NCBI RefSeq assembly: GCF_015482765.1
Contig: NZ_JADMLB010000024.1
Location: forward strand, 1 to 64,000
DNA from: Halodesulfovibrio sp.
GTDB lineage: Bacteria; Desulfobacterota; Desulfovibrionia; Desulfovibrionales; Desulfovibrionaceae
DNA: 64,000 bases
Direction of reading: 5' to 3'
Made by a program: the position numbers and the translations under genes. The notes beneath the pieces are model-generated. The model was given only the letters and a program-made list of their open reading frames with translations, was not told the origin of the DNA and did no database searches. Below, in pieces: positions 1 through 64,000 of this stretch; position 1 is the stretch's first letter, and each line of letters starts with the position of its first letter.

Positions 1-40
1 CAGCATCATATGATCTACGTTTTCGGACACTCACTTTCAT
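1..40 (-). CDS. IS3-family transposase OrfA, N-terminal fragment cut by window edge
   Basis: The first codons read MKVSVRKRRSYDA, with an AGGAG directly before the ATG at 40. The GTG at 34 has better spacing (six bases) and may be the true start. The KRRSYDA motif is typical of the N-terminus of IS3-type OrfA proteins, which carry a helix-turn-helix that binds the element ends. Only 13 codons are visible, so the call leans on the adjacent IS3-like terminal sequence. Confidence 0.45.
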   Translation of the reverse strand, partial: MKVSVRKRRSYDA

Positions 41-99
41 CTCCTCTTTCATTCAGGATAATGGCTTAACTATGTGTCCACAAGTTTGTAGCAGGATCA
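1..99 (-). mobile_element. IS3-family insertion sequence, one end only
   Basis: Read on the minus strand, the element begins at 99 with TGATCCTGCTACAAACTTGT, soon followed by GGACACATAGTTAAG. This resembles the terminal inverted repeat of IS3-family elements (TGATC, then GTGGACAC, then TTAAG). About 40 bases inside it lies a ribosome-binding site and a start codon for a peptide like IS3 OrfA. The other end is outside the window, so the target duplication and completeness cannot be judged. The assignment rests on the end sequence and 13 codons only. Confidence 0.55.
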
Positions 100-289
100 G
101 CCCTAAAGTTTTTTAATAAGCTTAAGGAGTAGTTAATGCGTTACTAAGTTTTTTTATTACAAAAGAAGGGCATATGTTTTAGCTGGGCCGTTATGTCGAG
201 TCTAAATATCTCTTTTGGGGATATGTATAAACACAACATCCCCTCACGTATTGAAGGGCGTTGTAGTGAAGTCAGCTTACTCTTAATAA

Positions 290-522
290 TATAAATATGT
301 TACCGAAGGCTTGATTGCAGAACGTAAGCGAGTTGGAATGACTCAAGTTCAGTTGGCAAGCAGTTGAAGACTCCAGTCTTTTGTTCAAAGACTGAAAACA
401 GAGAGCGTCGTCTTGATATTGTGGAATTTTTTTATATTTGTAGAGTGATGGGTAAAGACGGTGTTGAGATTTTGCGGGCAGCTGGTGTGTGTAAAGGGAA
501 GCCATCAAATTTGAAGAGATAG
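290..522 (+). pseudogene. Frameshifted XRE/Cro-type helix-turn-helix regulator relic
   Basis: Reading from about 302 gives VTEGLIAERKRVGMTQVQLASS and then a stop at 365. The frame starting at 364 continues LKTPVFCSKTENRERRLDIV and ends at the TAG at 520-522. Together this matches a standard HTH_3 domain (IAxRKxxGxTQxxLA, then PQSFVSKxExxERRLDxxEF). A frameshift near 364 and a short deletion near 376, where PQSFV is expected, break it. No start codon with a ribosome-binding site is visible. The gene is judged inactive. It lies about 190 bases from an IS end, which fits a decaying accessory locus. Confidence 0.65.
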
Positions 523-540
523 ATACGTGCAAGTATGCTA

Positions 541-583
541 TAAGAAAATAACAGCTCCATAAAGTAAACTTAATGGAGCTGTT
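541..583 (-). terminator. Rho-independent terminator downstream of map
   Basis: An 11-base inverted repeat (AACAGCTCCAT at 550-560, complement at 573-583) is followed on the minus strand by the T-rich run TATTTTCTTAT. It lies about 45 bases past the stop of the methionine aminopeptidase gene. Confidence 0.75.
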
Positions 584-629
584 GTCGTGTAATCAAAATT
601 GTCTTTTAGAATATTGAAAGTAATGCCTG

Positions 630-1409
630 CTACATTGCCCAACCTTCGCCGTTGGCGCCACATGTGAGTACTTCAGCCCCAGAAGCTGTAACTGCAATGC
701 AGTGTTCAAAGTGCGCGGATGGCTTACGGTCTGTAGTAACAACAGTCCAATGGTCTTTAAGAGTTTCAGTTGTCTTAACGCCTGCGTTGACCATTGGTTC
801 CACTGCAATAACAAGTCCTTGCCTCAGTTTGAAGTCACTGAGATGCTTAGTGTAGTAGTTTGGAACCTGCGGCGCCTCCCAAAGACCTTCACCAATGCCA
901 TGTCCAACAAAATTTTCGACAACAGAAAATCCCGCATTTCGAGCATGCTTTGCCATTTTTTTAGCAACAACACTCCACTTTATGCCGGGCTTAATTTCTT
1001 TGATCGCAATGTTCAGGCATTGTTCTGTGACCATCATTAAGTTGCTTTTTTCAGCGTCAACTTTGCCAATAGCGTGGGTGCATGCGCAGTCTGAGCACCA
1101 ACCATTTAGACGTACTCCAATGTCAATGCTCAAAATATCACCATCAATAAGCTTGCGGCTAGATGGGATGCCGTGAACGACTTCCTCATTAACAGACATG
1201 CAGCATCCAGCAGGAAAAGGCGTTTTTCCGGGAACTCCCTTGAAGAGGGGAATAGCATTGTTTGAGGTAATAAAATTTTCTACCTCTGTATTAATTTCTG
1301 CGGTTGTAATACCTGGTTCTGCCATCTCTTTGGCAATCATATGAGCTTTATGAAGCAGTAATCCTGACTTACGCATAAGCTCAATTTCTTTTTTATGTTT
1401 TAAAATCAT
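630..1409 (-). CDS. map: Methionine aminopeptidase, type I
   Basis: This cytosolic metalloprotease removes the initiator methionine from new proteins. The 259-residue product is the usual length for type I enzymes. The pita-bread metal ligands are visible: D96 (SIDIG), D107 (CSDCACTHAIG), the histidine of GHGIGEGLWEAP, the glutamate of VIAVEPM and the glutamate of FEHCIAVT. H79 in VVHGIP is the conserved substrate-side histidine. The start has a GGAG eight bases upstream. The gene stands alone rather than in a ribosomal-protein operon, where Desulfovibrio-type genomes often carry map, so it may be a second copy. That last point is inference. Confidence 0.95.
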   Translation of the reverse strand: MILKHKKEIELMRKSGLLLHKAHMIAKEMAEPGITTAEINTEVENFITSNNAIPLFKGVPGKTPFPAGCCMSVNEEVVHGIPSSRKLIDGDILSIDIGVRLNGWCSDCACTHAIGKVDAEKSNLMMVTEQCLNIAIKEIKPGIKWSVVAKKMAKHARNAGFSVVENFVGHGIGEGLWEAPQVPNYYTKHLSDFKLRQGLVIAVEPMVNAGVKTTETLKDHWTVVTTDRKPSAHFEHCIAVTASGAEVLTCGANGEGWAM

Positions 1410-1638
1410 TTAAGTAGCTCCGAAAGGATATCATAAAGCAGTCAGGCTACGCTTACTTCTATTTAAGTCAATAAAATTAAGTAGAAAAGAGAAAGGCGAG
1501 AAAGTTGCTATAGTGGGTTTAGCCTATGTTGTTGACATATTGCACTGTTATGATCAGGGATGTGTTTAGCAAGTGCGTTATATGATTGCGAGTGGAAAAG
1601 GTGTTGAATAGTAACAGGCGGTTAGTTAATCGATTTTT

Positions 1639-2244
1639 TTATTTTTTATAGTATTCACGAAATTTTGCATACGGAAAATGGACCATTTTCAGTGGGATGT
1701 TTAATTTCTTTGCGATAATTGGCACCAGCGTGTCAGTATCTACGATATAACAATCTTTGTATTCAGGGTCAGGAATCATGTAGTCTTCTTCAAGCTCCCA
1801 CCATAAGTTATCAACTCGGTAATATTCAGCTGGTGGCATTTTTCCTGCTATTGTATTAACTAGCCACTCAAATTTATTTCCGTGAGACCCCATCTTATCT
1901 TTTGCAAAGACTGCATCTGCTAATACTCCATGAGGAGAGGCAAAGGCTATAACGGTAATGACCTGTAGATCTTCTTCAGGGTATTGTTCACTCAGTTTAT
2001 TAAGTGTTTCCCATGCAGCTTTGATAACGGTATGTGCATATTGTTCTGGAGTACTTTGGAGATGATTTGGAACAAAAATTTCCATATATACAGTCCCTCG
2101 ATCAAAAAAGATGCCGTGGTTAAGCTCTTCAACAGTATAGGGAACTGCCTTGCTCATATTAGGTTTTGTATAGCCATGCGCTGTGGCTGTGAAACCCAAG
2201 ATTACGCCTGCTAGAATAAAGGACAATAGTATGTGATTTTTCAT
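1639..2244 (-). CDS. Secreted protein of unknown function
   Basis: The 201-residue product starts with a signal peptide (MKNHILLSFILAGVILGF, then a cut near TAHG). The mature part is soluble and rich in aromatic and charged residues, with no lipobox and no membrane segment after the signal. A GTG lies just before the chosen ATG. The ATG is preferred because AGG and AGGAAT lie at ribosome-binding distance. The family is not recognised. Neighbours are unrelated single genes, so context gives no role. It is probably periplasmic. Confidence 0.75.
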   Translation of the reverse strand: MKNHILLSFILAGVILGFTATAHGYTKPNMSKAVPYTVEELNHGIFFDRGTVYMEIFVPNHLQSTPEQYAHTVIKAAWETLNKLSEQYPEEDLQVITVIAFASPHGVLADAVFAKDKMGSHGNKFEWLVNTIAGKMPPAEYYRVDNLWWELEEDYMIPDPEYKDCYIVDTDTLVPIIAKKLNIPLKMVHFPYAKFREYYKK

Positions 2245-2408
2245 CACGACCTAATTCCTACTGGTACTACAGATTGAATGAAATCTACATGAATAGTTAG
2301 TTTCTGAAATAAAAAAGGAATTACTTTTGCTGTATTAGATGGCTAGATAAAGGCTGTCATGACAGATTGCTTCTAATTTTATGTCTGACTTTCTTTCAAT
2401 ATATCTAT

Positions 2409-2780
2409 TCAATTTTCTTTTTGAATATTTTCAAGTCTCTTACCTAGAAGAGTGAAAGAAGCTATTGCTGCAATACTACAAGCTGCAAGGACACCAAACG
2501 TTTGCCAGAGCGTAATATCTGAAAGGGCAGGTGTGGATAATATAAAGTTACCACAACCCCAAAGAAGAGTCTCAAAACAAAGAATGGCGGCAATAATACC
2601 GCTTTGAGCAAGAGGACTTGGTGCGTATTCTTTGTTTTCCATATTGTAGCTTATTGCGACAACAATGGTGAAGAGCACTATGTTGAATAGTACCCATAAG
2701 TTGATAGGCAAAATAGCAATTGTTACTAAGGGAGTAAGTACAAGCAGGAAGATCAGGGATAGCGAGACCTTTTCTTTCAT
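2409..2780 (-). CDS. Small integral membrane protein, unknown
   Basis: This is a 123-residue protein with about four hydrophobic segments (residues roughly 6-25, 28-44, 58-78 and 90-112) and a charged C-terminus. An AGGA sits eight bases before the ATG. No family motif is recognised. It is flanked by unrelated genes in the same direction with gaps of 100-160 bases and is probably its own transcription unit. Confidence 0.65.
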   Translation of the reverse strand: MKEKVSLSLIFLLVLTPLVTIAILPINLWVLFNIVLFTIVVAISYNMENKEYAPSPLAQSGIIAAILCFETLLWGCGNFILSTPALSDITLWQTFGVLAACSIAAIASFTLLGKRLENIQKEN

Positions 2781-2880
2781 TTTTTGAGTCCTAAGCCTTG
2801 AGTGTTGTAAGCAGCTTGGTTGCTATACCTAACTTTGCGAAAATTTTAAAGTGCGGCTTGTTTTGAAAGAAAATCTATAT

Positions 2881-3522
2881 TTATTTGTTGTTGTAATTCG
2901 GTGTGATGTACTGATGTTTTACAATAAATTCTTCAATAGAAAGATGTTGAAAGTCTGGAAGAGTTTTCTTGATTTTTGCATGATCCCAATCCCACCATGC
3001 CAGTTGAAGTAACGCGTTACGGATTTCTTTTGTGAACCTGTAACGAAGGTGCCGTGCTGGTGTTCCTACAACGATTGAATATGGTTCAACATCTTTAGTT
3101 ACAACGGTTCCTGCACCAATAACGGCGCCTGTTCCTATTTTTCGTCCTGGAAGAATAACTGCACCATGTCCGATCCACACATCATGACCTATTGTGATGT
3201 TATCTTTACGTCGCCAATCAAAAAAAGCGGTATCATCATTTCCCATTCCGTATGTTGAACAACGATATGTGAAATGATGCTGTGAAGCTCGCCACATGGG
3301 GTGATTGCTTGGATTAATGCGCACATGGGACGCAACAGAGCAAAATTTACCAAGCTGTGTATACATAAGATCTGAGTCGTTCATGACATAGCTGTAATCA
3401 TCCAGGCAGCATTCAACCAATTGGGCGCGTGCTGCGATCTCTGTCCATTCTCCAAGTTTACTGTTTATAATTTTAGCTGTTGGGTGCACTTGTGAAGTTG
3501 AAAAAGATTGCATTGATTCCAT
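2881..3522 (-). CDS. Phosphonate-metabolism type hexapeptide-repeat acetyltransferase
   Basis: The 213-residue left-handed beta-helix transferase has hexapeptide repeats running from about residue 13 to 170 (for example [18 protein letters not shown] and [20 protein letters not shown]). The [18 protein letters not shown] block and the [13 protein letters not shown] ending are typical of the xenobiotic-acyltransferase-like group often encoded inside phn operons (the phn_thr-fam type). The family presumably acetylates an aminophosphonate or a small acceptor, but the substrate is not established. The start has AGGAG five bases upstream. It is unusual in lying about 22 kb from the phn cluster of this window and apparently alone. 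Confidence 0.8.
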
Positions 3523-3724
3523 AGTATCTCCTCTTGCGGTGGGTAATAAAGAATGCTTCTGTGCATTGCCGTTATTGCAGTAGATACTCGTAGCATGTTA
3601 ATTTTACATTGTTATCTCGATTTGATGACAAGTGCGGTTGTATTTCTGCCATGCACGGCTGTATTGACTTTTAATACATTGATTATGCGCTATTACTGTG
3701 GATAGCTGGGGGAAGTGCAAAGAC

Positions 3725-3766
3725 AAAAGAAAAAGCAACGGAATTTGTTCCGTTGCTTTTTCTTTT
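3725..3766 (-). terminator. Terminator after the small cysteine-rich gene
   Basis: A perfect 19-base-pair stem (3725-3743 with 3748-3766) has a four-base loop and A/T-rich flanks that give a T tract in both directions. It lies just past the stop of the minus-strand gene at 3782. Confidence 0.85.
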
Positions 3767-3781
3767 AGATAGGATTGGTTG

Positions 3782-3985
3782 CTAGAGTGATTCACAGTCA
3801 TGTGCAACTTTGAATTCACACTCAGCTTCAATGGGCGGGGTACCCGTCGCATCAGCAGTAATAAGATTTTGTTCTGGGTTGCTCATGATTATGTTGAAGC
3901 AGGCTTCACAGATTATTTTTGAAGGATATGCTTCACCATCTTTTTCAGCGCACATGTCCGCAGAAACTTGAACATATTTTTTCAT
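3782..3985 (-). CDS. Small cysteine-containing protein, unknown
   Basis: This 67-residue protein has five cysteines, including a CxxC pair (ICEACF), so it may bind a metal, although a full zinc-ribbon pattern is not seen. It is supported as a real gene by AGGGGAAC seven bases before the ATG and by a strong terminator immediately downstream. An overlapping 82-codon reading frame on the same strand crosses the terminator and is not believed. No function is proposed. Confidence 0.6.
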   Translation of the reverse strand: MKKYVQVSADMCAEKDGEAYPSKIICEACFNIIMSNPEQNLITADATGTPPIEAECEFKVAHDCESL

Positions 3986-4309
3986 AGAAGTTCCCCTTAC
4001 ACGTTATAGGTGCAGATAAGTCTATAACTTACTAATAGCATATGTTTTTTTTAATAACCAGATGGTTAGTGTTTGCAGACATCCATCGTTAGGTAGTTAT
4101 TTGCTATGTGGCTTAATAACTAAATTATGAATTACAGTGGTTTAGTTGTTTTATTTAGTAGTGCTTTTGAGTACGGTGTGCGTGTTTGATGGATGTATTT
4201 TACTTCCGAAGCAATAGAGTGTGCGCAGTTAGCTGCATAGCTGCTGCACGAGTTATTTGGTGGACTTTAATACGTTGGGCATTGTTATGCCGTAAAAAAA
4301 GGGGGGGCT
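3986..4309. other. Intergenic region, nothing recognised
   Basis: This AT-rich stretch lies between divergent genes. No reading frame with a ribosome-binding site, no RNA gene and no repeat was recognised. It presumably holds the promoters of the two flanking genes. Confidence 0.5.
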
Positions 4310-4741
4310 GTGTCTGATAATAAAGAGCTTATGAAACGAATCCGTAACGCGAGATTAAATGTTTTTTTTGGGCTGCCGTTGGCTATTTTTGTTTCGTTTT
4401 ATGGATGGGAAAAAGTGAAATTCCTGTTTGGGGTCGGACAACCGGACGTTGTATATTACTGTTCATTTTCGATGACGGCAGCAACAACAATTATCGCGTT
4501 GTTTCCGGTCTTCATTACAAGCGGTTGGTATGTGACAAAGCAAAGAGAAGTTCCAAGTTCTTTAGAGAAAATTCTTAAAGATATATTCACAGTAACTTTT
4601 TTAAGTTGGATTTTGTTAGCGTTTCCTTTTCATATGTATGCAACAGCAAAACTGGAAGAGAGTAATTATATTCGCTGTCCACAGTATTATATGCGAGGAG
4701 TGTATCCATATGCTCTTGATAAGTCTTTTTGTCCTAACTGA
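4310..4741 (+). CDS. Small integral membrane protein, unknown
   Basis: The GTG start lies just after a long purine run (AAAAAAAGGGGGGG) that serves as the ribosome-binding site. The 143-residue product has about three membrane segments (residues roughly 16-36, 50-72 and 90-112) and a C-terminal tail with two cysteines. The layout is reminiscent of small inner-membrane proteins of the DUF1240 type, but the match is weak and no function can be given. Confidence 0.6.
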   Translation: MSDNKELMKRIRNARLNVFFGLPLAIFVSFYGWEKVKFLFGVGQPDVVYYCSFSMTAATTIIALFPVFITSGWYVTKQREVPSSLEKILKDIFTVTFLSWILLAFPFHMYATAKLEESNYIRCPQYYMRGVYPYALDKSFCPN

Positions 4742-5090
4742 TGCTATGTAAAAATGTATCAACTGGTTATAAGGGCAAGATTTTTTTGAATATGGTGTTG
4801 GTGGGGACAAAGCGCTTAATACCAGCTAGGTTACTATCCAGTATTGCTTCATATTGTATAAAAATCAGTAGAAAGCGTTTACAGTGATACGGTTTGCTCA
4901 ACTGTTCGTGTACGTACAGATTTACGTTATCACACGTACTTGGTACAGAGTGCTGGAGTATTTCTTGAGGCTGAGAGAGCAAGTATTTTACCTTGCAGCC
5001 GCGAGTTATGCATAGTCTGAATATGGTTGAATAGAGTTGTATCGTTAAATGAACCCATAGGCTGCCTATGGTTGAATAAAGGTATGGATA
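4742..5090. other. Intergenic region with a small palindrome
   Basis: No believable coding frame lies here. A short inverted repeat (CCATAGG at 5055-5061, loop CTG, CCTATGG at 5065-5071) sits 20 bases before the following start codon and could be an mRNA hairpin or operator. Nothing else was recognised. Confidence 0.45.
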
Positions 5091-5753
5091 ATGAACAGTT
5101 CTTTTGAGTTTTCTGCTGCCATTTTTGATTTGGACGGCACACTTCTGTACACTTTGGAAGAAATTGCCGCAGCAACAAATGCTGCTTTAGTTCGAAGAGG
5201 ATACCCTGAACATCCTGTAAGTGCGTACCGTCATTTTGTAGGCTCCGGTGCAAAAAAACTTGCATGGCGTGCGCTTCCAGAAGATAAACAAAATGAAGAA
5301 GAATTTGAGGCGTTGTATCCGTTTGTCATCGAAGAATTTGAGCGGTTGCTGAATACAATTGCCCGCCCATATGATGGTGTTGTTGATATGCTGCACGCTT
5401 TTTCTGCTGCCGGAAAGAAACTTGCAGTCCTGTCTAATAAGCCTGATGAGTTGACTAAGCTGGTGGTGAAAGAGTTTTTGCCGGAAATTGAATTTGTCGC
5501 AGTGCAGGGTGGACGTGCAGACGTGCCGCTTAAACCTGCACCGGATAGTGCTTTAAATGTAGCAGCTACAATGGAGCTGGCTCCTGAGCAGATTATTTTT
5601 GTCGGTGACTCAGATGTAGATATGAATACAGCCCGTAATGCCGGAATGATTCCTGTTGGCGCAGGATGGGGCTTTCGCGGAGCAGATGAACTGGCAGCAG
5701 CAGGTGCAGCTGTTGTGCTGAGTGAGCCGTCAGAGTTAAAGAGCCTGCTTTAG
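5091..5753 (+). CDS. gph: HAD-superfamily phosphatase, phosphoglycolate phosphatase-like
   Basis: The 220-residue Gph-type haloacid dehalogenase phosphatase has motif I FDLDGTL with nucleophile D13 and acid/base D15, motif II VLSNKPDEL, motif III lysine in LKPAPDSAL and motif IV VGDSDVDMNTARNAG. The helical cap between motifs I and II contains YRHFVGSGAKKL. The family hydrolyses phosphoglycolate or similar small phosphoesters in the cytosol, and the exact substrate cannot be read from sequence. An AAAGG lies eight bases before the ATG. It converges on the glycyl radical enzyme gene with a shared terminator between them. Confidence 0.85.
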   Translation: MNSSFEFSAAIFDLDGTLLYTLEEIAAATNAALVRRGYPEHPVSAYRHFVGSGAKKLAWRALPEDKQNEEEFEALYPFVIEEFERLLNTIARPYDGVVDMLHAFSAAGKKLAVLSNKPDELTKLVVKEFLPEIEFVAVQGGRADVPLKPAPDSALNVAATMELAPEQIIFVGDSDVDMNTARNAGMIPVGAGWGFRGADELAAAGAAVVLSEPSELKSLL

Positions 5754-5774
5754 TTCTGAGAAGATATATATAAG

Positions 5775-5810
5775 AAAAGAGGAAGGAGCAGTGCTTCTTC
5801 CTCTTTTTTG
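5775..5810 (+). terminator. Bidirectional terminator between gph and the glycyl radical enzyme gene
   Basis: An 11-base-pair stem (AAAAGAGGAAG at 5775-5785 with CTTCCTCTTTT at 5797-5807) is followed by more T on the plus strand. The A-rich left flank gives a U tract on the minus strand as well. Confidence 0.8.
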
Positions 5811-5821
5811 TTTAACGAGTA

Positions 5822-8236
5822 TTAATCCAGCATGGTGCGGCTGATAATTTCATCCTGTACTTCTTTGCACAGTTCAACGAAAAATGCACTGTACCCTGCA
5901 ACGCGAACCATGAGTCCACGATATTCTTCAGGATTCTTCTGTGCTTTGATGAGTGATTCATTATCAAGGTAGTTGAACTGCATTTGGGCATTACCAAGAA
6001 TGGAAGCCGTTTGTAGCAGCGCTATAAGACCCTCTCGTCCTTGGGAAGTGTCTAAAGACCCTTTGAGCAGTTTAAAGTTGTGAGCCATACCAAGACTCAT
6101 GGACTCAATATTGATTTTGCCTACTGAGTTTACAATAGCTGTAGGGCCTTGTGTGTCCGCTCCCTGTGACGGGCTCATGCCATCTGATAACGGAGCATAC
6201 GCCTGACGTCCGTTCGGAGTTGCTGCAATCATTTCCCCAAGTGGAGTGTTGAAGGATTGGGAAAGCGTTCCGTGAATTAAGTGAGCATAGAGTGTTTTAT
6301 GCTGGTTGCTTGTTTTTTCAGTAAAGTCCACAATATCAGCTGCAATATGATCAGCGTAATCGTTGTCGTTACCGTATTTAGGAGCATTAAGACATTCGCT
6401 CTGTAACTCTTCAAAGCCTTTCCAGTTTGCATCCATCGCCTGTTTAATTTCAGCAAGTGTGTATTTCTTATCATCAAAGACCAGTTTTTTAATCGCTGCC
6501 ATACTGTCAACATATGTGCCTAATCCTGCGAAGATTGTTCCCGGGCCACCGTAAAGAACAGCACCACCGGCAGTAACGTCTTTCCCGCTCTGCATACAGC
6601 CGTCAACAAAGAGAGACATATATGGGGTAGGCATGCGATCGCGCACTAGTTTTTGGTTAATGATCGTTCCTTTTGCTGTGAGCTTCAGGATGTGAGCAAT
6701 CTGTTGTTTTACCGCTGCATCAAATTCTTCGTATGAGGTGAACTGAGAAAGGTCGCCTGTTTCTAAACCGGCTTTGCCGCCATAAGATTGTAGCACGCCA
6801 TTGTTGAAAACGAATTCAATGGCAATCGGCCATTGTGTAAAACCACCTGCTGTCCATTGGTGAATTCGACCAGATTTCTGTGGTTCGACACATCCCATAA
6901 GGCAGTAGTCATGGGCATCTTCAAAATCAAAACCTTTCCGTAGCATCATTTTGATATGAGCATCATCGAAGTGACAAGCAGGCATGCCTCCACCGGCTTT
7001 AATGACATCAACAATTTTTTGCAGATACTTTTTAGGGGATTGGTTGTGAATACGGCAGGCAAGAGATGGCTGGTATACTCCAACCTTACTTACGGCATCC
7101 ATGACCAGGTAGGTTAATGCGTTTGTTCCGTCACCGCCGTTACGTTTTATTCCACCGACACAAACGTTAATAAACGGCATGTATCCGGCAAAATACTTTG
7201 CGGTAGCACTTGGTGTGTACCAGATCATTTCAGAACATTTGAGGATGAAACAGCAGAGCAGGTCAAATGCTTCCTGCTCTGTCAGGCGACCGGATTTCAT
7301 ATCAGCAATGAAGCATGGGAAAAGATACTGATCTAGGCGGCCTAAAGAAGTGCTGCACTGGTTTTCTTCAAGTAAAAACAAAGACTGAATTGTCCAGATA
7401 GCTTGAAGCGCTTCATGGAAATTTTTTGGAGGATTTGCAGGAACAGCAGCGTTTACTTCTGCAATGCATTCCAGTTCTGCCTTACGAACAGGATTTGTTT
7501 CTTTTTCTGCTAACTCAAAAGCATATTTTGAAATGCGCTTAGCATAGAGTAAGATGCCTTCACAGGTTTCAATTGCAGCTTCGTAGTAGTGCCTTTGTTC
7601 AAGAGAGGCATCAGCGCTATCGGCTAATGTTGATAATTTCTCTTCTGCCTCAGCCTTCACCCCGTTGATACCTTTTGTAAACAGGATGATGTCATATCCC
7701 GGGCTGGTGTCACCGCCACCACTGGTGTGATGATAGCTCAGATCACTTACAAAGGCTTCTGCCGAGAACTCCCATAGTCCGTGTTTCTTAAATTCTTTTT
7801 CACATGCTTCATCAATTGATTTGCCCTCCCAAAATGGGAACAGCTCTTCGCGCATGACCGTTTTATCTGCTTCTGAAATTTCATAAGGATCTTGAGGGCG
7901 TGTGCCTATGGTGTCCAGTTCATCATGGAGCCATTTCCACGCTGTATCTGGAGAAAATGCGCCTGCGCGCGCTTTGCCACAAGGATGTCCGACAATAAGT
8001 TCATCATCTTGGATGGTCATGGGTGCTGTTTCGCAAGCTCTGCGGAATCCTTTAGCTCTGCGAAGGCTGGCTGGAAGATGGGAAAATTCTTTTTCGATTT
8101 CTGTATATGCCAATGCACGACCTATAGTGATGCTTGGTTTTACAGCGAGGTATGCTTCTTTACGCGAAATAATTCTATCAGAAAGAGTGTAACTACCTGT
8201 GGAATCAGTCGAGGTGGGGGCTGGTACGTTTGTCAT
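5822..8236 (-). CDS. Glycyl radical enzyme, choline trimethylamine-lyase (CutC)-like
   Basis: This 804-residue radical lyase/dehydratase has the glycyl radical site RVAGYSA at G781 and the thiyl site GCVEPQ with C449 and E451. The spacing to residues recalled for D. alaskensis CutC is constant at 40: Y168, D176, F355, C449, E451, T462 and G781 correspond to Y208, D216, F395, C489, E491, T502 and G821. Tyr506 is replaced by F466. This favours C-N bond cleavage of a choline-like alcohol over isethionate lysis, but it is from memory and unaligned. The ATG at 8236 follows AAAGGA by eight bases; the 23 upstream codons are probably untranslated. No activating radical-SAM enzyme and no microcompartment genes occur in the window. 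The neighbours are a TTT transporter and a Pgt-like sensor system, which suggests import of an anionic or zwitterionic substrate. Confidence 0.8.
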
Positions 8237-8346
8237 ACAATGAATCCTTTGTGCTGCGAGGTTGAACCGTATTCGGGATGCGGCGATCCTCGTGAAGAAA
8301 TTCAAAAAATGGGAACCATAGAGTTGGGGGCTACAGTTTATGGGCC

Positions 8347-8374
8347 ACTATAGCGACGGAGATATTTTTGTGAA
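8347..8374 (-). promoter_or_regulatory. Candidate sigma70 promoter for the glycyl radical enzyme gene
   Basis: On the minus strand TTCACA (8369-8374) and TATAGT (8347-8352) are separated by 16 bases. Each box differs from consensus at one position. Transcription would begin near 8340 and leave a leader of about 104 bases. The terminator between this gene and tctA makes a separate promoter likely. Confidence 0.4.
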
Positions 8375-8410
8375 GCCCCTGCCGTAGGGGGACTCTTAAA
8401 AAAAGAAGCA

Positions 8411-8451
8411 TGTAAAAAAGAAACCCCCTGTATCCAAAAGATACAGGGGGA
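8411..8451 (-). terminator. Terminator after tctA
   Basis: CCCCCTGTATC (8425-8435) pairs with GATACAGGGGG (8441-8451). On the minus strand the stem is followed by TTTCTTTTTT, giving a strong rho-independent terminator between tctA and the glycyl radical enzyme gene. Confidence 0.85.
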
Positions 8452-8544
8452 CAAGTCAAAGCGTTCACTCTAGTCGATATATATTTTCTGCCGGTGTAGG
8501 GAGGCGGCAGATTTCTTCATGTGAAGAACTAGCAGTGTGGCGTG

Positions 8545-10023
8545 TTACGCTGACTTCATGCGGTGCTTTTTAATGATATTAAGGAGTGGCGGCACAAGCA
8601 GCAGGAAGGTAATGAGCCACAGGGCAAGAGCCTGCGGGCTTTCAAAGAAGATAGCCGCGCTGCCTCTGCTCATAATGAGTGCCTGAGCAAAACCTGTTTC
8701 TGCAATCGGACCAAGAATGAGTCCGAGAATAAGTGCCCCGAGGGAGAAGCCGGTTTTGTGCAGAAGAACGGCTCCAACTCCGAAAAGCAGACAAAGGAAA
8801 ACATCAAGTACACTGTTGTTCATGGAGTATGACCCCAGAACGGAGAACAGGCATACAACCGGAATCAGCAGCTCAGTCGGAGTGAGAGAGATTCGGGCAA
8901 AGTACGGTGCCATGTACAGTCCCAGTATCAGGAAAATGATGTTTGCAATGAAAAGTGAGAAGATGAATGCATAGGTCATTGGACCATATGTTGTGAACAG
9001 CTCAGGCCCCGGAATAAGACCATGAACAAGCAATCCGCCAAGCAGGGCTGCCGCTACGCTGTTTCCGGGAATACCGAGAGTCAGTGTAGGAACAAGGGAG
9101 CCGCCCACGCAGCCGTTGTTACCGGCTTCAGCAGCAGCAATGCCTTCAGGGTTGCCATTGCCGAACAGTTCCGGTTTCTTGGAACGGCGTCGTGCAATGT
9201 TGTAGGAAAGGAACGCTGCGATAGTTGCGCCTTCACCCGGAAGGATACCTACAAGAGTACCGGTAAAGGAACCCATGCTGATAAATTTGAAAATCCCTTT
9301 CGGAAGAGGTTCACGTTTGATTTCTGTAACAAGTTCAGCATTGTCTACAACGCTTTTTTTACCGGTAAGGGTCAGCATCTGAGAGATGGAGAACATACCG
9401 ATAAGAACCGGCATGAATGCAACACCGTCATACAGGTCTGTGAGTCCTGCGGTGTAGCGGAGCATACCGGAGATAGGATCTGTGCCTACAACAGCAATAA
9501 TAAGACCGATGATACCGGAGATGAGTGACTTTATCAGACCGGTTTTTTCATCTGTCATAGAGACAAGACCTGCAAGGCCGAGGATGGCAAGCAGGAAATA
9601 TTCTGGCGGACCGAAAGTAAGTGCGAACTGGGCGAGAATTGGTGCCAGAATTAACAAAATGATTGTTGAGAAAACACCCCCGACGCAACTGGCAATAACA
9701 GACACTTTAAGTGCCAGACCTGCGCGCCCTTGCTGTGTCATAGGGTAGCCTTCCAGCGCGGTGGCAACTGCTGCCGGAGTACCCGGTGTGCGCAGCAGAA
9801 TAGCCGGAATGGAACCGCCGTACATTGCGCCACAGTAAACACCGCCCATAAGTACGAGACCGATGAGGGGATCAAGGGTGAATGTAACAGGAATAAGCAG
9901 AGCAACTGCCATGGTTGCAGTAAGCCCCGGCATACCGCCGATAACAACGCCGGACACTGTTCCAAGAAGTACAGCAAGTAATGGCATTGGTGCCATTAAA
10001 GAAGAAAGAGATTCTAAGATCAT
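8545..10023 (-). CDS. tctA: Tripartite tricarboxylate transporter, large membrane subunit TctA
   Basis: The 492-residue integral membrane protein has about 11-12 helices and the conserved TctA signature near the N-terminus (GVVIGGMPGLTATMAVAL). A second copy of the pattern lies in the middle (TLVGILPGEGATIAAFLSYN). It forms the transport channel of a TTT secondary transporter with TctB and the periplasmic binding protein TctC. Family substrates include citrate, other carboxylates and sulfolactate-type sulfonates. Gene order is tctC-tctB-tctA, tightly packed, with AGGA before the ATG. It is read on the same strand as the glycyl radical enzyme but separated from it by a terminator. Confidence 0.93.
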   Translation of the reverse strand: MILESLSSLMAPMPLLAVLLGTVSGVVIGGMPGLTATMAVALLIPVTFTLDPLIGLVLMGGVYCGAMYGGSIPAILLRTPGTPAAVATALEGYPMTQQGRAGLALKVSVIASCVGGVFSTIILLILAPILAQFALTFGPPEYFLLAILGLAGLVSMTDEKTGLIKSLISGIIGLIIAVVGTDPISGMLRYTAGLTDLYDGVAFMPVLIGMFSISQMLTLTGKKSVVDNAELVTEIKREPLPKGIFKFISMGSFTGTLVGILPGEGATIAAFLSYNIARRRSKKPELFGNGNPEGIAAAEAGNNGCVGGSLVPTLTLGIPGNSVAAALLGGLLVHGLIPGPELFTTYGPMTYAFIFSLFIANIIFLILGLYMAPYFARISLTPTELLIPVVCLFSVLGSYSMNNSVLDVFLCLLFGVGAVLLHKTGFSLGALILGLILGPIAETGFAQALIMSRGSAAIFFESPQALALWLITFLLLVPPLLNIIKKHRMKSA

Positions 10024-10034
10024 AGGATGTATCC

Positions 10035-10499
10035 TTATCCGAACAGACTACTTGTCGGGAGAAAAACCCCAAGCAATTTCTCGAAAACGAGGTAAACGAA
10101 AAGCAGGATGCCAATAGTTGTGACACCGAAATGAAGCGGTTTTCGTGCTCCAAGCAGAAGCATAGCAGTCGGAAGAAATATTGCAGAAGCCAGATAGAAC
10201 CCTAAGAATTCAAAAGAGGCAGCGTAGATGAATAACAGGATGCACAGTCCCCAGAATCGTCGAGGTGCTTCCGCCATGTTAAGTGCGGCAGTTTGGCTGT
10301 CTTGTTCTTTTTTCTTGTTTTTAGAAGTAATAAACAATTCTGCAAGGCACAAAACACCAAGACAGATTGCAAGAAAACGAACATATGCGGCTGTCGAACC
10401 CTGAACGAATTTCGGGTACGCTGCGGTGCTGTTGTAAAGCAGCACCGCAAGTACCAAAAATCCGCCGAGAAGCAGTAACTCAGCAAATCTTTTTGTCAT
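10035..10499 (-). CDS. tctB: Tripartite tricarboxylate transporter, small membrane subunit TctB
   Basis: The 154-residue protein has four predicted helices, the usual TctB size and topology, with a charged cytoplasmic loop (SKNKKKEQDSQ) between helices 2 and 3. It lies 6 bases after tctC and 11 bases before tctA, so the three are co-transcribed. Sequence conservation in this subunit is low across the family, and the assignment depends largely on its position between tctC and tctA. Confidence 0.88.
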   Translation of the reverse strand: MTKRFAELLLLGGFLVLAVLLYNSTAAYPKFVQGSTAAYVRFLAICLGVLCLAELFITSKNKKKEQDSQTAALNMAEAPRRFWGLCILLFIYAASFEFLGFYLASAIFLPTAMLLLGARKPLHFGVTTIGILLFVYLVFEKLLGVFLPTSSLFG

Positions 10500-10505
10500 A
10501 TTCTA

Positions 10506-11447
10506 TTACCAAGGGTTCTTATCGTAGAAGGACTGAGTTTCTACCTGAAGACCTTCGAGGTATGTACGGTAATCAGCACCGGACATAGGAAGGCGGCTGT
10601 ACACGTTCTTTTTGCAGTCTGCGATAAAGTCAGGGTCGTTGTTAACTTTTACGAGCAGGTCGTCGAGTTTAGCAAGAATGTCTTTATCAATGCCGGCTGG
10701 AGCAACAAAACCGCGAGTTGCAGTCATGTTAACGTCGTAACCCTGCTCAGCAGCAGTTTTTACGTCAGGAAGAACCTGGGAGCGTTCTTTGTTAAGAAGA
10801 GCGATAACGCGAGCGGTGCCAGCTTTGTGCTGAGCCTGCATCTGAGAAAGGTTCATGATGCTTGCGTCTGCATGGTTACCAAGGATGAGTGCTTTCTGCT
10901 CTGTAGAACCTTTGGTTGGAAGCAGGTTGAATTCAACGCCTGCTTTCTTTTCAAATTTCTTTGCAGCGATGAAGTCGTCAGAACCGATGCCGTTAACAGC
11001 AACTGTAAGCGGGTTTTCTTTTGCTGCTTTGATAAAGCCTGCAAGGTCGGTGATAGGGCTTTCTTTAGGAACAGCGATGAGTAATGGATCGTCAACGCAG
11101 TTACCCATTACGTGGAAGCTGTCGAGAGTGTAACGAGCACGTTTTGAAACAACGTGAGATACAATCTGTGTGGTGAAGATCAAACCGATGGTGTGACCGT
11201 CGTTTTTCGCACGGGCGATTGCTTCAAAGCCTTTCTGGCCACCGGAGCCAGGGATGTTCTGAACAACAAAGTTTGCGCCGTTCCAGTATTTTTTAGCAGC
11301 GTTGATAAAGATACGTGCAGTAGTATCAGTAGAGCCGCCAGCTTTGGATGGAACAACAATAGTGATTGGTTTGCTTGGGTATTCAGCCATAGCATACATA
11401 GGGAAGGCAAAAACGAGTGCCATGAGTAATGCTAAAAGTTTTTTCAT
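10506..11447 (-). CDS. tctC: Tripartite tricarboxylate transporter, periplasmic binding protein TctC
   Basis: The 313-residue Bug/TctC-type solute receptor has a signal peptide (MKKLLALLMALVFAFPMYAMA). The mature protein has the family start YPSKPITIVVPSKAGGSTD and the conserved NIPGSGGQKGFEAIA loop that closes over the ligand. It delivers substrate to TctAB. The ATG at 11447 has GGAG six bases upstream; a GTG one codon earlier is less likely. The gene is first in the operon and lies behind a sigma54-type promoter. Substrate cannot be read from sequence. Confidence 0.92.
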   Translation of the reverse strand: MKKLLALLMALVFAFPMYAMAEYPSKPITIVVPSKAGGSTDTTARIFINAAKKYWNGANFVVQNIPGSGGQKGFEAIARAKNDGHTIGLIFTTQIVSHVVSKRARYTLDSFHVMGNCVDDPLLIAVPKESPITDLAGFIKAAKENPLTVAVNGIGSDDFIAAKKFEKKAGVEFNLLPTKGSTEQKALILGNHADASIMNLSQMQAQHKAGTARVIALLNKERSQVLPDVKTAAEQGYDVNMTATRGFVAPAGIDKDILAKLDDLLVKVNNDPDFIADCKKNVYSRLPMSGADYRTYLEGLQVETQSFYDKNPW

Positions 11448-11571
11448 CACATACTCCGTACGTTGGGTGCGGCATTGTACCGCAGGTTAACGACTACAGC
11501 CGGAAATCCATCAGTCGGCAGAATCGTAATTGTACAAAAAAAAAGAGCGTTTCTTACTGCTCCTCCTCTCC

Positions 11572-11596
11572 TACCGTGACAAAAATTATCACGGTA
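11572..11596 (-). repeat. Inverted repeat in the tctC leader
   Basis: TACCGTGA (11572-11579) and TCACGGTA (11589-11596) form an eight-base inverted repeat with nine bases between. It lies downstream of the predicted transcription start, so it could be an mRNA hairpin or a repressor-type operator. The spacing is wrong for a CRP site. Confidence 0.45.
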
Positions 11597-11608
11597 CATC
11601 GGCCTATT

Positions 11609-11624
11609 AACAATTTGTGTGCCA
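11609..11624 (-). promoter_or_regulatory. Sigma54 (-24/-12) promoter for tctCBA
   Basis: On the minus strand the sequence is TGGCACACAAATTGTT, against a consensus TGGCAC-N5-TTGCW. The -24 box is perfect, spacing is right, and only the C of the -12 element differs. Start of transcription would be near 11600, about 150 bases before tctC. The divergent operon encodes a sigma54 activator, which fits. Confidence 0.7.
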
Positions 11625-11883
11625 TTTTTTATTTCGATTATAACTTGCTGATATAAAGAGGTAAGTTTTTAGGACGTGTGTTTTGTAAACGCTTCCGGCT
11701 GGGTCGTTTTTGACACATTGTGAACCATAACGACTCATTCGTTATTTTCAGTTTTAGGTTGAGTATCACAGACTTGTCGTGAGCATGAAAGAAGGTGGGA
11801 GCATAGATAAAACAGATGTGTTTTTAGGCAGTATAGTGAAAGAAAAGAAGGCGGCATTCTTGACCCACCTTGCAAATGTTTTT

Positions 11884-11940
11884 ATAACCCACTCAGCTAA
11901 CCTTTTTATAGTGTTTTTGCATTAATTTTTAGTGGGTTAT
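11884..11940. repeat. Long-spaced inverted repeat, candidate activator binding sites
   Basis: ATAACCCACT (11884-11893) and AGTGGGTTAT (11931-11940) are a perfect ten-base inverted pair 37 bases apart. A further GACCCACCTT lies at about 11862. They are 260-330 bases upstream of the sigma54 promoter of tctC and just before the regulator operon, a normal place for enhancer sites of an NtrC-type activator. Binding is inferred. Confidence 0.5.
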
Positions 11941-12005
11941 GAGTTTTGTGCCCTGATGCTTGTACACTGTTTCTTCTGGTTTGCAGTATTATCTGGAGGT
12001 ACACA

Positions 12006-13358
12006 ATGTACACTGGCTGTCAAAGGGGAGTTCGCTATTTTTACTGGTGCGCGTTGTGCACTGTTGTAACTCTTTTTTTGTGCGGAACGTTTGCTGGTAA
12101 AGCAAATGCTGTGGAACAATCCCGCCTGCAAATTTTTACATCGTTTCCCCCTTCCTTTTATGAACCGTTTGTGAAGCGGTTTGAAGTGCTGCACCCTGAA
12201 ATTGCTGTTTCTATTATGAACAAAAAAACGACTTCCGCCGTGGCAGAATTACTGCGCGGAAATCGTCGCAATTTTGATGTGTTCTGGTCTTCTTCTCCGG
12301 ATGCCTTTGAGATTTTGAAGCAGGGTAAGTTGTTAAAACGAACAGTGCATGGCCGACAGTACAAGACTGTCGCTGTGGATGGTTTTTCTGTGGATGATCC
12401 TGACGGGTTTTATTACGGATTCGCGTTATCAGCTGTGGGATGGATGTGGAACCAGTCGTACCTCGAAAGAGAAGGGGTAGAACCACCAAAACGGTGGGAA
12501 GATATCGCGGATTCTAAATATTACAGTCATGTTGTTATGACCAGTCCATCACGTTCCGGTACGACACATCTTATTGTTGAAAGTATCTTGCAAAAGATGG
12601 GGTGGGAAAAAGGCTGGGCGTACCTGTTACGAATGTCAGGAAATCTTGTAACGCTTTCTGCTCGCAGTTTCAGTGTGACAGAAGGGGTTAGAGGTGGATT
12701 GTATGGGGTCGGCTTGGTGATAGATATTCTTGGCCGCGCACCGGATGCAGAAAGTGTCCATTTTCAATACGGAGAGCCTGCTCTTTTAACACCTGCCGGA
12801 ATAGGAATGTTAAAAAATAGCGCAAATACCGCTGAAGCTGAGATGTTTATCAACTTCATGCTGTCTCCGGAAGGGCAGACTATTTTACTTAAGCCGCAAA
12901 TTTATCGTCTGCCGGTCGCTCAAAGTATGTATGACGACGGTAAGCTGGCAGCCTCGCCTCTCTACAGGTTGATTAAAGCAGGTAAGTCTAGACCATATGA
13001 CGCATCGTTATCTCAGCGCCGATACAATCTGGTAAACAATATTTTTGAAGAGTTTATTACATATCGATTGTTAGAGCGGCGTCAGCTGTGGAAGCGCATG
13101 CTTCTTTTGGAACGTGAATATGATTCGGACGATCTGTCTTTACTGGTGACGAAAAAGGAATTTTGCAGGTTACTTAGTGAGGTACCAGTTACTGACCTAC
13201 AGAGTAGGGATGCATCTTTTAATACCATGTTTCATAATTCGTACACCGGTACACCAAAGAGTGCAGAACGCCAGAAAATGATTTTGAAATGGCAGCAATT
13301 TATTGATGATAGATTTGCAAAAGCCAATGCCCTGCTCGATGCTGTAAAAAGGAAGTAG
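12006..13358 (+). CDS. PgtC-like periplasmic sensor (extracellular solute-binding protein)
   Basis: The 450-residue exported protein has an N-terminal membrane/signal segment (about residues 10-36) followed by a bacterial extracellular solute-binding fold of the iron/phosphoglycerate receptor type (LQIFTSFPPSFYEPFVKRFE near the start, then FDVFWSSSPDAFEIL). In the Pgt system PgtC senses external substrate and signals through the kinase PgtB to PgtA. The order here (binding protein, kinase, sigma54 regulator) is the same. The ATG has GGAGG six bases upstream; the frame is open 20 codons further up but lacks such a site. It is divergent from tctCBA. Confidence 0.8.
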   Translation: MYTGCQRGVRYFYWCALCTVVTLFLCGTFAGKANAVEQSRLQIFTSFPPSFYEPFVKRFEVLHPEIAVSIMNKKTTSAVAELLRGNRRNFDVFWSSSPDAFEILKQGKLLKRTVHGRQYKTVAVDGFSVDDPDGFYYGFALSAVGWMWNQSYLEREGVEPPKRWEDIADSKYYSHVVMTSPSRSGTTHLIVESILQKMGWEKGWAYLLRMSGNLVTLSARSFSVTEGVRGGLYGVGLVIDILGRAPDAESVHFQYGEPALLTPAGIGMLKNSANTAEAEMFINFMLSPEGQTILLKPQIYRLPVAQSMYDDGKLAASPLYRLIKAGKSRPYDASLSQRRYNLVNNIFEEFITYRLLERRQLWKRMLLLEREYDSDDLSLLVTKKEFCRLLSEVPVTDLQSRDASFNTMFHNSYTGTPKSAERQKMILKWQQFIDDRFAKANALLDAVKRK

Positions 13359-13555
13359 GGTAGTATGATTGAATTCGTTTCGTCAACGTATGAGTGCAAT
13401 CCGCATGATGCAGAGATGTGTCTCTCGCGGGCTGTGATAGTTATAAATTACACCTTCTGCTCGGTATTACAGTTAAAACGGTCTTCTTTTACTGTGTCCT
13501 CACTGTTGCACCATGATGCCGTAATCGGGAAGAACAGGACGTTACAGTAAACCTC

Positions 13556-15952
13556 ATGATACAGAAGTTTTTTACAAAGATAGGCATTTGGGAGCGTTTG
13601 CTGCTAGCCTTTGGTGCTATTGCGGCGATTACTGTTTTGGCTGTGGTGACTGCATTGTTTCTTTTGGAGATCTCCAGCAATATTTTTGCAACAATTACTG
13701 AAAAAAATTTGCCGGAATTAGCTCAGGTTGCCGATGTAGCCGAAACTAGCGGGCAGATAATTGCTATTGCTCCAAACCTTGCTTCTGCACCGGATGAAGA
13801 GACGCAGAGAAAAATTCGGGCAGATCTTGATGCATTGCTGCTGAAATTCCGTGATGAAGTGAATCTTTTGGAATCAACAAATCCGGATGTTAGAAGGGAG
13901 ATTGATGATCTTCTGATTCGGCTAAACGACAACTTGTTCTCTTTACAGATAGTGGTTGCAGATCGCTTGGATGAAGAACGGCGTCTTCAACGGCATATTG
14001 AACGACTACGGTGGCTTTATTCTGACATGCTGGAAGAGATTGAGCCCTTGAGTCAGGATCTCAATTACAACTTAGATGCTGAGATTGATCGTATCCGCGG
14101 GGCAGTCGGGCAGGGGGAAAAAAACGTTTCCGCTGCAAGAGTTCGATCAAACCGGATGTTCAAAAGAGTTGTAGACCGGATAGGTAATGGCGGTGATTTA
14201 CTTGTAAGTCTTTTGTTACAAGCCTCTTCAGCGCAGACTGAAGCTCATGTAGATAACTTGGCGGCGCTTGCCAGCGATACGATCGCTTCTTTACGACTTA
14301 ATTTGGAGCACTTTTCAGATGAAGCGAGTGCGTTAACGTTGCGGCAGGTTTTTTCCGAAGTGTTGTCGCGTGCTGAGGGGACAGACGGCGTCTTTGCTTT
14401 GAAAAAACGTATCCTTTCCAATACGATAAAAGGTCAGGATATTCTTGCAGAGAACACTCGCATTGTTGGGCAACTGCGTTCTGCAATAAGAAAGATTGTA
14501 ACACGTACGCAGGATGATGCGCTTAGAGCTGCAGCAATGACAACTGTGAAGCTTGAACGTGCCCGCTGGGCACAGTTGGGATTAGTGCTTTTCAGTTTAA
14601 TTATTGCTTCATGCGTATTGTGGTTTTATGTGCGGGGCAGCATTGTTGCACGATTAAACGCCTTGGCAAACAGCATGCAGGCAATTGCCGGCGGCGATCT
14701 TCATTATTCAATTCCGGAAGCCGGTGGCGATGAGATTGGTAAGATGGCAGGGGCATTGCGCGTCTTTCGCGACACTGCTCAAGAGGTTGAAGAAGCAAAC
14801 GCACAGGCAATTATCGACAACGCAGCTGTTGGATTGGTCATTGCCGAACGTGATGGTGTCATCCGTTTCGCGAACTCCATGGCGGCTAACCTTTTCACGT
14901 CTGAGCTTCAATCCATGGTCGGGCAGTCGTTATCTACATTTGTTTCAACAGCCGATAAGCAGGCATTTAGCGATTCATGCCGTCTCGCCTTTTTAAACGA
15001 GGATGACGAACAGGTTGTTGCCATGTATCAAGGCGTGCGCCAAGGTGAAAAAGAGTTTCCAGTAGAAGTGGTGATTCGCCCGGTTGAACAGCGAATGCAG
15101 CGACGCCTGATGGTTACATTGCATGACGTTACTGAGCGTGAAAAATCGCAGGAGCTTCTTCAGAAAAGAGTACGTCAGAAGACAGATCATTTAAGCAAAA
15201 TTAACGTAAAGCTTCGTCAGGAAGTTCGCGAACGGCGCAGAGTACAGGACGAGCTTGTACAAGCTGGAAAACTTGCCGCTTTGGGACAATTATCTGCCGG
15301 AATTGCGCATGAGCTTAATCAGCCGCTGTCTGCAATCAGATATTATCTGCATAATGCCCGTTTATTATTGGAACGGGGAAAACTTGATATGCATCAGCAA
15401 AATATTGATAAAATAGATGAGCTGAGTGAACGAATGGCGGGGATGATTAACCATTTGAAAAAATTTGCTCGTCTTCCTTCCAATAAATTGCATCCTGTTG
15501 AGGTGGTGCCGGTCATTGATCAGTCCCTTGCCTTGCTTAAATCACGTATTACCGAGGACAATATTGAGGTCAAGCGGTTGTATGAAGGCAAACAGTATGT
15601 CATCGATGCAGAAGATATTCGCCTTGAGCAGGTGCTGGTCAACATCATTGGCAATGCTATTGATGCTATCGGTATGCAGGGTGGGGATGACCGTTTGATT
15701 TCCGTTGATGTATTTGATGAAGCCGAAACCGTGACCATCGAGATTGTTGATACTGGAACAGGCATCCCGCCGGAAGTAAAAGAATCGATATTTGATCCGT
15801 TCTACACGACCAAGGAAGTCGGGAAAGGGCTTGGTCTTGGTCTTTCCATTTCATATAATATTGTGAAGGATATGAGAGGAGAAATTAGTGCCGCTAACAC
15901 TGAGCTTGGCGGGACTCAATTTACTCTGTCATTCCAAAAATCTGTTGGATAA
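13556..15952 (+). CDS. Membrane sensor histidine kinase, PgtB/DctB-like
   Basis: The 798-residue protein has a first membrane segment at about 17-38, then a long helical, probably periplasmic region to about 340, and a second membrane segment at about 340-362. A HAMP domain (MQAIAGGDLHYSIPEAGGDE) follows at about 370-420, then a PAS domain (about 420-525), HisKA with H585 in GIAHELNQPLSAIRYYL, and a C-terminal ATPase with NIIGNAIDAI and DTGTGIPPE. It should phosphorylate the next gene product. There is no good ribosome-binding site at the ATG, and 197 bases separate it from the PgtC-like gene. It ends two bases before the response regulator start. Confidence 0.9.
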   Translation: MIQKFFTKIGIWERLLLAFGAIAAITVLAVVTALFLLEISSNIFATITEKNLPELAQVADVAETSGQIIAIAPNLASAPDEETQRKIRADLDALLLKFRDEVNLLESTNPDVRREIDDLLIRLNDNLFSLQIVVADRLDEERRLQRHIERLRWLYSDMLEEIEPLSQDLNYNLDAEIDRIRGAVGQGEKNVSAARVRSNRMFKRVVDRIGNGGDLLVSLLLQASSAQTEAHVDNLAALASDTIASLRLNLEHFSDEASALTLRQVFSEVLSRAEGTDGVFALKKRILSNTIKGQDILAENTRIVGQLRSAIRKIVTRTQDDALRAAAMTTVKLERARWAQLGLVLFSLIIASCVLWFYVRGSIVARLNALANSMQAIAGGDLHYSIPEAGGDEIGKMAGALRVFRDTAQEVEEANAQAIIDNAAVGLVIAERDGVIRFANSMAANLFTSELQSMVGQSLSTFVSTADKQAFSDSCRLAFLNEDDEQVVAMYQGVRQGEKEFPVEVVIRPVEQRMQRRLMVTLHDVTEREKSQELLQKRVRQKTDHLSKINVKLRQEVRERRRVQDELVQAGKLAALGQLSAGIAHELNQPLSAIRYYLHNARLLLERGKLDMHQQNIDKIDELSERMAGMINHLKKFARLPSNKLHPVEVVPVIDQSLALLKSRITEDNIEVKRLYEGKQYVIDAEDIRLEQVLVNIIGNAIDAIGMQGGDDRLISVDVFDEAETVTIEIVDTGTGIPPEVKESIFDPFYTTKEVGKGLGLGLSISYNIVKDMRGEISAANTELGGTQFTLSFQKSVG

Positions 15953-15954
15953 TT

Positions 15955-17304
15955 ATGACTCCGATTGGTGAAATATATTTAGTCGATGACGAAGCTGAGA
16001 TTCGACAAGCTTGCCAGCAAACCTTTGAACTTGAAGGGTACGCCATTACGACCTTTAGTTCAGCAGAAGAGGTGTTGCAGCACATTACTCCTGATTGGCT
16101 GGGGGTAGTGATTAGTGACGTAAAAATGCCCGGTATGGATGGCTTAACATTGTTGAGCCGCCTTATGGAATTAGCACCTGAGCTGCCGGTTGTTATGCTT
16201 ACCGGTCATGGGGATGTGCCGATGGCGTTGGAAGCTATTCGTTCTGGCGCGTATGATTTTTTAGAAAAGCCTGCTCCCCCTGAATATCTTATTGAAGTAG
16301 CAAAAAGAGCGTTAGAGGCTCGGCGCCTTTGCCTTGAGAACCGTAATTTAAAAGAACGTCTTGCTGTTGATGTTGATTTGGAGTCACGAATCCTTGGTGA
16401 ATCTCCAGAAATTCTTCAGCTACGGCAGACTGTGAGTGCGTTGGCATCAATTGATGTAGATGTTCTTATTCTTGGTGAAACGGGCGTCGGGAAAGAACTT
16501 ACAGCGCGTTCTTTGCATGACTGCGGTAACAGGAAAGGTGGGAAGTTTGTTCCCCTCAACTGTTGCGCTATACCAGAAAGTCTCGTCGAAAGTGAATTGT
16601 TCGGACATGAGCGCGGTGCATTTACCAACGCCTCAAGTCGACGTATCGGTAAGATTGAATTGGCACAGGGCGGAACTCTTTTCCTTGATGAAGTAGAATC
16701 TATGCCGCTCGATATTCAAGTTAAGCTTCTGCGTGCATTGCAGGAGCGTGTTATTGAACGAGTGGGCAGCAATCAGCTTATTCCTGTTGATTTTAGGGTT
16801 GTCGCAGCTTCAAAGGTTGATCTTCGTGAGGCTGTAAGTAACGGAACATTCCGTGAAGACTTATTTTTCCGTCTGAATGTTGCGCGTATCAGCGTGCCCC
16901 CTCTGCGCGATAGGGCAGGGGACGTCATTCAGTTGTTACATTATTTTATGGCTGTAATGGCAGAGCGGTTCAGCAGGCCTATTCCAGAGCTTGAAGCAGA
17001 CGTAAGCAAACGCCTTCAGCAGTATTCGTGGCCAGGAAATGTTCGCGAATTGCGTAATGTAGCGCAGCAGTTAGTTCTTGGTCTTCCGCTGGATTTGTCA
17101 GGTGAAAGGGTAAGCAATGTTACTGAGCACGCAGCCTCGGAAGGGACGGTGCTTGATGAGCTTGTGGAGGACTACGAGCGGCAGTTGATTGTTGATGCGC
17201 TGAACCGGAATGGTGGACGTATTGAAAAGACCGCGTCTGATCTTGGTATTCCTAGAAAACGTTTATATTTACGAATGCGAAAGTATGGTTTGAGAAAAGA
17301 ATAG
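15955..17304 (+). CDS. Sigma54-dependent response regulator, PgtA/DctD-like, with GAFTNA loop
   Basis: The 449-residue protein has a receiver domain (1-120, phospho-acceptor D55 in VISDVKMPG), an AAA+ sigma54 activation domain (Walker A GETGVGKE at 174-181, Walker B GGTLFLDEVES) and a C-terminal Fis-type helix-turn-helix (about 405-449). The sigma54-contact loop reads GAFTNA at 221-226 instead of GAFTGA. It presumably activates the sigma54 promoter of the divergent tctCBA operon. It is translated directly after the kinase. The operon ends in a terminator. Confidence 0.92.
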   Translation: MTPIGEIYLVDDEAEIRQACQQTFELEGYAITTFSSAEEVLQHITPDWLGVVISDVKMPGMDGLTLLSRLMELAPELPVVMLTGHGDVPMALEAIRSGAYDFLEKPAPPEYLIEVAKRALEARRLCLENRNLKERLAVDVDLESRILGESPEILQLRQTVSALASIDVDVLILGETGVGKELTARSLHDCGNRKGGKFVPLNCCAIPESLVESELFGHERGAFTNASSRRIGKIELAQGGTLFLDEVESMPLDIQVKLLRALQERVIERVGSNQLIPVDFRVVAASKVDLREAVSNGTFREDLFFRLNVARISVPPLRDRAGDVIQLLHYFMAVMAERFSRPIPELEADVSKRLQQYSWPGNVRELRNVAQQLVLGLPLDLSGERVSNVTEHAASEGTVLDELVEDYERQLIVDALNRNGGRIEKTASDLGIPRKRLYLRMRKYGLRKE

Positions 17305-17315
17305 CGGAAGAAAAG

Positions 17316-17343
17316 CCTTCATTAGAATAATGAAGGTTTTTTT
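17316..17343 (+). terminator. Terminator of the sensor/regulator operon
   Basis: CCTTCATT (17316-17323) pairs with AATGAAGG (17329-17336), followed by seven T. It lies 12 bases after the response regulator stop. Confidence 0.88.
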
Positions 17344-17748
17344 ATTTGCGCAATAGCGTAGAATAACCCAATGGTATTGGCAGGATAGCTGTTTTTGACT
17401 TGCCTGCCGTTTCTTTACCGTTTAGGAGTAAAAAATTATATCTGTCACCATGTTAGCATAAAAAGAAGGGCTTGCGATTAGTACAACATATTAAGGCGGA
17501 AACGTTTACTGCATGTAGAACAAGGGGCTAACTACTGTATTTGGTTTAGAATAATTGTTGTACGGGATTTCAAGATATTTATGGCAGAGGGCGTATTTGA
17601 CGAAAGGTGTAGCAACGAGTATTTACCGACCCATGCGCATCTCGAATTGCTTGTTGTACTTTTTCCAACCATCATGGAAAAAACAAGAAACCTTACTGTT
17701 GCTGTACACCGTTTACCGTAGAACAGTACTTTTATACAGGACACAATT
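17344..17748. other. Intergenic region, no gene recognised
   Basis: About 400 bases between the terminator and the next operon. Two short plus- and minus-strand frames cross it without ribosome-binding sites. It presumably contains the promoter of the zinc protease operon. No repeat or RNA motif was recognised. Confidence 0.45.
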
Positions 17749-18324
17749 ATGTATTACACATGGTGCTTAGCTATTTTGTTTGCGCTCAACACAACGGCTA
17801 CCTTTGCGCAGACACCACCTTCCGCATCTACCCCGAAATCTCATCAGACAAATTTCCAGATTGTAGCTTCGGCTGCAGACGTAACATCAGACAGCGATAT
17901 GCTAATCGCAGGGTATCTGGAAAAAGCTTCAATAATCATTTGTGGAAAAAGCCATCCGATAGAGGTTGATGCCAAGCTGGATACCGGTGCAGACAGCACC
18001 TCGTTTCATGCCACTGACATTGTTATTCATAAGAAAAAAAAGACAGTCACATTTACGGTTGTAGATGGTACTGGGGATACACAACGCATAACCTGTCCAT
18101 ACCTTCGCACTGTGCGAATAAAAAAACGTCCTACCGGGCGGGAAGAACGTCCTGTCATTGCGGCACAGATCCGCATAGCATCTAAAGTTATTGATGCAGA
18201 AATTAACCTGACAGACAGGAGTCATTTTTCCTACAAACTTCTTGTTGGCCGTAAAGATTTACGAAAAGGTCTGCTAATTGATTCCTCACAAAAGTTCAGG
18301 CTTGGTAAGCCGGTTTCTCATTAG
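17749..18324 (+). CDS. Retropepsin-like 'ATP-dependent zinc protease' family protein, secreted
   Basis: The 191-residue protein has a signal peptide (MYYTWCLAILFALNTTATFA) and a retropepsin-like domain whose active-site motif is LDTGADST with D78. The domain ends with LVGRKDLRKGLLIDSSQKF, as in the RimB/Zn_protease (DUF785) family. These proteins are named zinc proteases but have an aspartyl-protease-like fold. They occur with RimK-like ATP-grasp ligases and are thought to process or trim amino-acid modifications. AGGA precedes the ATG. It is the first gene of a four-gene operon. Confidence 0.85.
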   Translation: MYYTWCLAILFALNTTATFAQTPPSASTPKSHQTNFQIVASAADVTSDSDMLIAGYLEKASIIICGKSHPIEVDAKLDTGADSTSFHATDIVIHKKKKTVTFTVVDGTGDTQRITCPYLRTVRIKKRPTGREERPVIAAQIRIASKVIDAEINLTDRSHFSYKLLVGRKDLRKGLLIDSSQKFRLGKPVSH

Positions 18325-18383
18325 CATTTTACTACTTGCAGAACCTGCATGCTAACTATTCTTTTTTCTTCGGATTTATTTCA

Positions 18384-19949
18384 ATGAATAAAATTCAATT
18401 AAAGCTGCTTGTCGGCATTTTGCTGACAATTGGGCTTAGCGTGTTTTGTTACAAAGTGTTTGTGTTAGGTTTTCCGTTAGTTCCTTCAGAAAAAACATCT
18501 GCATGGAATGTTGAAGCACATGTTGCTTTTGACGGTGAAAACAGTCCGGTGAAAGTTGTCTTACAAACGTTAAACCGCGTTTCCGGCTTTGCTGTTACCG
18601 ATGAATTCTTTATTGGAGCAGGGTACGGTCGCCAAAGAGTAAGTCAGCGAGTTACCGATAAAAAATTAACAAACGATGCGTACGATCAAAACTCTGTTGT
18701 GATTTGGTCGAAACGTAATGCCGACGGAAAACAGGATTTAATTTATTCTGCTGTGCTCCGTCCTGAATCTGGTGACAAACTTCCTAAATGGAGTCCTCCA
18801 CAACAGATTCCTGAGCTGCGAGATCCACAGTTTACAGATGCTGAGACTGTCGCGGCAGATGCACTTTTGTCAAAAATAGGTAAAGAATCTGCTGATATGG
18901 AGTCATTTGTTCCATTGCTGATGCAGACTCTTAAGCATCCAGAGTCGGACTCCAATGCAGCGTACTTGTTACGTGACGCAACGGGCAGCCGTGGCGTTGT
19001 GAACGTGGCAGTGCGTCTGCTTCACCTTTCCGGTATTGCAGCTCAATCTGTGCACGGTATTACTCTTGGTACTTCCAGCGATGCCAGAATCAGTCATTGG
19101 TTGGAACTGTATCAGGATGATTCCTGGCATATGTTTGATGTTGCCAAAGGCGTTTTCAGTACTCCTGTTAACTTTGTGCCTTGGTGGCGAGGTGATGCGC
19201 CGTTGGCTCAGCTTACAGGTGGTTCAAACCTTCAGGTTTCACTTTCTGTAGTGCCGGATGCCATTGATGCTATGAAAAACGTTGTGGATAGAATTTCCGC
19301 AACGCATCCTACTTTCTTCGATTATTCTTTGTTCAGTCTTCCTGTGCAGGCACAGGCGACTTACCGTGTCATTCTTCTCATTCCTATTGGCGCTATTTTG
19401 CTTGTGTTCCTGCGTAACGTTATCGGCTTTAGCACGTTCGGTACGTTTATGCCGGTTCTTATCGCACTGTCGTTCAGGGAAACACAGCTTCTGTGGGGAC
19501 TGAGCTTGTTCTCAATAGTTATTATTTTAGGGCTCGGTGTCCGTCTGTATCTGGAACACTTGAAGTTGCTCCTTGTACCGCGACTGGCCTGTGTGCTGAT
19601 TTCTGTTGTGCTGTTAATGGCAGGTATCAGTATTGTTTGTTTCAAACTGGGCATTCCGCGCGGTGTTTCTGTAAGTCTTTTCCCTATGGTTATTTTGAGT
19701 ATGACCATTGAGCGCATTTCTGTGATGTGGGATGAGCTTGGAGCAGGTAAGGCTATACAACAGGCTGTAGGTTCTATGGCTGTTGCAGTTCTTGCCTACC
19801 TTGTTATGACAAACAGTTACATTGAACATTTATTCTTTGTTTTCCCGGAACTTTTCCTTGTGCTGCTGGGATTGACGGTTCTGATGGGTCGATACACTGG
19901 CTATCGTCTGTTAGATTTGATCCGATTCCGCACCTTTATTCGGGGGTAA
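18384..19949 (+). CDS. Inactive transglutaminase fused to a 7-helix membrane domain
   Basis: The 521-residue protein has an N-terminal membrane anchor (about 6-28) and an extracytoplasmic transglutaminase-like domain (about 30-300). The expected catalytic cysteine is absent: the helix after LLRDATGSRGVVNVAVRL carries none. About seven membrane helices follow (about 325-521). This corresponds to the Transglut_i_TM plus 7TM_transglut pair known from ATP-grasp/zinc-protease operons. It may bind a peptide substrate and couple it to a membrane function, but no activity is established. The open frame extends 16 codons upstream with only a TTG start; the ATG at 18384 is chosen although its ribosome-binding site is weak. 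Confidence 0.85.
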   Translation: MNKIQLKLLVGILLTIGLSVFCYKVFVLGFPLVPSEKTSAWNVEAHVAFDGENSPVKVVLQTLNRVSGFAVTDEFFIGAGYGRQRVSQRVTDKKLTNDAYDQNSVVIWSKRNADGKQDLIYSAVLRPESGDKLPKWSPPQQIPELRDPQFTDAETVAADALLSKIGKESADMESFVPLLMQTLKHPESDSNAAYLLRDATGSRGVVNVAVRLLHLSGIAAQSVHGITLGTSSDARISHWLELYQDDSWHMFDVAKGVFSTPVNFVPWWRGDAPLAQLTGGSNLQVSLSVVPDAIDAMKNVVDRISATHPTFFDYSLFSLPVQAQATYRVILLIPIGAILLVFLRNVIGFSTFGTFMPVLIALSFRETQLLWGLSLFSIVIILGLGVRLYLEHLKLLLVPRLACVLISVVLLMAGISIVCFKLGIPRGVSVSLFPMVILSMTIERISVMWDELGAGKAIQQAVGSMAVAVLAYLVMTNSYIEHLFFVFPELFLVLLGLTVLMGRYTGYRLLDLIRFRTFIRG

Positions 19950-19955
19950 CAGGCC

Positions 19956-20897
19956 ATGTTTCAATGGTTTAAAAAATTAAAAGAAAGTGGTGTTGTGGGC
20001 ATGAATGCCCGCAACGCTGCTTATGTGCTGCCGCACAATCCTCGGCGGCTGTATCCTTTGGTGGATGACAAGGAAACAACAAAACGTCTCACTCTGGATG
20101 CAGGATTACATGTGCCGGAGCTGTATGGCGTATTCCGTGCTCAGCATGAATTGAAAAAGCTCCCTGAGCTTCTCAAAAAGCATGATTCTTTTGTTGTGAA
20201 GCCGGCACGAGGTGCCGGAGGTAACGGCATTTTAGTTATTACAGGAAAATTGGGTTCTCATTTTTTAAAACCCGACGATTCCTTTGTTTCCACAGATGAA
20301 ATCCATTTCCATATTTCAAACATATTGAGTGGAATGTATAGTCTGGGCGGTATGCCTGATAAGGCTCTTGTAGAGTATTGTGTAAAGTTTGATCCGGTCT
20401 TTCATGGCATCGCGTATCAAGGTGTTCCTGATATACGTATCATCGTATATAAAGGAGTACCGGTCATGGCGATGTTACGATTACCTACTCGAGAGTCTGA
20501 CGGCAAAGCTAACTTGCATCAGGGGGCAATGGGGTGCGGAATTGATATCCGTACCGGTAAAACAACCCATGCAGTTTGGAAAAATGATAACCATGAAACC
20601 CACCCCGATACCTTACTTCCGGTCGGTGGAGTTCAGATTCCGGGATGGGAAGAATTGCTTCGTCAGGCATCTCTTGGATATTCAGTGACAGGACTTGGGT
20701 ATCTTGGTGTAGATATTGTGCTTGATAAAGATCTGGGACCGTTGATTCTGGAGCTTAACGCCCGCCCGGGGCTGGCAATTCAAGTCGCAAACAAATCAGG
20801 TCTGCAAACTCGATTGGATAAAGTTGAGGCGGTTCATCATCTCTTGCAGTCCGAAAACCAACGGGTACAGTATGCAATGGAACATTTCGGCGTATAA
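19956..20897 (+). CDS. ATP-grasp ligase, alpha-L-glutamate ligase-related
   Basis: The 313-residue cytosolic ATP-grasp enzyme has an ATP-binding glycine-rich loop VVKPARGAGGNGILVI (about 82-97), a DIRIIVYKGVP strand and the metal-binding ILELNARPGL near the C-terminus. The HQGAMGCGIDIRTGKT segment is typical of the RimK-like, sugar-transfer-associated group. The enzyme should join an amino acid or amine to a carboxylate using ATP; acceptor and donor are unknown. It starts six bases after the transglutaminase-7TM gene and overlaps the next gene. Confidence 0.88.
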   Translation: MFQWFKKLKESGVVGMNARNAAYVLPHNPRRLYPLVDDKETTKRLTLDAGLHVPELYGVFRAQHELKKLPELLKKHDSFVVKPARGAGGNGILVITGKLGSHFLKPDDSFVSTDEIHFHISNILSGMYSLGGMPDKALVEYCVKFDPVFHGIAYQGVPDIRIIVYKGVPVMAMLRLPTRESDGKANLHQGAMGCGIDIRTGKTTHAVWKNDNHETHPDTLLPVGGVQIPGWEELLRQASLGYSVTGLGYLGVDIVLDKDLGPLILELNARPGLAIQVANKSGLQTRLDKVEAVHHLLQSENQRVQYAMEHFGV

Positions 20898-21723
20898 CTT
20901 GAGAGAACAGGCAGTACGAACTTGTCTGTTTTTGATATGTGCTTTTTTAGTTGCAGGATGCGCTAATTTTCAAATGGCTTCATCTGGAGAGAACACTGAG
21001 CCTCCTAAGCCTGCAGAACAAAAAGAGCTGACTCCGGCTTTGGCCGCTGATGAAGTTGAGATGCGGATTGATTTGGCGCAAATGCCGGATCAAACCAGTA
21101 TCCAAAAGACCAGTACACAAAGCATGAAGGTCGGGGAGCGTAAGACTGTTGCCTCTGGAGGCGATATTTTACGTGTCCTTAAGTACAATGAAGAAGTTGT
21201 AGTTCTTCCTAAAATGAGTGCTTCAAGTGATTTTACCGTTGCTTTGACAAACTCGGTGATAACAACAGCACAGGACCCAGAAACACTTTTAGGGTACTCA
21301 AATGTGACCTATGAAGTGTTTTCTTCTCCCAGTGTCGGAGAGGTGCTTTTATTAGGAAAAGTTTTTGCTGTTCCCGGTGCAGACGGACGTCTTGGAAAAG
21401 ATGTTTTTATGCCCACTGGGAAAGCGGGAATTTTTAAAAGGTTGAGCGCTGAAGTTAAGCCTTCAACCGTAAAGTTCAAAAAAATAACTCGTAATAAAGT
21501 TATTCCTTCTTCTGAAACACACTATGTGATCAGGTTTGTAAAAAAAGATGGTATGTCCGTGTTATTTGAAGTGCGTACACTTCGGGGCGGAAGTAGGCCG
21601 AGGGTAGAAAGCAGACAGCCTGTGTCTGTTCCTCTTGGTACCCCGATTATCACGATCAAAGGGCATAAGTTTAAAGTACATACCATCACACCGGATTTTA
21701 TTGATATAGAGCGCTTAAGCTAG
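20872..21723 (+). CDS. Lipoprotein of the ATP-grasp/transglutaminase operon
   Basis: The 283-residue protein has a lipoprotein signal (FLICAFLVAGC, lipidated cysteine near residue 31). The mature part is acidic at first and beta-rich later, with no catalytic motif recognised. The start is uncertain. ATG 20872 lies inside the last codons of the ATP-grasp gene in another frame; a TTG at about 20899 is an alternative. Overlap and spacing show it belongs to the same operon. It is likely anchored in the outer or inner membrane as the periplasmic partner of the system. Confidence 0.7.
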   Translation: MQWNISAYNLREQAVRTCLFLICAFLVAGCANFQMASSGENTEPPKPAEQKELTPALAADEVEMRIDLAQMPDQTSIQKTSTQSMKVGERKTVASGGDILRVLKYNEEVVVLPKMSASSDFTVALTNSVITTAQDPETLLGYSNVTYEVFSSPSVGEVLLLGKVFAVPGADGRLGKDVFMPTGKAGIFKRLSAEVKPSTVKFKKITRNKVIPSSETHYVIRFVKKDGMSVLFEVRTLRGGSRPRVESRQPVSVPLGTPIITIKGHKFKVHTITPDFIDIERLS

Positions 21724-21785
21724 CAGTGTAGCTGTATTCTCCGCTTGGAGAAATAACAGATGTAAAGTCCATGGTGCCGTAGAAT

Positions 21786-21808
21786 AAGAAGCTATTCGTA
21801 GCTTTTTT
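21786..21808 (+). terminator. Terminator with UUCG tetraloop after the ATP-grasp operon
   Basis: AAGCTA (21789-21794), loop TTCG, TAGCTT (21799-21804), extended by A-T and G-U pairs and followed by a short T run. A UUCG loop is unusually stable. It lies between two co-directional operons. Confidence 0.6.
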
Positions 21809-21828
21809 ACTTCTACCAAAGGCTAGCC

Positions 21829-23124
21829 ATGGAAACATCAAAACATAAACTCGGTCTTATCGGGGCAACATTTTTTATTGTTGCCAGTCTGGCTGGTAGC
21901 GGTGTTATTGCACTGCCACAGCAACTTGCCGCGATAGGCTCTATTACACTGCTTTCGTTTCTGCTTGTAACAGCAGGGGCACTCTGTCTTACATTAGTTT
22001 ACGTACGGGCTGGGGCATTGTTTGATGACCCCAGCCCGACTGGTCTTTCAGCCTATGTTAACCCTGTTCTAGGGGCTAAAAGCGGGCTTTTCTACGTCTA
22101 TTCCAATCTTATTTCGAATGTATCCATCCTGATAGCAGGGCTTGGATATGTTACCTATTTTGTCCCTGCATTGAACCATCCGGTTGTTCTTGGGATTGCC
22201 GTCATTACGCTTATCTGGGTGTTTACCTTACTTGCATTGCGCGGAGCACAGTTTGTAACAATGGTCGTGTCCTGTTCGGTAACGCTCTTGCTGCTTTCTG
22301 TATTGCTGACGGCATTGTTCGGGTGGTTGTCATTCGATGTACACTTGTTCGAACAAAACTGGAACGTCACTGGTGTTCCTCCGGGAAAAGCTGTTTTATC
22401 TGGTTTTGCAGTCCTTTTGTTTTCTTACGTAGGGGTAGAGGCCGTTGCCAATAACTATGAGCTGGTCAACAACCCTAAGCGTAATGTCCCCATTGCCACT
22501 ATTGTAGGGTTCATTATTGTTGCCATTCTGTACATAGTTTCAACAACGGTTATCGAGGGTATGTTTACCGCGACAGTAATTCAGACTCAGCCTGCTTCGT
22601 TTTCACTCTCCATTGCTCATATTTTCGGTTCAAAACTGCTTGGGCAAATTTCTTCCGTCGTCATGGCTATTGCCTGTCTTTCCAGTTTTCTTGTGTGGAA
22701 TATTTCTGTTGTCAGCGCAGCGAAAACAAGTGCTGATAACGGTTTTCTGCCTAAAGTTTACTCATATACTAATAAATACAATGTCGGGAGTCGGGGACTT
22801 ATTCTAAACGCCGTGTTGATGACGGTTGTTGAGCTGGCTTTGATGTTTTTGGGCAGCAATATTGCTGTGGCATTTAACCTGACTGTGACCATTTCTGTCC
22901 TGCTGATTTTATTTCCGTATTTCTGGTCAGGCATTGCTTTAATTAAAAAAGGGTTTGAAACCGGTAAGCATTCGTATTTTGACATCACTATTGTGACGCT
23001 CTCGTCAGTCTTTATTGTGTCTGCCTTTGAATCAGCGAATTTTGCAGAATTATGGCTGGTTATTGTCTGCGTTATGGTTGCCATGGCAGCGTATGCATTG
23101 GTGTTTGCAAAGCAGTCTAAATAA
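21829..23124 (+). CDS. APC-family amino acid/amine antiporter (AdiC/CadB/PotE type)
   Basis: The 431-residue membrane protein has about 12 helices. It carries the APC substrate-backbone motif GSGVIALP in helix 1 and the conserved FSYVGVEAVANNYELVNNPKRNVP in helix 6 and the following loop. The length, the W in FLVWNISVVSAAKTSADNGF and the linkage to a basic amino-acid decarboxylase indicate exchange of an external amino acid for its decarboxylated amine. AAAGG lies six bases before the ATG. The pair would consume cytosolic protons and give acid resistance or polyamine export. Confidence 0.88.
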   Translation: METSKHKLGLIGATFFIVASLAGSGVIALPQQLAAIGSITLLSFLLVTAGALCLTLVYVRAGALFDDPSPTGLSAYVNPVLGAKSGLFYVYSNLISNVSILIAGLGYVTYFVPALNHPVVLGIAVITLIWVFTLLALRGAQFVTMVVSCSVTLLLLSVLLTALFGWLSFDVHLFEQNWNVTGVPPGKAVLSGFAVLLFSYVGVEAVANNYELVNNPKRNVPIATIVGFIIVAILYIVSTTVIEGMFTATVIQTQPASFSLSIAHIFGSKLLGQISSVVMAIACLSSFLVWNISVVSAAKTSADNGFLPKVYSYTNKYNVGSRGLILNAVLMTVVELALMFLGSNIAVAFNLTVTISVLLILFPYFWSGIALIKKGFETGKHSYFDITIVTLSSVFIVSAFESANFAELWLVIVCVMVAMAAYALVFAKQSK

Positions 23125-23165
23125 CAAGTGGCACTATGCCGCAGTGAGAATAACAGGAGTATTGA

Positions 23166-25463
23166 ATGAAGTTGACCAAAGTAGATTGGCCGATACTTAT
23201 TGTTTCGAGCCTGTTTGATACAAACAATGACGGCGGTAGCAGAATGCGTGAGCTTGAAGAGGCACTCGTATCAGAGCAGAATTGCAGCGTTATCCGTGCG
23301 TATTGTTATGAGGATGCGGCGAATATCGTTCATAGCCGAGCTGATCTTGGTGTTGTTGTTATAGATTGGGATATCAGCGCCGAGCAAAATCAACCGTGTG
23401 GGTCGCCTGAAGAGTTGTTGAAGGAGATACGCAAAAGAAACAAGATAATTCCCGTATGCTTGCTTACAGACCGTGTGACGCAGGATAGCGTTTCAACAGA
23501 TTTGCTTGGCATGTTGGATGAATTGCTTTGGAAGCACGCTGACACGGTAGATTTTTTATCAGGAAGAATTGAAACGCTGCTTCTTGAGTATATCACCCGT
23601 ATTAATCCGTCCTTTTTCTCACAACTCGTTTTGTATGCAGAAGCATATAAGTACGCATGGCATACCCCGGGGCATATGGGGGGAGAAGGCTTTTTAAAAA
23701 GCCCTGCCGGTATCGGTATGTATAAGTTTTTTGGTGAAAACGTCTTCCGTGCCGACTTGTCTATCTCTGTTCCTGAGCTTGGTTCATTATTAGATCATAG
23801 CGGCGTGGTGGGGGATGCGGAGGATAATTCGGCAAAGGCATTCGGTGCTGACATTACGTTTTATGTGCTCAACGGAACATCTAATGCAAACCAGATTATC
23901 TGGCGTTCTCAAGCCGTGCGTGATGATATTGCCGTAGTGGATCGTAACTGCCATAAGTCGTTGAACTACTCGATGGTAATTACCGATATTTATCCTGTGT
24001 ATATGCAGCCTCGAAGAAACCATCTGGGCATTATCGGGCCGTGCCGGTTAACTGAGTTCAGTAGAGATACCATCCGTAAAAATATTAAAAACAGTTCAAT
24101 AATTCCTGAGAAAAAGAAAACGGCTGTGCCGGTTATGTCTGCGTTAACCAACTCAACATATGACGGATTGTGTTACAACGTGGCAACTATTAAAGAGCAG
24201 CTGGAAAAGAATGTTAAGAACATGCATTTTGATGAAGCATGGTATGCCTATGCTAAGTTTCATCCTATCTACAAAGACCACTTCGGCATGGCTGAAACGT
24301 CTCATGAGCATCACCCGCCTATTTTCTGTTCCCAGTCAACTCACAAGCTGCTTACAGCATTTTCTCAATCTTCAATGCTGCACGTAAAACATGGCAGTGC
24401 AGAAACGATTGATAAGATGGAAATGAACGAATCATATATGATGCACGGTTCAACTTCACCGCAGTACAGCATGATTGCATCTCTCGATGTTGCAACAAAG
24501 ATTATGCAGGATAGCGGTGAAGTACTGCTTGCAGATTGTATTCATGATGCTGTGGTCTTAAGGCAGAAAATTGCTCGTATGGCGAAAGAAATGGAAGAGA
24601 AAGGTGATTGGTTCTTTTCTATGTGGCAACCGGAACAAGTAGAGTTTGAGCATACTTTTGTTCCGTTTACTCAAGTGCCTACACAGTATTTGAGTTCAAG
24701 GCAGGAAGCATGGGTACTGAGTGCAGAAAATAACTGGCATGGCTTTGATGATATTGAAGATAATTTTGTCATGCTGGATCCTATTAAGCTGACGATCACA
24801 ACACCCGGTTTGAATATCGACGGCTCGTACCAGCAGACTGGAATACCCGCGATGATTGTAACGGACTATCTGATTCGTCACGGTATTGTATGTGAAAAAA
24901 CAGATTACTACTCCTTCCTTCTGCTTAATTCCATAGGAACAACGAAGGCAAAGCAAGGCACCTTGTTGACGGCGTTGATGAAGTTTAAAGAATGTTATGA
25001 TGCGAATACACCAATGGCAGAGGTGTTCCCTGATTTGGTGAAGCAGTATCCGAATGTGTATGGGGAAATTGGCTTGCGAGAGCATTGTGATGCTATTCAT
25101 GGTTACTACAAAGATGCTCATCTGCTTAAAAAGATGCACGATGCTTTTGAGATAATACCCAATCAAGTAATGAAACCTTCGGATGCGTATCAGGAAGTGG
25201 TGAAGAGAAATGTAGAGTATGTAACGCTTAAAGAGTTGCATAACCGTGTTGCGGCTGTAATGCTGGTACCATATCCTCCGGGAATTCCAATTTTAATGGG
25301 TGGTGAAGTTATGGACAGTGCTGCCCAGCCGATTCTTGACTATTTGACAGCACGTGAATCCTTCGAGAATCGTTTTCCCGGATATGAGAGTGATATTCAT
25401 GGAGTAGAGCGTTTCGAAAAAGGCGGAAAGAAATATTTCAAAACGCTTTGTGTCAAAGCTTGA
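23166..25463 (+). CDS. Orn/Lys/Arg decarboxylase, inducible type with N-terminal wing domain
   Basis: The 765-residue PLP enzyme has an N-terminal response-regulator-like wing domain (about 1-130) without phosphorylation function. The large PLP domain carries WHTPGHMGG at about 160 and the Schiff-base lysine K394 in QSTHKLL. The C-terminal domain contains VMLVPYPPGIPILMGGE. Length and architecture match the acid-inducible CadA/AdiA/SpeC group. Whether it prefers lysine, arginine or ornithine cannot be settled by eye. AGGAG lies six bases before the start. It is co-transcribed with the antiporter. Confidence 0.93.
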   Translation: MKLTKVDWPILIVSSLFDTNNDGGSRMRELEEALVSEQNCSVIRAYCYEDAANIVHSRADLGVVVIDWDISAEQNQPCGSPEELLKEIRKRNKIIPVCLLTDRVTQDSVSTDLLGMLDELLWKHADTVDFLSGRIETLLLEYITRINPSFFSQLVLYAEAYKYAWHTPGHMGGEGFLKSPAGIGMYKFFGENVFRADLSISVPELGSLLDHSGVVGDAEDNSAKAFGADITFYVLNGTSNANQIIWRSQAVRDDIAVVDRNCHKSLNYSMVITDIYPVYMQPRRNHLGIIGPCRLTEFSRDTIRKNIKNSSIIPEKKKTAVPVMSALTNSTYDGLCYNVATIKEQLEKNVKNMHFDEAWYAYAKFHPIYKDHFGMAETSHEHHPPIFCSQSTHKLLTAFSQSSMLHVKHGSAETIDKMEMNESYMMHGSTSPQYSMIASLDVATKIMQDSGEVLLADCIHDAVVLRQKIARMAKEMEEKGDWFFSMWQPEQVEFEHTFVPFTQVPTQYLSSRQEAWVLSAENNWHGFDDIEDNFVMLDPIKLTITTPGLNIDGSYQQTGIPAMIVTDYLIRHGIVCEKTDYYSFLLLNSIGTTKAKQGTLLTALMKFKECYDANTPMAEVFPDLVKQYPNVYGEIGLREHCDAIHGYYKDAHLLKKMHDAFEIIPNQVMKPSDAYQEVVKRNVEYVTLKELHNRVAAVMLVPYPPGIPILMGGEVMDSAAQPILDYLTARESFENRFPGYESDIHGVERFEKGGKKYFKTLCVKA

Positions 25464-25486
25464 TAGCAACTTGTTGATGAGTAAAA

Positions 25487-25518
25487 AACTCCCCCGAATT
25501 ATGCAGTTCGGGGGAGTT
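25487..25518. terminator. Bidirectional terminator between the decarboxylase and phnN
   Basis: AACTCCCCCGAA (25487-25498) pairs with TTCGGGGGAGTT (25507-25518). T tracts follow on both strands (CTTCTTT on plus, TTTTTT on minus). The stop codon of phnN lies inside the loop and stem, so the hairpin doubles as the end of the phn transcript. Confidence 0.88.
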
Positions 25519-26077
25519 CTTCTTTGCATATAATGGCTTCAAGCTCATCAACTGCTGCCTCAACTGTTGTGTCATTAATGACTACAGCTGTCTTTTTTCC
25601 CTGAGAATAGTGTGTGCAGGTTGAATTTAAGAGTGTGTTTTGTCGCAGGCGGTCAACTATTTCTGCTTTTGATTCGCGTTTACGTTTGTGCAGACGCTCT
25701 TCAATAACGTCTTCTGGAGCTGTGATAAGGACAGGCTGTAAGTCTGGATAGAGCTCGCGTGCTTGAGGCAGATAGGCTCGAGAGCCATTGATTACAACAG
25801 AGATATTTTGCGTGAGCCAGTTGTTGATTTCAATGCCGATTCCATAGTTTGTATTGTGGCTGTGCCAGTGGAGTGCAAAGCTGTTTGAAAGCAGAAAAGT
25901 ATGAAATTCCTTATGTGAAAGGGCAACATGATTCTCTCCTGTAGCAGAAGGGGGGCGTGTAATATATCGATGTGCCACTATTACGGACTGTTTTTCCAGC
26001 CGGTTGCGAAGTGTGTGTAACAGCGTGTCCTTGCCTGCTCCTGAAGGGCCCATAAGATAAAAAAGAGTGCCAGCCAT
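25499..26077 (-). CDS. phnN: Ribose 1,5-bisphosphate phosphokinase PhnN
   Basis: The 192-residue P-loop kinase, related to guanylate kinase, has Walker A GPSGAGKDT at residues 10-18 and the RYITRPPSATGENH region typical of PhnN. It phosphorylates ribose 1,5-bisphosphate to PRPP, the last salvage step of the C-P lyase pathway. It starts one base after the stop of the preceding 2H phosphoesterase gene. It is the last gene of the phnG-N transcript and its stop codon is inside the terminator. Confidence 0.93.
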   Translation of the reverse strand: MAGTLFYLMGPSGAGKDTLLHTLRNRLEKQSVIVAHRYITRPPSATGENHVALSHKEFHTFLLSNSFALHWHSHNTNYGIGIEINNWLTQNISVVINGSRAYLPQARELYPDLQPVLITAPEDVIEERLHKRKRESKAEIVDRLRQNTLLNSTCTHYSQGKKTAVVINDTTVEAAVDELEAIICKEELPRTA

Positions 26078-26078
26078 A

Positions 26079-26783
26079 CTATGCCTTGTATTTTCCGGTT
26101 AGAGGAATGCGTGTGTATTCTACAAAAGGAGTTTTTCTGTCCGGCTGCATGAACACTGTAACTTCGTTTACTGGAATGGATTCTGTCAGATAGGGATTGA
26201 GTATAGATTCCAGTTTTTCTTTATAGCTGCGGCGGAGCCTGTCTTCAATTGTTCCGGTTAATGTCATGTGAAATTTGAATTCTTCGAGAACAAATGGGTA
26301 TCCAAAACGACGCAACAAGCGCTCTTGTCGTTCAGAGAGTTTTTTGTCGAGATGACGTTTGAGATCGAAACGGGAGAGTTGCGGGCGAAGGTGGTCAAGT
26401 CTGCGGGTAAGGTCAGAGTGTAGTTTAAGAAGATCAGGAGAAGCTGCTGTCGGGGTGAGCGCTAGGAAACCGCCAAAGCAATTAATTGAGAGCCCTGCAA
26501 AGCTGAACGGGGCATGGTTTCTACATATCTGAGAAATCTCTTTTATGAACGCCTCTGGGGTAACGTTTTTTGCCAGTTCAAACGGAGCGCGAATGGTTCC
26601 ATGGAAGCCGTACCAACGTGGTGCTTCGATGATTTGATAGTATTCCTGTTTAAAAAAGCCTTCAGGAATGTCTTTAGGAATTTGTCCATAACGGAGCGGT
26701 GTTCGTCCCAGCCAATGTATTCCCGCGGATTCTAACAGCGAATTACGCGGAGGAGTATAGTAGATTGCGTAACGGGCAGTCAT
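26079..26783 (-). CDS. Phosphonate-operon DUF1045 protein, 2H phosphoesterase-like
   Basis: The 234-residue protein is of the DUF1045 family found in phn operons. Two HxT motifs are visible, H61-G-T (FHGTI) and H172-M-T (FHMTL), the hallmark of the 2H phosphoesterase superfamily, which open or hydrolyse cyclic phosphodiesters. In E. coli that step, removing the 1,2-cyclic phosphate from phosphoribosyl cyclic phosphate, is done by the unrelated PhnP. No phnP is seen here, so this protein is the likely replacement. That role is inference from motif, position and missing PhnP. AAGGA lies seven bases before the ATG. Confidence 0.88.
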   Translation of the reverse strand: MTARYAIYYTPPRNSLLESAGIHWLGRTPLRYGQIPKDIPEGFFKQEYYQIIEAPRWYGFHGTIRAPFELAKNVTPEAFIKEISQICRNHAPFSFAGLSINCFGGFLALTPTAASPDLLKLHSDLTRRLDHLRPQLSRFDLKRHLDKKLSERQERLLRRFGYPFVLEEFKFHMTLTGTIEDRLRRSYKEKLESILNPYLTESIPVNEVTVFMQPDRKTPFVEYTRIPLTGKYKA

Positions 26784-26799
26784 CGAAAAGTCCTTGTAT

Positions 26800-26837
26800 G
26801 CTATTCACCTTTTTGCTGTGTATAAAAGGTGAATAGC
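26800..26837 (-). repeat. Perfect hairpin between phnM and the 2H phosphoesterase gene
   Basis: GCTATTCACCTTTT (26800-26813) and its exact complement (26824-26837) form a 14-base-pair stem with a 10-base loop. No T run follows on the minus strand, so it is more likely an mRNA processing or stabilising structure, or a partial attenuator, than a full terminator. Confidence 0.65.
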
Positions 26838-26848
26838 AGGGATGTTGT

Positions 26849-28015
26849 TTATAACAGGCGTTTTCCACCGCGCCAAACGGAGCGGACCACCGGTACTGAA
26901 TCGACAGTTTTAACACGGGCTATGTCAGCACGTTTGCCAACGACCAGTTCGCCTCTGTCTTCCAGTTTTAATAATCGGGCAGGGTTACTTGTTACAGTTG
27001 CAAGTGCTTCGTGAAGAGGGATGTCCAAGGTGTCGTGCAACATAAATGCTCCGTGCAGAAGGCTGGCAGGAACATAGTCTGAAGACAGAATATCGAGCAA
27101 TCCCTCTGCTGCAAGGTCGCGAGCGGACACGTTGCCGGAATGTGAGCCACCGCGAACCACGTTCGGTGCTCCCATAACAATACCTAACCCTTCTTCTCTT
27201 GCTTTACGTGCAGCTTCAAGTGTTGTCGGGAATTCAGATATAGTCAGCCCTTCGCGTACAGCCTCCTCTACATGTTCTATCGTAGTGTCATCATGGCTAG
27301 CTATTGGAATATTACGTCGATGGCACATTGCGAGGAGGATAGAGCGATTTTTTGCTGCGTTGGTTTCCTGTTCGTCTTTTAACTGACTTACAAGACGTTG
27401 AAATTGTTCATCGCTCCAGTCCAGACACTTGTAGTATTCACGGTATTTATTGTAATCGCAGAATTGGCGTTGTCCCGGAGTATGATCCATCAGGGAAACA
27501 AGGCGCAAGTTTTCTTCATCTACGTATGGTTCAAACATCTCCATAACGTGTGGATCGCATATTTCACAGCGCAGGTGCAGCTGGTGATCTGCACGTAATA
27601 CATTCTTTTGTCTGGCGTCTCGAATAGCAGAAATGGACATATCGAGAAGCGTATGTCGCATTTTCCCTTCGTTTAACTGCCCACAGCAGATGGAGTCCAG
27701 TACGGTAGTAATTCCGCCTCCCACAACCTGTGTGTCATGCGCAACAAGTGCTGCAAGAGATGATGGCCAGAGAACCCCAGGACGAGGTTGGAACTGGGTT
27801 TCAAGGTGGTCGGTGTGCATCTCAATCAATCCGGGAATCAGATAATCTCCCTGAGCATCCCGTACCAGACTCCCTGTGCATTCACAGGTTGCTCCTACGT
27901 TTGATCTGCCTTCGTCTATGTGTGTAATTACGTCGTCATTCACCACCACCGTTCCGTGGATTGTGCCTTGGGGGGTGATGACATTTGCATTTGTAAAAAT
28001 TACTTCTTGTGTCAT
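26849..28015 (-). CDS. phnM: Alpha-D-ribose 1-methylphosphonate 5-triphosphate diphosphatase PhnM
   Basis: The 388-residue amidohydrolase-fold enzyme removes diphosphate from ribose 1-alkylphosphonate 5-triphosphate to give the 5-phosphate substrate of PhnJ. The metal-binding HTDH is at 67-70 in [12 protein letters not shown], and the SHDDTT and [10 protein letters not shown] motifs further along are typical of PhnM. Start and phnL stop overlap as ATGA. It acts in the cytosol, probably with the PhnGHI transferase complex and PhnJ. Confidence 0.96.
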
Positions 28016-28710
28016 GCAGCGTGCTCCATGGATTGCATATCAATCACGCGGTCTGCCACAGCATTACGTACTTCATCGTCGTGGAAGATGCCCACAACAG
28101 CTGTACCATTTGCTTTGGCTTCTTCAATTAATTCCACTACAATTTGTCTGTTTGCCGCATCCAGTGATGCTGTCGGTTCATCCAGCAGCAGTATCGGGTA
28201 TTCAACCGCAAAGCCGCGTGCAATATTCACTCGCTGCTGTTCTCCACCTGAAAATGTTGCCGGAGCAACGTTCCATAGTCGTTCAGGAATGTTCAAACGT
28301 TCGAGTAATACCGCTGCTTTTTTTAACGCCTCATCACTATTTCCGGTAAGGTCTTTGCGTGCTTCTGCAACAATGTTCAGTGCAGAAACTCTTGGGATAA
28401 CCCTGAGAAACTGGCTTACATATCCGATTGTATATTTTCGCATTTCCAAGATTTTACGCGGAGGCGCACTGACAATATCAATGTGTTGTTCGCCGTGCCG
28501 GATGTTAATCGCTCCGGAAGTGGGTTTGTAGTTTGCATAAAGTGAGCGAAGCATTGTTGATTTACCCGCACCCGATTGTCCGTAGAGGGCGACACATTCT
28601 CCAGCGTGTACTTGCAGCGACATATTTTCAAAAACAGATATGGTGGTTCCGTTTTGATTATGTAATACAAAGTTTTTACAAACGTTTTGTACATCGATCA
28701 TGACAGTCAT
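28012..28710 (-). CDS. phnL: C-P lyase system ABC-type ATPase PhnL
   Basis: The 232-residue ABC ATPase has Walker A GQSGAGKS, signature FSGGEQQR and Walker [10 protein letters not shown]. In E. coli PhnL stacks with PhnK on the PhnGHIJ core; it is required for C-P lyase in vivo and is not a transporter ATPase. AGGA lies ten bases upstream of the ATG at 28710, and the second ATG at 28701 is possible. It overlaps phnM by four bases. Confidence 0.95.
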
Positions 28711-28766
28711 ACGTCATTTTCCTGTATTTTTATGGCAAAAAGGTTAACTGAATTTGTGGGGCGACA

Positions 28767-29615
28767 TTAAACCTGCAGGATAGAGGAGACGAGTAACTGT
28801 GTGTACTCGTGGTGAGGGTCGTCGAGAACTTGGTCTGTAAGACCGGATTCCACAACGTGTCCTCCGCGCATAACCATAAGTCTGTGAGCCAGAATACGAG
28901 CTACTGCGAGATCGTGTGTGACAATGACAACCGCTAGTCCCATTTCAGCAACCAACTCGCGAAGCAGATCAAGCAGACGTGCTTGAACAGAAACATCCAG
29001 TCCGCCTGTTGGTTCATCCATGAAGATCAAACGAGGGTTGGAAACAAGGTTTCGAGCAATTTGCAGACGTTGCTGCATGCCGCCTGAGAATGTACGGGGA
29101 AGGTCGTCCATTCTATTTTTAGATATTTCTACACGTTCAAGCCAGTCGGTAGCTTTGGAGCGAATGTTTCCGTAATGTCGCATTCCAACTCCCATGAGGC
29201 GTTCACCGATGTTTGCACCGGCGCTGACGTTGTTGCGTAAGCCGTCACGGGGATGCTGGTGAACATATCCCCACTCAGTTCGCATGAGCATGCGGCGCAA
29301 GTGCTCTGGTGCCTCATGAACATTGCACAGATCTCCATTTTCTTGCTGGTAGTTCACTGAGCCGTAAGTAGGGCTTAATCGGCCGGATATGCAATTGAGC
29401 AAGGTGGATTTCCCTGATCCGGATTCACCGACAATTCCGACAATTTCTCCCGGGTACAGGTCAAACGAAACATGTAAACAGCCTGCTCTGTCACCATAAT
29501 ATTTGCTGACTCCATTAACAGTGAGAAGTGGATGCTCTTCTGTTTCAACTTTAGGCTGCCAAAGCTTTTTAGGCATTGCAGCCACATTTTGCGTTGCAGA
29601 ACAAAGATTATGCAT
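28767..29615 (-). CDS. phnK: C-P lyase system ABC-type ATPase PhnK
   Basis: The 282-residue ABC ATPase has Walker A GESGSGKST, signature FSGGMQQR and Walker B LIFMDEPTGG. It carries a roughly 25-residue N-terminal extension compared with E. coli PhnK. PhnK docks on PhnJ in the C-P lyase core. GAGGA precedes the start, and the gene overlaps the end of phnJ by eight bases. The 56-base gap to phnL is the only sizeable gap inside this block. Confidence 0.95.
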   Translation of the reverse strand: MHNLCSATQNVAAMPKKLWQPKVETEEHPLLTVNGVSKYYGDRAGCLHVSFDLYPGEIVGIVGESGSGKSTLLNCISGRLSPTYGSVNYQQENGDLCNVHEAPEHLRRMLMRTEWGYVHQHPRDGLRNNVSAGANIGERLMGVGMRHYGNIRSKATDWLERVEISKNRMDDLPRTFSGGMQQRLQIARNLVSNPRLIFMDEPTGGLDVSVQARLLDLLRELVAEMGLAVVIVTHDLAVARILAHRLMVMRGGHVVESGLTDQVLDDPHHEYTQLLVSSILQV

Positions 29616-30564
29616 TGTTTTCCTCGTTGCTTTCGGTACGTGTTGCGGCGGGCTGTCCTTGCGGCGCTGTCATGGCACCTGCATGGCCTGCTTTCAGACG
29701 CTGCTGGCAGTAGTTGCTGTCAGAGCAGACGAACATGCGGTTCCCTTCGTTATCGAGAATGATTTCATCAAGGTAACTGTCTTCAGCTCCGCAGAGTCCG
29801 CAGACCTCATCCCATGTTTGCACAGAGAATGGATGATCTTCAAAGTCAAGACTATGAACGTTCGTGTATGGCGGAATGGCATAAATCCGTTGTTCACGTC
29901 CTGCACCGAAAATCTGTAGAGCAGGGCAGTTGTCCATTTTGGGGTTGTCGAATTTGGGAATCGGGGATGGACTCATAATATAGCGGCCGGCAATCTGCAC
30001 TGGGTAGTCAAAACTGGTGGCAATATGGCCATGATGGGCAATATCTTCATAAAGTTTGACATGCATTACTCCGTACTCTTCATGTGCGTGCATTTTACGG
30101 GTTTCGGTTTCGCGTGGCTCCATCCATCGCAATGGTTCTGGAATAGGAACCTGATAGACAAGAATATGGTCTTCTGTGAGGGGCTGTTCAGGGATACGGT
30201 GTCTGGTTTGGATTAGCGTTGCTTTATTTGTTTCTTCTGTTGTTGCTACACCGGTGGTGCGCTGGAAAAAACTTCGAATAGAAACAGCGTTGGTGGTATC
30301 GTCTGCTCCTTGATCTGTAACCTTGAGTGTGTCCTGTTGTCCGATAATAGAGGCGGTAAGTTGAATACCGCCAGTACCCCAGCCATACGGCATCGGCATT
30401 TCCCGACTGGCAAAAGGTACCTGATAGCCGGGAATAGCTACTGCTTTTAATGTTGCACGGCGTACCATGCGTTTGGTTTGCTCATCTAAAAACGCAAAAT
30501 TGTAGCCAGTCTCAAGAGGGGTGGCGTTGGCTGTTTTCTGTGTTGTGTTGATTGTATGATTCAT
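29608..30564 (-). CDS. phnJ: Alpha-D-ribose 1-methylphosphonate 5-phosphate C-P lyase PhnJ
   Basis: The 318-residue radical SAM enzyme cleaves the carbon-phosphorus bond. Four cysteines, C255, C258, C280 and C286, have exactly the spacing recalled for E. coli PhnJ (241, 244, 266, 272): three for the iron-sulfur cluster and one for the thiyl radical. The protein is longer than the E. coli one mainly through an N-terminal and a glutamine/alanine-rich C-terminal extension. It overlaps phnI by one base (TAATG). All key residues are present, so the lyase should be active. Confidence 0.97.
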   Translation of the reverse strand: MNHTINTTQKTANATPLETGYNFAFLDEQTKRMVRRATLKAVAIPGYQVPFASREMPMPYGWGTGGIQLTASIIGQQDTLKVTDQGADDTTNAVSIRSFFQRTTGVATTEETNKATLIQTRHRIPEQPLTEDHILVYQVPIPEPLRWMEPRETETRKMHAHEEYGVMHVKLYEDIAHHGHIATSFDYPVQIAGRYIMSPSPIPKFDNPKMDNCPALQIFGAGREQRIYAIPPYTNVHSLDFEDHPFSVQTWDEVCGLCGAEDSYLDEIILDNEGNRMFVCSDSNYCQQRLKAGHAGAMTAPQGQPAATRTESNEENNA

Positions 30565-31742
30565 TATGCTGCCCCTTTGATTTCAGGGGTTCCAGATTGT
30601 CGAATTTTTTGTTCTTTTTGGGTGTTGCGTTCGATTTCTTCACGTTTGGCTTTGCATTTCGCCCAATTGCTTCGTAAACGACGTAAGATGTCCAGTTCAC
30701 TCTGGAAATCAACATGGTGAGGAAGCTTTAAGTGTTCTACAAAGCCAGTTGCTTCGATATTGTCGCTGTGCATAAGAACAAATTCTTCATCCTGTGCAGG
30801 TGCAATAATGTCTTCCTGCAGTTCACGGCATCGAAGTGCGCGATCTACAAGAGCCATTGAAATGGCTTTGCGTTCTCCACTTCCAAAGGTGATGCCGTAT
30901 CCGCGAGAAAATTGTGGTGGTGTTTCTTCTGAGCCGTCATAGATGGAGACGATTTCACTTTCTGTAACGGTGATAGAGCCGATAGTTACTGGGAACCCAA
31001 GCTCCTCCGGAGTCACTTCTATGGAGACATCCCCAGTGCGAATCTCTCCGGCAAACGGGTGGCCGCCTGAGTTTTTGAAACCGCGCTGTGTGGAATAGCC
31101 CATAGCAAGGACAAATCCTTCGTCTGCTCGAGTCAGTTTTTGTAAGCGAATATCTCTGCCTGCTGGCAGTTCAAGCGGTTCACGGGTGATGTCACCAACT
31201 TGATGACTTTCAGCGCTTCCAACCCCTTCAACAAGTTCATCGTTTTGGAGAAAATCAAGAATTCGTGGAGTCTCATCGCAAGTTGCAGGGACATCTTCAT
31301 TACAGGTTGGTGGTGTTACGTTATTTTTTGTATTTTCATCCGCAAGACTGAAATCCAGAAGGCGATGAGTGTAATCGAAGGTTGGTCCCAGCATTTGTCC
31401 ACCCGGCATATCTTTAAACGCGGCAGAAATACGTCTGGTTATCTGCATTACTGAAGTGTTGATAGGGGCAGATGTGTAAAAACGCGGTAGCGTTGTTCGG
31501 TAGGCACGCAGCAGAAAAATAGCCTCAATGCTGTCGCCTCTTGCCTGTTTGAGCGCAAGCGCAGCAAGCTCTGGATCATAAAGGGAGCCTTCAGTCATAA
31601 CTCGATCTACTGCAAGGCGCATCTGTTCCTTAATTTGCGACACTGTGAGTTCAGGGAGTGCCGTATCTCCGCGTCGTTCTGCGGCAAGATATTGGTGCGC
31701 ATTGGCAATGGCTTTTTCGCCACCTTTAACCGCTACATACAT
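30564..31742 (-). CDS. phnI: Ribose 1-methylphosphonate 5-triphosphate synthase subunit PhnI
   Basis: The 392-residue catalytic subunit transfers the phosphonate to C1 of the ribose of ATP, displacing adenine, together with PhnG, PhnH and PhnL. The start MYVAVKGGEKAIANAHQYLA and the segment KLTRADEGFVLAMGYSTQRG are characteristic of PhnI. GGAG lies upstream of the ATG. The start lies inside the last codons of phnH. Confidence 0.96.
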   Translation of the reverse strand: MYVAVKGGEKAIANAHQYLAAERRGDTALPELTVSQIKEQMRLAVDRVMTEGSLYDPELAALALKQARGDSIEAIFLLRAYRTTLPRFYTSAPINTSVMQITRRISAAFKDMPGGQMLGPTFDYTHRLLDFSLADENTKNNVTPPTCNEDVPATCDETPRILDFLQNDELVEGVGSAESHQVGDITREPLELPAGRDIRLQKLTRADEGFVLAMGYSTQRGFKNSGGHPFAGEIRTGDVSIEVTPEELGFPVTIGSITVTESEIVSIYDGSEETPPQFSRGYGITFGSGERKAISMALVDRALRCRELQEDIIAPAQDEEFVLMHSDNIEATGFVEHLKLPHHVDFQSELDILRRLRSNWAKCKAKREEIERNTQKEQKIRQSGTPEIKGAA

Positions 31743-32341
31743 GGTGTCTGTCTCCGAATAGTTGTGGTGCGCGGAATGCAGACAACACCGTCAGGCGCTG
31801 CCAGAATGGTATCAAAACCTTGGGGAAAGAGGCTGCGGTTGTTTTTTTGTGTTTCCCAGAAGCTGGAATCAAGACCTGAAATGTTGAGCTTGTTCGTTGT
31901 AGCAATGCCGGAGCCGGAGAACTCTACCGGCTCACCATGTGTTACAGACTCAACTTGAATGACGAGTGTGGTGGATCTGTCAGGAAATTCTGAACTGCCA
32001 ATGGAGAACTGCGTCAGGTCAGGCAGGCTGTTACCGTCTGTTATCAGAGCAAACGTTGCTGCGTTTTTGTCTGTTGTTATTGGGCACCCGCAGTGAAATT
32101 GAAGCCAATGGGTAAGTTTTTCGTCTGATGTTTGAAGCCAGATTGACGTGTCGTTATCAAAAAGTGTGAGTGCGATGGAGGCAGCAGTTTTGCTACAAGG
32201 GCTTGGCGCTTGAGAAAACGCCTCGGTTGAAATTGGAAAACATACATTACCCGGTCTGGACATGGCATCTAAAACGATGCGGTACCATTGTTGGCTATCA
32301 TGAACAGGCGAATTGAAGCCGGAAAGAATTTGCTGTGTCAT
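31733..32341 (-). CDS. phnH: Ribose 1-methylphosphonate 5-triphosphate synthase subunit PhnH
   Basis: The 202-residue PLP-transferase-like fold subunit lacks PLP and is part of the PhnGHIJ core. The family segment VLDAMSRPGN is near the N-terminus. The start is placed at ATG 32341, with GGAGG six bases upstream. A frame open 17 codons further upstream runs into phnG and is not needed. The start comes one base after the phnG stop, and the end overlaps phnI by ten bases. Confidence 0.93.
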   Translation of the reverse strand: MTQQILSGFNSPVHDSQQWYRIVLDAMSRPGNVCFPISTEAFSQAPSPCSKTAASIALTLFDNDTSIWLQTSDEKLTHWLQFHCGCPITTDKNAATFALITDGNSLPDLTQFSIGSSEFPDRSTTLVIQVESVTHGEPVEFSGSGIATTNKLNISGLDSSFWETQKNNRSLFPQGFDTILAAPDGVVCIPRTTTIRRQTPCM

Positions 32342-32342
32342 A

Positions 32343-32792
32343 CTAGTCCTCCCCGCGAACCATTGTGAAGAAGTCAACACGGGTGGAAGCAACCTGCTTA
32401 GCTTTTGTTTTTATCTGCTCAGCAATGTTTTTTTCCATCGGGTTGATAACAGTTTCCATAAGTCGGGCATTGTGCTCAGGAAGTTGAAGCAGCCCGTCAA
32501 AAATTGCCGCAAGTTCTGCGTGTTCAGGGTTACGCCCTGCAATATACGCGTGTCCGATGGCGTTATGAATGCTTACAGAGCAACGTGTCAGTGTCATCTC
32601 TCCCATGTTAAAAGGAGCACCGTTACCGTTTGTACGAGCCTGAATCATTACCAGTCCTGTTTCCGGCTGACGCAAAAGGGAGTATTCGGGCTGCTCCGGC
32701 ATCGCACGCCATGCCTTTTGAATATTGGCAAATGATGTGCGTGCAAGCACGCTCATCCAATGTTGTCTGTCTTGTACATGTGTTTGGTTCAT
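32343..32792 (-). CDS. phnG: Ribose 1-methylphosphonate 5-triphosphate synthase subunit PhnG
   Basis: The 149-residue PhnG contains the conserved RHSVSI-like block here as TLTRCSVSIHNAIGHAYIAGRNPEHAE, in pieces GEMTLTRCSVS and GHAYIAGRNPEHAE. It is the first gene of the phnGHIJKLM transcript, which runs to phnN. It is divergent from phnF, and a PhnF-like operator lies in the 131-base gap. The ribosome-binding site is modest. Confidence 0.93.
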   Translation of the reverse strand: MNQTHVQDRQHWMSVLARTSFANIQKAWRAMPEQPEYSLLRQPETGLVMIQARTNGNGAPFNMGEMTLTRCSVSIHNAIGHAYIAGRNPEHAELAAIFDGLLQLPEHNARLMETVINPMEKNIAEQIKTKAKQVASTRVDFFTMVRGED

Positions 32793-32812
32793 TGTCGTCT
32801 CAACTGAGTTGA

Positions 32813-32828
32813 ACTTGTCTAGATAACT
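32813..32828. promoter_or_regulatory. Candidate PhnF operator between phnG and phnF
   Basis: ACTTGTCTAGATAACT is an imperfect 16-base palindrome (12 of 16 positions symmetric). It resembles the ACTTGTATAGACAAGT/TGGTCTAGACCA type of operator bound by HutC-subfamily GntR regulators. It is placed to repress both phnG and phnF. Consensus is from general knowledge. Confidence 0.6.
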
Positions 32829-32923
32829 CTACAAGTTGTTGTAACAAAAATGCCATGTGAACTCCTTGTGTTGCATGTACCGTTCAGTTTTATGGAAACG
32901 TTACGCATAAAGGAGTGGATGTA

Positions 32924-33697
32924 GTGAAAGAAGCGAAAAGCAGTAATAAGCGGCAAAAGCTTGTACGTGCTCAAGGCGTTACACTTTGGCATCAAATTCA
33001 ATCTGTATTGGAAAAAGAGTTGTATGACGGGGTGTATTCTGCCGGAGAGAAACTCCCGACTGAAAAGCAGCTTGCAGAGCGTTTTTTCGTAAATCGTCAT
33101 ACAGTTCGTCAGGCAATAGCTGAACTTGTTCGGAAAGAACTTATTGTAGTTGAGCAAGGACGTGGTGCCTTTGCCCGTAGAGATAAACTTGATTATTTCC
33201 TTGCCCGCAGGGTTCGGTTTCGTGAGAATTTGCTTCGCCAGCAGAAGAGCCCCGCAGAGGAACTGCTTACACATGATACTGTTCCGGCAGACCTTGTTGC
33301 AGCTAAGGCACTTTGTCTGCGCCCAACCACACTGCTTGTGCGAATGCGTTCTGTCGGCAGCGCGGACAAACATCCGCTGTGCTATACGACGCAATATTTC
33401 CCGAAGGAACGTTTTCCGGATTTTGCTGAGGTTTATGCAGAGAATCATTCCGTTACAGCTACCTTTCAAGCATTCGGAATTGCCGACTATACTCGAAAAT
33501 CTACCCGAATTATGGCTAGAGGTGCTGAAGCAGAAGAAGTGCGTCTTCTTAAGCTCAGGCGCCATGCTCCAGTTATGGTTGTTGAGTCCGTTAACGTTGA
33601 TCATGACGGTACTCCGGTCGAGTACGGAGTCTGTGTGTGGGCAGCAGACCGTATTCAGTTTGTGGTTGACGCTGATTCGCATGATGCATCCATCTAA
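32924..33697 (+). CDS. phnF: GntR/HutC-family regulator PhnF
   Basis: The 257-residue repressor has an N-terminal winged helix (about 20-85: GEKLPTEKQLAERFFVNRHT, then VRQAIAELV) and a C-terminal UTRA ligand-binding domain (about 105-250). It is the usual local regulator of phn genes and probably responds to phosphonate or a pathway intermediate. GTG 32924 has GGAG eight bases upstream and is preferred to the GTG at 32915. It lies between two minus-strand blocks, divergent from phnG and convergent with phnE, with only six bases between its stop and that of phnE. Confidence 0.9.
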   Translation: MKEAKSSNKRQKLVRAQGVTLWHQIQSVLEKELYDGVYSAGEKLPTEKQLAERFFVNRHTVRQAIAELVRKELIVVEQGRGAFARRDKLDYFLARRVRFRENLLRQQKSPAEELLTHDTVPADLVAAKALCLRPTTLLVRMRSVGSADKHPLCYTTQYFPKERFPDFAEVYAENHSVTATFQAFGIADYTRKSTRIMARGAEAEEVRLLKLRRHAPVMVVESVNVDHDGTPVEYGVCVWAADRIQFVVDADSHDASI

Positions 33698-33703
33698 TTT
33701 GCT

Positions 33704-34801
33704 TTACACAAACTGCCTGCGGATTTTGCCACAGAGGTAGTCGATGACGGTAACCATAAGAATGACCATGATCATCATCGTGCATACTTCACGATAAAGG
33801 TATCCATTCAGTTTATCGAATATCAGGAAGCCGAGACCGCCTGCACCGACAAATCCAAGGATGGTTGCGCTGCGTACATTTGTTTCAAAGCGAAGCAGGC
33901 TGTAGCTGGCTACAAGCGGCATAATTTGTGGCAGAACTGAGAACGCGATTGTTTGAATAGAGCTTGATCCGCTAGCCTCAACCGCTTCAACCTGCCCCGG
34001 TTCAATAGCTTCAATGCCTTCACTGAAGACTTTTCCGAGAATGCCGAACGAGTGAATGGCGAGGGCGAGCACGCCTGCGTATGGTCCAAGGCCGATAACC
34101 GCTACAAAGATGAGAGCCATTACAAATTCATTGAATCCTCGGCAGAAGTCTAAGAGACGTCGCATAGAGAATTGAATTGTGTGGCGGAGCTTTTTTCGAA
34201 CTGGAGAGCTGCCCGGGATCATTATTTTAAGTGTGTTGCGTGCTGCAAACATAGATGCCGGAATAGAAGCGACGAACGCGAAAAGTGTTCCCCAGATGGC
34301 GATAGCAAGTGTTTCAACCAGAGCCTTTGTGTATTCAAGCAAAGGGCCAGTTCTCATTTCCGGCGGAAAGAAGCCACCGCGCTTTTCATCCAGTAAGCGG
34401 GCATATTCTTCTTCAACAATTGCCTGATGCTCAAGCTGATCAATTGATGCAAGACGCTGTTCAGCCAGCTCATTCCCTCTGCGAGTCATCTCTGTAAAAT
34501 CTGTGCTTCCTGCTGCCTTCATACTGTTGCGTACTTCTGTCATAGCTTCTTGACGAATTATGATTGCAGGCAGACGGGTTGCCTGTTCCATGGCAGCTTC
34601 TTTATCGCTTTGAGTAACATCATGTCCGAAAAGATATTCGGCGGCATTCTGACGTTTTTCGTACAATTTTATAGGATCAATGCCGCACCATACGTAGGTA
34701 ATGGCGAGAACAGCGATAATGAGCGCACTCACGATGGTAACAACCGCCTTTTGGCTGGGTGTTTTTCGTGGTGTGAGTTGGGCAAGCGTTAAATCTGTCA
34801 T
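33704..34801 (-). CDS. phnE: Phosphonate ABC transporter permease PhnE
   Basis: The 365-residue permease has a first helix at about 20-40 and a hydrophilic insert of about 100 residues (45-145, partly helical, charge-rich). The usual permease core of five helices follows from about 160, with the EAA-type loop VEAVEASGSSSIQTIAFSVLPQ in pieces EAVEASGSSS and IAFSVLPQ. It imports phosphonates with PhnC and PhnD. It is about 100 residues longer than typical PhnE because of the insert. It is separated from phnD by 234 bases, more than usual for phnDE, with short hairpins but no clear terminator. Confidence 0.93.
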   Translation of the reverse strand: MTDLTLAQLTPRKTPSQKAVVTIVSALIIAVLAITYVWCGIDPIKLYEKRQNAAEYLFGHDVTQSDKEAAMEQATRLPAIIIRQEAMTEVRNSMKAAGSTDFTEMTRRGNELAEQRLASIDQLEHQAIVEEEYARLLDEKRGGFFPPEMRTGPLLEYTKALVETLAIAIWGTLFAFVASIPASMFAARNTLKIMIPGSSPVRKKLRHTIQFSMRRLLDFCRGFNEFVMALIFVAVIGLGPYAGVLALAIHSFGILGKVFSEGIEAIEPGQVEAVEASGSSSIQTIAFSVLPQIMPLVASYSLLRFETNVRSATILGFVGAGGLGFLIFDKLNGYLYREVCTMMIMVILMVTVIDYLCGKIRRQFV

Positions 34802-35035
34802 GAATTTCCTCTATTACGTAAAAATCTGAGATAAGGGTAAACCTGCATAACTGAGTTCATGTACGTACGAGTGGTTGCCAGTAACTGCTCAGTATTGTTG
34901 GCAGTGCTCTTGTGGCTCAACTTTTCCTATGTACTATCTATGAGTATCTTTTGGAGTCTTGCATCTACGACTCCTTCAGCCAGAATTGCTGAACCGAAGG
35001 AGAGCAGTCTGCAGGTTCACCCTAATTTGTATTAC

Positions 35036-35914
35036 TTATTTTGCAGCGAGTTCTTTTTTAAGACGCTTAAGGTAGCGGATAATGTCGTAAGTAGTGTCAG
35101 TGGTGAACTGGTAGCCACCGTTTTGCAGCTTATTGATACCGGCTTTGTTTGCGTTGAACATGAGCATTGCTCCGGCAAATGCTGCTTTAAGGCTTTCTGG
35201 AAGATCGCGGCGTGCAGCCATTGGAGCTCCTGGAATAAGCTCGGAACGCCAGAGGATTCGGAAGTCGTTCATGGAAACCTGACCTTTTTCAATCATACGG
35301 TCGAGGTCGATGTTGTTTGTAGCGGCTACTTCAACACCTTTGTTTTTTACAGCAAGGATGGATGCGCCGTGAGAACCGGAGAATTTAACCTGTTTGAAGT
35401 AGTCTTCAGGCTTAACGTTTAAGTCACGGGCAAAGAGAACGTTTGGTACAAGGTAGCCGGAGGTGGAGTTAGGATCTGTGAAAGCAAAAACTTTTCCCTG
35501 AATGTCGGAAAGTTTTTTCATATCGGAATCTTTACGGACGATAATGATGCCTGTGTAGCCTGGCTGTCCCTGCTTGTTGAGTTCCATGACCAGTGCCTGA
35601 GCACCTGCTTTTTCAGTAGCTTCTGTGTAACTTTTAGGGCCGAAGTAAGCAAAGTCGATATGTTTGTGAGTCATGGCAGTAATGATGCCTGCGTAGTCTG
35701 ATGCACTGAACGCTTCAACTTCAATACCGAGTACTTCGTGAAGATGTTCGGTCAACGGGGCAAAACGTTTTTTAATATCCGCATTACCTTCTGTAGGAAT
35801 GAAGCCTACACGTATTTTTGTCGGCCATACTTCCGATGGAGCTGCAAAGGCGGGCAAAGCAATTGAAACAAGCATACACAAAGTAACAAGACTCATAACT
35901 AAACGACGAAACAT
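35036..35914 (-). CDS. phnD: Phosphonate ABC transporter substrate-binding protein PhnD
   Basis: The 292-residue periplasmic receptor has a signal peptide (MFRRLVMSLVTLCMLVSIAL, cleavage near AFA-AP). The mature part starts IRVGFIPTEGNADIKKRF and has the family motifs DFAYFGPKSY and FTDPNSTSGYLVP. ATG 35914 is chosen because GGAG lies seven bases before it; four codons further upstream another ATG has no ribosome-binding site. It is the second gene of phnCDE, 51 bases after phnC. Confidence 0.94.
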   Translation of the reverse strand: MFRRLVMSLVTLCMLVSIALPAFAAPSEVWPTKIRVGFIPTEGNADIKKRFAPLTEHLHEVLGIEVEAFSASDYAGIITAMTHKHIDFAYFGPKSYTEATEKAGAQALVMELNKQGQPGYTGIIIVRKDSDMKKLSDIQGKVFAFTDPNSTSGYLVPNVLFARDLNVKPEDYFKQVKFSGSHGASILAVKNKGVEVAATNNIDLDRMIEKGQVSMNDFRILWRSELIPGAPMAARRDLPESLKAAFAGAMLMFNANKAGINKLQNGGYQFTTDTTYDIIRYLKRLKKELAAK

Positions 35915-35965
35915 ACTGTTCTCCATTTTTTTAGTGTAAAAACAAGACGTCTTATTTGGTTTAAG

Positions 35966-36793
35966 CTAAGCGCAAGCAGCAAGCTCGCCTTTAGCCTCGT
36001 TGATTCGTGCGCCGTAAATTTCGGTGATCATGTCATCATCAAGGTTCTGTGGGAGAACATCGTGGATAACTTCACCGTGGCGCATACCTACAATGCGTTT
36101 GCCGTATCTGGTGGCAAAGTCGATGTGGTGTAAGTTAACAAGCACTGGAATGTTACGGATCTCATGGATTTCACGCAGAATATCCATCACAACTTCTGCG
36201 CTGTGCGGATCAAGGCTGGCGATAGGTTCATCAGCAAGAAAGACTTCCGGTTCCTGAGCAAGAGCACGGGCAATGGCTACACGCTGTTGTTGTCCACCGG
36301 AAAGGGTATCTGCACGTTGAAAAGCAAGGTGGGCAATGCCCACTTGTTTCAGGCATTCAAATGCTGTTTCTTTTTCATCGTTGCTAAAATGTCTGGCTAG
36401 TGAACAGCATTGGCTGAACAAGGAGCTGTTAAAACGGAGGCGTCCTACCAGTACATTCTCGAGAACTGTAAGGCGTCGTACCAGATGGAATTGCTGGAAG
36501 ATCATGCCTACTTTTCTACGTACTTTTCTGATGTTTTTTCCGGATACAGCAGTGATGTCTTCTCCGAAGAGTTCAAGAGTTCCGGATGTGGGACGTATAA
36601 GGCGGTTCATGCATCGCAAAAGAGATGATTTGCCCGCACCTGAAGAGCCGATGATGGAAATGAATTCATTGGAGGCCACGGTGAGTGACACATTAGACAC
36701 AGCACGTGTGCCGTTCGGATACACTTTGGTCAGCCCTTCCGTAGAAATGGCCGGTATCTGTTTTTTGATTTGTACTTGTGTAACGTTTTGCAT
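35966..36793 (-). CDS. phnC: Phosphonate ABC transporter ATPase PhnC
   Basis: The 275-residue ABC ATPase has Walker [10 protein letters not shown], signature LSGGQQQR and Walker [11 protein letters not shown], and the [13 protein letters not shown]-type insert common in PhnC. It energises PhnE. ATG 36793 follows AGGGA by seven bases and is preferred over an ATG five codons upstream. It is the first gene of phnCDE and has two PhnF-like sites in its promoter region. Confidence 0.94.
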
Positions 36794-36906
36794 ACTGCAT
36801 TCCCTCATGAACTTATCAAAAAGAGTTATTGTCTTTGTTGAAAAGGTTCTACGGGGGGAATGTGGTAGCTTTGTTACACTGATATTGCAGTGTGTTGTCT
36901 GTGAGT

Positions 36907-36943
36907 TATAATCTATACAACTTTTGTATTGGTCTAGTTTTCG
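36907..36943. promoter_or_regulatory. Two candidate PhnF operators upstream of phnC
   Basis: On the minus strand 36922-36907 reads AGTTGTATAGATTATA. On the plus strand 36928-36943 reads ATTGGTCTAGTTTTCG. Both resemble the ACTTGTMTAGACAAGT-type HutC operator around a TATAG or CTAG centre. They are 115-150 bases before phnC and match the site between phnG and phnF. Confidence 0.5.
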
Positions 36944-37043
36944 AGACGTAAAGGCGGGAATAGGGAAGAGGGTGGCACTAATGTCTAAGGAGAAGGCACA
37001 GCTGTGAGCTATGCCTTATAATGATAGTCTTTGGGTGAATGGG

Positions 37044-37649
37044 TTAACCAAGTTGTAAACTGATTAAGCTGGCCAGTGGAACTTTTGCAATCAATGTCAT
37101 GGCAATTGTTGTTCCAACAAGTGTTCCCCATAGGATGATTTTAGCACTGGTTTTAAGTGGGTATCCAAGACGCTCGCGCTTACGTAAGTACCAGGATAAG
37201 ATGAGAATACAAAAGATTGTTTCAAAGGCTATCCCTAAAATCGGCATGGTATTATAGAGGCCAAGCCCAAAGGCTTGAGTATGATTTGGGGACAGAAAGT
37301 GTTTAAAGCCGACAAGCATATCCAATACTTCGTGGAGAAGCATTAAGCCCAGTGCAATGAAAAAGAGACGTTTGCTTTTGAATAAGAGGCCGACGATTGC
37401 ACTGACAATAACAGCCGTAAGAGCTAGCGGAAGTATGTCGTGTGAGAAATGCATCTCTGCCTGCATGTTCATAAATGAAACCTTGAAGAAGTTTTCGGGG
37501 CTGATGGATTCGTATCCCATAAACACAAAGGCAAGCATAAGAAAGTCAGCAAGTTGAGGGAGTAGTAAAAAGAGCCAGAACGGAGCAATTTTTCTGTTGC
37601 TGTCATAAGCATACGGAATAAGAGCCGTTACGTAGTGCCCCATTATCAT
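37044..37649 (-). CDS. Polytopic membrane protein, unknown
   Basis: The 201-residue protein has about five to six hydrophobic helices and starts MIMGHYVTALIPYAYDSNRK. The GHYxTALIPY start followed by a FLLLPQLADFLMLAF helix suggests a conserved family of membrane proteins, possibly related to membrane-bound metal-dependent hydrolases, but that is uncertain. The start at 37649 is supported by GGAGA upstream and by an ATGA overlap with a 29-codon gene. Codons further upstream belong to that small gene in another frame. Confidence 0.75.
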   Translation of the reverse strand: MIMGHYVTALIPYAYDSNRKIAPFWLFLLLPQLADFLMLAFVFMGYESISPENFFKVSFMNMQAEMHFSHDILPLALTAVIVSAIVGLLFKSKRLFFIALGLMLLHEVLDMLVGFKHFLSPNHTQAFGLGLYNTMPILGIAFETIFCILILSWYLRKRERLGYPLKTSAKIILWGTLVGTTIAMTLIAKVPLASLISLQLG

Positions 37650-37735
37650 GAATCTTCTCCGGTAGTGACAGCGTGATGAATGAGAAGAAATGCCACAATA
37701 TAAAGTGTTAGAAAAACAAGTATGGTTGTGTTCAT
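37646..37735 (-). CDS. 29-residue single-helix membrane peptide
   Basis: The product reads MNTTILVFLTLYIVAFLLIH followed by HAVTTGEDS. One hydrophobic helix spans residues 4-20. AGGAG lies five bases before the ATG, and the stop overlaps the ATG of the next membrane gene as ATGA, so translation is coupled. It is likely a partner or regulator of that protein. It is too short for routine gene finders. Confidence 0.65.
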   Translation of the reverse strand: MNTTILVFLTLYIVAFLLIHHAVTTGEDS

Positions 37736-37749
37736 ACGTTCTCCTGTTT

Positions 37750-38454
37750 TCAAAGATGACTTTTATTGTTTGCGTGAGCGAGAATTTCGTCACTTTCAAA
37801 GATTGTAACGTTAGGTGCTGCCTTTTTATCAGAATAATGTAGGGCGGTTTCAACCATCATTTGTGCTAGCTGCTCTGTTTCAACAGGGCGGTATTTAGCC
37901 ATTTTTCCGAAAAATAGTGGTGAAAAAAGAGTAAGTGTCCAGTACCCTATATTTTCAAGTAGTCTGAACTCAGAGCGTTCGCCATGTAATAACGACGGCC
38001 GGTATATATAGAGGGCTGGGAGTTGAAGCGTGGTGAGAAATTGTTCCATTTCTCCTTTAGTTTTCAAGTAGGCATTGGAGCTTTGTGCATCTGCTCCCAG
38101 AGAGCTGATAACTGAAAACGTTTCTGCGTTTAGACGGGTGGAAAATCTTGCTAATGAAACCACATAGGTGAGATCAACCTGCTTAAATGCTTCTAATGAT
38201 CCTGCTTTTTTTCTAGTTGTGCCAAGGCAGCAGAAGACATCGTCTACCGGGCCGTTTATTTTTGAGTCGGCTAAGTTGTCAAAGTTTACCAACTGAACTT
38301 CAATGAGTGGAAGAGTGATATCAAGTTCACGGCGCGAGAGGATAATGATTCGAGAGTATTTATTTGAACGTAAGAGTTCATGAAGGAGTTTGGAGCCGAC
38401 AGCACCAGTTGCACCAGCAAGAAGAGCACTTTTTTTAGAGTGAAGTTCAGTCAC
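37750..38454 (-). CDS. NAD(P)-binding SDR-like protein of the TIP30/HTATIP2-type group
   Basis: The 234-residue Rossmann-fold protein has the nucleotide motif GATGAVGSKLL at about 14-24. FCCLGTTRKKAGS and SSLGADAQSSNAYLKTKGEME, in pieces SSLGAD and YLKTKGEME (the YxxxK dyad), follow. These are typical of the atypical SDR group that includes HTATIP2/CC3. Activity is unknown. The GTG start has AAGG seven bases upstream. The stop is 14 bases before the 29-residue peptide gene, so three genes form an operon. Confidence 0.8.
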   Translation of the reverse strand: MTELHSKKSALLAGATGAVGSKLLHELLRSNKYSRIIILSRRELDITLPLIEVQLVNFDNLADSKINGPVDDVFCCLGTTRKKAGSLEAFKQVDLTYVVSLARFSTRLNAETFSVISSLGADAQSSNAYLKTKGEMEQFLTTLQLPALYIYRPSLLHGERSEFRLLENIGYWTLTLFSPLFFGKMAKYRPVETEQLAQMMVETALHYSDKKAAPNVTIFESDEILAHANNKSHL

Positions 38455-38670
38455 GGTATCACCTTATGTTGTTCATAGAGTTGGTTACGTGGCGGGTATT
38501 GAAAACTTCACTTATAATACGTTCTCCGTGCTGTTTATAAATGATAATTGAATATCAGGAAAACGAGAAAAAGTAGAAAAAAGAGCACTTGTATGCAGGT
38601 GGAGCAGCAGTAACCGGAAGGTACGTGGAAGATTGCGCAGACATACCTGTGAGAAGAAATAGATGCTATT

Positions 38671-38703
38671 AAAAAAGCCCCTTACAGCGAAAGGGGCTTT
38701 TTT
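38671..38703 (-). terminator. Terminator after the lipoprotein pair
   Basis: AAAAAAGCCCCTT (38671-38683) pairs with AAGGGGCTTTTTT (38691-38703). The A run gives a U tract on the minus strand after the lipoprotein gene at 38728. The structure could also act on the plus strand. Confidence 0.85.
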
Positions 38704-38727
38704 AATAAAACAAGGTAAGCAGTATGC

Positions 38728-39261
38728 TTAAATTTTTTCTTTTTCAAGAAAGACAGCTTTGCCGACTTTAGAGAAAATGGTTTGGTAAATTTTAGAGTCG
38801 TAAACTGGTTGAGACCAGATATTACCACCAGTGTTACTTACGCTTTTTTGAACGATACTGATTCGAACCTGAATATTTTTTCCACGTTCTCTAATCATGG
38901 TTGAAGCTTCAGAACGCATTGTAGTCTGGTACGTTCCGGAGCCTGCACCCTGATTAAACTCAGCAGCAAATTTAGTACTGCTGTCGAGGTCGTAAACTTC
39001 TTTTGCAGCAGTAACAACACCAAGGTCTTTATCGGTGCTTCGGATGGCATATCCTTCGTCCATGAGAGCAGAAAGGACAGCTTTAATCACTTCCATTTTG
39101 CTGACATCAGAGTATTCGCGTGTTTGCATTTGGCGAACCTGCAACTGTGTCATGTCAGGCATTGGAGGAGGTCCCCCTGACCCCATACAACCACTGAGAG
39201 TCAAGCAAAGAAGAGCTATGAAAAATAGCTTAGAACTTGCTGGAATGGAACGAGATTTCAT
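38728..39261 (-). CDS. Lipoprotein of unknown function
   Basis: The 177-residue lipoprotein has lipobox LTLSGC at about residue 25, then a proline-rich linker (GGPPPMPDM). The domain that follows contains SKMEVIKAVLSALMDEGYAI and RERGKNIQVRISIVQKS. The pattern suggests a small alpha/beta periplasmic domain seen in many proteobacterial lipoproteins. No activity is known. ATG 39261 has AGGA seven bases upstream. It overlaps the upstream lipoprotein gene by 32 bases, so both are co-expressed. Confidence 0.8.
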   Translation of the reverse strand: MKSRSIPASSKLFFIALLCLTLSGCMGSGGPPPMPDMTQLQVRQMQTREYSDVSKMEVIKAVLSALMDEGYAIRSTDKDLGVVTAAKEVYDLDSSTKFAAEFNQGAGSGTYQTTMRSEASTMIRERGKNIQVRISIVQKSVSNTGGNIWSQPVYDSKIYQTIFSKVGKAVFLEKEKI

Positions 39262-39637
39262 CTGCGAATCCTTCAACGAATTTGATGATTACTGTAAGTG
39301 TGTTCTGAGAAGATGTAACTGCACCTGCACCACCGGAGCCGCCAACAATAATCAAAAAGTAACTGTTTTGGCTGTTTGAGTAGCTTTTTGCAGAGCTTAC
39401 TTTATCCCAGATGTAGGTTTCTTTTCCTGAAGAGTCGCGTGTAACAATATTCGGTGATCCTAACGCTTGAATCACGTCTGCTTGGCTCATTCCTTTACGA
39501 ATTTTTGCCTGTACAACACCAGGGGTAAGTTTTTTACCATCTTCAATGCCTACGCCTTTCTGGTGGTGTTGAGCACCACAACCAGCAGTAAAGGCGGTTA
39601 ACATAGCAATAAGGCAGAGTGTGACTAATCTTTTCAT
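39230..39637 (-). CDS. SmpA/OmlA-like small lipoprotein
   Basis: The 135-residue lipoprotein has lipobox FTAGC at about residue 19. The mature part contains KIRKGMSQADVIQALGSPNI and a YIWD strand, the BamE/SmpA-type fold in which a KGMSxxxVxxxLGxP motif is diagnostic. A glycine-rich stretch (GGSGGAGA) follows. It may be an outer-membrane-associated stabilising protein. It is first in a two-gene unit. Confidence 0.8.
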   Translation of the reverse strand: MKRLVTLCLIAMLTAFTAGCGAQHHQKGVGIEDGKKLTPGVVQAKIRKGMSQADVIQALGSPNIVTRDSSGKETYIWDKVSSAKSYSNSQNSYFLIIVGGSGGAGAVTSSQNTLTVIIKFVEGFADEISFHSSKF

Positions 39638-39910
39638 AAGTACTCCTTAAGAGGCTCTTTTAATTATTTTATGTAATGTGAGCAACGTATTTTCTTTTTT
39701 TTTATAGTAAGTTGTATCTGTTTGTTTTTTTTAGTCTATTTTTCAACAGATTTGTGCACGTAACAATACAGATACGTACTCACTTATATGTATTGTCGTT
39801 GTACTAATTGCTCTATTCTATTTGCGAAGACGCAATGTGTTTTTTGGTCAACAAGAAAAACTACAGAATTGCAGGTTATGAAAAGGGTAATTTTTGTAGA
39901 AAAGGGCAAT

Positions 39911-39936
39911 TGTAGACTAGGGTGGTAGAGTCTACA
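39911..39936. repeat. Perfect inverted repeat upstream of the kinase gene
   Basis: TGTAGACT (39911-39918) and AGTCTACA (39929-39936) are exact complements ten bases apart. The repeat lies in the 461-base region between the lipoproteins and the kinase operon, about 120 bases upstream of the predicted promoter. A regulator-binding site is plausible. No other element was recognised in that region except the extended -10. Confidence 0.5.
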
Positions 39937-40051
39937 CATCGTTCGGTAATAGCTTGAGTATGAAAGTTGGCCTTTCAAACTAACTGAAAATGTTGATTTT
40001 TTTCTTTGCAACTTGACTTTGTGCTAAAAATCACAATAAGATTGGTGAGTC

Positions 40052-40060
40052 TGATATAAT
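40052..40060 (+). promoter_or_regulatory. Extended -10 promoter for the kinase/regulator genes
   Basis: TGATATAAT is a perfect TGN-TATAAT extended -10 element. No good -35 is placed 17 bases upstream, which is normal for this class. It lies 39 bases before the kinase start. Confidence 0.5.
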
Positions 40061-40098
40061 AAATTCAATGTGTTGTGTTGCTTTGAGTAGGAGGATGT

Positions 40099-41532
40099 AT
40101 GCTGAGACTTAATGTGCGACAGCGGATTATTGCAGGGTTTCTCATCCTTTCTATTTGCCTTGGAGGGCAGACGCTTTTTTCATACAAACAGTTGCTTCTT
40201 GTTGAAGATAAAACCTATTCTGTTGAATTTATTGATGACGTTGAAAGTTCTATTTTGAACTTCCGCAGGCAGGAAAAAAACTATCTTTTGTATGGTGAGC
40301 AGAGCAGTTATGAACTTGCGCTACTTGAGATAGAAAATACCCTTATGCTGCTTAATCGTCATTCTGATATGAATTTTGACGCAACAATGACTGAAAATAT
40401 TATTACGCTGAAAAAAACAATCAGCGAATACAGAGATCGAATTGTCTCAATGTATACTGTTTCTATGAAGCAGGGACATAATCTTGAGACAGAAGTGATC
40501 AAGCTGCGTGAAATTGGACAGGAACTGGTAGCAAAAGCGCAAAGTATCGCTACATTAGAACGGGAGAATATATTACAGATTAACAGGCAATTGCGTAAGC
40601 AGTTGCTTTTTTCAATTTTAACTGTGTCGTTTCTGTTTCTTTGCACGCTCTATTTCATAACAAAGCGGATTGTAAGTCCTCTAAAGGTGATAGAAGAAAC
40701 AACAACACAGATTGCACAAGGCAATTTTGCTCCGGTCGATGTGGGAAATATTGAGGATGAGATTGCGCAGGTACAAGTTGCCTTTAATCGTATGGTTTCA
40801 GAACTGGAGCACAGACAGGCACAGCTTGTTCAAGCGCAAAAAATGTCATCAATAGGTACGTTAAGTGCCGGAATTGCACATCAGGTAAACAACCCGCTTA
40901 ATAACATATCCACTTCAGCACAGATTCTTCAGGGAGAGCTTGGAGACTCGTTTGACCCATTTGCGAAAAAGTTGCTGCATAATATTGAAACCGAAACAGC
41001 ACGGGCACGGGATATCGTGCGAGGGTTGTTGGAGTTTGCACGATGTACAGATTTGGCTATTCGAACTGTGTCGTTAAAAGGAGTGGTTGAAAACGCAGTA
41101 CGGCTTGTTTCATCACAGATTCCTTCCGGTGTGACGTTGGATGTGGATGTGCCGGAGGAGATTTTTGTTCGGCTTGATCCTCAGCGTATGGGCGAGGTCT
41201 TAATCAACCTTATTATTAATGCAATTCAAGCTATGAAGAATAAGCCTACAGGTTTTATTACCATCACCGTGTTAGAAGATCAGGTAGACGAGGCTGTAAC
41301 ACTTGTGGTTACGGATTCCGGTAAGGGGATTAGCGATGCAGATTTGCCTAAAGTTTTTGATCCCTTTTTTACACGTAAGGAAGTGGGAGAGGGCACAGGG
41401 CTTGGATTATCAGTAGCATACGGTATAATTGAAGAGTTTGATGGAGAGATTCGGGTAGAAAGTACACTCGGTGTTGGATCTCGTTTTTATATTGATTTAC
41501 CGTTGGTTCAACATGACGAAAGTGTCGCCTGA
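40099..41532 (+). CDS. Membrane sensor histidine kinase
   Basis: The 477-residue kinase has two membrane segments (about 9-28 and 172-192) around a helical four-helix-bundle-like sensor with the ILNFRRQEKNYLLYG motif. HAMP follows at about 195-245, then HisKA with H261 in GIAHQVNNPLNNIS and the ATPase domain (NLIINAIQAM, DSGKGISDADLP, GEGTGLGLSVAYG). The Asn-rich H-box HQVNNPLN is of the NtrB-like class, which suits a sigma54 regulator partner. AGGAGG lies four to five bases before the ATG. Signal unknown. Confidence 0.93.
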   Translation: MLRLNVRQRIIAGFLILSICLGGQTLFSYKQLLLVEDKTYSVEFIDDVESSILNFRRQEKNYLLYGEQSSYELALLEIENTLMLLNRHSDMNFDATMTENIITLKKTISEYRDRIVSMYTVSMKQGHNLETEVIKLREIGQELVAKAQSIATLERENILQINRQLRKQLLFSILTVSFLFLCTLYFITKRIVSPLKVIEETTTQIAQGNFAPVDVGNIEDEIAQVQVAFNRMVSELEHRQAQLVQAQKMSSIGTLSAGIAHQVNNPLNNISTSAQILQGELGDSFDPFAKKLLHNIETETARARDIVRGLLEFARCTDLAIRTVSLKGVVENAVRLVSSQIPSGVTLDVDVPEEIFVRLDPQRMGEVLINLIINAIQAMKNKPTGFITITVLEDQVDEAVTLVVTDSGKGISDADLPKVFDPFFTRKEVGEGTGLGLSVAYGIIEEFDGEIRVESTLGVGSRFYIDLPLVQHDESVA

Positions 41533-41609
41533 AACAGAACGTCAAACAGGGCAGTTGCCGGCATGTCGTTACACGCTTGTGGGTGGCTTAAAAGTAGATG
41601 CAGGGCGTT

Positions 41610-42977
41610 ATGAATAATGCAAAGATTTTGATAGCAGAAGATGAACTGATAGCCAGAGAGAATCTTGCACATGTGCTTATGCAGCAGAGGGCTGCGGTAA
41701 CTGCTGTGGAAAACGGGGCATTAGCCCGAAAGGCAATTGAGGCAGAAGAATACGATGTGGTGCTGACTGATATGCGTATGCCTGATATCAGCGGGATGGA
41801 GTTACTGCGGATTATTAAAGCTAAAACGCCTGACACAGAAGTTATTGTGCTGACAGGATATGCGACTGTGGATAATGCGGTTCAAGCAATGGGCAAGGGA
41901 GCGTTTCAGTATCTTGCTAAGCCTGTACGTCTGGATGAGGTTTCTCTGCTCACGCAGAAAGCGTTGGAGAAGAAGCGGCTTAAAGAAGAGGTCGCTATGC
42001 TCAAAGACCAGCTGGGTTCTTCCGGATCAGATAGGATAGTCGGTCACAGTGCTCCGATACATATTCTCAAGCGGCAAATCGATCAGGTAGCAGCAGTTGG
42101 ATGTACTGTATTAATCCAAGGTGAAACCGGAACAGGAAAAGAGCTGGTAGCCAAAGCACTGCATATGGGAAGTCCGAGGCGGAATAACCTTTTTTTCGCT
42201 ATTAACTGCGCTTCGTTTAATGAAGAGCTGCTTGCTAATGAACTTTTCGGCCATGAAAAATCTGCTTTTACCGGAGCGCATTCCGCCAAAAAAGGTCTGC
42301 TTGAATCAGCAGATAACGGAACATTTTTTCTTGATGAAGTAGGGGATATGCCTCTGAGCATGCAGGCAAATTTACTGCGTGTATTGGAAACCCGAAAACT
42401 CCTCAGGGTTGGTGGAACCATCGAGGTGCCTGTTGATGTTCGCATAATAGCTGCCACTAACAGGGATCTGTTGAGTATGGTAGAGCACGGAACGTTTCGG
42501 CGAGATTTGTATTACAGGTTGAATGTCATAACGTTAGATGTCCCTCCGTTGCGAAAGCGAAAAGATGATATACCATTGTTGGCAAGCTTCTTTGTGAACA
42601 AATTTGCATCTGTTTTTAAAAAGAAAATTACCGACATTGATGACGAAGTGCTCGCAACGTTAAGCAAATATGCCTTTCCCGGAAACGTTCGTGAGTTGGA
42701 AAACTTAATGGAACGCGCAGTTGTACTTTGCAATGGTCGCGTTATTCGTATGGCACAGCTTCCTCCAGACTTGTGGGGTGATTCGCTCCTTTCCTCAACA
42801 GTGCCGAATCCGCCTATTGAATTTGATGACGTGGTGTCGCTTGAGGACAATGAACGGCGGTATCTGCGTTGGGTTCTGGAGCAGACTGATGGAAATAAAA
42901 GCCGTGCAGCTGAGCTGCTCGGGTTGAACAGAGGCTCGCTGTGGAGAAAGATGAAACGTCTTGGACTTGATGGCTAG
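41610..42977 (+). CDS. Sigma54-dependent response regulator
   Basis: The 455-residue protein has a receiver domain with D54 (VLTDMRMPD), an AAA+ domain with GETGTGKE and a sigma54-contact loop SAFTGA at 218-223 (first G replaced by S), and a Fis-type helix-turn-helix near 415-455 (NKSRAAELLGLNRGSLWRKM, in pieces NKSRAAELL and NRGSLWRK). The ATG at 41610 has GGG four bases upstream; an ATG four codons earlier is possible. It is the likely partner of the upstream kinase and the likely activator of the sigma54 promoter at 45321. Confidence 0.93.
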   Translation: MNNAKILIAEDELIARENLAHVLMQQRAAVTAVENGALARKAIEAEEYDVVLTDMRMPDISGMELLRIIKAKTPDTEVIVLTGYATVDNAVQAMGKGAFQYLAKPVRLDEVSLLTQKALEKKRLKEEVAMLKDQLGSSGSDRIVGHSAPIHILKRQIDQVAAVGCTVLIQGETGTGKELVAKALHMGSPRRNNLFFAINCASFNEELLANELFGHEKSAFTGAHSAKKGLLESADNGTFFLDEVGDMPLSMQANLLRVLETRKLLRVGGTIEVPVDVRIIAATNRDLLSMVEHGTFRRDLYYRLNVITLDVPPLRKRKDDIPLLASFFVNKFASVFKKKITDIDDEVLATLSKYAFPGNVRELENLMERAVVLCNGRVIRMAQLPPDLWGDSLLSSTVPNPPIEFDDVVSLEDNERRYLRWVLEQTDGNKSRAAELLGLNRGSLWRKMKRLGLDG

Positions 42978-43008
42978 CAGTATCTGTTCAGTTATAGAAT
43001 TGGTTGGT

Positions 43009-43048
43009 AAAAAAAGACGTTGTGTCATATGACACAGCGTCTTTTTTA
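43009..43048. terminator. Bidirectional terminator between the regulator and Lon-REC genes
   Basis: A long stem of A/T run, GACG, TGTGTCA on the left (43010-43027) pairs with TGACACA, CGTC, T run on the right (43030-43047), with one G-U position. It gives U tracts in both directions between convergent genes. Confidence 0.85.
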
Positions 43049-43077
43049 CTCGCGTTACTTGTATTGGAATTTTATGT

Positions 43078-45096
43078 CTATTCAGCCGGAAGCAGAACGT
43101 GTTCTACAACTTCATTGATGGATGAGATAAAGCGTAATTCTGCTGCGCTGCGTACTTCCTCATTCATAACCTGTACTTCCAATTTGTTTCGTTCAGGAAG
43201 CAGTATCATGCGCACACCGGCTTGCTGAGCTGCCAGAATTTTTTCACGTAACCCACCAACCGGAAGGATTCGGCCACTGAGTGTGAATTCGCCTGTCATT
43301 GCGACATCTCGGCGTGCCGGTCGTTTAGTAAGCAGTGATAGCAGCGCCATAGCAATCGTAACACCTGCAGAAGCACCATCTTTTGAAATATCTCCGGCAG
43401 GGATATGCACGTGGATGTCAATTTGCTCAAAAATGTTTTCATCAATGGAAAACGTTTTAGCGTTGCTTCGTATAAAGCTCAAAGCAGTCTGGGCCGATTC
43501 TTTTAGAATATCTCCCAGTGATCCGGTCATGAGTAACTGTCCGGTTCCTTTCATTTTGGCTGTTTCGATGTAAATGAGCTGCCCGCCGTATTCGCTCCAG
43601 ACCAATCCTGTTGTCACACCGATAAGCGGCTGCGCTGTTGCAGCTTCAAATGAATATCGTTCAAAGCCAAGCAGAGAAACGATGTCTTCGCTGGTAATGG
43701 ATATTGGCGGTTTTTTTGTGTGCTGTAAGATTTCTAAATTGATTTTGCGGCAGACGTTACCGATTTCTCTGTTCACACTGCGCAGACCTGCATCTCGGGT
43801 ATAGCCTGATATCAAGCTGGACATGGCTTCCGGTGTAAAAGAAATTTCATTCTGGGAGTAACCAAGTGTACGGAGTTGCCGTGGCGCAAGGTAATCCAGC
43901 CCAATTTGTTTCTTTTCATTGAGCGTGTAACAGGAGAAAGGAATGATTTCCATTCTGTCCCGTAAAGGAGCGGGTAGATTTTCAACTACATTTGCTGTTG
44001 TAATGAACATGACTCGCGAAAGATCAAACGGCGTGTCCAGATAGTAATCAAGGAAATGTCTGTTTTGTTCAGGGTCGAGAATTTCCAGTAGAACAGAAGC
44101 AGGGTCTCCTCTGAAATCTTGACCGATTTTGTCGACTTCATCCAGCATGAACACAGGGTTGTTTACCCCGCATTTATTAAGCTCGCTGATAATCCTGCCT
44201 GCCATAGCGCCGACATAGGTACGGCGGTGGCCACGCAGTTCTGCTTCGTCACGCATACCGGCAAGGGAAAGACGTACAAATTTTCTGGAAAGAGCATTGG
44301 CAACGGATTTGCCGATGGAAGTTTTCCCTGTACCCGGAGGGCCTGAAAAGCAAAGAATGGGGCCGGAAACTGAACATGCCTGTTTCTGGCGCTCTAAAAT
44401 TTCTTGAACCGTTGTTCGAAGAATTTCCAGATTGATGGGTTTAGGCAGGTAGTGCAATGCTCCCTGCTTTAATGCCCCTATGGCATTATCTACCGTAGCA
44501 TACCCCGTAACAATAATGAGTTTTGTATCCGGCCATTCGTCTTGAACGTAATTAAGTAGCTCAAGCCCATCCATCTTTTGCATTTTAAGATCGGTAACAA
44601 TGCAATCTACATTACGTTCCTCTAAGATCGAAACTGCTTCAAGTCCATTGGACGCAACGAGAACTTCACATGACAGTTTACTTAGAGAATACGCCATGTT
44701 GTCTCGGGAAATTTCTTCATCATCCACAACAAGGACGGTACTTTTTTTGATGTGGCAGGTGATGTTGGAAGCAAGGTATTCCAGAATACGTTGTTTGACG
44801 GTGTTAAGACCGAAATGCTCCTGATTGAGAACGGCGACTGCGTTCTCAAGTTCAAGATTATCCTGTGAGGAGTTTGTCCACGGGAGTGAGAGTAGTAATT
44901 CAACATATGTTACACCAAGCCCGAACTCCGCTACTGATGGGTCTGTTCTATCCAGCTTGGTGATTTCTTCTAACGCAATGTGGCGCACATTTTCCGGCAG
45001 TTTGGCTTTTTCAACTGCGTTTCGTAGCTCTTCCTGCGTTGTTGTTACCTGTTCCGGTATCGGGTCAATGTTCTCAGGTCTGCTAAATAGTCCCAT
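43078..45096 (-). CDS. Lon-type protease with an internal response-regulator receiver domain
   Basis: This 672-residue protein has, in order, a short helical segment as found before the AAA+ domain of Lon (1-105, with HFGLNTVKQRILEYLA, and no LON substrate-binding N-domain) and a complete receiver domain (about 112-230) with DDEE and phospho-acceptor D169 in CIVTDLKMQKMDG. The Lon AAA+ domain follows (FSGPPGTGKTS near 245, FMLDEVDKIG) and then the protease domain with S576 (DGASAG) and K619 (LREKI), 43 residues apart as in E. coli Lon. It should be an ATP-dependent protease whose activity is set by phosphorylation. ATG 45096 is chosen; 133 upstream codons run through the regulatory repeats and are rejected. 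Confidence 0.88.
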   Translation of the reverse strand: MGLFSRPENIDPIPEQVTTTQEELRNAVEKAKLPENVRHIALEEITKLDRTDPSVAEFGLGVTYVELLLSLPWTNSSQDNLELENAVAVLNQEHFGLNTVKQRILEYLASNITCHIKKSTVLVVDDEEISRDNMAYSLSKLSCEVLVASNGLEAVSILEERNVDCIVTDLKMQKMDGLELLNYVQDEWPDTKLIIVTGYATVDNAIGALKQGALHYLPKPINLEILRTTVQEILERQKQACSVSGPILCFSGPPGTGKTSIGKSVANALSRKFVRLSLAGMRDEAELRGHRRTYVGAMAGRIISELNKCGVNNPVFMLDEVDKIGQDFRGDPASVLLEILDPEQNRHFLDYYLDTPFDLSRVMFITTANVVENLPAPLRDRMEIIPFSCYTLNEKKQIGLDYLAPRQLRTLGYSQNEISFTPEAMSSLISGYTRDAGLRSVNREIGNVCRKINLEILQHTKKPPISITSEDIVSLLGFERYSFEAATAQPLIGVTTGLVWSEYGGQLIYIETAKMKGTGQLLMTGSLGDILKESAQTALSFIRSNAKTFSIDENIFEQIDIHVHIPAGDISKDGASAGVTIAMALLSLLTKRPARRDVAMTGEFTLSGRILPVGGLREKILAAQQAGVRMILLPERNKLEVQVMNEEVRSAAELRFISSINEVVEHVLLPAE

Positions 45097-45159
45097 TTTT
45101 CCCGCCTTTTGTTTCTTACAATATATCAGTTTGATACGACTAAATCTATGTATTCCGTT

Positions 45160-45257
45160 GCTGCAATATGCAGCGTTTTTTTGTGAAAATAATCGGATGT
45201 TGCAAATGGATTGCTGCATATTGCAGCGCTCTAATTGTAACCGCTGCATATTGAAGC
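45160..45257. repeat. Three 15-base palindromes, candidate enhancer sites
   Basis: GCTGCAATATGCAGC (45160-45174) and GCTGCATATTGCAGC (45213-45227) are perfect, and GCTGCATATTGAAGC (45243-45257) has one mismatch. They lie 64-160 bases upstream of a sigma54 promoter, the normal position for sites of an NtrC-type activator, most likely the response regulator at 41610. The first copy also lies 63 bases from the Lon-REC start and may control it. Confidence 0.75.
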
Positions 45258-45320
45258 GGAAGAATGAGTGGCATAAATGCAACTGGATGAATAAATCCTT
45301 TAAAAGCAGCGTGTTACAGT

Positions 45321-45337
45321 TTGGCACGAAAGGTGCT
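45321..45337 (+). promoter_or_regulatory. Sigma54 (-24/-12) promoter of the USP/TauE operon
   Basis: TTGGCACGAAAGGTGCT has a perfect -24 box, GG at 45323-45324, exact ten-base spacing and GC at 45335-45336. Transcription should start near 45348, 32 bases before the first gene. Confidence 0.85.
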
Positions 45338-45379
45338 TTTAACGAGGCAAGATTCATAAAGAACACGGTGGGATAGTTC

Positions 45380-45868
45380 ATGAAGATAATGAAAATGTTG
45401 GAGTCTGTAGCCACTGCGGCTGCATTTGCAGAAGCAGGGGAACAGGACACAGCTCTCGAGATCATGCAGGCACATGAGAAACAGAAGAAGATCATTGTTG
45501 CCTATGATGGCGAGCCGGCAGAACGGCAGGTTATTCGGGCTGCATTGCCCGTAGCAATACGTTTGCATTGCGAACTGCTGTTTACCTGCGTGCTTGGCAG
45601 AGCACGCTCAGAAAAGCTGGGCAAGCGATTTCTTGAGGTATCAAACCGTTCTTTTAAACAAATTTTCAGCGAGGAGGTGGCAAAACTACCAGGTGTTCAG
45701 CAGTCAATTAATGCTAGGCAAATTGTTGTGTTTGAGGGCTTTAATGAGGCAGTACGAAGAATTTGTAATGAAACACGAGAGGTAGAGTTTGTGCTTCTCC
45801 GGTGTGAAGAGTGCAAGCCGGCTCAATTACACATAGATGTGCCGTATTTTTTTATGACGACTACTTAG
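45380..45868 (+). CDS. Universal stress protein-like protein with a short N-terminal module
   Basis: The 162-residue protein has a UspA-like fold (KKIIVAYDGEPAERQVIRAA at about 36-55). The usual ATP-binding GxxG loop at the C-terminus is missing. The first 30 residues, MKIMKMLESVATAAAFAEAG and following, form a separate module that recurs in the next small gene. It is first in the sigma54-driven operon. GGGA lies six bases before the ATG. A regulatory or stress role is inferred from the family. Confidence 0.75.
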   Translation: MKIMKMLESVATAAAFAEAGEQDTALEIMQAHEKQKKIIVAYDGEPAERQVIRAALPVAIRLHCELLFTCVLGRARSEKLGKRFLEVSNRSFKQIFSEEVAKLPGVQQSINARQIVVFEGFNEAVRRICNETREVEFVLLRCEECKPAQLHIDVPYFFMTTT

Positions 45869-45921
45869 CATGGGGAGATGCTGAGTAACGCAGAGAACTG
45901 CGCTTGAAAAAGGAGGGCGTT

Positions 45922-46083
45922 GTGAATCTGTTTAAGACGTTAGAAAGGCTCTTTGTAGCAGTCGTGTATGCCGAGAGTGGCGATAGTGAGATGGCTAGTC
46001 GCATCGTCAACGGGCAGGAGGAAAAGCGGGCAACCGAACGGGCTTCTAAAAAAGCTCAAAAAAGACCTCAGCTACGAGTGTAA
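45922..46083 (+). CDS. 53-residue protein, paralogue of the preceding N-terminal module
   Basis: The GTG start lies five bases after AAAGGAGG. The product begins MNLFKTLERLFVAVVYAESG and ends with a very basic tail (ASKKAQKRPQLRV). It matches the first 30 residues of the preceding USP-like protein: M-x-x-x-K-x-LE, then A-x-x-(F/Y)AE-x-G, then A-x-x-I. The shared module suggests a common interaction partner. It lies in the same operon, 53 bases after the USP gene and 31 bases before the next. Confidence 0.7.
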   Translation: MNLFKTLERLFVAVVYAESGDSEMASRIVNGQEEKRATERASKKAQKRPQLRV

Positions 46084-46114
46084 GGTTCTACAGCAGGAAG
46101 AAGAAGGAGTAAAA

Positions 46115-46426
46115 ATGAAAACCGCTCAGGATAAAAAGAAAAAGGCAAAATTACACGCCCTTCTGTTCGGCGCAGCAAGCATCAGCTTGTACGCGGCAGT
46201 ATTTAAATTCGCAGATCCTATGGTGGAACTGTACGCAAAAGGTGGTGCATACTGCCTGTTGCCTGTTTCAACCGTATTTTTATTTTCCTATGTTCATGGC
46301 AACTTTGCCAGCAACGTCTGGACCGCTTTGGGAATAGAAGCTTCCTCAAGCGCAGGACGTAAGTCTGATAAAGCAGAGAAAACCCAACGTAAGGACACCC
46401 GAAGCCGCGCTACTCTGAAAGCGTAG
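46115..46426 (+). CDS. Small basic membrane protein
   Basis: The 103-residue protein has a lysine-rich N-terminus (KTAQDKKKKAK), two hydrophobic segments (about 14-34 and 43-62) and a charged C-terminus. AAGGAG lies five bases before ATG 46115; the 49 upstream codons overlap the 53-residue gene in another frame and are rejected. It precedes the exporter gene by 27 bases and may be an accessory subunit. No family recognised. Confidence 0.7.
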   Translation: MKTAQDKKKKAKLHALLFGAASISLYAAVFKFADPMVELYAKGGAYCLLPVSTVFLFSYVHGNFASNVWTALGIEASSSAGRKSDKAEKTQRKDTRSRATLKA

Positions 46427-46453
46427 CAGGATAGTGCAGGTAGGAGATATATT

Positions 46454-47521
46454 ATGCATGACGTATTGTTAGATGGTGCTCGTTTTGTTGACCTGTCTTT
46501 GGCGGGTGTTCTTTTTCTCTTTTTTGTCGGCTTTGTCGGTGGATTGGTCAGCGGATTTATCGGTTCCGGCGGTGCCTTTGTTCTCACTCCGGGTATGATG
46601 AGCCTCGGGGTTCCGGGACCTGTGGCCGTTGCCAGTAACATGTGTCACAAGTTCCCTAAGGCTCTTGTTGGTGCACTCAAGCGTTACAAGTATGGTCAGG
46701 TAGATATCAAAATGGGGCTTATTGTCGGTGTTTCTGCTGAAATAGGTGTTCAGATTGGTATTCAGGTACAAAAAATGATTCTGGAGCAGTGGGGACCTGC
46801 GGGTTCAAACCTCTACGTATCCTTCGCCTTTGTGTTCGTTCTGGTTACTGTTGGCAGTTTTGTTATGAAAGACGCCATCAATACCAAACGGAACGGTGGT
46901 GAAGAGAAAGTGACCAACCTTGCGAAAAAGCTTCAGAGCATTGAATTGTGGCCTATGGTTAACTTTAAAGGCAGCAACATTCGCATCTCTTTCTGGTTTA
47001 CAGCACCAGTAGGTCTTGCTGCCGGTTTGCTTGCAGCTACAATTGCTGTTGGCGGTTTCGCTGGTGTTCCGGGAATGATCTACATTATCGGTATGTCCAG
47101 CCTGATGGCTTCAGCAACTGAGCTTGTTGTGGCATTCGTTATGGGGCTTGGCGGTACACTTATTTGGGCTTTTTACGGAATGGTAGATATTCGCCTCACC
47201 CTTATTATTCTTGCCGGTTCACTCTTCGGCGTTCAGCTTGGCGCAATTGGTACAACATACGTAAAAGATTATGTAATCAAATACGTAATGGCGACCATTA
47301 TGCTAATCGTAGCTTTCAGCCGCGGCCTTGCAATGCCAAAATATCTTAAACAATTAGATGCCATTAACTGGGATGCAAGCCTTATTTCCAGTATGAGCAA
47401 AACCAGCTTCGGTCTTATGTGTTTTGCTCTTGGTGTCGGGGCATTCATTATCCTTAAATCAATGGTTATGGGACGCAGGCAGGAACGGAAAATGGAACTG
47501 GCAGCCAATTCCAACGCATAG
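46454..47521 (+). CDS. TauE/SafE-family exporter (possible sulfite or organosulfonate exporter)
   Basis: The 355-residue membrane protein has about eight helices. The first TauE motif is GGLVSGFIGSGGAFVLTPGM, with the GSGG loop at about residue 37, and the repeat half is GLLAATIAVGGFAGVPGM. Members export sulfite, sulfoacetate or other small anions. In a sulfur-metabolising organism, sulfite or a related sulfur anion is a reasonable guess, not shown by sequence. AGGAG lies seven bases upstream. It is the central gene of the sigma54-controlled operon. Confidence 0.85.
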   Translation: MHDVLLDGARFVDLSLAGVLFLFFVGFVGGLVSGFIGSGGAFVLTPGMMSLGVPGPVAVASNMCHKFPKALVGALKRYKYGQVDIKMGLIVGVSAEIGVQIGIQVQKMILEQWGPAGSNLYVSFAFVFVLVTVGSFVMKDAINTKRNGGEEKVTNLAKKLQSIELWPMVNFKGSNIRISFWFTAPVGLAAGLLAATIAVGGFAGVPGMIYIIGMSSLMASATELVVAFVMGLGGTLIWAFYGMVDIRLTLIILAGSLFGVQLGAIGTTYVKDYVIKYVMATIMLIVAFSRGLAMPKYLKQLDAINWDASLISSMSKTSFGLMCFALGVGAFIILKSMVMGRRQERKMELAANSNA

Positions 47522-47556
47522 CAGTAATGAGAACCTAAGCATAAAGGGCGTTACGA

Positions 47557-48411
47557 ATGTATAAAAGAATGCTTGTAGCTTTTGACGGCGCAGAAACTTC
47601 AATGGAAATAGTCCGGCAGGCGGCACGCTTTGCCCGATCTGAAAACTCCATGGTCGATATAGTGACGGTTTGTCCTGAATATCAGGGTGATCTGCGCATT
47701 CAAGGAGATACAAACGTTCTGTACGATATGTACGATAACATTCGTAGCGCTCTTAACACTGCTGTGAAGGAGTGTGAAGCCGATGGCGTTCACGTCCGTG
47801 GCCACTTTTGCATAGGGAATCCAACCGAGGTGCTGATAGAGCACATAGAGAATCTTGAGGCAGATGTGGTTGCGTTGGGAACACATGCGTCACAGTTGCT
47901 TCAGTCAATTGTCATCGGTTCTGTTGCAGATGCTGTGATTCGGCAGACAGACAGCGACTTGCTGGTCGTTACAGGGAATCAGGAACTCTCCCTGGAACGT
48001 GTTTTTGTTGCGTATGACGGCAGTGCGGAAGCAAATGCAGCAGCACAGGAAGCATGTGCTTTAGCAGAACGGTATGGCGCAGTACTGACTGCCGGAATTG
48101 CCTACGAAATGGATATGGAAGCCTTTAGCATTTCTCCGGTTGTGGAGCGCTCTGTTGTTGAAAAAACAGAGATTACAGTCGAAGCAATAAAAGGAATCGC
48201 CGACGCGCATGATCTGCGGGAATTTGATGTGGCTGTGCGATATGGCAATCCTGCCCATCAGGTGCTGGTAGAAGAAGCAAAGCAGAATAAAGCCGGATTG
48301 ATTGTGATTGGTGCAGGTGCTCGCAGCAAGCTTTCTCATCTTCTTGTCGGCGGGGTTGTACATAAATTGGTTTACAGCAGCGATTGTCCAGTACTGATTG
48401 TAAAGGAGTAA
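47557..48411 (+). CDS. Tandem universal stress protein
   Basis: The 284-residue protein has two Usp domains (1-140 and 147-284). Each opens with a VAFDG or VAYDG strand. The second ends with the nucleotide-binding VIGAGARSKLSHLLVGGVVH and VLIVKE. The first ends with LGTHASQLLQSIVIGSVADA and LLVVTG. Tandem Usps of this type often bind ATP and accompany transporters. It follows the TauE gene by 35 bases. Confidence 0.88.
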   Translation: MYKRMLVAFDGAETSMEIVRQAARFARSENSMVDIVTVCPEYQGDLRIQGDTNVLYDMYDNIRSALNTAVKECEADGVHVRGHFCIGNPTEVLIEHIENLEADVVALGTHASQLLQSIVIGSVADAVIRQTDSDLLVVTGNQELSLERVFVAYDGSAEANAAAQEACALAERYGAVLTAGIAYEMDMEAFSISPVVERSVVEKTEITVEAIKGIADAHDLREFDVAVRYGNPAHQVLVEEAKQNKAGLIVIGAGARSKLSHLLVGGVVHKLVYSSDCPVLIVKE

Positions 48412-48415
48412 CCAC

Positions 48416-48760
48416 ATGAATGATGTACAAATGCTGTCAGAGCTTGAAGTCGACACCGAAGTAGAGCGGGCAGAAAATGAGCGATTCCGTACATACACCT
48501 TTGTGGATGTCGAGAAAAACGAACAGCGAAAATTCACCCATATGGTGCTTTCAGAATCCACAATTGTTGCCGGGGGGCTTGCTGTGTTCGCTATAGAAGC
48601 TGAGAAACCTCGGTACTATACTGTTAAATCAGTGGATGATGGAACACGTCGTGTAGAGTTAGTAGCCTGTAAAAATGCGTACGGAAAAATTGCCTTACTC
48701 TTTTTACTATTAGGTTTAAGCTGGTTACTAATAGATTTTATTACAAATAAGATTTTCTAG
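48416..48760 (+). CDS. Small protein with C-terminal membrane anchor
   Basis: The 114-residue protein has an acidic soluble N-terminal part and one hydrophobic C-terminal helix (about 90-109, GKIALLFLLLGLSWLLIDFI), so it is tail-anchored with the bulk in the cytosol. It starts four bases after the tandem Usp gene. Last gene of the operon. Family not recognised. Confidence 0.7.
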   Translation: MNDVQMLSELEVDTEVERAENERFRTYTFVDVEKNEQRKFTHMVLSESTIVAGGLAVFAIEAEKPRYYTVKSVDDGTRRVELVACKNAYGKIALLFLLLGLSWLLIDFITNKIF

Positions 48761-48948
48761 AAAAAGACTATAGGTTTACTCAAATTTTTAGTGATTTAAA
48801 AAAACAGTAAGTTACCTGATGGTTGCAGAATATGTGATGTCTTTTTCATAAACATCGTTAACTGGATATTGAATAACTACAAACGTGGTTACTAGATATA
48901 TTGACCCCAGTTCCGTAATGGCTACGTGTATTTCCTCCTGTAGCCTTT

Positions 48949-48979
48949 TGCCCCCTCCTCGGAGTCTGAGGAGGGGGCA
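48949..48979. terminator. Very GC-rich hairpin downstream of the USP/TauE operon
   Basis: TGCCCCCTCCTC (48949-48960) pairs perfectly with GAGGAGGGGGCA (48968-48979) around a seven-base loop. No T run follows on either strand, so it may act as an mRNA 3' end stabiliser or a non-canonical terminator. Apart from this, the 410-base gap 48761-49170 holds no recognised gene. Confidence 0.55.
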
Positions 48980-49170
48980 TCTGGTCTATTGAGGGATGCA
49001 CAAAAGCTAAGCGGACTGATGAGCAAACGGACCATACGAGTTGTCAGGGAGGTACACAGGTCAGTCTGTGTGTTTCATATAAACAACGTATGGCTTCTGC
49101 GTAGCGTCATGAACTATAGCAGAAAAGTGTTTGTCGGCAGTCCAAGGGGATACTTTTGTGTTTGAGGGCA

Positions 49171-50352
49171 TTACATTGCTGCTTCATAAATCCGCATGAC
49201 GTCTTCATCGGAAAGAGAACGAGGGTTAGTTAACACGCACGCATCTTTCTGTGCGTTTTCTGTCATGATCGGAATATCTTCATTCTTTACGTCTTTACCG
49301 TAACGCTTGCCTAATTCTTTAAGCCCGTTCGGGATTCCGACATCTTTAGAAAGCGCGCGTACAGCCTTCATGAATTTTTTAGCTGCATCACGGGTGCTGT
49401 CTTCTGTTGTATCTTCTCCCATCCAGCTTGCCATTTCTGCAAAACGATCCATTTTTGCGATCATATTTTCTTCTTCAACATATGGAAGAAGGATAGCATT
49501 GCATTCTCCATGCGGGAGATTATAGTAGCCGCCCAACTGATGTGCCATGGCGTGAACATGTCCTACGCTGGCGTTGTTAAATGCCATGCCTGCAAGATAT
49601 TGGGCATAACACATACCTTCACGGGCATGGATATCTTGTCCATTTGCCACAGCTGCACGTAAATGCTTGGCTACAAGTTTAATAGCTTTTTCAGCACAGG
49701 CGTCAGTCAACGGTGTTGAAGCAATGGAAACATATGCTTCAACTGCATGCGTTAAGGCATCCATACCTGTTGCAGCAGTAAGTGCAGGCGGCATTCCCAG
49801 CATCAGCAACGGGTCATCAAGAGCAACGGCGGGTGTTACGTGCCAGTCTATGATGGCCATTTTTACCTTACGTGATGTGTTGGTAATAACACAGCAGCGT
49901 GTCATTTCTGATGCAGTACCTGCAGTAGTATTCACGGCGATAAAAGGTGGCATACCTTTTTCAGATTTATCCAGCCCTTCATAATCGTGAATCGTGCCGC
50001 CGTTTGTGCTTACCAGCCCGATGCCTTTGCCGCAGTCATGAGCACTGCCGCCGCCTAACGTAATGAGACAGTCGCACTGTTCTTTTTGATATACCGCCAA
50101 TCCGTCTGCCACATTTTTGTCTGTGGGGTTCGGAACAGTTTCATCAAAAACAATGCACGGAATGTTATCTGCCTTCAGTAGATCAACAATCTTTTGTGTC
50201 ATACCGATGGCGGTCATTCCTTTGTCGGTAACGAGGAGCGGCTTTGTTCCGCCAAGTGTTTTTAACTTGGCAGGCAGTTCCTTGTGTGCACCGATTCCCA
50301 TAAGAGTAACGCTTGGGATAAAAAATCCATTCACTTGTTCACATATAGGCAT
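49171..50352 (-). CDS. Iron-containing alcohol dehydrogenase
   Basis: The 393-residue group III (Fe-ADH) enzyme is very like the abundant Desulfovibrio ethanol dehydrogenase in its opening (EQVNGFFIPSVTLMGIGAHK). It has the NAD motif GGGSAHDCGKG at about 95 and the metal-ligand region AMAHQLGGYYNLPHGECNA with DALTHAVEAY before it. It interconverts alcohols and aldehydes with NAD(H). ATG 50352 has GGAG six bases upstream; upstream in-frame codons are not supported. It is transcribed alone from a long upstream region. Confidence 0.95.
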   Translation of the reverse strand: MPICEQVNGFFIPSVTLMGIGAHKELPAKLKTLGGTKPLLVTDKGMTAIGMTQKIVDLLKADNIPCIVFDETVPNPTDKNVADGLAVYQKEQCDCLITLGGGSAHDCGKGIGLVSTNGGTIHDYEGLDKSEKGMPPFIAVNTTAGTASEMTRCCVITNTSRKVKMAIIDWHVTPAVALDDPLLMLGMPPALTAATGMDALTHAVEAYVSIASTPLTDACAEKAIKLVAKHLRAAVANGQDIHAREGMCYAQYLAGMAFNNASVGHVHAMAHQLGGYYNLPHGECNAILLPYVEEENMIAKMDRFAEMASWMGEDTTEDSTRDAAKKFMKAVRALSKDVGIPNGLKELGKRYGKDVKNEDIPIMTENAQKDACVLTNPRSLSDEDVMRIYEAAM

Positions 50353-51133
50353 AGCAGTCTCCATAACTAAAGTTAATTTGAACTGACAAAAAGCGGCATG
50401 TGGTAACAGCTGGTAGGTGTTGTTTCCGAAGGGCGTAGAGACATTGTTTCTGTGTAGCAGAGCAACACGGGGACGTTTTTTCAAGCAACGTTTCTTGAAA
50501 AAGCTGGAGTATCTTGTCCGTAGAGGTGTGCTTTGAGCCTACGTGGAGCACGTGCAGCCCCCCCAAGAGTTGATGAGGTCTTCTGCACAGATGACGAATG
50601 AGTTTCTATTGGCCGCATGAGGTAACGGAAAGAGTAGTAGTGGTTGCCCTTAGCACAGGAACAATATCTCTATGCCCGCCGGAAACAACACCCCCTCGTC
50701 GCTGTCACGGTGTTTAGACACGATGTGTCGTGAGCACAGTACTCTTGTGAGTGCTTGCTAGCTATAAAATATGTGTTGCTTTTGAAGTGAGACTATTTTT
50801 TGAAGAGACTCAAAACAGCAACCAGTTGTCAGAGATTCGCTGTTAAAATAGACCAGAACAGTGTGCATTGCTCAGAAGTGCGGCCTGTCTGCAATATTGG
50901 GCAGGCGTTAGATTGGGTTTACTGTTTATGCTTCCAATATCTTGAAAATATAAATAGTTATTGATTGAATACTTAGTCAGAGAATGACATCTGATTCACT
51001 GAAAGCTTTATTTCTATTATCAGGTCACGGTTTATTTTGTTTACGTGACTATGTTGTGTTCTACGGACTCTTTTCATAGAGAATCAGCAAAGTGCTATCC
51101 TTTTTTATTGCCATCTATGTGAAGGTGTTGAGT
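50353..51133. other. Long intergenic region between adh and modA
   Basis: About 780 bases without a believable gene. It holds a nine-base hairpin (TTTTTCAAG 50477-50485, CTTGAAAAA 50494-50502) in the adh leader, the palindrome GACAC-GAT-GTGTC at 50717-50729, and the inverted repeat GTCACG...CGTGAC near 51024-51048 upstream of modA. No ModE box, molybdenum-cofactor riboswitch or sigma54 promoter could be recognised with confidence. Confidence 0.45.
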
Positions 51134-51861
51134 ATGAATGTAGTCCGAATTTTTTTGATGAGTGTTTTTTGTTTGTTTCAACAGTCACGGTCGGCTGGGC
51201 TGACAATGTCGTAATTGCCTCCGGTGCCGGTTATAAAAAAATGGTGAATGCTCTGTCAGCTGCTTACACAAAGCAGACAGGTTCTTCAGTAGATCTCATC
51301 TTCGGGAATATGGCGAGGGTGACAACGCTGGCAAAGCAGGGAGATAAAGTTGGTTTGGTGTTGGGAGATGTGCGATTTTTGAAAAAGGCACAGTTGCCAA
51401 TGGCTACGATGCAGGAGCTAGGACGTGGTAAGCTTGTTTTAGCTTTTTCTAAATTATCTAATGCAAAAGCCGTAGCCGACTTGGACAACAGTAAAACAGA
51501 ACGCATAGCACTCCCTGATGGAAAGAAAGCTATTTATGGAAAGGCAGCACGCGAGTTTTTGTCCTCAAGTGGAAGATTGCCGAATATTCAGCCTAAGCTT
51601 GTAGAAGTATCAACAGTGCCCCAAGTTTTTTCATACATTGCCACAAATGAAGTGGATATGGGGTTCATAAATTTAACCCATGCTCTTAACGTCGCAGATA
51701 AACTGGGTGGATATGTTGTACTGGATGAGTCTTTGTACTCGCCGATTTCCATTGTGGTCGGAGTTCTTAATAATCCAGCCCAGAAAAGCGAACAGCAGGC
51801 TTTTCTGAAATTTTTGAATACGCCTCAGGCACAGGCGATTATTCACAACCACGGGCTGTAA
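51134..51861 (+). CDS. modA: Molybdate/tungstate-type ABC binding protein ModA, apparent frameshift in the signal peptide
   Basis: The mature part (frame from 51169) is a ModA-type receptor: DNVVIASGAGYKKMVNALSA, then VEVSTVPQVFSYIATNEVDM and FLKFLNTPQAQAI near the end. The only good start, ATG 51134 with AAGG eight bases upstream, is in another frame and encodes MNVVRIFLMSVF. One extra T in the T6 run at 51165-51170 would join them into a normal signal peptide ending VGWA-DN. So either the gene is inactivated, is phase variable, or the base call is wrong. Uptake function depends on this. Confidence 0.75.
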
Positions 51862-51866
51862 TCTGC

Positions 51867-52544
51867 ATGGATTTTTTTGCAATTTTATCCGAGCAGCAGA
51901 CAACGGCTCCTTTGTTTCTTACGTTCAAGACGTTAGCGCTTGTGGGAGTGTTGCATCTTGTCAGCGGTGTGCTGCTCGGATTTTATCTGACGAGTAAACG
52001 AAGTATGATGCGCTCCGTTGTCGATTTTATGGTGACGTTGCCGCTCGTGTTTCCCCCCATCGCTACAGGGTTTGTGCTGCTAATGCTTCTTGGGCGGTCA
52101 GGAATAATCGGCACGGCACTTCCAGTAGATATTGTTTTCAGCTTCAGCGGGGTCGTCATAGCTTCATTTGTTGCGGGCTTGCCGCTTATGGTAAAATCTG
52201 TTGAAACAGCCTTGCGGGGCAATGTTCGTCGATTGGCTGAACTTGCTCATGTGTTGGGAAAAAGTGATTGGGAAACCTTCTGGCTTGTTTTACTTCCCAA
52301 TATTCGCCGAAGCATTGCCACTGGTTGGTTTCTCGCTTTGGGGAGAGGATTGGGGGAAGTGGGTATTACCTTGATGCTTGGCGGTAATATTATTGGTAAA
52401 ACAAATACACTTTCCCTTGAGATTTACAATGCTGTGTTTAGCGGTGAGTTTGACAGAGCCGTTGTTCTGGCAACTATTTTGGCGGTGTTTTCATGTATGA
52501 TCTTTATTGCATTGAAAAAGCTCTCTGCACCAAATTTATTATAA
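51867..52544 (+). CDS. modB: Molybdate-type ABC transporter permease ModB
   Basis: The 225-residue permease has five to six helices and the characteristic LPLVFPPIATGFVLLMLLGR segment near residue 53. The EAA-type loop is RRLAELAHVLGKSDWETFWL in pieces AELAHVLGKSDW. It starts five bases after modA. The usual third gene, the ATPase modC, is not present: the next gene is a nuclease-like protein. The ATPase must be encoded elsewhere or the system is incomplete. Confidence 0.88.
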   Translation: MDFFAILSEQQTTAPLFLTFKTLALVGVLHLVSGVLLGFYLTSKRSMMRSVVDFMVTLPLVFPPIATGFVLLMLLGRSGIIGTALPVDIVFSFSGVVIASFVAGLPLMVKSVETALRGNVRRLAELAHVLGKSDWETFWLVLLPNIRRSIATGWFLALGRGLGEVGITLMLGGNIIGKTNTLSLEIYNAVFSGEFDRAVVLATILAVFSCMIFIALKKLSAPNLL

Positions 52545-52563
52545 GCCTATTTGTTCAGTAATC

Positions 52564-54126
52564 ATGATTACAAATACTTTTCTTCATATTAAAGGTATCA
52601 GCAAACGTCAGGAGCAGGCTCTCTGGGCACAGGGAGTTACTGACTGGACGCGGGATACAGATGATAAGCGTTTAGCTCGGTATACGGCGTTGGACGATTC
52701 TCGTGCGGCATTTACCAACGGTGATGCAGAATTTTTTGCCAAAGCGTTGCCAAAGGTAGAGCATTATCGGATTGCTTTGGCGTTTCCAAAAGATGTTCTC
52801 TTTGTGCGAGTAGAGACGACGGGTTCGAGTCTTTATTATGATTCAATTACTATGATCGGATGGTCTCTTGGCGCAGAGTACCACGTCTTTGTTGAAGGTG
52901 AAGATCCATCAGAGTTTTGCGATGCGGTATTTCGCGCCAAAGCCATAGTTACTTTTAACGGCACGTTGCATGATTGTAAGTTTATCCACAAACGGTTTCC
53001 GGACTTGCTGTTGCCCTCGGTGCATCTTGATCTGCGGTATTGCGCAAAACGAGTAGGTTTTTCTGGAGGACGTCAGGCGATAGAGCAGGCGGTAGGGCTT
53101 GTGCGTTTGCGCGCATCAGAATCTCCTGCGGTACTGTGGCATAGATATCGTCGTGGCGATAAGGCTGCGTTGCGGCGGATGATTACGGGAAATCATGCAG
53201 ATATTGAGGCGCAAAAAGTGTTGTTGGATGCATGTGTGGGCAGGATGTATTCGAAGTTTGCTGTGCCGGAGGCAGTACGTTCTTCAGTGCGTTTTTCTAA
53301 TTTGGCAAGCGTGATTCGTTGGGCTGAAAAGGGAAGACAGTATGCCGGAGGTATTCATATATCATCATATGCAGGGGCTGCGGTACCGTCTGTAACCTTT
53401 AAGACCTTGAATAAAGAATGCGCGCTTGATGAAGCCTGCGTAGTCGGCATTGATCTTGTGGCATCTGAAAAACGAAGTTCCGGCTACTGTGTCCTTCGGG
53501 GTAATGTTGCGCAGACGCAGAGATTAAAAACAGATGAAGAAATGATCGATGCTGCGCTTTCTGCGGGAGCAACTCTTGTTTCAATCGATTCGCCTCTTGG
53601 AATCCCTCATGGCAGGACATCGTTTTGGGATGATGACCCAATGCGTGAACAGTTCGGCATTACCCGTGAATGTGAGCGTTTATTGAAACAGCGTGGTATA
53701 TCTGTCTATCCCTGTCTTATTCCGAGTATGCAAAAGCTGACACAGCGTGGAATCACGTTAGCTGAGAAGTTTAAAGCATGCGGAGTAGAGGTTATTGAAG
53801 GGTATCCGGGGGGAACACAGGATGTGCTTTCTATTCCTCGTAAACAGGCGGGGCTTGGCGATCTTATCGAAGGACTTAAAGAGTTTGGTTTGACAGGTGA
53901 TTTTGAATATCGTGAATTTCAGCAACCCGGCGAAGGATACAAGAAGAATGTATCATCTACCGGTAAAAAATTAGACTCTGCACAACTTCCAAAAATTACT
54001 CATGACGAATTAGACGCTGTTACCTCTGCATTGGTGGGACTTTTTTACCTGTGTGGAAAGTATGAGGCGTTAGGAAATACAGAAGAAGGGCTACTTATTT
54101 TACCAAGCGTCGAGGGCGGCTTTTAG
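52564..54126 (+). CDS. Fusion of a YprB-type RNase H-like domain and a DUF429 domain
   Basis: The 520-residue protein has two parts. The first, 1-240, begins TFLHIKGISKRQEQALW as in YprB-like exonucleases and continues RVETTGSSLYYDSITMIGW, VTFNGTLHDCKF and NHADIEAQ. The acidic residue that normally precedes the ETTG by two is R here, so one catalytic acid is lost. The second, about 290-510, is DUF429, an RNase H-fold predicted nuclease: VGIDLVASEKRSSGY, SIDSPLGIP and HDELDAVTSALVG with its acids in place. Function unknown. It follows modB by 19 bases. Confidence 0.75.
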   Translation: MITNTFLHIKGISKRQEQALWAQGVTDWTRDTDDKRLARYTALDDSRAAFTNGDAEFFAKALPKVEHYRIALAFPKDVLFVRVETTGSSLYYDSITMIGWSLGAEYHVFVEGEDPSEFCDAVFRAKAIVTFNGTLHDCKFIHKRFPDLLLPSVHLDLRYCAKRVGFSGGRQAIEQAVGLVRLRASESPAVLWHRYRRGDKAALRRMITGNHADIEAQKVLLDACVGRMYSKFAVPEAVRSSVRFSNLASVIRWAEKGRQYAGGIHISSYAGAAVPSVTFKTLNKECALDEACVVGIDLVASEKRSSGYCVLRGNVAQTQRLKTDEEMIDAALSAGATLVSIDSPLGIPHGRTSFWDDDPMREQFGITRECERLLKQRGISVYPCLIPSMQKLTQRGITLAEKFKACGVEVIEGYPGGTQDVLSIPRKQAGLGDLIEGLKEFGLTGDFEYREFQQPGEGYKKNVSSTGKKLDSAQLPKITHDELDAVTSALVGLFYLCGKYEALGNTEEGLLILPSVEGGF

Positions 54127-54232
54127 GTTTACACAAAGAAGCGGCTTGCTATGAGACTGTTATAGCTAAGGATAACGTCAAGTCTGTTGCATTGGCGCGG
54201 CTTGTGTAGTTTGAAAGTCGTCCTCATGAAAG

Positions 54233-54261
54233 GCTCCATCGATACTCGGTGGAGCTTTTTT
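54233..54261 (+). terminator. Terminator after the modAB-nuclease unit
   Basis: GCTCCATCG (54233-54241) pairs with CGGTGGAGC (54247-54255) with one G-U, followed by six T. Confidence 0.8.
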
Positions 54262-54290
54262 GTTGCTTGCTGAAAAGTACAGAGAAATAT

Positions 54291-54328
54291 AAAAAGCCGG
54301 TTTCCAATAGAACGGGAACCGGCTTTTT
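54291..54328 (-). terminator. Terminator of the small minus-strand gene at 54377
   Basis: AAAAAGCCGGTT (54291-54302) pairs with AACCGGCTTTTT (54317-54328). The A run gives a U tract on the minus strand, and the structure can also work on plus. Confidence 0.8.
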
Positions 54329-54376
54329 ATGTTCAATGCAATTTATCGTAGTTGCAATAACAATAAAGTCTTGTGG

Positions 54377-54631
54377 CTATAGCAGTGCCTGAAGCTTTGC
54401 ATAGTCAAAAGCACCTTGGATTTTTTCCTGAATTTCTTCAGAAGAGATTTCACGGTTGAGCTTAAGCTGTGTAGTTGTTTCGTTTACGCCGTCATACCAT
54501 GTAATATCAATGAAGTAGAATTCAGTGAAGTTTTGAGCAGTGCTCACAACAGCTTTAACATATTTAATCGGCTCTTCAGGAAGAGTTCCAAGCGCCGCCT
54601 TTACCTCTTTATCAAAAGTGGAAATATCCAT
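54377..54631 (-). CDS. Small soluble protein, unknown
   Basis: The 84-residue acidic protein begins MDISTFDKEVKAALGTLPEE, with FIDITWYDGVNETTTQLKL in the middle. It looks like a compact alpha/beta fold. GGGAGGG lies just before the ATG at 54631, so the eight codons upstream are not used. A terminator follows. No family recognised. Confidence 0.65.
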   Translation of the reverse strand: MDISTFDKEVKAALGTLPEEPIKYVKAVVSTAQNFTEFYFIDITWYDGVNETTTQLKLNREISSEEIQEKIQGAFDYAKLQALL

Positions 54632-54845
54632 ATTCCCTCCCGTAGAAAATTTCATATCTTAACGTAGAACATCGTAGACTGGGATAACGCCAGTCGTGAT
54701 ACGTAGATATTTTTAGACGAAGCCTTTGTAGTGTACATATTGTTTGGTGGCAAGTATGAGAGAATCAATAAAAATGTCTAGACATGTTACGTAAATAGTC
54801 TGTTTAAATTACAACTGCGCTTCATTAGGTAATAAGAGCAAAACT

Positions 54846-54953
54846 ATGAAGTATAATAATTCGTTTTACACTAGGCTTGCATGGGCAATCATACTTACAG
54901 GTATTGCTCTTGGAGTCGGTGTGTTTCTGTATTGTGTTAAATACGGCTTATAG
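54846..54953 (+). CDS. Possible 35-residue membrane peptide
   Basis: The frame reads MKYNNSFYTRLAWAIILTGI and ends GVGVFLYCVKYGL, a short charged start followed by one hydrophobic helix. The ribosome-binding site is weak (AAGAGC). It lies in a gap between a small gene and an efflux pump. Its composition is typical of small inner-membrane peptides, but only the frame and hydrophobicity support it. Confidence 0.4.
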   Translation: MKYNNSFYTRLAWAIILTGIALGVGVFLYCVKYGL

Positions 54954-55099
54954 CCGGCTGTTCTTTGACAGAAGGTGTCTGTGCACGAGAAATAATCGTC
55001 AGTACTCTTTATGAGCGGGTACTGTAGGCTGATCTTTTTTGTCCTGATGAGCAGGGCTTTTGTTCAGCTGAAACTTGAACTTTGGGTACATGGAAAGAT

Positions 55100-56254
55100 A
55101 TGTCTAACTTTGTTTTCATTACGCTTTTGGCAGCATTTCCAGCGCTGTCTACGGATATGTATCTTCCTGCGTTGCCTATTATTCAGGAACAGATGGGGAT
55201 ACCTCTGGCAACAGCGAACTTGTCGCTGGTTTTGTTTTTTGTGTTTTTCAGCTTTTTCCTGCTTATCTACGGCCCGCTATCCGATAGAATAGGCAGGCGC
55301 CCCGTATTGCTGGGAGGCATCTGCATCTACATTGTCGGCAGCTTGCTCTGCGCGCTATCTCAAGGCATATGGGTGTTGGTAACGGCACGTATTGTTCAAG
55401 CCGCAGGTGCAGCTTCTGCTTCTGCACTGTCTATGGCTTTAGCAAAGGATGTGTACACGGGTGTTGAAAGGCAAAAAGTTCTAGCCTACATCGGGGTCAT
55501 TATCCCGTTGTGTCCAATGATCGCCCCTCTTTTAGGCAGTTTTGTCCTTGAGTATGCATCATGGCATTGGATTTTTGTCTGTCAGGCTGTGCTGGCATCA
55601 CTGGCAATGTACGGAACAATAACATTTAAGGAACCGGAATTTGAGAAAGTTCAAGGTTCAGTATGGAAAGTTGTTGCCCGTTATGGAGCTGTTCTTTCTA
55701 ATGTTCCGTTTTCTGTCTGCTGCTTTACCTTTTCATTCATGGGAATTGGCTTTTTTGGCTTTCTTGCAGGCTCGGCTGATATCTATGTTCTCTCGTTCGG
55801 ACTCACAGAGCAGCAATACGCGATGTTCTTTGGCTTTAACGCGCTAGGCTTTATGCTTGGATCCTTTTTGTGTTCACGCTTATGTATCGATATGACTTCA
55901 AGTGATATTTTGCAGTGTTCATTGATAGGGATTCTGGTTGCCAGCGTAGCATTGTATTTCTTCGGGGATACCCCTGTGGGATTTGCCCTGACAATGTTTG
56001 CGATGACATTTTCCATCGGTGTAAGCCGTCCGGTAAGTAACCATATGATATTGGAAACTGTGGATTCAGATGTCGGAACCGCAGCATCCATACTTACCTT
56101 CACGTACTTTATTCTAGGTGCGATAGCTATGCAGTTCATTTCTTTTGACTGGAACAGCAAGCCGGAGGTCATTGCCCAAATGGGAGTTGCTGCGGGGATT
56201 ATTCCAATCGTAGCGTTGTTCATCATGCGCAAACGGCTTCATCATAAAGTATAG
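55100..56254 (+). CDS. MFS drug efflux pump, Bcr/CflA type
   Basis: The 384-residue major facilitator has 12 helices. The N-terminal segment FPALSTDMYLPALPIIQEQM is typical of Bcr/CflA, and the MFS motif A is GPLSDRIGRRPVLLGG between helices 2 and 3. Members export bicyclomycin, chloramphenicol or other compounds in exchange for protons; the substrate here is unknown. ATG 55100 has GGA five bases upstream, and a TTG six codons earlier is the alternative. Confidence 0.88.
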   Translation: MSNFVFITLLAAFPALSTDMYLPALPIIQEQMGIPLATANLSLVLFFVFFSFFLLIYGPLSDRIGRRPVLLGGICIYIVGSLLCALSQGIWVLVTARIVQAAGAASASALSMALAKDVYTGVERQKVLAYIGVIIPLCPMIAPLLGSFVLEYASWHWIFVCQAVLASLAMYGTITFKEPEFEKVQGSVWKVVARYGAVLSNVPFSVCCFTFSFMGIGFFGFLAGSADIYVLSFGLTEQQYAMFFGFNALGFMLGSFLCSRLCIDMTSSDILQCSLIGILVASVALYFFGDTPVGFALTMFAMTFSIGVSRPVSNHMILETVDSDVGTAASILTFTYFILGAIAMQFISFDWNSKPEVIAQMGVAAGIIPIVALFIMRKRLHHKV

Positions 56255-56266
56255 TTTACAATTAAC

Positions 56267-56292
56267 AGCGCCCCGTGCATGCACGGGGCGCT
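56267..56292. terminator. Palindromic bidirectional terminator
   Basis: A perfect 26-base palindrome, AGCGCCCCGTGCA and its complement, lies between the convergent efflux pump and channel genes. T-poor on both sides (TTTACT on plus), but position and stability support termination. Confidence 0.7.
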
Positions 56293-56299
56293 TTACTAT

Positions 56300-58603
56300 T
56301 TATGATGGGGTTTCAACGGATGAAAGTCCTTCTGCAGAGCGGATATGTAGATCCATTTGCGGGAATGCAATTTCTATATTGAGCTTTTTGAATTCAGTCT
56401 CAACGCTGAAACGCAAGTCAGACATTGTGCGCAGTGTGTAATCAATGTCATCAATCCATACTCTCATGACAAATTCCAGACTACTGTTTCCAAAGTTACT
56501 GAACTCAACCCACGGCTCAGGCACTGCCAGCACACGAGGATGTGCAGTGGCTATTTCCAGCAGGGTTTTCTCAACAAGGCGTGTGTCCGAACCGTAAGCA
56601 ACGCCGATGATAAGGCTTTTTCGAAGTACAGAACTGTCTTTTGTCCAGTTTGTGACCTGTGTAGCAATAAGTTCAGAGTTCGGGATAATGATTGCTGCGT
56701 TTTCAAAGGTTTCAACAACCGTGGTGCGGATATTAATTTTTTTCACAGTACACCATGTCTCACCTATTTGAATAATGTCATCCTGTTGGATGGAACGTCC
56801 GAAAAGTAGAATTAATCCGCTGATGAAGTTGTTGAATATCGCCTGCATCCCAAAGCCGATACCAACGGAAAGACCACCGGCTATCACAGTGATACTTGTC
56901 AAATTTACACCTAAAATTCCAAGAGAGAACAGCGCAAAAAGTGCCCAGAAGGTGTAGGATGAAATGCTTTGGAGTGAATGAATAGTACCACGTTTATTGC
57001 GAGGCCATTTTTTCCCTGTACGTTGTAAGTAGGTATCTACAACAGCAATACCCGTGCGAGTGAGGAAAAATAATGCAATCACAGTGATAACGCTGATGAG
57101 CTGAAGTGAAAATCCTTTCCAGCTGAAGGTAAATGAGCCTGTAGCCTTAAATACGCCTGCTCCGAAAAAGTCATAGAGCCACCATACCGCCAGTGCAAAG
57201 GAGATTGCCCAGATAATGGGGGAGAGCACGCCGAGCATTAAGGCTCTCAAAAATGGATAGACTCCTGTATCCGGAAGGTGAGAAATTCCATATTTAGCAA
57301 GACAGGTTCCAGCCATGCCGATTGTGTATATATAATAGCCGGAGAAGATGATCATTCCGCCGAGTACTGCAAGACGTCCGTATCCTAAAATGGCGGCTAT
57401 GGCTGTCGCAAGCAGTGCCCAGAACCATATAGTTTTTTTAAGTTTGCGGGCGAAAGGAATCATTCTTCGTTTCATAACTGCGGTAATAATAAAAATAAGC
57501 ACCAGCCATACAGGGATAATCATTTGTTCCGGCATGCCGGCTACAAGTGTGAATCCACCGATTGCAAAGAGCCACGTCAGCGGAGTACGTGAAGGGTGAA
57601 TGTAGTCAGAAAATGTGCGCCTGAGTATATAGGCCGCCCACATGGAGCCGAAGCTATAGATACTCACTCCTAATATTGCAATGAGCCCTGTAACCTGCGG
57701 GTAGAAGTAATATTTAGTCAGCATAATGGAAGCGCCGGAGCTGATAACTGCTGACGCAGCAATAAAGTATGGGCGTTGAGGAAGTTGGTCTTCAGTCAGG
57801 AAAAGGTGTTTGGCAATAAACAATCCGACAGCTGAAAAGAGTATAAAGAGTGTGAGTAGATAGAATATCTTATCTGCGGGGTCATCAGCGGCAGTCAGAA
57901 GGCGTTTTTGCCAAATAGGAACGCGTAGCGAAAGCCAGTGGGACAACGAGAATGAACCTGACCAGAACTCTTTGGAAAACAACGGTGCTTTGCCTGAAAA
58001 GAAATATGATTCCCATCTCGAGGGTAGTTCCTGTTCCATTCGTTTGAGGAGTATAGAAGATTTTTTTTCAACCTTCTCGGCAAACTTGAGTTCTTTTTCT
58101 ATTTGAACAGCTTGAACCTGCAACGCTTTTTGTAATTCTTTTAGTTTTACAAGGTAGGCGTTGTAGTTTTTTGCAACTTCAGGAGATAAAATACCAATAT
58201 CGTCGGGAGTAAGCTTTTGAGTTGCATTGCTTAAACTTTCGAGCCTGATCTCAATTTCTCCTTGGAGATCCTTGAGAGTATTGGCTAGATCCGTACTTCT
58301 ATTTGTGATGGTTGATAAGTGGGCATAGAATTCTCGAAGAACCATTGGTGTGGTTCCGGCTATTCCTTGGCTGAGGATAATTTGACGATAGAGTTCATTA
58401 AGCGATTTTAATTCATCAATAATCTCTTCAAGTCTTGCCATATCAGCCTGACGCAAGGTGTTTTCTTCATCTTCAAGAATTGCAAGAATACGCACCCGTT
58501 CAAAATCAGCGATATTGGTTGACGTGTCTGTTTCTTGTCCGGCCGCGACAACCGGCAAAAGTAGAAAGACAAAAGAGTACATTATGATCAGTAAACGCAT
58601 CAT
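56300..58603 (-). CDS. Large mechanosensitive channel of the MscS family
   Basis: The 767-residue protein has a signal sequence (about 1-20) and a long periplasmic coiled-coil domain (about 25-210, DUF3772-like). About ten helices and the MscS core follow. The pore helix and beta domain are marked by GGLSVGIGFGMQAIFNNFIS in pieces GLSVGIGFGMQ and NNFISG, then FGRSIQQDDII and VETFENAAIIIPNSEL. It opens on membrane tension to release solutes during osmotic downshock. ATG 58603 is chosen since AGGA lies eight bases upstream; an ATG three codons earlier is possible. Confidence 0.92.
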   Translation of the reverse strand: MMRLLIIMYSFVFLLLPVVAAGQETDTSTNIADFERVRILAILEDEENTLRQADMARLEEIIDELKSLNELYRQIILSQGIAGTTPMVLREFYAHLSTITNRSTDLANTLKDLQGEIEIRLESLSNATQKLTPDDIGILSPEVAKNYNAYLVKLKELQKALQVQAVQIEKELKFAEKVEKKSSILLKRMEQELPSRWESYFFSGKAPLFSKEFWSGSFSLSHWLSLRVPIWQKRLLTAADDPADKIFYLLTLFILFSAVGLFIAKHLFLTEDQLPQRPYFIAASAVISSGASIMLTKYYFYPQVTGLIAILGVSIYSFGSMWAAYILRRTFSDYIHPSRTPLTWLFAIGGFTLVAGMPEQMIIPVWLVLIFIITAVMKRRMIPFARKLKKTIWFWALLATAIAAILGYGRLAVLGGMIIFSGYYIYTIGMAGTCLAKYGISHLPDTGVYPFLRALMLGVLSPIIWAISFALAVWWLYDFFGAGVFKATGSFTFSWKGFSLQLISVITVIALFFLTRTGIAVVDTYLQRTGKKWPRNKRGTIHSLQSISSYTFWALFALFSLGILGVNLTSITVIAGGLSVGIGFGMQAIFNNFISGLILLFGRSIQQDDIIQIGETWCTVKKINIRTTVVETFENAAIIIPNSELIATQVTNWTKDSSVLRKSLIIGVAYGSDTRLVEKTLLEIATAHPRVLAVPEPWVEFSNFGNSSLEFVMRVWIDDIDYTLRTMSDLRFSVETEFKKLNIEIAFPQMDLHIRSAEGLSSVETPS

Positions 58604-58830
58604 CTCGAACATCCTGTGTGTCTACAGAAAGGGGAAAATATCCTATAGGTTGCCCTAAAAAACAGGATTCATAATAGCATTCATTACCGTAAAAAACATC
58701 TGCAATCCGCATTACATTGATTATCTTCTTAACGGTGCGGATGAAAGGCTGGAGGATTTTTCAGGTAGTAAAAGGCACGTGTTTTCAGTCGTGAAAGTTC
58801 TGCTTAACGCAGAGCGTTTACCGAATCGCT
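58604..58830. other. Intergenic region upstream of the MscS gene
   Basis: No coding frame with translation signals was seen. The segment separates the channel gene from the terminator of the PhzF-like gene and presumably carries the channel promoter. Confidence 0.4.
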
Positions 58831-58866
58831 TAAAAAAAAGCCCCTGAGAGCTAAGCAAACCGGGGA
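58831..58866 (-). terminator. Possible terminator after the PhzF-like gene
   Basis: On the minus strand CCCCG (58865-58861) and CAGGGG (58846-58841) flank an imperfect stem-loop followed by a run of eight T. The stem is short but the U tract is long. Confidence 0.5.
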
Positions 58867-58955
58867 TGGATGAAATATTGTTCCAGTGTATTACATATCA
58901 GCGTTAGTGAAATGCAAATTACATGTTCTAATATTCCGAGCTGGTTTCGAACTAG

Positions 58956-59900
58956 CTACATTTTCTTTGCATGTACCGAGCCATCAGAAGATACATCCAA
59001 CTCGATATCTATCCGGCCAGCTTCAACAGCCATGCCACCGACTTGAACTTTTGTAGGCTGTCCGTTTGTACGATGAACCGTAACTTCGATAACCCCTTCC
59101 TTGCCCATAGCAACACCCTGCCTGCCTTTATACGTAAAAATGTCCGTTGCTGGTAGTTTGCCATACTTCGATAAATATGCACCACAGGGGCCGTTTGCAT
59201 TTCCAGTTACCGGATCTTCATCAATGCCGATCGCTGGGGAAAACATTCTGCCGTCAGTCAAGTTTGTGTCTTTTTCTTCATTAATGGTGAATACAAAATA
59301 ACCGTTGCAGGTTGTGGCTCGGCTGCATTCGACAAGGGCATCCATATTCGGGGTTAATGCGTTCAGTTTGCTTGCGGATCTGATAGGAATCATCACCTTG
59401 GAATGTCCGGTTGAGACTTCCTGTATTGGAAGCTCGGGCAGCAAGTCGGCTTCAGTTAAGCCCAGGGCTGTGAGAATTTTATTGGACATCTTTTTGTCAT
59501 AGGGTGGGGTGAATACCACATCGCCTTGAGTCATAACGACTTTCATATCTTCACCGGAGCCTATAATGTCTACTGGCAGGATACCTGCTCCGATTTTTGC
59601 GAACACCGTGACGTCTGCCAGCTTTAGAGCTTTAGCACGTGCGTAGTGTGATCCTACAGTAGCATGACCGCAGGTGGGCACTTCTGTTGTCGGCGTAAAG
59701 TAACGAACCTGTAGCTCATAGTCGTCCGCACTCGGTGTGGGAATCATAAATGCGGTTTCGGACACGTTGACTAACGCAGCGACTGCCTGCATCTCGGCTT
59801 CACTTAGCCCGCTTGCGTCAAGGACTACGCCTGCACGATTTCCTTTGCCTGGAACGGTGGTGAATGCATCCACCAAAAGTACGGGGAGTTTCGTTTTCAT
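58956..59900 (-). CDS. PhzF-family isomerase-like protein
   Basis: The 314-residue protein has the two-domain diaminopimelate-epimerase-like fold of PhzF. The start has VDAFTTVPGKGNRAGVVLDA (in pieces VDAFT and GNRAGVVLD), catalytic glutamate E48 in VSETAFM, the TPTTEVPTCGHATVGS block and DPVTGNANGPCGAYLS near the C-terminus. Members isomerise or epimerise small carboxylates, and most genomic copies have no known substrate. ATG 59900 is preferred over a TTG 12 codons upstream, though neither has a good ribosome-binding site. No phenazine genes are nearby. Confidence 0.9.
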   Translation of the reverse strand: MKTKLPVLLVDAFTTVPGKGNRAGVVLDASGLSEAEMQAVAALVNVSETAFMIPTPSADDYELQVRYFTPTTEVPTCGHATVGSHYARAKALKLADVTVFAKIGAGILPVDIIGSGEDMKVVMTQGDVVFTPPYDKKMSNKILTALGLTEADLLPELPIQEVSTGHSKVMIPIRSASKLNALTPNMDALVECSRATTCNGYFVFTINEEKDTNLTDGRMFSPAIGIDEDPVTGNANGPCGAYLSKYGKLPATDIFTYKGRQGVAMGKEGVIEVTVHRTNGQPTKVQVGGMAVEAGRIDIELDVSSDGSVHAKKM

Positions 59901-59975
59901 ACGTGAAAATATAATTTTTTCAGAAGGGAAAGACAATCTTCAGCAGAAAAAACATATGTATTCAACTTGCCCATG

Positions 59976-60013
59976 AAAAAGCCCCGCTTAGAAAATTCTA
60001 AGCGGGGCTTTTT
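59976..60013 (-). terminator. Terminator after the zinc-ribbon gene
   Basis: AAAAAGCCCCGCTTAGAA (59976-59993) and its complement (59996-60013) form an 18-base stem with T runs on both strands. It serves the minus-strand gene ending at 60024. Confidence 0.85.
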
Positions 60014-60023
60014 TATAAAAAAA

Positions 60024-60257
60024 CTAGTTTTCTTCTTCTGGCTTACACCAAACGCAGAAATCTTCTTCGCGCTCGGTTACTTTGCTACCACATTTAGGGC
60101 AGCCGTTTTTAATTCCGCCAGCCTGAACAACTTTTACGACATCGCCGGTGTTGGCTACCCAGGCTCCGTTAGGGCCTTTTGAAAAGCCAAGCATACCGCA
60201 TTTTTCACAGTAGTAGTTTAACATTTTGTTATCATTACATCGACGGCATCCGTTCAT
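60024..60257 (-). CDS. Small double zinc-ribbon protein
   Basis: The 77-residue protein has four CxxC pairs (C4-C7, C17-C20, C53-C56 and C68-C71), enough for two zinc sites. It could be an adaptor, a rubredoxin-like protein or a nucleic-acid-binding protein; none can be chosen. If translation began at the second methionine (residue 12) the first pair would be lost, so the ATG at 60257 is preferred. A terminator follows directly. Confidence 0.65.
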   Translation of the reverse strand: MNGCRRCNDNKMLNYYCEKCGMLGFSKGPNGAWVANTGDVVKVVQAGGIKNGCPKCGSKVTEREEDFCVWCKPEEEN

Positions 60258-60411
60258 GTGTCTTCTCGCTTTATGCTAAGAGCTAAGGAGCTCTGTGGTT
60301 TATGAGTGAACCTGCATAATAAGGGCTGAAAAAATGCAAGTCAACGGATACAGATTCGAAGTAGCTGGGTTTGCGGTAGTCGATACTATGCTGGATAAGG
60401 CGTAAAATAAA

Positions 60412-60708
60412 CTAGCAGGCGTTGTTTAGGGAGTTACGCAACTCATCTAACAGTGTTGTTTTTTCCGTCGCAGTACTTTCTTGGATAAATTCTTCCAGCA
60501 GGCCAATTACTTCTTCAACACAAGGGGCATTGTTGTCTTGAAGAATTTCAGCAAGAAAGAGTGTCATGGCTAAACCATCGGCACGGTTCAATTCTGCATT
60601 GTGTTCCGGTGAGGTCGTAGATTCCGTGTCCCAGATGTATTTTTCGCAGTAAGGGCTGTCTTGAAGTACATTCTTAATAGTGCTTTCGCATTCTGTAAGG
60701 GTACGCAT
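60412..60708 (-). CDS. Small acidic protein, unknown
   Basis: The 98-residue, mostly helical, acidic protein (MRTLTECESTIKNVLQDSPY at the start) has four cysteines without a clear metal pattern. AAAGG lies about nine bases upstream of ATG 60708; a GTG six codons earlier is the other option. No family recognised and no informative neighbours. Confidence 0.55.
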   Translation of the reverse strand: MRTLTECESTIKNVLQDSPYCEKYIWDTESTTSPEHNAELNRADGLAMTLFLAEILQDNNAPCVEEVIGLLEEFIQESTATEKTTLLDELRNSLNNAC

Positions 60709-60806
60709 AACGTAAATACCTTTCACTAAGAGGTTATGTTTGCAGAAGCCGTCATAATATGGAGTCCTAACGTAAAGTCAACACATGGCAGTACAGCAAA
60801 AGAAAA

Positions 60807-60840
60807 GAGCCGCCATAATGAATTATCAGTATGGCGGCTC
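60807..60840 (-). terminator. Terminator downstream of the DUF3955-like gene
   Basis: GAGCCGCCATA (60807-60817) pairs with TATGGCGGCTC (60830-60840). On the minus strand TTTTCTTTT follows. The 160 bases between it and the stop at 61000 hold no convincing gene. Confidence 0.8.
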
Positions 60841-60999
60841 CGGCTATAAAGTGCACACTGTCGGGACTAGATAACAGTGCTCACATAAACCACATAGAAG
60901 TTTTGCATCGTACCTGTCTCCTGATGCATCTGTTGCTCACATCGGTAACAGGTAGATACGAGGCTTTTGCTGTGATGAATATCAAAAAGTTGTGCTTGG

Positions 61000-61215
61000 T
61001 TATCGTGTGCGGCGGTTCTTTTTTCTGCGTGTAAATTTAAGAATAAAGCAGAACATGCTTGCAAAAAAGCAGAGCCACGATAACGGGATTAAATAAAACG
61101 GTTCAATGAGGAAGCCGTTTTCGTCGATATAGGAGCCGACCATGTGGTATCTGACAAAGAGAAAAACACTGAGTGCCAGAAATATCCACGCCAAATTTCT
61201 TTTGAAAAAGTTCAT
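61000..61215 (-). CDS. DUF3955-like two-helix membrane protein
   Basis: The 71-residue protein has two helices (about 7-27 and 41-62) around the conserved loop GSYIDENGFLIEPFYLIP, which matches the GSYVDExGxLxEPFxLIP pattern of DUF3955. The C-terminus is very basic (RRKKNRRTR). Function unknown. GAGGG lies four to five bases before the ATG. Confidence 0.75.
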   Translation of the reverse strand: MNFFKRNLAWIFLALSVFLFVRYHMVGSYIDENGFLIEPFYLIPLSWLCFFASMFCFILKFTRRKKNRRTR

Positions 61216-61349
61216 ATTGCCCTCTTGATCGTAACAAACATGATGCCGATGGTGCGGCAGGGTGTTACACGCTGTACCCTTTGTATATGTGAAAAGGGTA
61301 ATGAATGGTTATTAGCCGTTCTTTTGTTAGTGGGCAATATGGTGAAAAA

Positions 61350-61385
61350 GTCAAAATCCTTCATCGTAACATGATGGATTTTGAC
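61350..61385 (-). terminator. Terminator after the TDT-family transporter
   Basis: GTCAAAATCC (61350-61359) pairs with GGATTTTGAC (61376-61385), with extra pairing inside. On the minus strand TTTTTC follows. Confidence 0.75.
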
Positions 61386-61457
61386 CTTTTCTGTGCCGTT
61401 ATGCTGTAAGCGGTAACAGCTTTATATTCAGCACTATTTTTGTCTGAGCGGGAAAAT

Positions 61458-62462
61458 TTAATGAGAAACTGTACCTGCTACAAGGCGCTCTTTACGGATG
61501 GAGGAAAACAGTGCTTCCTTCGGGAAGAAAAAGAGTGCGTAACGGATTGCAACGTAGGTTACAATTGTTGTGGCAATGTAAAGTTCCATGGTTGCAAGGC
61601 TTGCTACCTGCTGTACGATTTCCTGCTGCCAACCCTGTGCCTGCATCCATGCACTGGACTTGTAAAGTGCAGTGGAGCCGATTACGAGCGGGAAAGTGAA
61701 CGCTGCGTATGCCGGACTGAATGGAAGGCGCAGGAGTTTGGTAAATGATACGTAAAGTACAAAGGTCATGAGTACTGCAATGCCGAGAAGTACTGCTACA
61801 ATAAGAGCAGAAGGTGTGTTTGTCATGGACAGGTAGCCTGCAAGAGAGAGGCTTGCAGGTGCAGCCATAATCGCAATAGTCGGCTTTGCTGCGTCTACAA
61901 TTTCATTACAGAACATGAGACGGTAGATCATGATCGGCAGCATGATAGCGTATGCAACCATGCCGAAGTACAGCAGTAATGTCGCAAAAGCGTAAAAATG
62001 TGTCCCTGCAAAGCTTACGTTCGCTACAATAATACCAACCGGTGGAACAAACCAGCTAGGAACCATTTTCTGCAAAGAGAAGTCGTTCAGCTGATGGAAG
62101 ATGAAGAATGCAAGGAAAATAAGGTGAATTCCGACAGCGGCGAGCCAGAGCGCTTCACCTGCTAACGGAGCAAATTTTGAAACAGAGTTGGAGATAACCA
62201 TAGTTGCCATTGCGAATGTCGGCGCCACGCTGCCAACAACAGGATGTGCAAGATCGTTAAGCAACGTTTTAGGGTAGAAAACAAAACGAGCAAGTAAGGC
62301 AATTAACAAAACAGCAGCAATCCCTGCTCCAGTTAATTGTGCGTACCCTTGAAATGGTGCTGCATTTTCCCAACACCAGCCAAGGCTGGCGATACCAAGA
62401 GCAAGACCGGCGGTAGGAGTAGGAAGATCAGCGACTCGAATGATAGTTTTCGGATGGTTCAT
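61458..62462 (-). CDS. TDT/SLAC1-family transporter (TehA-like)
   Basis: The 334-residue membrane protein has ten helices of the tellurite-resistance/dicarboxylate transporter family. The N-terminal PTPTAGLALGIASLGWCWEN, the VIGSTALYKSSAW segment and the FSPAYAAFTFPLVIG motif are characteristic. Relatives move malate, tellurite-related anions, chloride or sulfite. GAGG lies five bases before the ATG. In this genomic setting sulfite or a small dicarboxylate is possible, but sequence does not decide. Confidence 0.85.
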   Translation of the reverse strand: MNHPKTIIRVADLPTPTAGLALGIASLGWCWENAAPFQGYAQLTGAGIAAVLLIALLARFVFYPKTLLNDLAHPVVGSVAPTFAMATMVISNSVSKFAPLAGEALWLAAVGIHLIFLAFFIFHQLNDFSLQKMVPSWFVPPVGIIVANVSFAGTHFYAFATLLLYFGMVAYAIMLPIMIYRLMFCNEIVDAAKPTIAIMAAPASLSLAGYLSMTNTPSALIVAVLLGIAVLMTFVLYVSFTKLLRLPFSPAYAAFTFPLVIGSTALYKSSAWMQAQGWQQEIVQQVASLATMELYIATTIVTYVAIRYALFFFPKEALFSSIRKERLVAGTVSH

Positions 62463-62668
62463 GGCGACCTCATTTTTGGTGAATGTGTTAAGGTCGTTAT
62501 AGGGAGTGTTTTTCAGATAGTATAGTTTAATGTTTTTAATTATTCGGTAAATAAAATTTAATAAGCGTGCAGTTTGTCTTTTATTATCCGGTTTTATTAG
62601 TAAAAATAAATTACAGTTGGTTGACTAAATATGAGCCGTTTTGTTTGTCTATCTATGGTTAAAAAAAA

Positions 62669-62696
62669 GCCCTGCTCGCATCATGGTAAGCAGGGC
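62669..62696 (-). terminator. Terminator after the rhodanese gene
   Basis: GCCCTGCT (62669-62676) pairs with AGCAGGGC (62689-62696), and eight T follow on the minus strand. Confidence 0.85.
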
Positions 62697-62754
62697 AATC
62701 TTTGCTTTTCAAATTGAGTACAAAAGCAAAAACTTTGTTGTTGATAGAATATTT

Positions 62755-64000
62755 CTATTTTGCAGGAGTGCCGGAGGCGGTAGGGTTGGCAGGGTTCATA
62801 CTCCAAACATGCCAGCCGTCATCGTATAAGTGGGCTTTTGTAAATCCCATAGCTTGTGCATACAGAAGCGCTTCACTGGCACGCCAGCCGGTACCGCAAT
62901 AAAAGGCCACTTCTTTTTCCGGTGTAATATTCCACTCTTTCCAGAATGCAGCAATTTCATGGTAATCGCGCATGGTGTTATCGGGATTACGGAAGTCATC
63001 CATGTTGTAAGAATCTTTACCGGCATGCCCCCACATTGCACCTTTAATGCGTCCCTTTGGCTTGATGTAGGAATATCCGGTTGTTTCTCCAATATATTCA
63101 GCCCAGGTGCGAATAGAAACAAGTTCGGCGTTGTCGTCGTTTAACATTCTTTTAGCATCTTTCATTCCGATGATCAGGTTCAAATTCGGCGTTGCTGCCC
63201 CAAAGTCTGTTACCGGCTTAGGGTCTACAGCAGTACGGTCTACTTTGAATCCTGCTTCCTTCCAAGCGTGCAGTCCGCCGTTGAGAATTCGAACATCTTT
63301 TACACCTACCCAGAGCATTGCGACTGCAGCTCGGGCAGCATCGATTCCGGCTTCACCATAAAGAACGACAGGAGTGTCTGCGGTAATCCCTAAAGCCATA
63401 AGGTTTGCGCGCACCTCTTTAGCCGGAAGGTAATTCCACTTGCGATCCTCAGACTCTAAAAGATCTGTATTTAAGTGCACAGCTGTCGGAATATGGTTCT
63501 GGTTGTAAACTTTCCCTTCACCCCATGAAGCTTCGACTACAAGAACGTTTTTTTCTGCAATACGCTTTTGTACCCACTGGGCGGGAACGATGCGATCATA
63601 GTGAGGAAGTCGTTCTATTGGCAGTCCCGCCTGTGACCATGCAGAAAATCCATCTTTGTACACAGCGATGCGTGTTGCCGGAATTTCTTGTTCGACGAGC
63701 CAGTCAGCAACCGTTGTTGCTTCTTCAAGGGTGTATCCGTACACAACTATGTTTTGAGCAGAGGAAAGGTTTTTTGCTTTTGTTACTTCAGCTGTGCGGG
63801 GGAGGTCTTGAGTAACCCATGAGGCTGCAAGGTTGGTGGCACCTGTAATGTGTCCAGAATTTTTTTCACCCTGCATTGCCCAACCGTTAAAGGCATTAGG
63901 GTTGCGGGCATCAACAAAACGAGCATCTTCCGTTGAATGCAGTTTCTTTACAGCATCGGTATCAAGCTGTGTATAGCTCTCAGCAAATGCAGCTGTTGAA
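62755..64000 (-). CDS. Exported triple-rhodanese sulfurtransferase, 5' end beyond the window
   Basis: The frame is open from 62755 to the window end. The visible N-terminus, STAAFAESYTQLDTDAV, looks like the end of a signal peptide and the mature start, so the enzyme is periplasmic. Three rhodanese domains follow. Domains one and two have no cysteine at the active-site loop (VVYGYTLEEA and VVLYGEAGIDAA). Only the third has it (AFYCGTGWRASEA, Cys codon at 62896-62898), and CGTGWR is a thiosulfate-sulfurtransferase-like loop. It should transfer sulfane sulfur to a thiol acceptor. An internal ATG at 63876 is not the true start. Confidence 0.88.
   Translation of the reverse strand, partial: STAAFAESYTQLDTDAVKKLHSTEDARFVDARNPNAFNGWAMQGEKNSGHITGATNLAASWVTQDLPRTAEVTKAKNLSSAQNIVVYGYTLEEATTVADWLVEQEIPATRIAVYKDGFSAWSQAGLPIERLPHYDRIVPAQWVQKRIAEKNVLVVEASWGEGKVYNQNHIPTAVHLNTDLLESEDRKWNYLPAKEVRANLMALGITADTPVVLYGEAGIDAARAAVAMLWVGVKDVRILNGGLHAWKEAGFKVDRTAVDPKPVTDFGAATPNLNLIIGMKDAKRMLNDDNAELVSIRTWAEYIGETTGYSYIKPKGRIKGAMWGHAGKDSYNMDDFRNPDNTMRDYHEIAAFWKEWNITPEKEVAFYCGTGWRASEALLYAQAMGFTKAHLYDDGWHVWSMNPANPTASGTPAK

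What the first reader, a model, noticed from the sequence alone, without database searches (positions are those of the whole stretch)
43078..45096. Lon protease with a response-regulator receiver domain inserted before the AAA+ module
A complete receiver (DDEE, D169, then the T and K positions in TGYATVD and LPKPI) is embedded between the pre-AAA helical segment and the AAA+ domain of a Lon protease whose Ser-Lys dyad (S576, K619) has normal spacing. The LON substrate-recognition domain is absent. This suggests proteolysis switched by phosphorylation, with the upstream kinase at 40099 as the obvious donor. Architectures of this sort may exist in related Desulfovibrio, but the arrangement is rare and its target is unknown.
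Basis: partly seen in the sequence, partly recalled or inferred. Interest (0 to 1): 0.85.

Follow-up and report, generated by a model that had tools for sequence, protein, structure and literature searches.

The report
Kinase-controlled Lon protease with built-in receiver
An unnamed bacterium carries a protein-shredding enzyme with a two-component "receiver" switch built into its motor; the fusion was already noted in Desulfovibrio vulgaris, but its spread, its exact insertion point and a possible target (a small membrane protein with a conserved tail) are added here.

Summary
The 672-aa protein is on the minus strand (45096 to 43078): Pfam Response_reg 121-230, AAA, Lon_lid and Lon_C, no LON domain. 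AlphaFold folds the insert as a receiver. It lies inside the AAA+ module, not before it: it replaces an 11-residue loop between the HYG-motif helix and the Walker A strand. D125, D169, K219, S576 and K619 are kept in 61 of 61 fused proteins.

It is neither new nor very rare. DVU3303 of D. vulgaris is the same kind of protein in a like gene set, reported in 2011, and fitness data tie it to its kinase and regulator. The fusion is in 20/39 relatives and 49/395 phylum genomes (own genome counted) and 25/198 genomes of a second phylum group. An HK/sigma-54-RR pair is near it in 50/61 loci, against 0/79 ordinary Lon loci.

New: a small membrane protein beside the TauE-family transporter has a conserved C-terminal tail in 38 of 104 genomes that carry it; all 38 have the fused Lon. 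I propose a degron or docking site; the phylogenetic test is too weak to show it.

The parts
43078..45096 (-). lonRR: Lon protease with receiver domain inside its AAA+ module, 672 aa
44749..45039 (-). N-terminal helical segment, residues 20-116; aligns with Thermus Lon 247-340, includes the H-F/Y-G-L motif at 94-97
44374..44739 (-). receiver domain, residues 120-241, phospho-acceptor D169 (codon 44590-44592)
   Evidence: Pfam; AlphaFold; Foldseek; D169 in 61/61
43711..44367 (-). rest of AAA+ module and lid, residues 244-462 (Walker A 252-260, Walker B 315-320)
43093..43698 (-). Lon_C serine protease domain, residues 467-668, dyad S576 (43369-43371) and K619 (43240-43242)
40099..41532 (+). histidine kinase (HAMP, HisKA, HATPase_c), proposed phosphodonor
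   Evidence: with the RR in 50/61 fused loci
41598..42977 (+). sigma-54 activator response regulator (REC, sigma-54 AAA+, Fis HTH), DVU3305-like
45160..45174 (.). exact palindrome GCTGCANNNTGCAGC, proposed binding site of the sigma-54 RR
45213..45227 (.). second exact palindrome, 53 bp from the first; a third with one mismatch at 45243-45257
45322..45337 (+). sigma-54 -24/-12 type promoter TGGCACGAAAGGTGCT facing the Usp/TauE operon; a like site in all 9 same-genus fused loci (window included)
45380..45868 (+). short Usp-like protein (Pfam Usp below cut-off)
46115..46423 (+). p103: small membrane protein, no Pfam or NCBIfam family, conserved core plus variable linker plus conserved basic C-terminal tail (tail about 46343-46423); proposed LonRR target. 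The listed ORF 45968-46426 is probably over-long at its 5' end
46454..47521 (+). TauE/SafE-family transporter (DVU3299-like by context)
   Evidence: with p103 in 39/61 fused loci
47557..48411 (+). double universal stress protein

Best explanation
This is a phosphorylation-gated Lon protease of the same kind as DVU3303 of Desulfovibrio vulgaris, the third member of a stress module made of a membrane kinase, a sigma-54 activator and the protease. Inferred working: the kinase at 40099 phosphorylates the receivers of both the activator (41598) and LonRR (D169). The activator binds the palindromes at 45160-45257 and fires the sigma-54 promoter at 45322, making the Usp/p103/TauE proteins. Phosphorylation of LonRR shifts its receiver, which is joined by short linkers on both sides to the ATPase core (helix 98-116 into receiver beta1; receiver alpha5 223-241 into the Walker A strand), and so changes ATPase or hexamer activity. 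One signal thus controls synthesis of a transporter set and activity of a protease. With no LON domain, LonRR should have few substrates; the best candidate is the divergently encoded p103, through its C-terminal tail. Shown: domains, conservation, linkage, DNA sites, models. Inferred: phosphotransfer, sign of the switch, substrate.
For: Domains and fold. Phospho-site and proteolytic dyad in 61/61. Fused Lons are one side of a branch on the Lon core alone, receiver left out (SH-aLRT 99*; 34 of 61 fused, 42 ordinary Lons). HK/RR pair in 50/61 fused loci against 0/79 (0/37 of those of at least 14 kb) ordinary Lon loci. Neighbouring RR has the best receiver match to this one in its own genome (84.6 bits; next 69.4). 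Palindromes: the only two exact copies in 3.71 Mb, with counterparts 52-53 bp apart in 9 of 9 same-genus fused loci at up to two mismatches. Sigma-54-type site in the same 9 of 9; in the window it is the only site at 11 of 12. Published for D. vulgaris: the RR targets its own operon and DVU3302-3298; pairwise cofitness above 0.9 for DVU3303-3305.
Against: No biochemical data on phosphotransfer or protease activity were seen in the passages read. HK/RR pair not found by my thresholds in 11 of 61 loci; some of these are cut by contig ends, not all. The control Lon loci come from other genomes, largely other groups, and many are short. The HK-contact helix of the LonRR receiver is only slightly more like the same-locus RR than other-locus RRs (0.49 against 0.45, 52 loci), so kinase sharing rests on linkage. 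No sigma-54 site of 10 of 12 or better faces lonRR in the window, so its own transcription is open. In the window alone, palindromes at up to two mismatches are no more than chance (3 against 3.84 expected), and the strict palindrome fades outside the genus.
Confidence: 0.7

Rival explanations
1. LonRR's job is feedback on its own signalling: it degrades the sigma-54 activator or the kinase when phosphorylated, ending the response.
For: Tight linkage to HK and RR (50/61); proteolytic feedback on regulators is a known theme (recalled).
Against: In D. vulgaris the Lon, HK and RR mutants have same-sign, highly correlated fitness (all pairwise above 0.9); a protease that destroys the activator should rather give the opposite sign. 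In four fused loci (L180, L195, L196, L228) no HK or RR homologue was found in the fetched stretch.
Confidence: 0.2
2. The receiver is mainly a phosphate sink or a dimerisation device that tunes the shared kinase; proteolysis is general quality control.
For: The receiver is complete and ordinary Lon is a quality-control enzyme (recalled).
Against: The genome already has two ordinary Lons; the receiver is placed inside the ATPase core with the dyad intact in 61/61 fused proteins, more than a sink needs; no LON domain for broad recognition.
Confidence: 0.12
3. Phosphorylation switches LonRR OFF: it is active in unstressed cells and is inhibited by the stress signal.
For: Nothing in the sequence fixes the sign; receivers next to AAA+ rings can inhibit in the unphosphorylated state or the reverse (recalled for NtrC1 and NtrC).
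Against: Loss of HK and loss of Lon have the same-sign phenotype in D. vulgaris, which fits HK activating Lon.
Confidence: 0.25

Closest known systems
DVU3303 of Desulfovibrio vulgaris Hildenborough, three-component system DVU3303-3305 (PMC3333781, PMC4641369, PMC10102598; passages read)
   Same: Response regulator with a Lon protease, encoded with a HK and a sigma-54 RR, next to an operon with UspA-type domains and a putative anion transporter
   Different: There the three genes are numbered consecutively and called an operon; here lonRR is convergent to HK-RR and divergent from the Usp/TauE operon. I did not compare the two protein sequences directly
LonA proteases (TIGR00763; Thermus Lon 7p6u)
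   Same: Helical segment, AAA+ and Ser-Lys protease align over 17-110 and 244-670
   Different: No LON domain; 133 residues (111-243) in place of an 11-residue loop (341-351 of Thermus Lon)
CpdR and RssB (receiver proteins that steer ClpXP; recalled; their NCBIfam models also matched the receiver)
   Same: Two-component phosphorylation controls ATP-dependent proteolysis
   Different: There the receiver is a separate adaptor; here it is part of the protease
NtrC1-type sigma-54 activators
   Same: Receiver whose alpha5 helix leads towards an AAA+ module (recalled); NtrC1 receiver among the best folds
   Different: Receiver precedes the AAA+ module; output is transcription, not proteolysis
Lon with a phosphorylation switch in Xanthomonas citri (PMC5784255; search listing and start of abstract only)
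   Same: Lon activity said to be set by phosphorylation
   Different: Title and abstract start speak of Lon itself in a type III secretion context; details not read
LarA-Lon of Caulobacter (PMC10665427, abstract and passages)
   Same: Small protein whose conserved C-terminus is a Lon degron and regulator, as I propose for p103
   Different: LarA acts on an ordinary Lon, likely through the N-terminal domain that LonRR lacks; p103 looks like a membrane protein

Membership tests
DVU3303-type Lon-RR | Receiver and Lon protease in one protein | tested here: met
DVU3303-type Lon-RR | Encoded beside a histidine kinase and a sigma-54 response regulator | tested here: met
DVU3303-type Lon-RR | Beside an operon with Usp domains and a putative anion transporter | tested here: met
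   operon content of DVU3298-3302
DVU3303-type Lon-RR | Sequence orthology to DVU3303 itself | not tested
   the DVU3303 sequence was not fetched; genomes of the genome search are unnamed
LonA protease (TIGR00763) | Score over curated cut-off | tested here: met
   679.3 against 608.05 bits
LonA protease (TIGR00763) | Ser-Lys dyad and Walker A motif | tested here: met
   S576 and K619 in 61/61; G252, P253, P254, G255, G257, K258, T259 invariant in 57 aligned
LonA protease (TIGR00763) | N-terminal LON substrate-binding domain | tested here: not met
   no hit at E<=5; 19 residues precede the first helix
Response regulator | Receiver fold with acidic pair, phospho-Asp, T/S, K | tested here: met
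Response regulator | Phosphorylated by a histidine kinase and activity changed by it | not testable with these tools
   needs biochemistry
CpdR/RssB adaptors | Receiver in a protein separate from the protease | tested here: not met
   receiver is internal to Lon

The most novel reading that the evidence does not exclude
LonRR is a dedicated, kinase-switched protease for the divergently encoded transporter complex: it recognises the conserved basic C-terminal tail of p103 and so removes or remodels the TauE-family transporter that the same kinase's sigma-54 regulator has just induced. The tail (23-36 aa, ending for example in R-A-T-L-N-A) is present in 38 of 104 p103 genomes, all 38 with LonRR; 39 of the 45 genomes in which no LonRR was found have only a short end. 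It would be a receiver-controlled Lon with a co-evolved degron and would explain why loss of HK, RR or Lon helps D. vulgaris in chlorate while loss of the transporter hurts.
Probability: 0.28. Interest if true: 0.8.

Novelty: new member of a known kind. Interest (0 to 1): 0.55.

Why it matters
A receiver spliced into a protease motor would be direct phosphorylation control of ATP-dependent proteolysis in one polypeptide, and the insertion point next to Walker A suggests a mechanism that can be tested on a single protein. The family is common enough to matter. The p103 tail gives a concrete candidate substrate, and it bears on the sign of the published chlorate fitness data.

Tried and rejected
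Rejected: chance receiver-like match (93 bits, fold, 61/61 conservation). Rejected: decayed enzyme (active-site residues invariant). Rejected: assembly chimera (the same fusion in 60 loci of other genomes). Rejected: longer protein from 45495 (overlaps the divergent gene).

Led nowhere: the plasmid search found no fused copy (of 61 matching records none covers 80% of the query). The helix alpha1 comparison of LonRR and RR receivers was weak, and one of its four comparison receivers (L085) was read wrongly, so that column is not used. The first sigma-54 scan used a wrong spacing and is superseded (replaced by 57). redrew the window's phylum and is not added.

Results against the tail idea. On the p103 core tree (102 of 104 rows; two had no core match and were dropped) LonRR changes 19 times and the tail 6 times; only 3 and 2 independent supported pairs exist, none in the opposite direction, sign test p between 0.5 and 1. 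In that script the end rule missed one tail (G429) and G504 was still coded as LonRR-less. 21 LonRR genomes have p103 without the tail: 4 of the window's phylum, with p103 on another contig or far away (G339, G183, G414, G076), and 17 of the second group, of which 12 have p103 within about 10 kb of lonRR. Six genomes of one genus (g27) without LonRR have a long tail of another sequence ending in AHG, VHG or AHS; by the profile match alone three of them reach position 88 or beyond of 92. The tail was judged by eye from the printed ends. A re-check of the genomes first coded LonRR-less found fragments cut by contig ends in two: G356 (tailed) and G504 (tail-less), both now counted as LonRR genomes.

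Full report
What is there. The finding's coordinates hold an ORF on the minus strand, 45096 to 43078, 672 aa. Pfam gives, in order, a receiver (121-230), AAA (248-385), Lon_lid (412-462) and Lon_C (467-668); TIGR00763 scores 679 bits over a cut-off of 608. No LON domain is found even at E<=5.

Where the receiver sits. Against Thermus Lon (7p6u), residues 17-110 align with 247-340 and residues 244-670 with 352-777, so residues 111-243 replace an 11-residue loop. The two ordinary Lons of the same genome have 8 and 1 residues between the two aligned blocks. The block before the insert contains the H-F/Y-G-L motif, which in AAA+ proteins belongs to the nucleotide-binding module (recalled), so the insert is inside the AAA+ module, between its first helix and the Walker A strand. 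The AlphaFold model (57 of 61 fused sequences in the alignment; pLDDT 88, pTM 0.80) has helix 98-116 ending three residues before receiver strand 120-124, and receiver helix 223-241 ending five residues before strand 247-251, which leads into Walker A. Confidence is lower around residues 200-250 (block means 72-88). The receiver alone (49 of 61 sequences) also folds as a receiver, and the 50 listed Foldseek matches are receivers or receiver-bearing proteins. The 50 listed full-length matches are Lon.

Conservation and origin. In 61 fused proteins (60 from other genomes plus the window) D125, D169, A200, K219, P220, S576 and K619 are invariant; T197 is T in 60 and S in one; D126 is D in 60 and E in one. 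A tree of the AAA+/protease part without the receiver puts 34 fused sequences on one side of a branch and 42 ordinary Lons on the other, SH-aLRT 99 (quick search; 34 of 61 fused loci, 40 of 79 ordinary loci plus 2 own paralogues). One origin of the fusion fits the data.

Distribution. At E<=1e-150 or 1e-165 the fusion was found in 20 of 39 relatives (own genome included), 49 of 395 genomes drawn from the window's phylum (own included; 48 over most of the length, one, G043, only over its Lon part; that stretch also holds residues 1-205 in another frame), and 25 of 198 genomes of the phylum of G434, the genome of a record titled Thermodesulfovibrionia. These are lower bounds: two more genomes, G356 and G504, hold fragments at contig ends.

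Neighbourhood. Among 61 fused loci (window included), 50 have a HK (150 bits or more) and a sigma-54 RR (300 bits or more) less than 2 kb apart within the fetched stretch (usually about 8 kb each side, less at contig ends); 39 have the TauE homologue with p103 beside it; 36 have both. Of 79 ordinary Lon loci none has either, nor do any of the 37 of at least 14 kb; these come from other genomes, so the control is not matched by taxon. Orientation and order vary among the fused loci, so the linkage is kept through rearrangement.

Control DNA. The divergent region 45097-45379 holds two exact palindromes GCTGCANNNTGCAGC and one with a mismatch; within the window the count at up to two mismatches is not above chance (3 against 3.84 expected). 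But the two are the only exact copies in the 3.71 Mb genome; with one mismatch allowed the count is 22 against 6 for the reversed pattern. In all 9 same-genus fused loci (window included) sites with up to two mismatches lie 52-53 bp apart upstream of lonRR. A sigma-54-type promoter faces the Usp/TauE operon at 45322-45337; a site of 10 or 11 of 12 lies at the like place in the same 9 of 9, and in the window it is the only one at 11 of 12, with five others at 10. Elsewhere TTGCANNNTGCAA-type palindromes occur in some loci only.

What is already known. Rajeev et al. [quoted passage not shown] The sigma-54 study (PMC4641369, one passage) lists the same targets. The 2023 fitness study (PMC10102598, passages) reports all pairwise cofitness above 0.9 for DVU3303-3305, that these genes are detrimental in chlorate, and that the transporter DVU3299 is important there (fitness -2.3). 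So the window's module is a member of this known kind. I did not compare with the DVU3303 sequence itself. Searches showed, by title and abstract start, no other paper on this protein in the library held.

A candidate target. p103 (46115-46423) has no Pfam family (E<=1) or NCBIfam family. Its two hydrophobic stretches and basic ends suggest both ends in the cytoplasm (by eye, inference). Its core is followed by a variable linker and a conserved tail. With a profile of p103, 51 of 395 genomes of the window's phylum and 53 of 198 of the second group have a match. Reading each C-terminus: a tail of 23-36 aa with a basic stretch and an end such as LNA, LNV, LRA, MSA or FHRL is present in 31 and 7 genomes. 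All 38 have the fused Lon (in G356 it is cut by the contig end; in G316 the two genes lie on different contigs, lonRR at the end of its own). Of the 16 and 29 genomes without a detected LonRR none has this tail; 39 of these 45 end within a few residues of the core, and six (genus g27) have a long tail of other sequence. Against the idea: 21 LonRR genomes have a tail-less p103 (4 and 17), 12 of the 17 with the genes within about 10 kb; and the tree test has too few independent changes. The association may simply reflect inheritance of one gene cluster. The re-check also shows seven LonRR-less genomes (G366, G166, G307, G383, G581, G486, G619) in which a protein of RR size with a receiver close to that of LonRR lies within 3 kb of a tail-less p103, as if the regulator/p103 set can exist without LonRR and the tail; those proteins were not tested for a sigma-54 domain.

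Why the tail idea is still worth testing. In LonRR genomes p103 more often sits at the end of an open frame of 240 aa or more (23 of 59, against 1 of 45 without LonRR, recounted); what precedes the core is unclear, since Pfam gives only a Usp match below cut-off in one of three tested. Lon is known to use C-terminal degrons: the SulA tag binds the N-terminal domain (PMC8087443, passages), and in Caulobacter a five-residue C-terminus of LarA is a degron and allosteric activator (PMC10665427, abstract and passages). LonRR lacks that N-terminal domain, which argues either for a private recognition site or against this reading. If LonRR lowers the p103/TauE complex, the opposite signs of the published fitness effects (HK, RR, Lon loss helpful; transporter loss harmful) follow directly, whereas pure activation of the transporter by the RR predicts the same sign for RR and transporter (inference).

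Mechanism I commit to. Phosphorylation of D169 by the linked kinase most likely activates LonRR (about 0.7 that the protease is gated by this kinase; direction less sure). The same kinase drives the sigma-54 regulator. Steps shown here are architecture, conservation, linkage and DNA sites; phosphotransfer, direction and substrate are inference.

Noticed in passing
46115-46423 (+): Small membrane protein family without Pfam/NCBIfam entry beside TauE-family transporters in two phylum groups; homologues also in genomes where no LonRR was found (mostly with a short C-terminus).
   Followed up: yes
L230, L234, L242, L245, L280, L281 (p103 frames): In 24 of 104 genomes the p103 open frame is at least 240 aa long, with another domain ahead of the membrane core; Pfam Usp only below cut-off in one of three tested. 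An internal Met at the junction could be a second start.
   Followed up: partly
41598-42977 (+): The sigma-54 activator reads SAFTGA where GAFTGA is usual (recalled); the D. vulgaris counterpart is listed as GAFSGA (PMC4641369).
   Followed up: no
G000:C49:5243, G000:C59:10987, G000:C56:73742: Near-palindromes (one mismatch) elsewhere in the genome that may mark further members of this regulon.
   Followed up: no
G366:C9, G166:C1, G307:C1, G383:C8, G581:C95, G486:C182, G619:C29: Receiver proteins of RR size within 3 kb of tail-less p103 in genomes without LonRR: perhaps the module before LonRR joined or after it was lost.
   Followed up: no
33704-36808 (-): ABC transporter gene set: permease (Pfam BPD_transp_1), PhnD-like binding protein and ATPase (the last two by eye).
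   Followed up: no
G000:C45, G000:C58, G000:C37, G000:C26: The genome also has two ordinary Lon genes (845 and 812 aa frames) and two weaker Lon_C matches.
   Followed up: no
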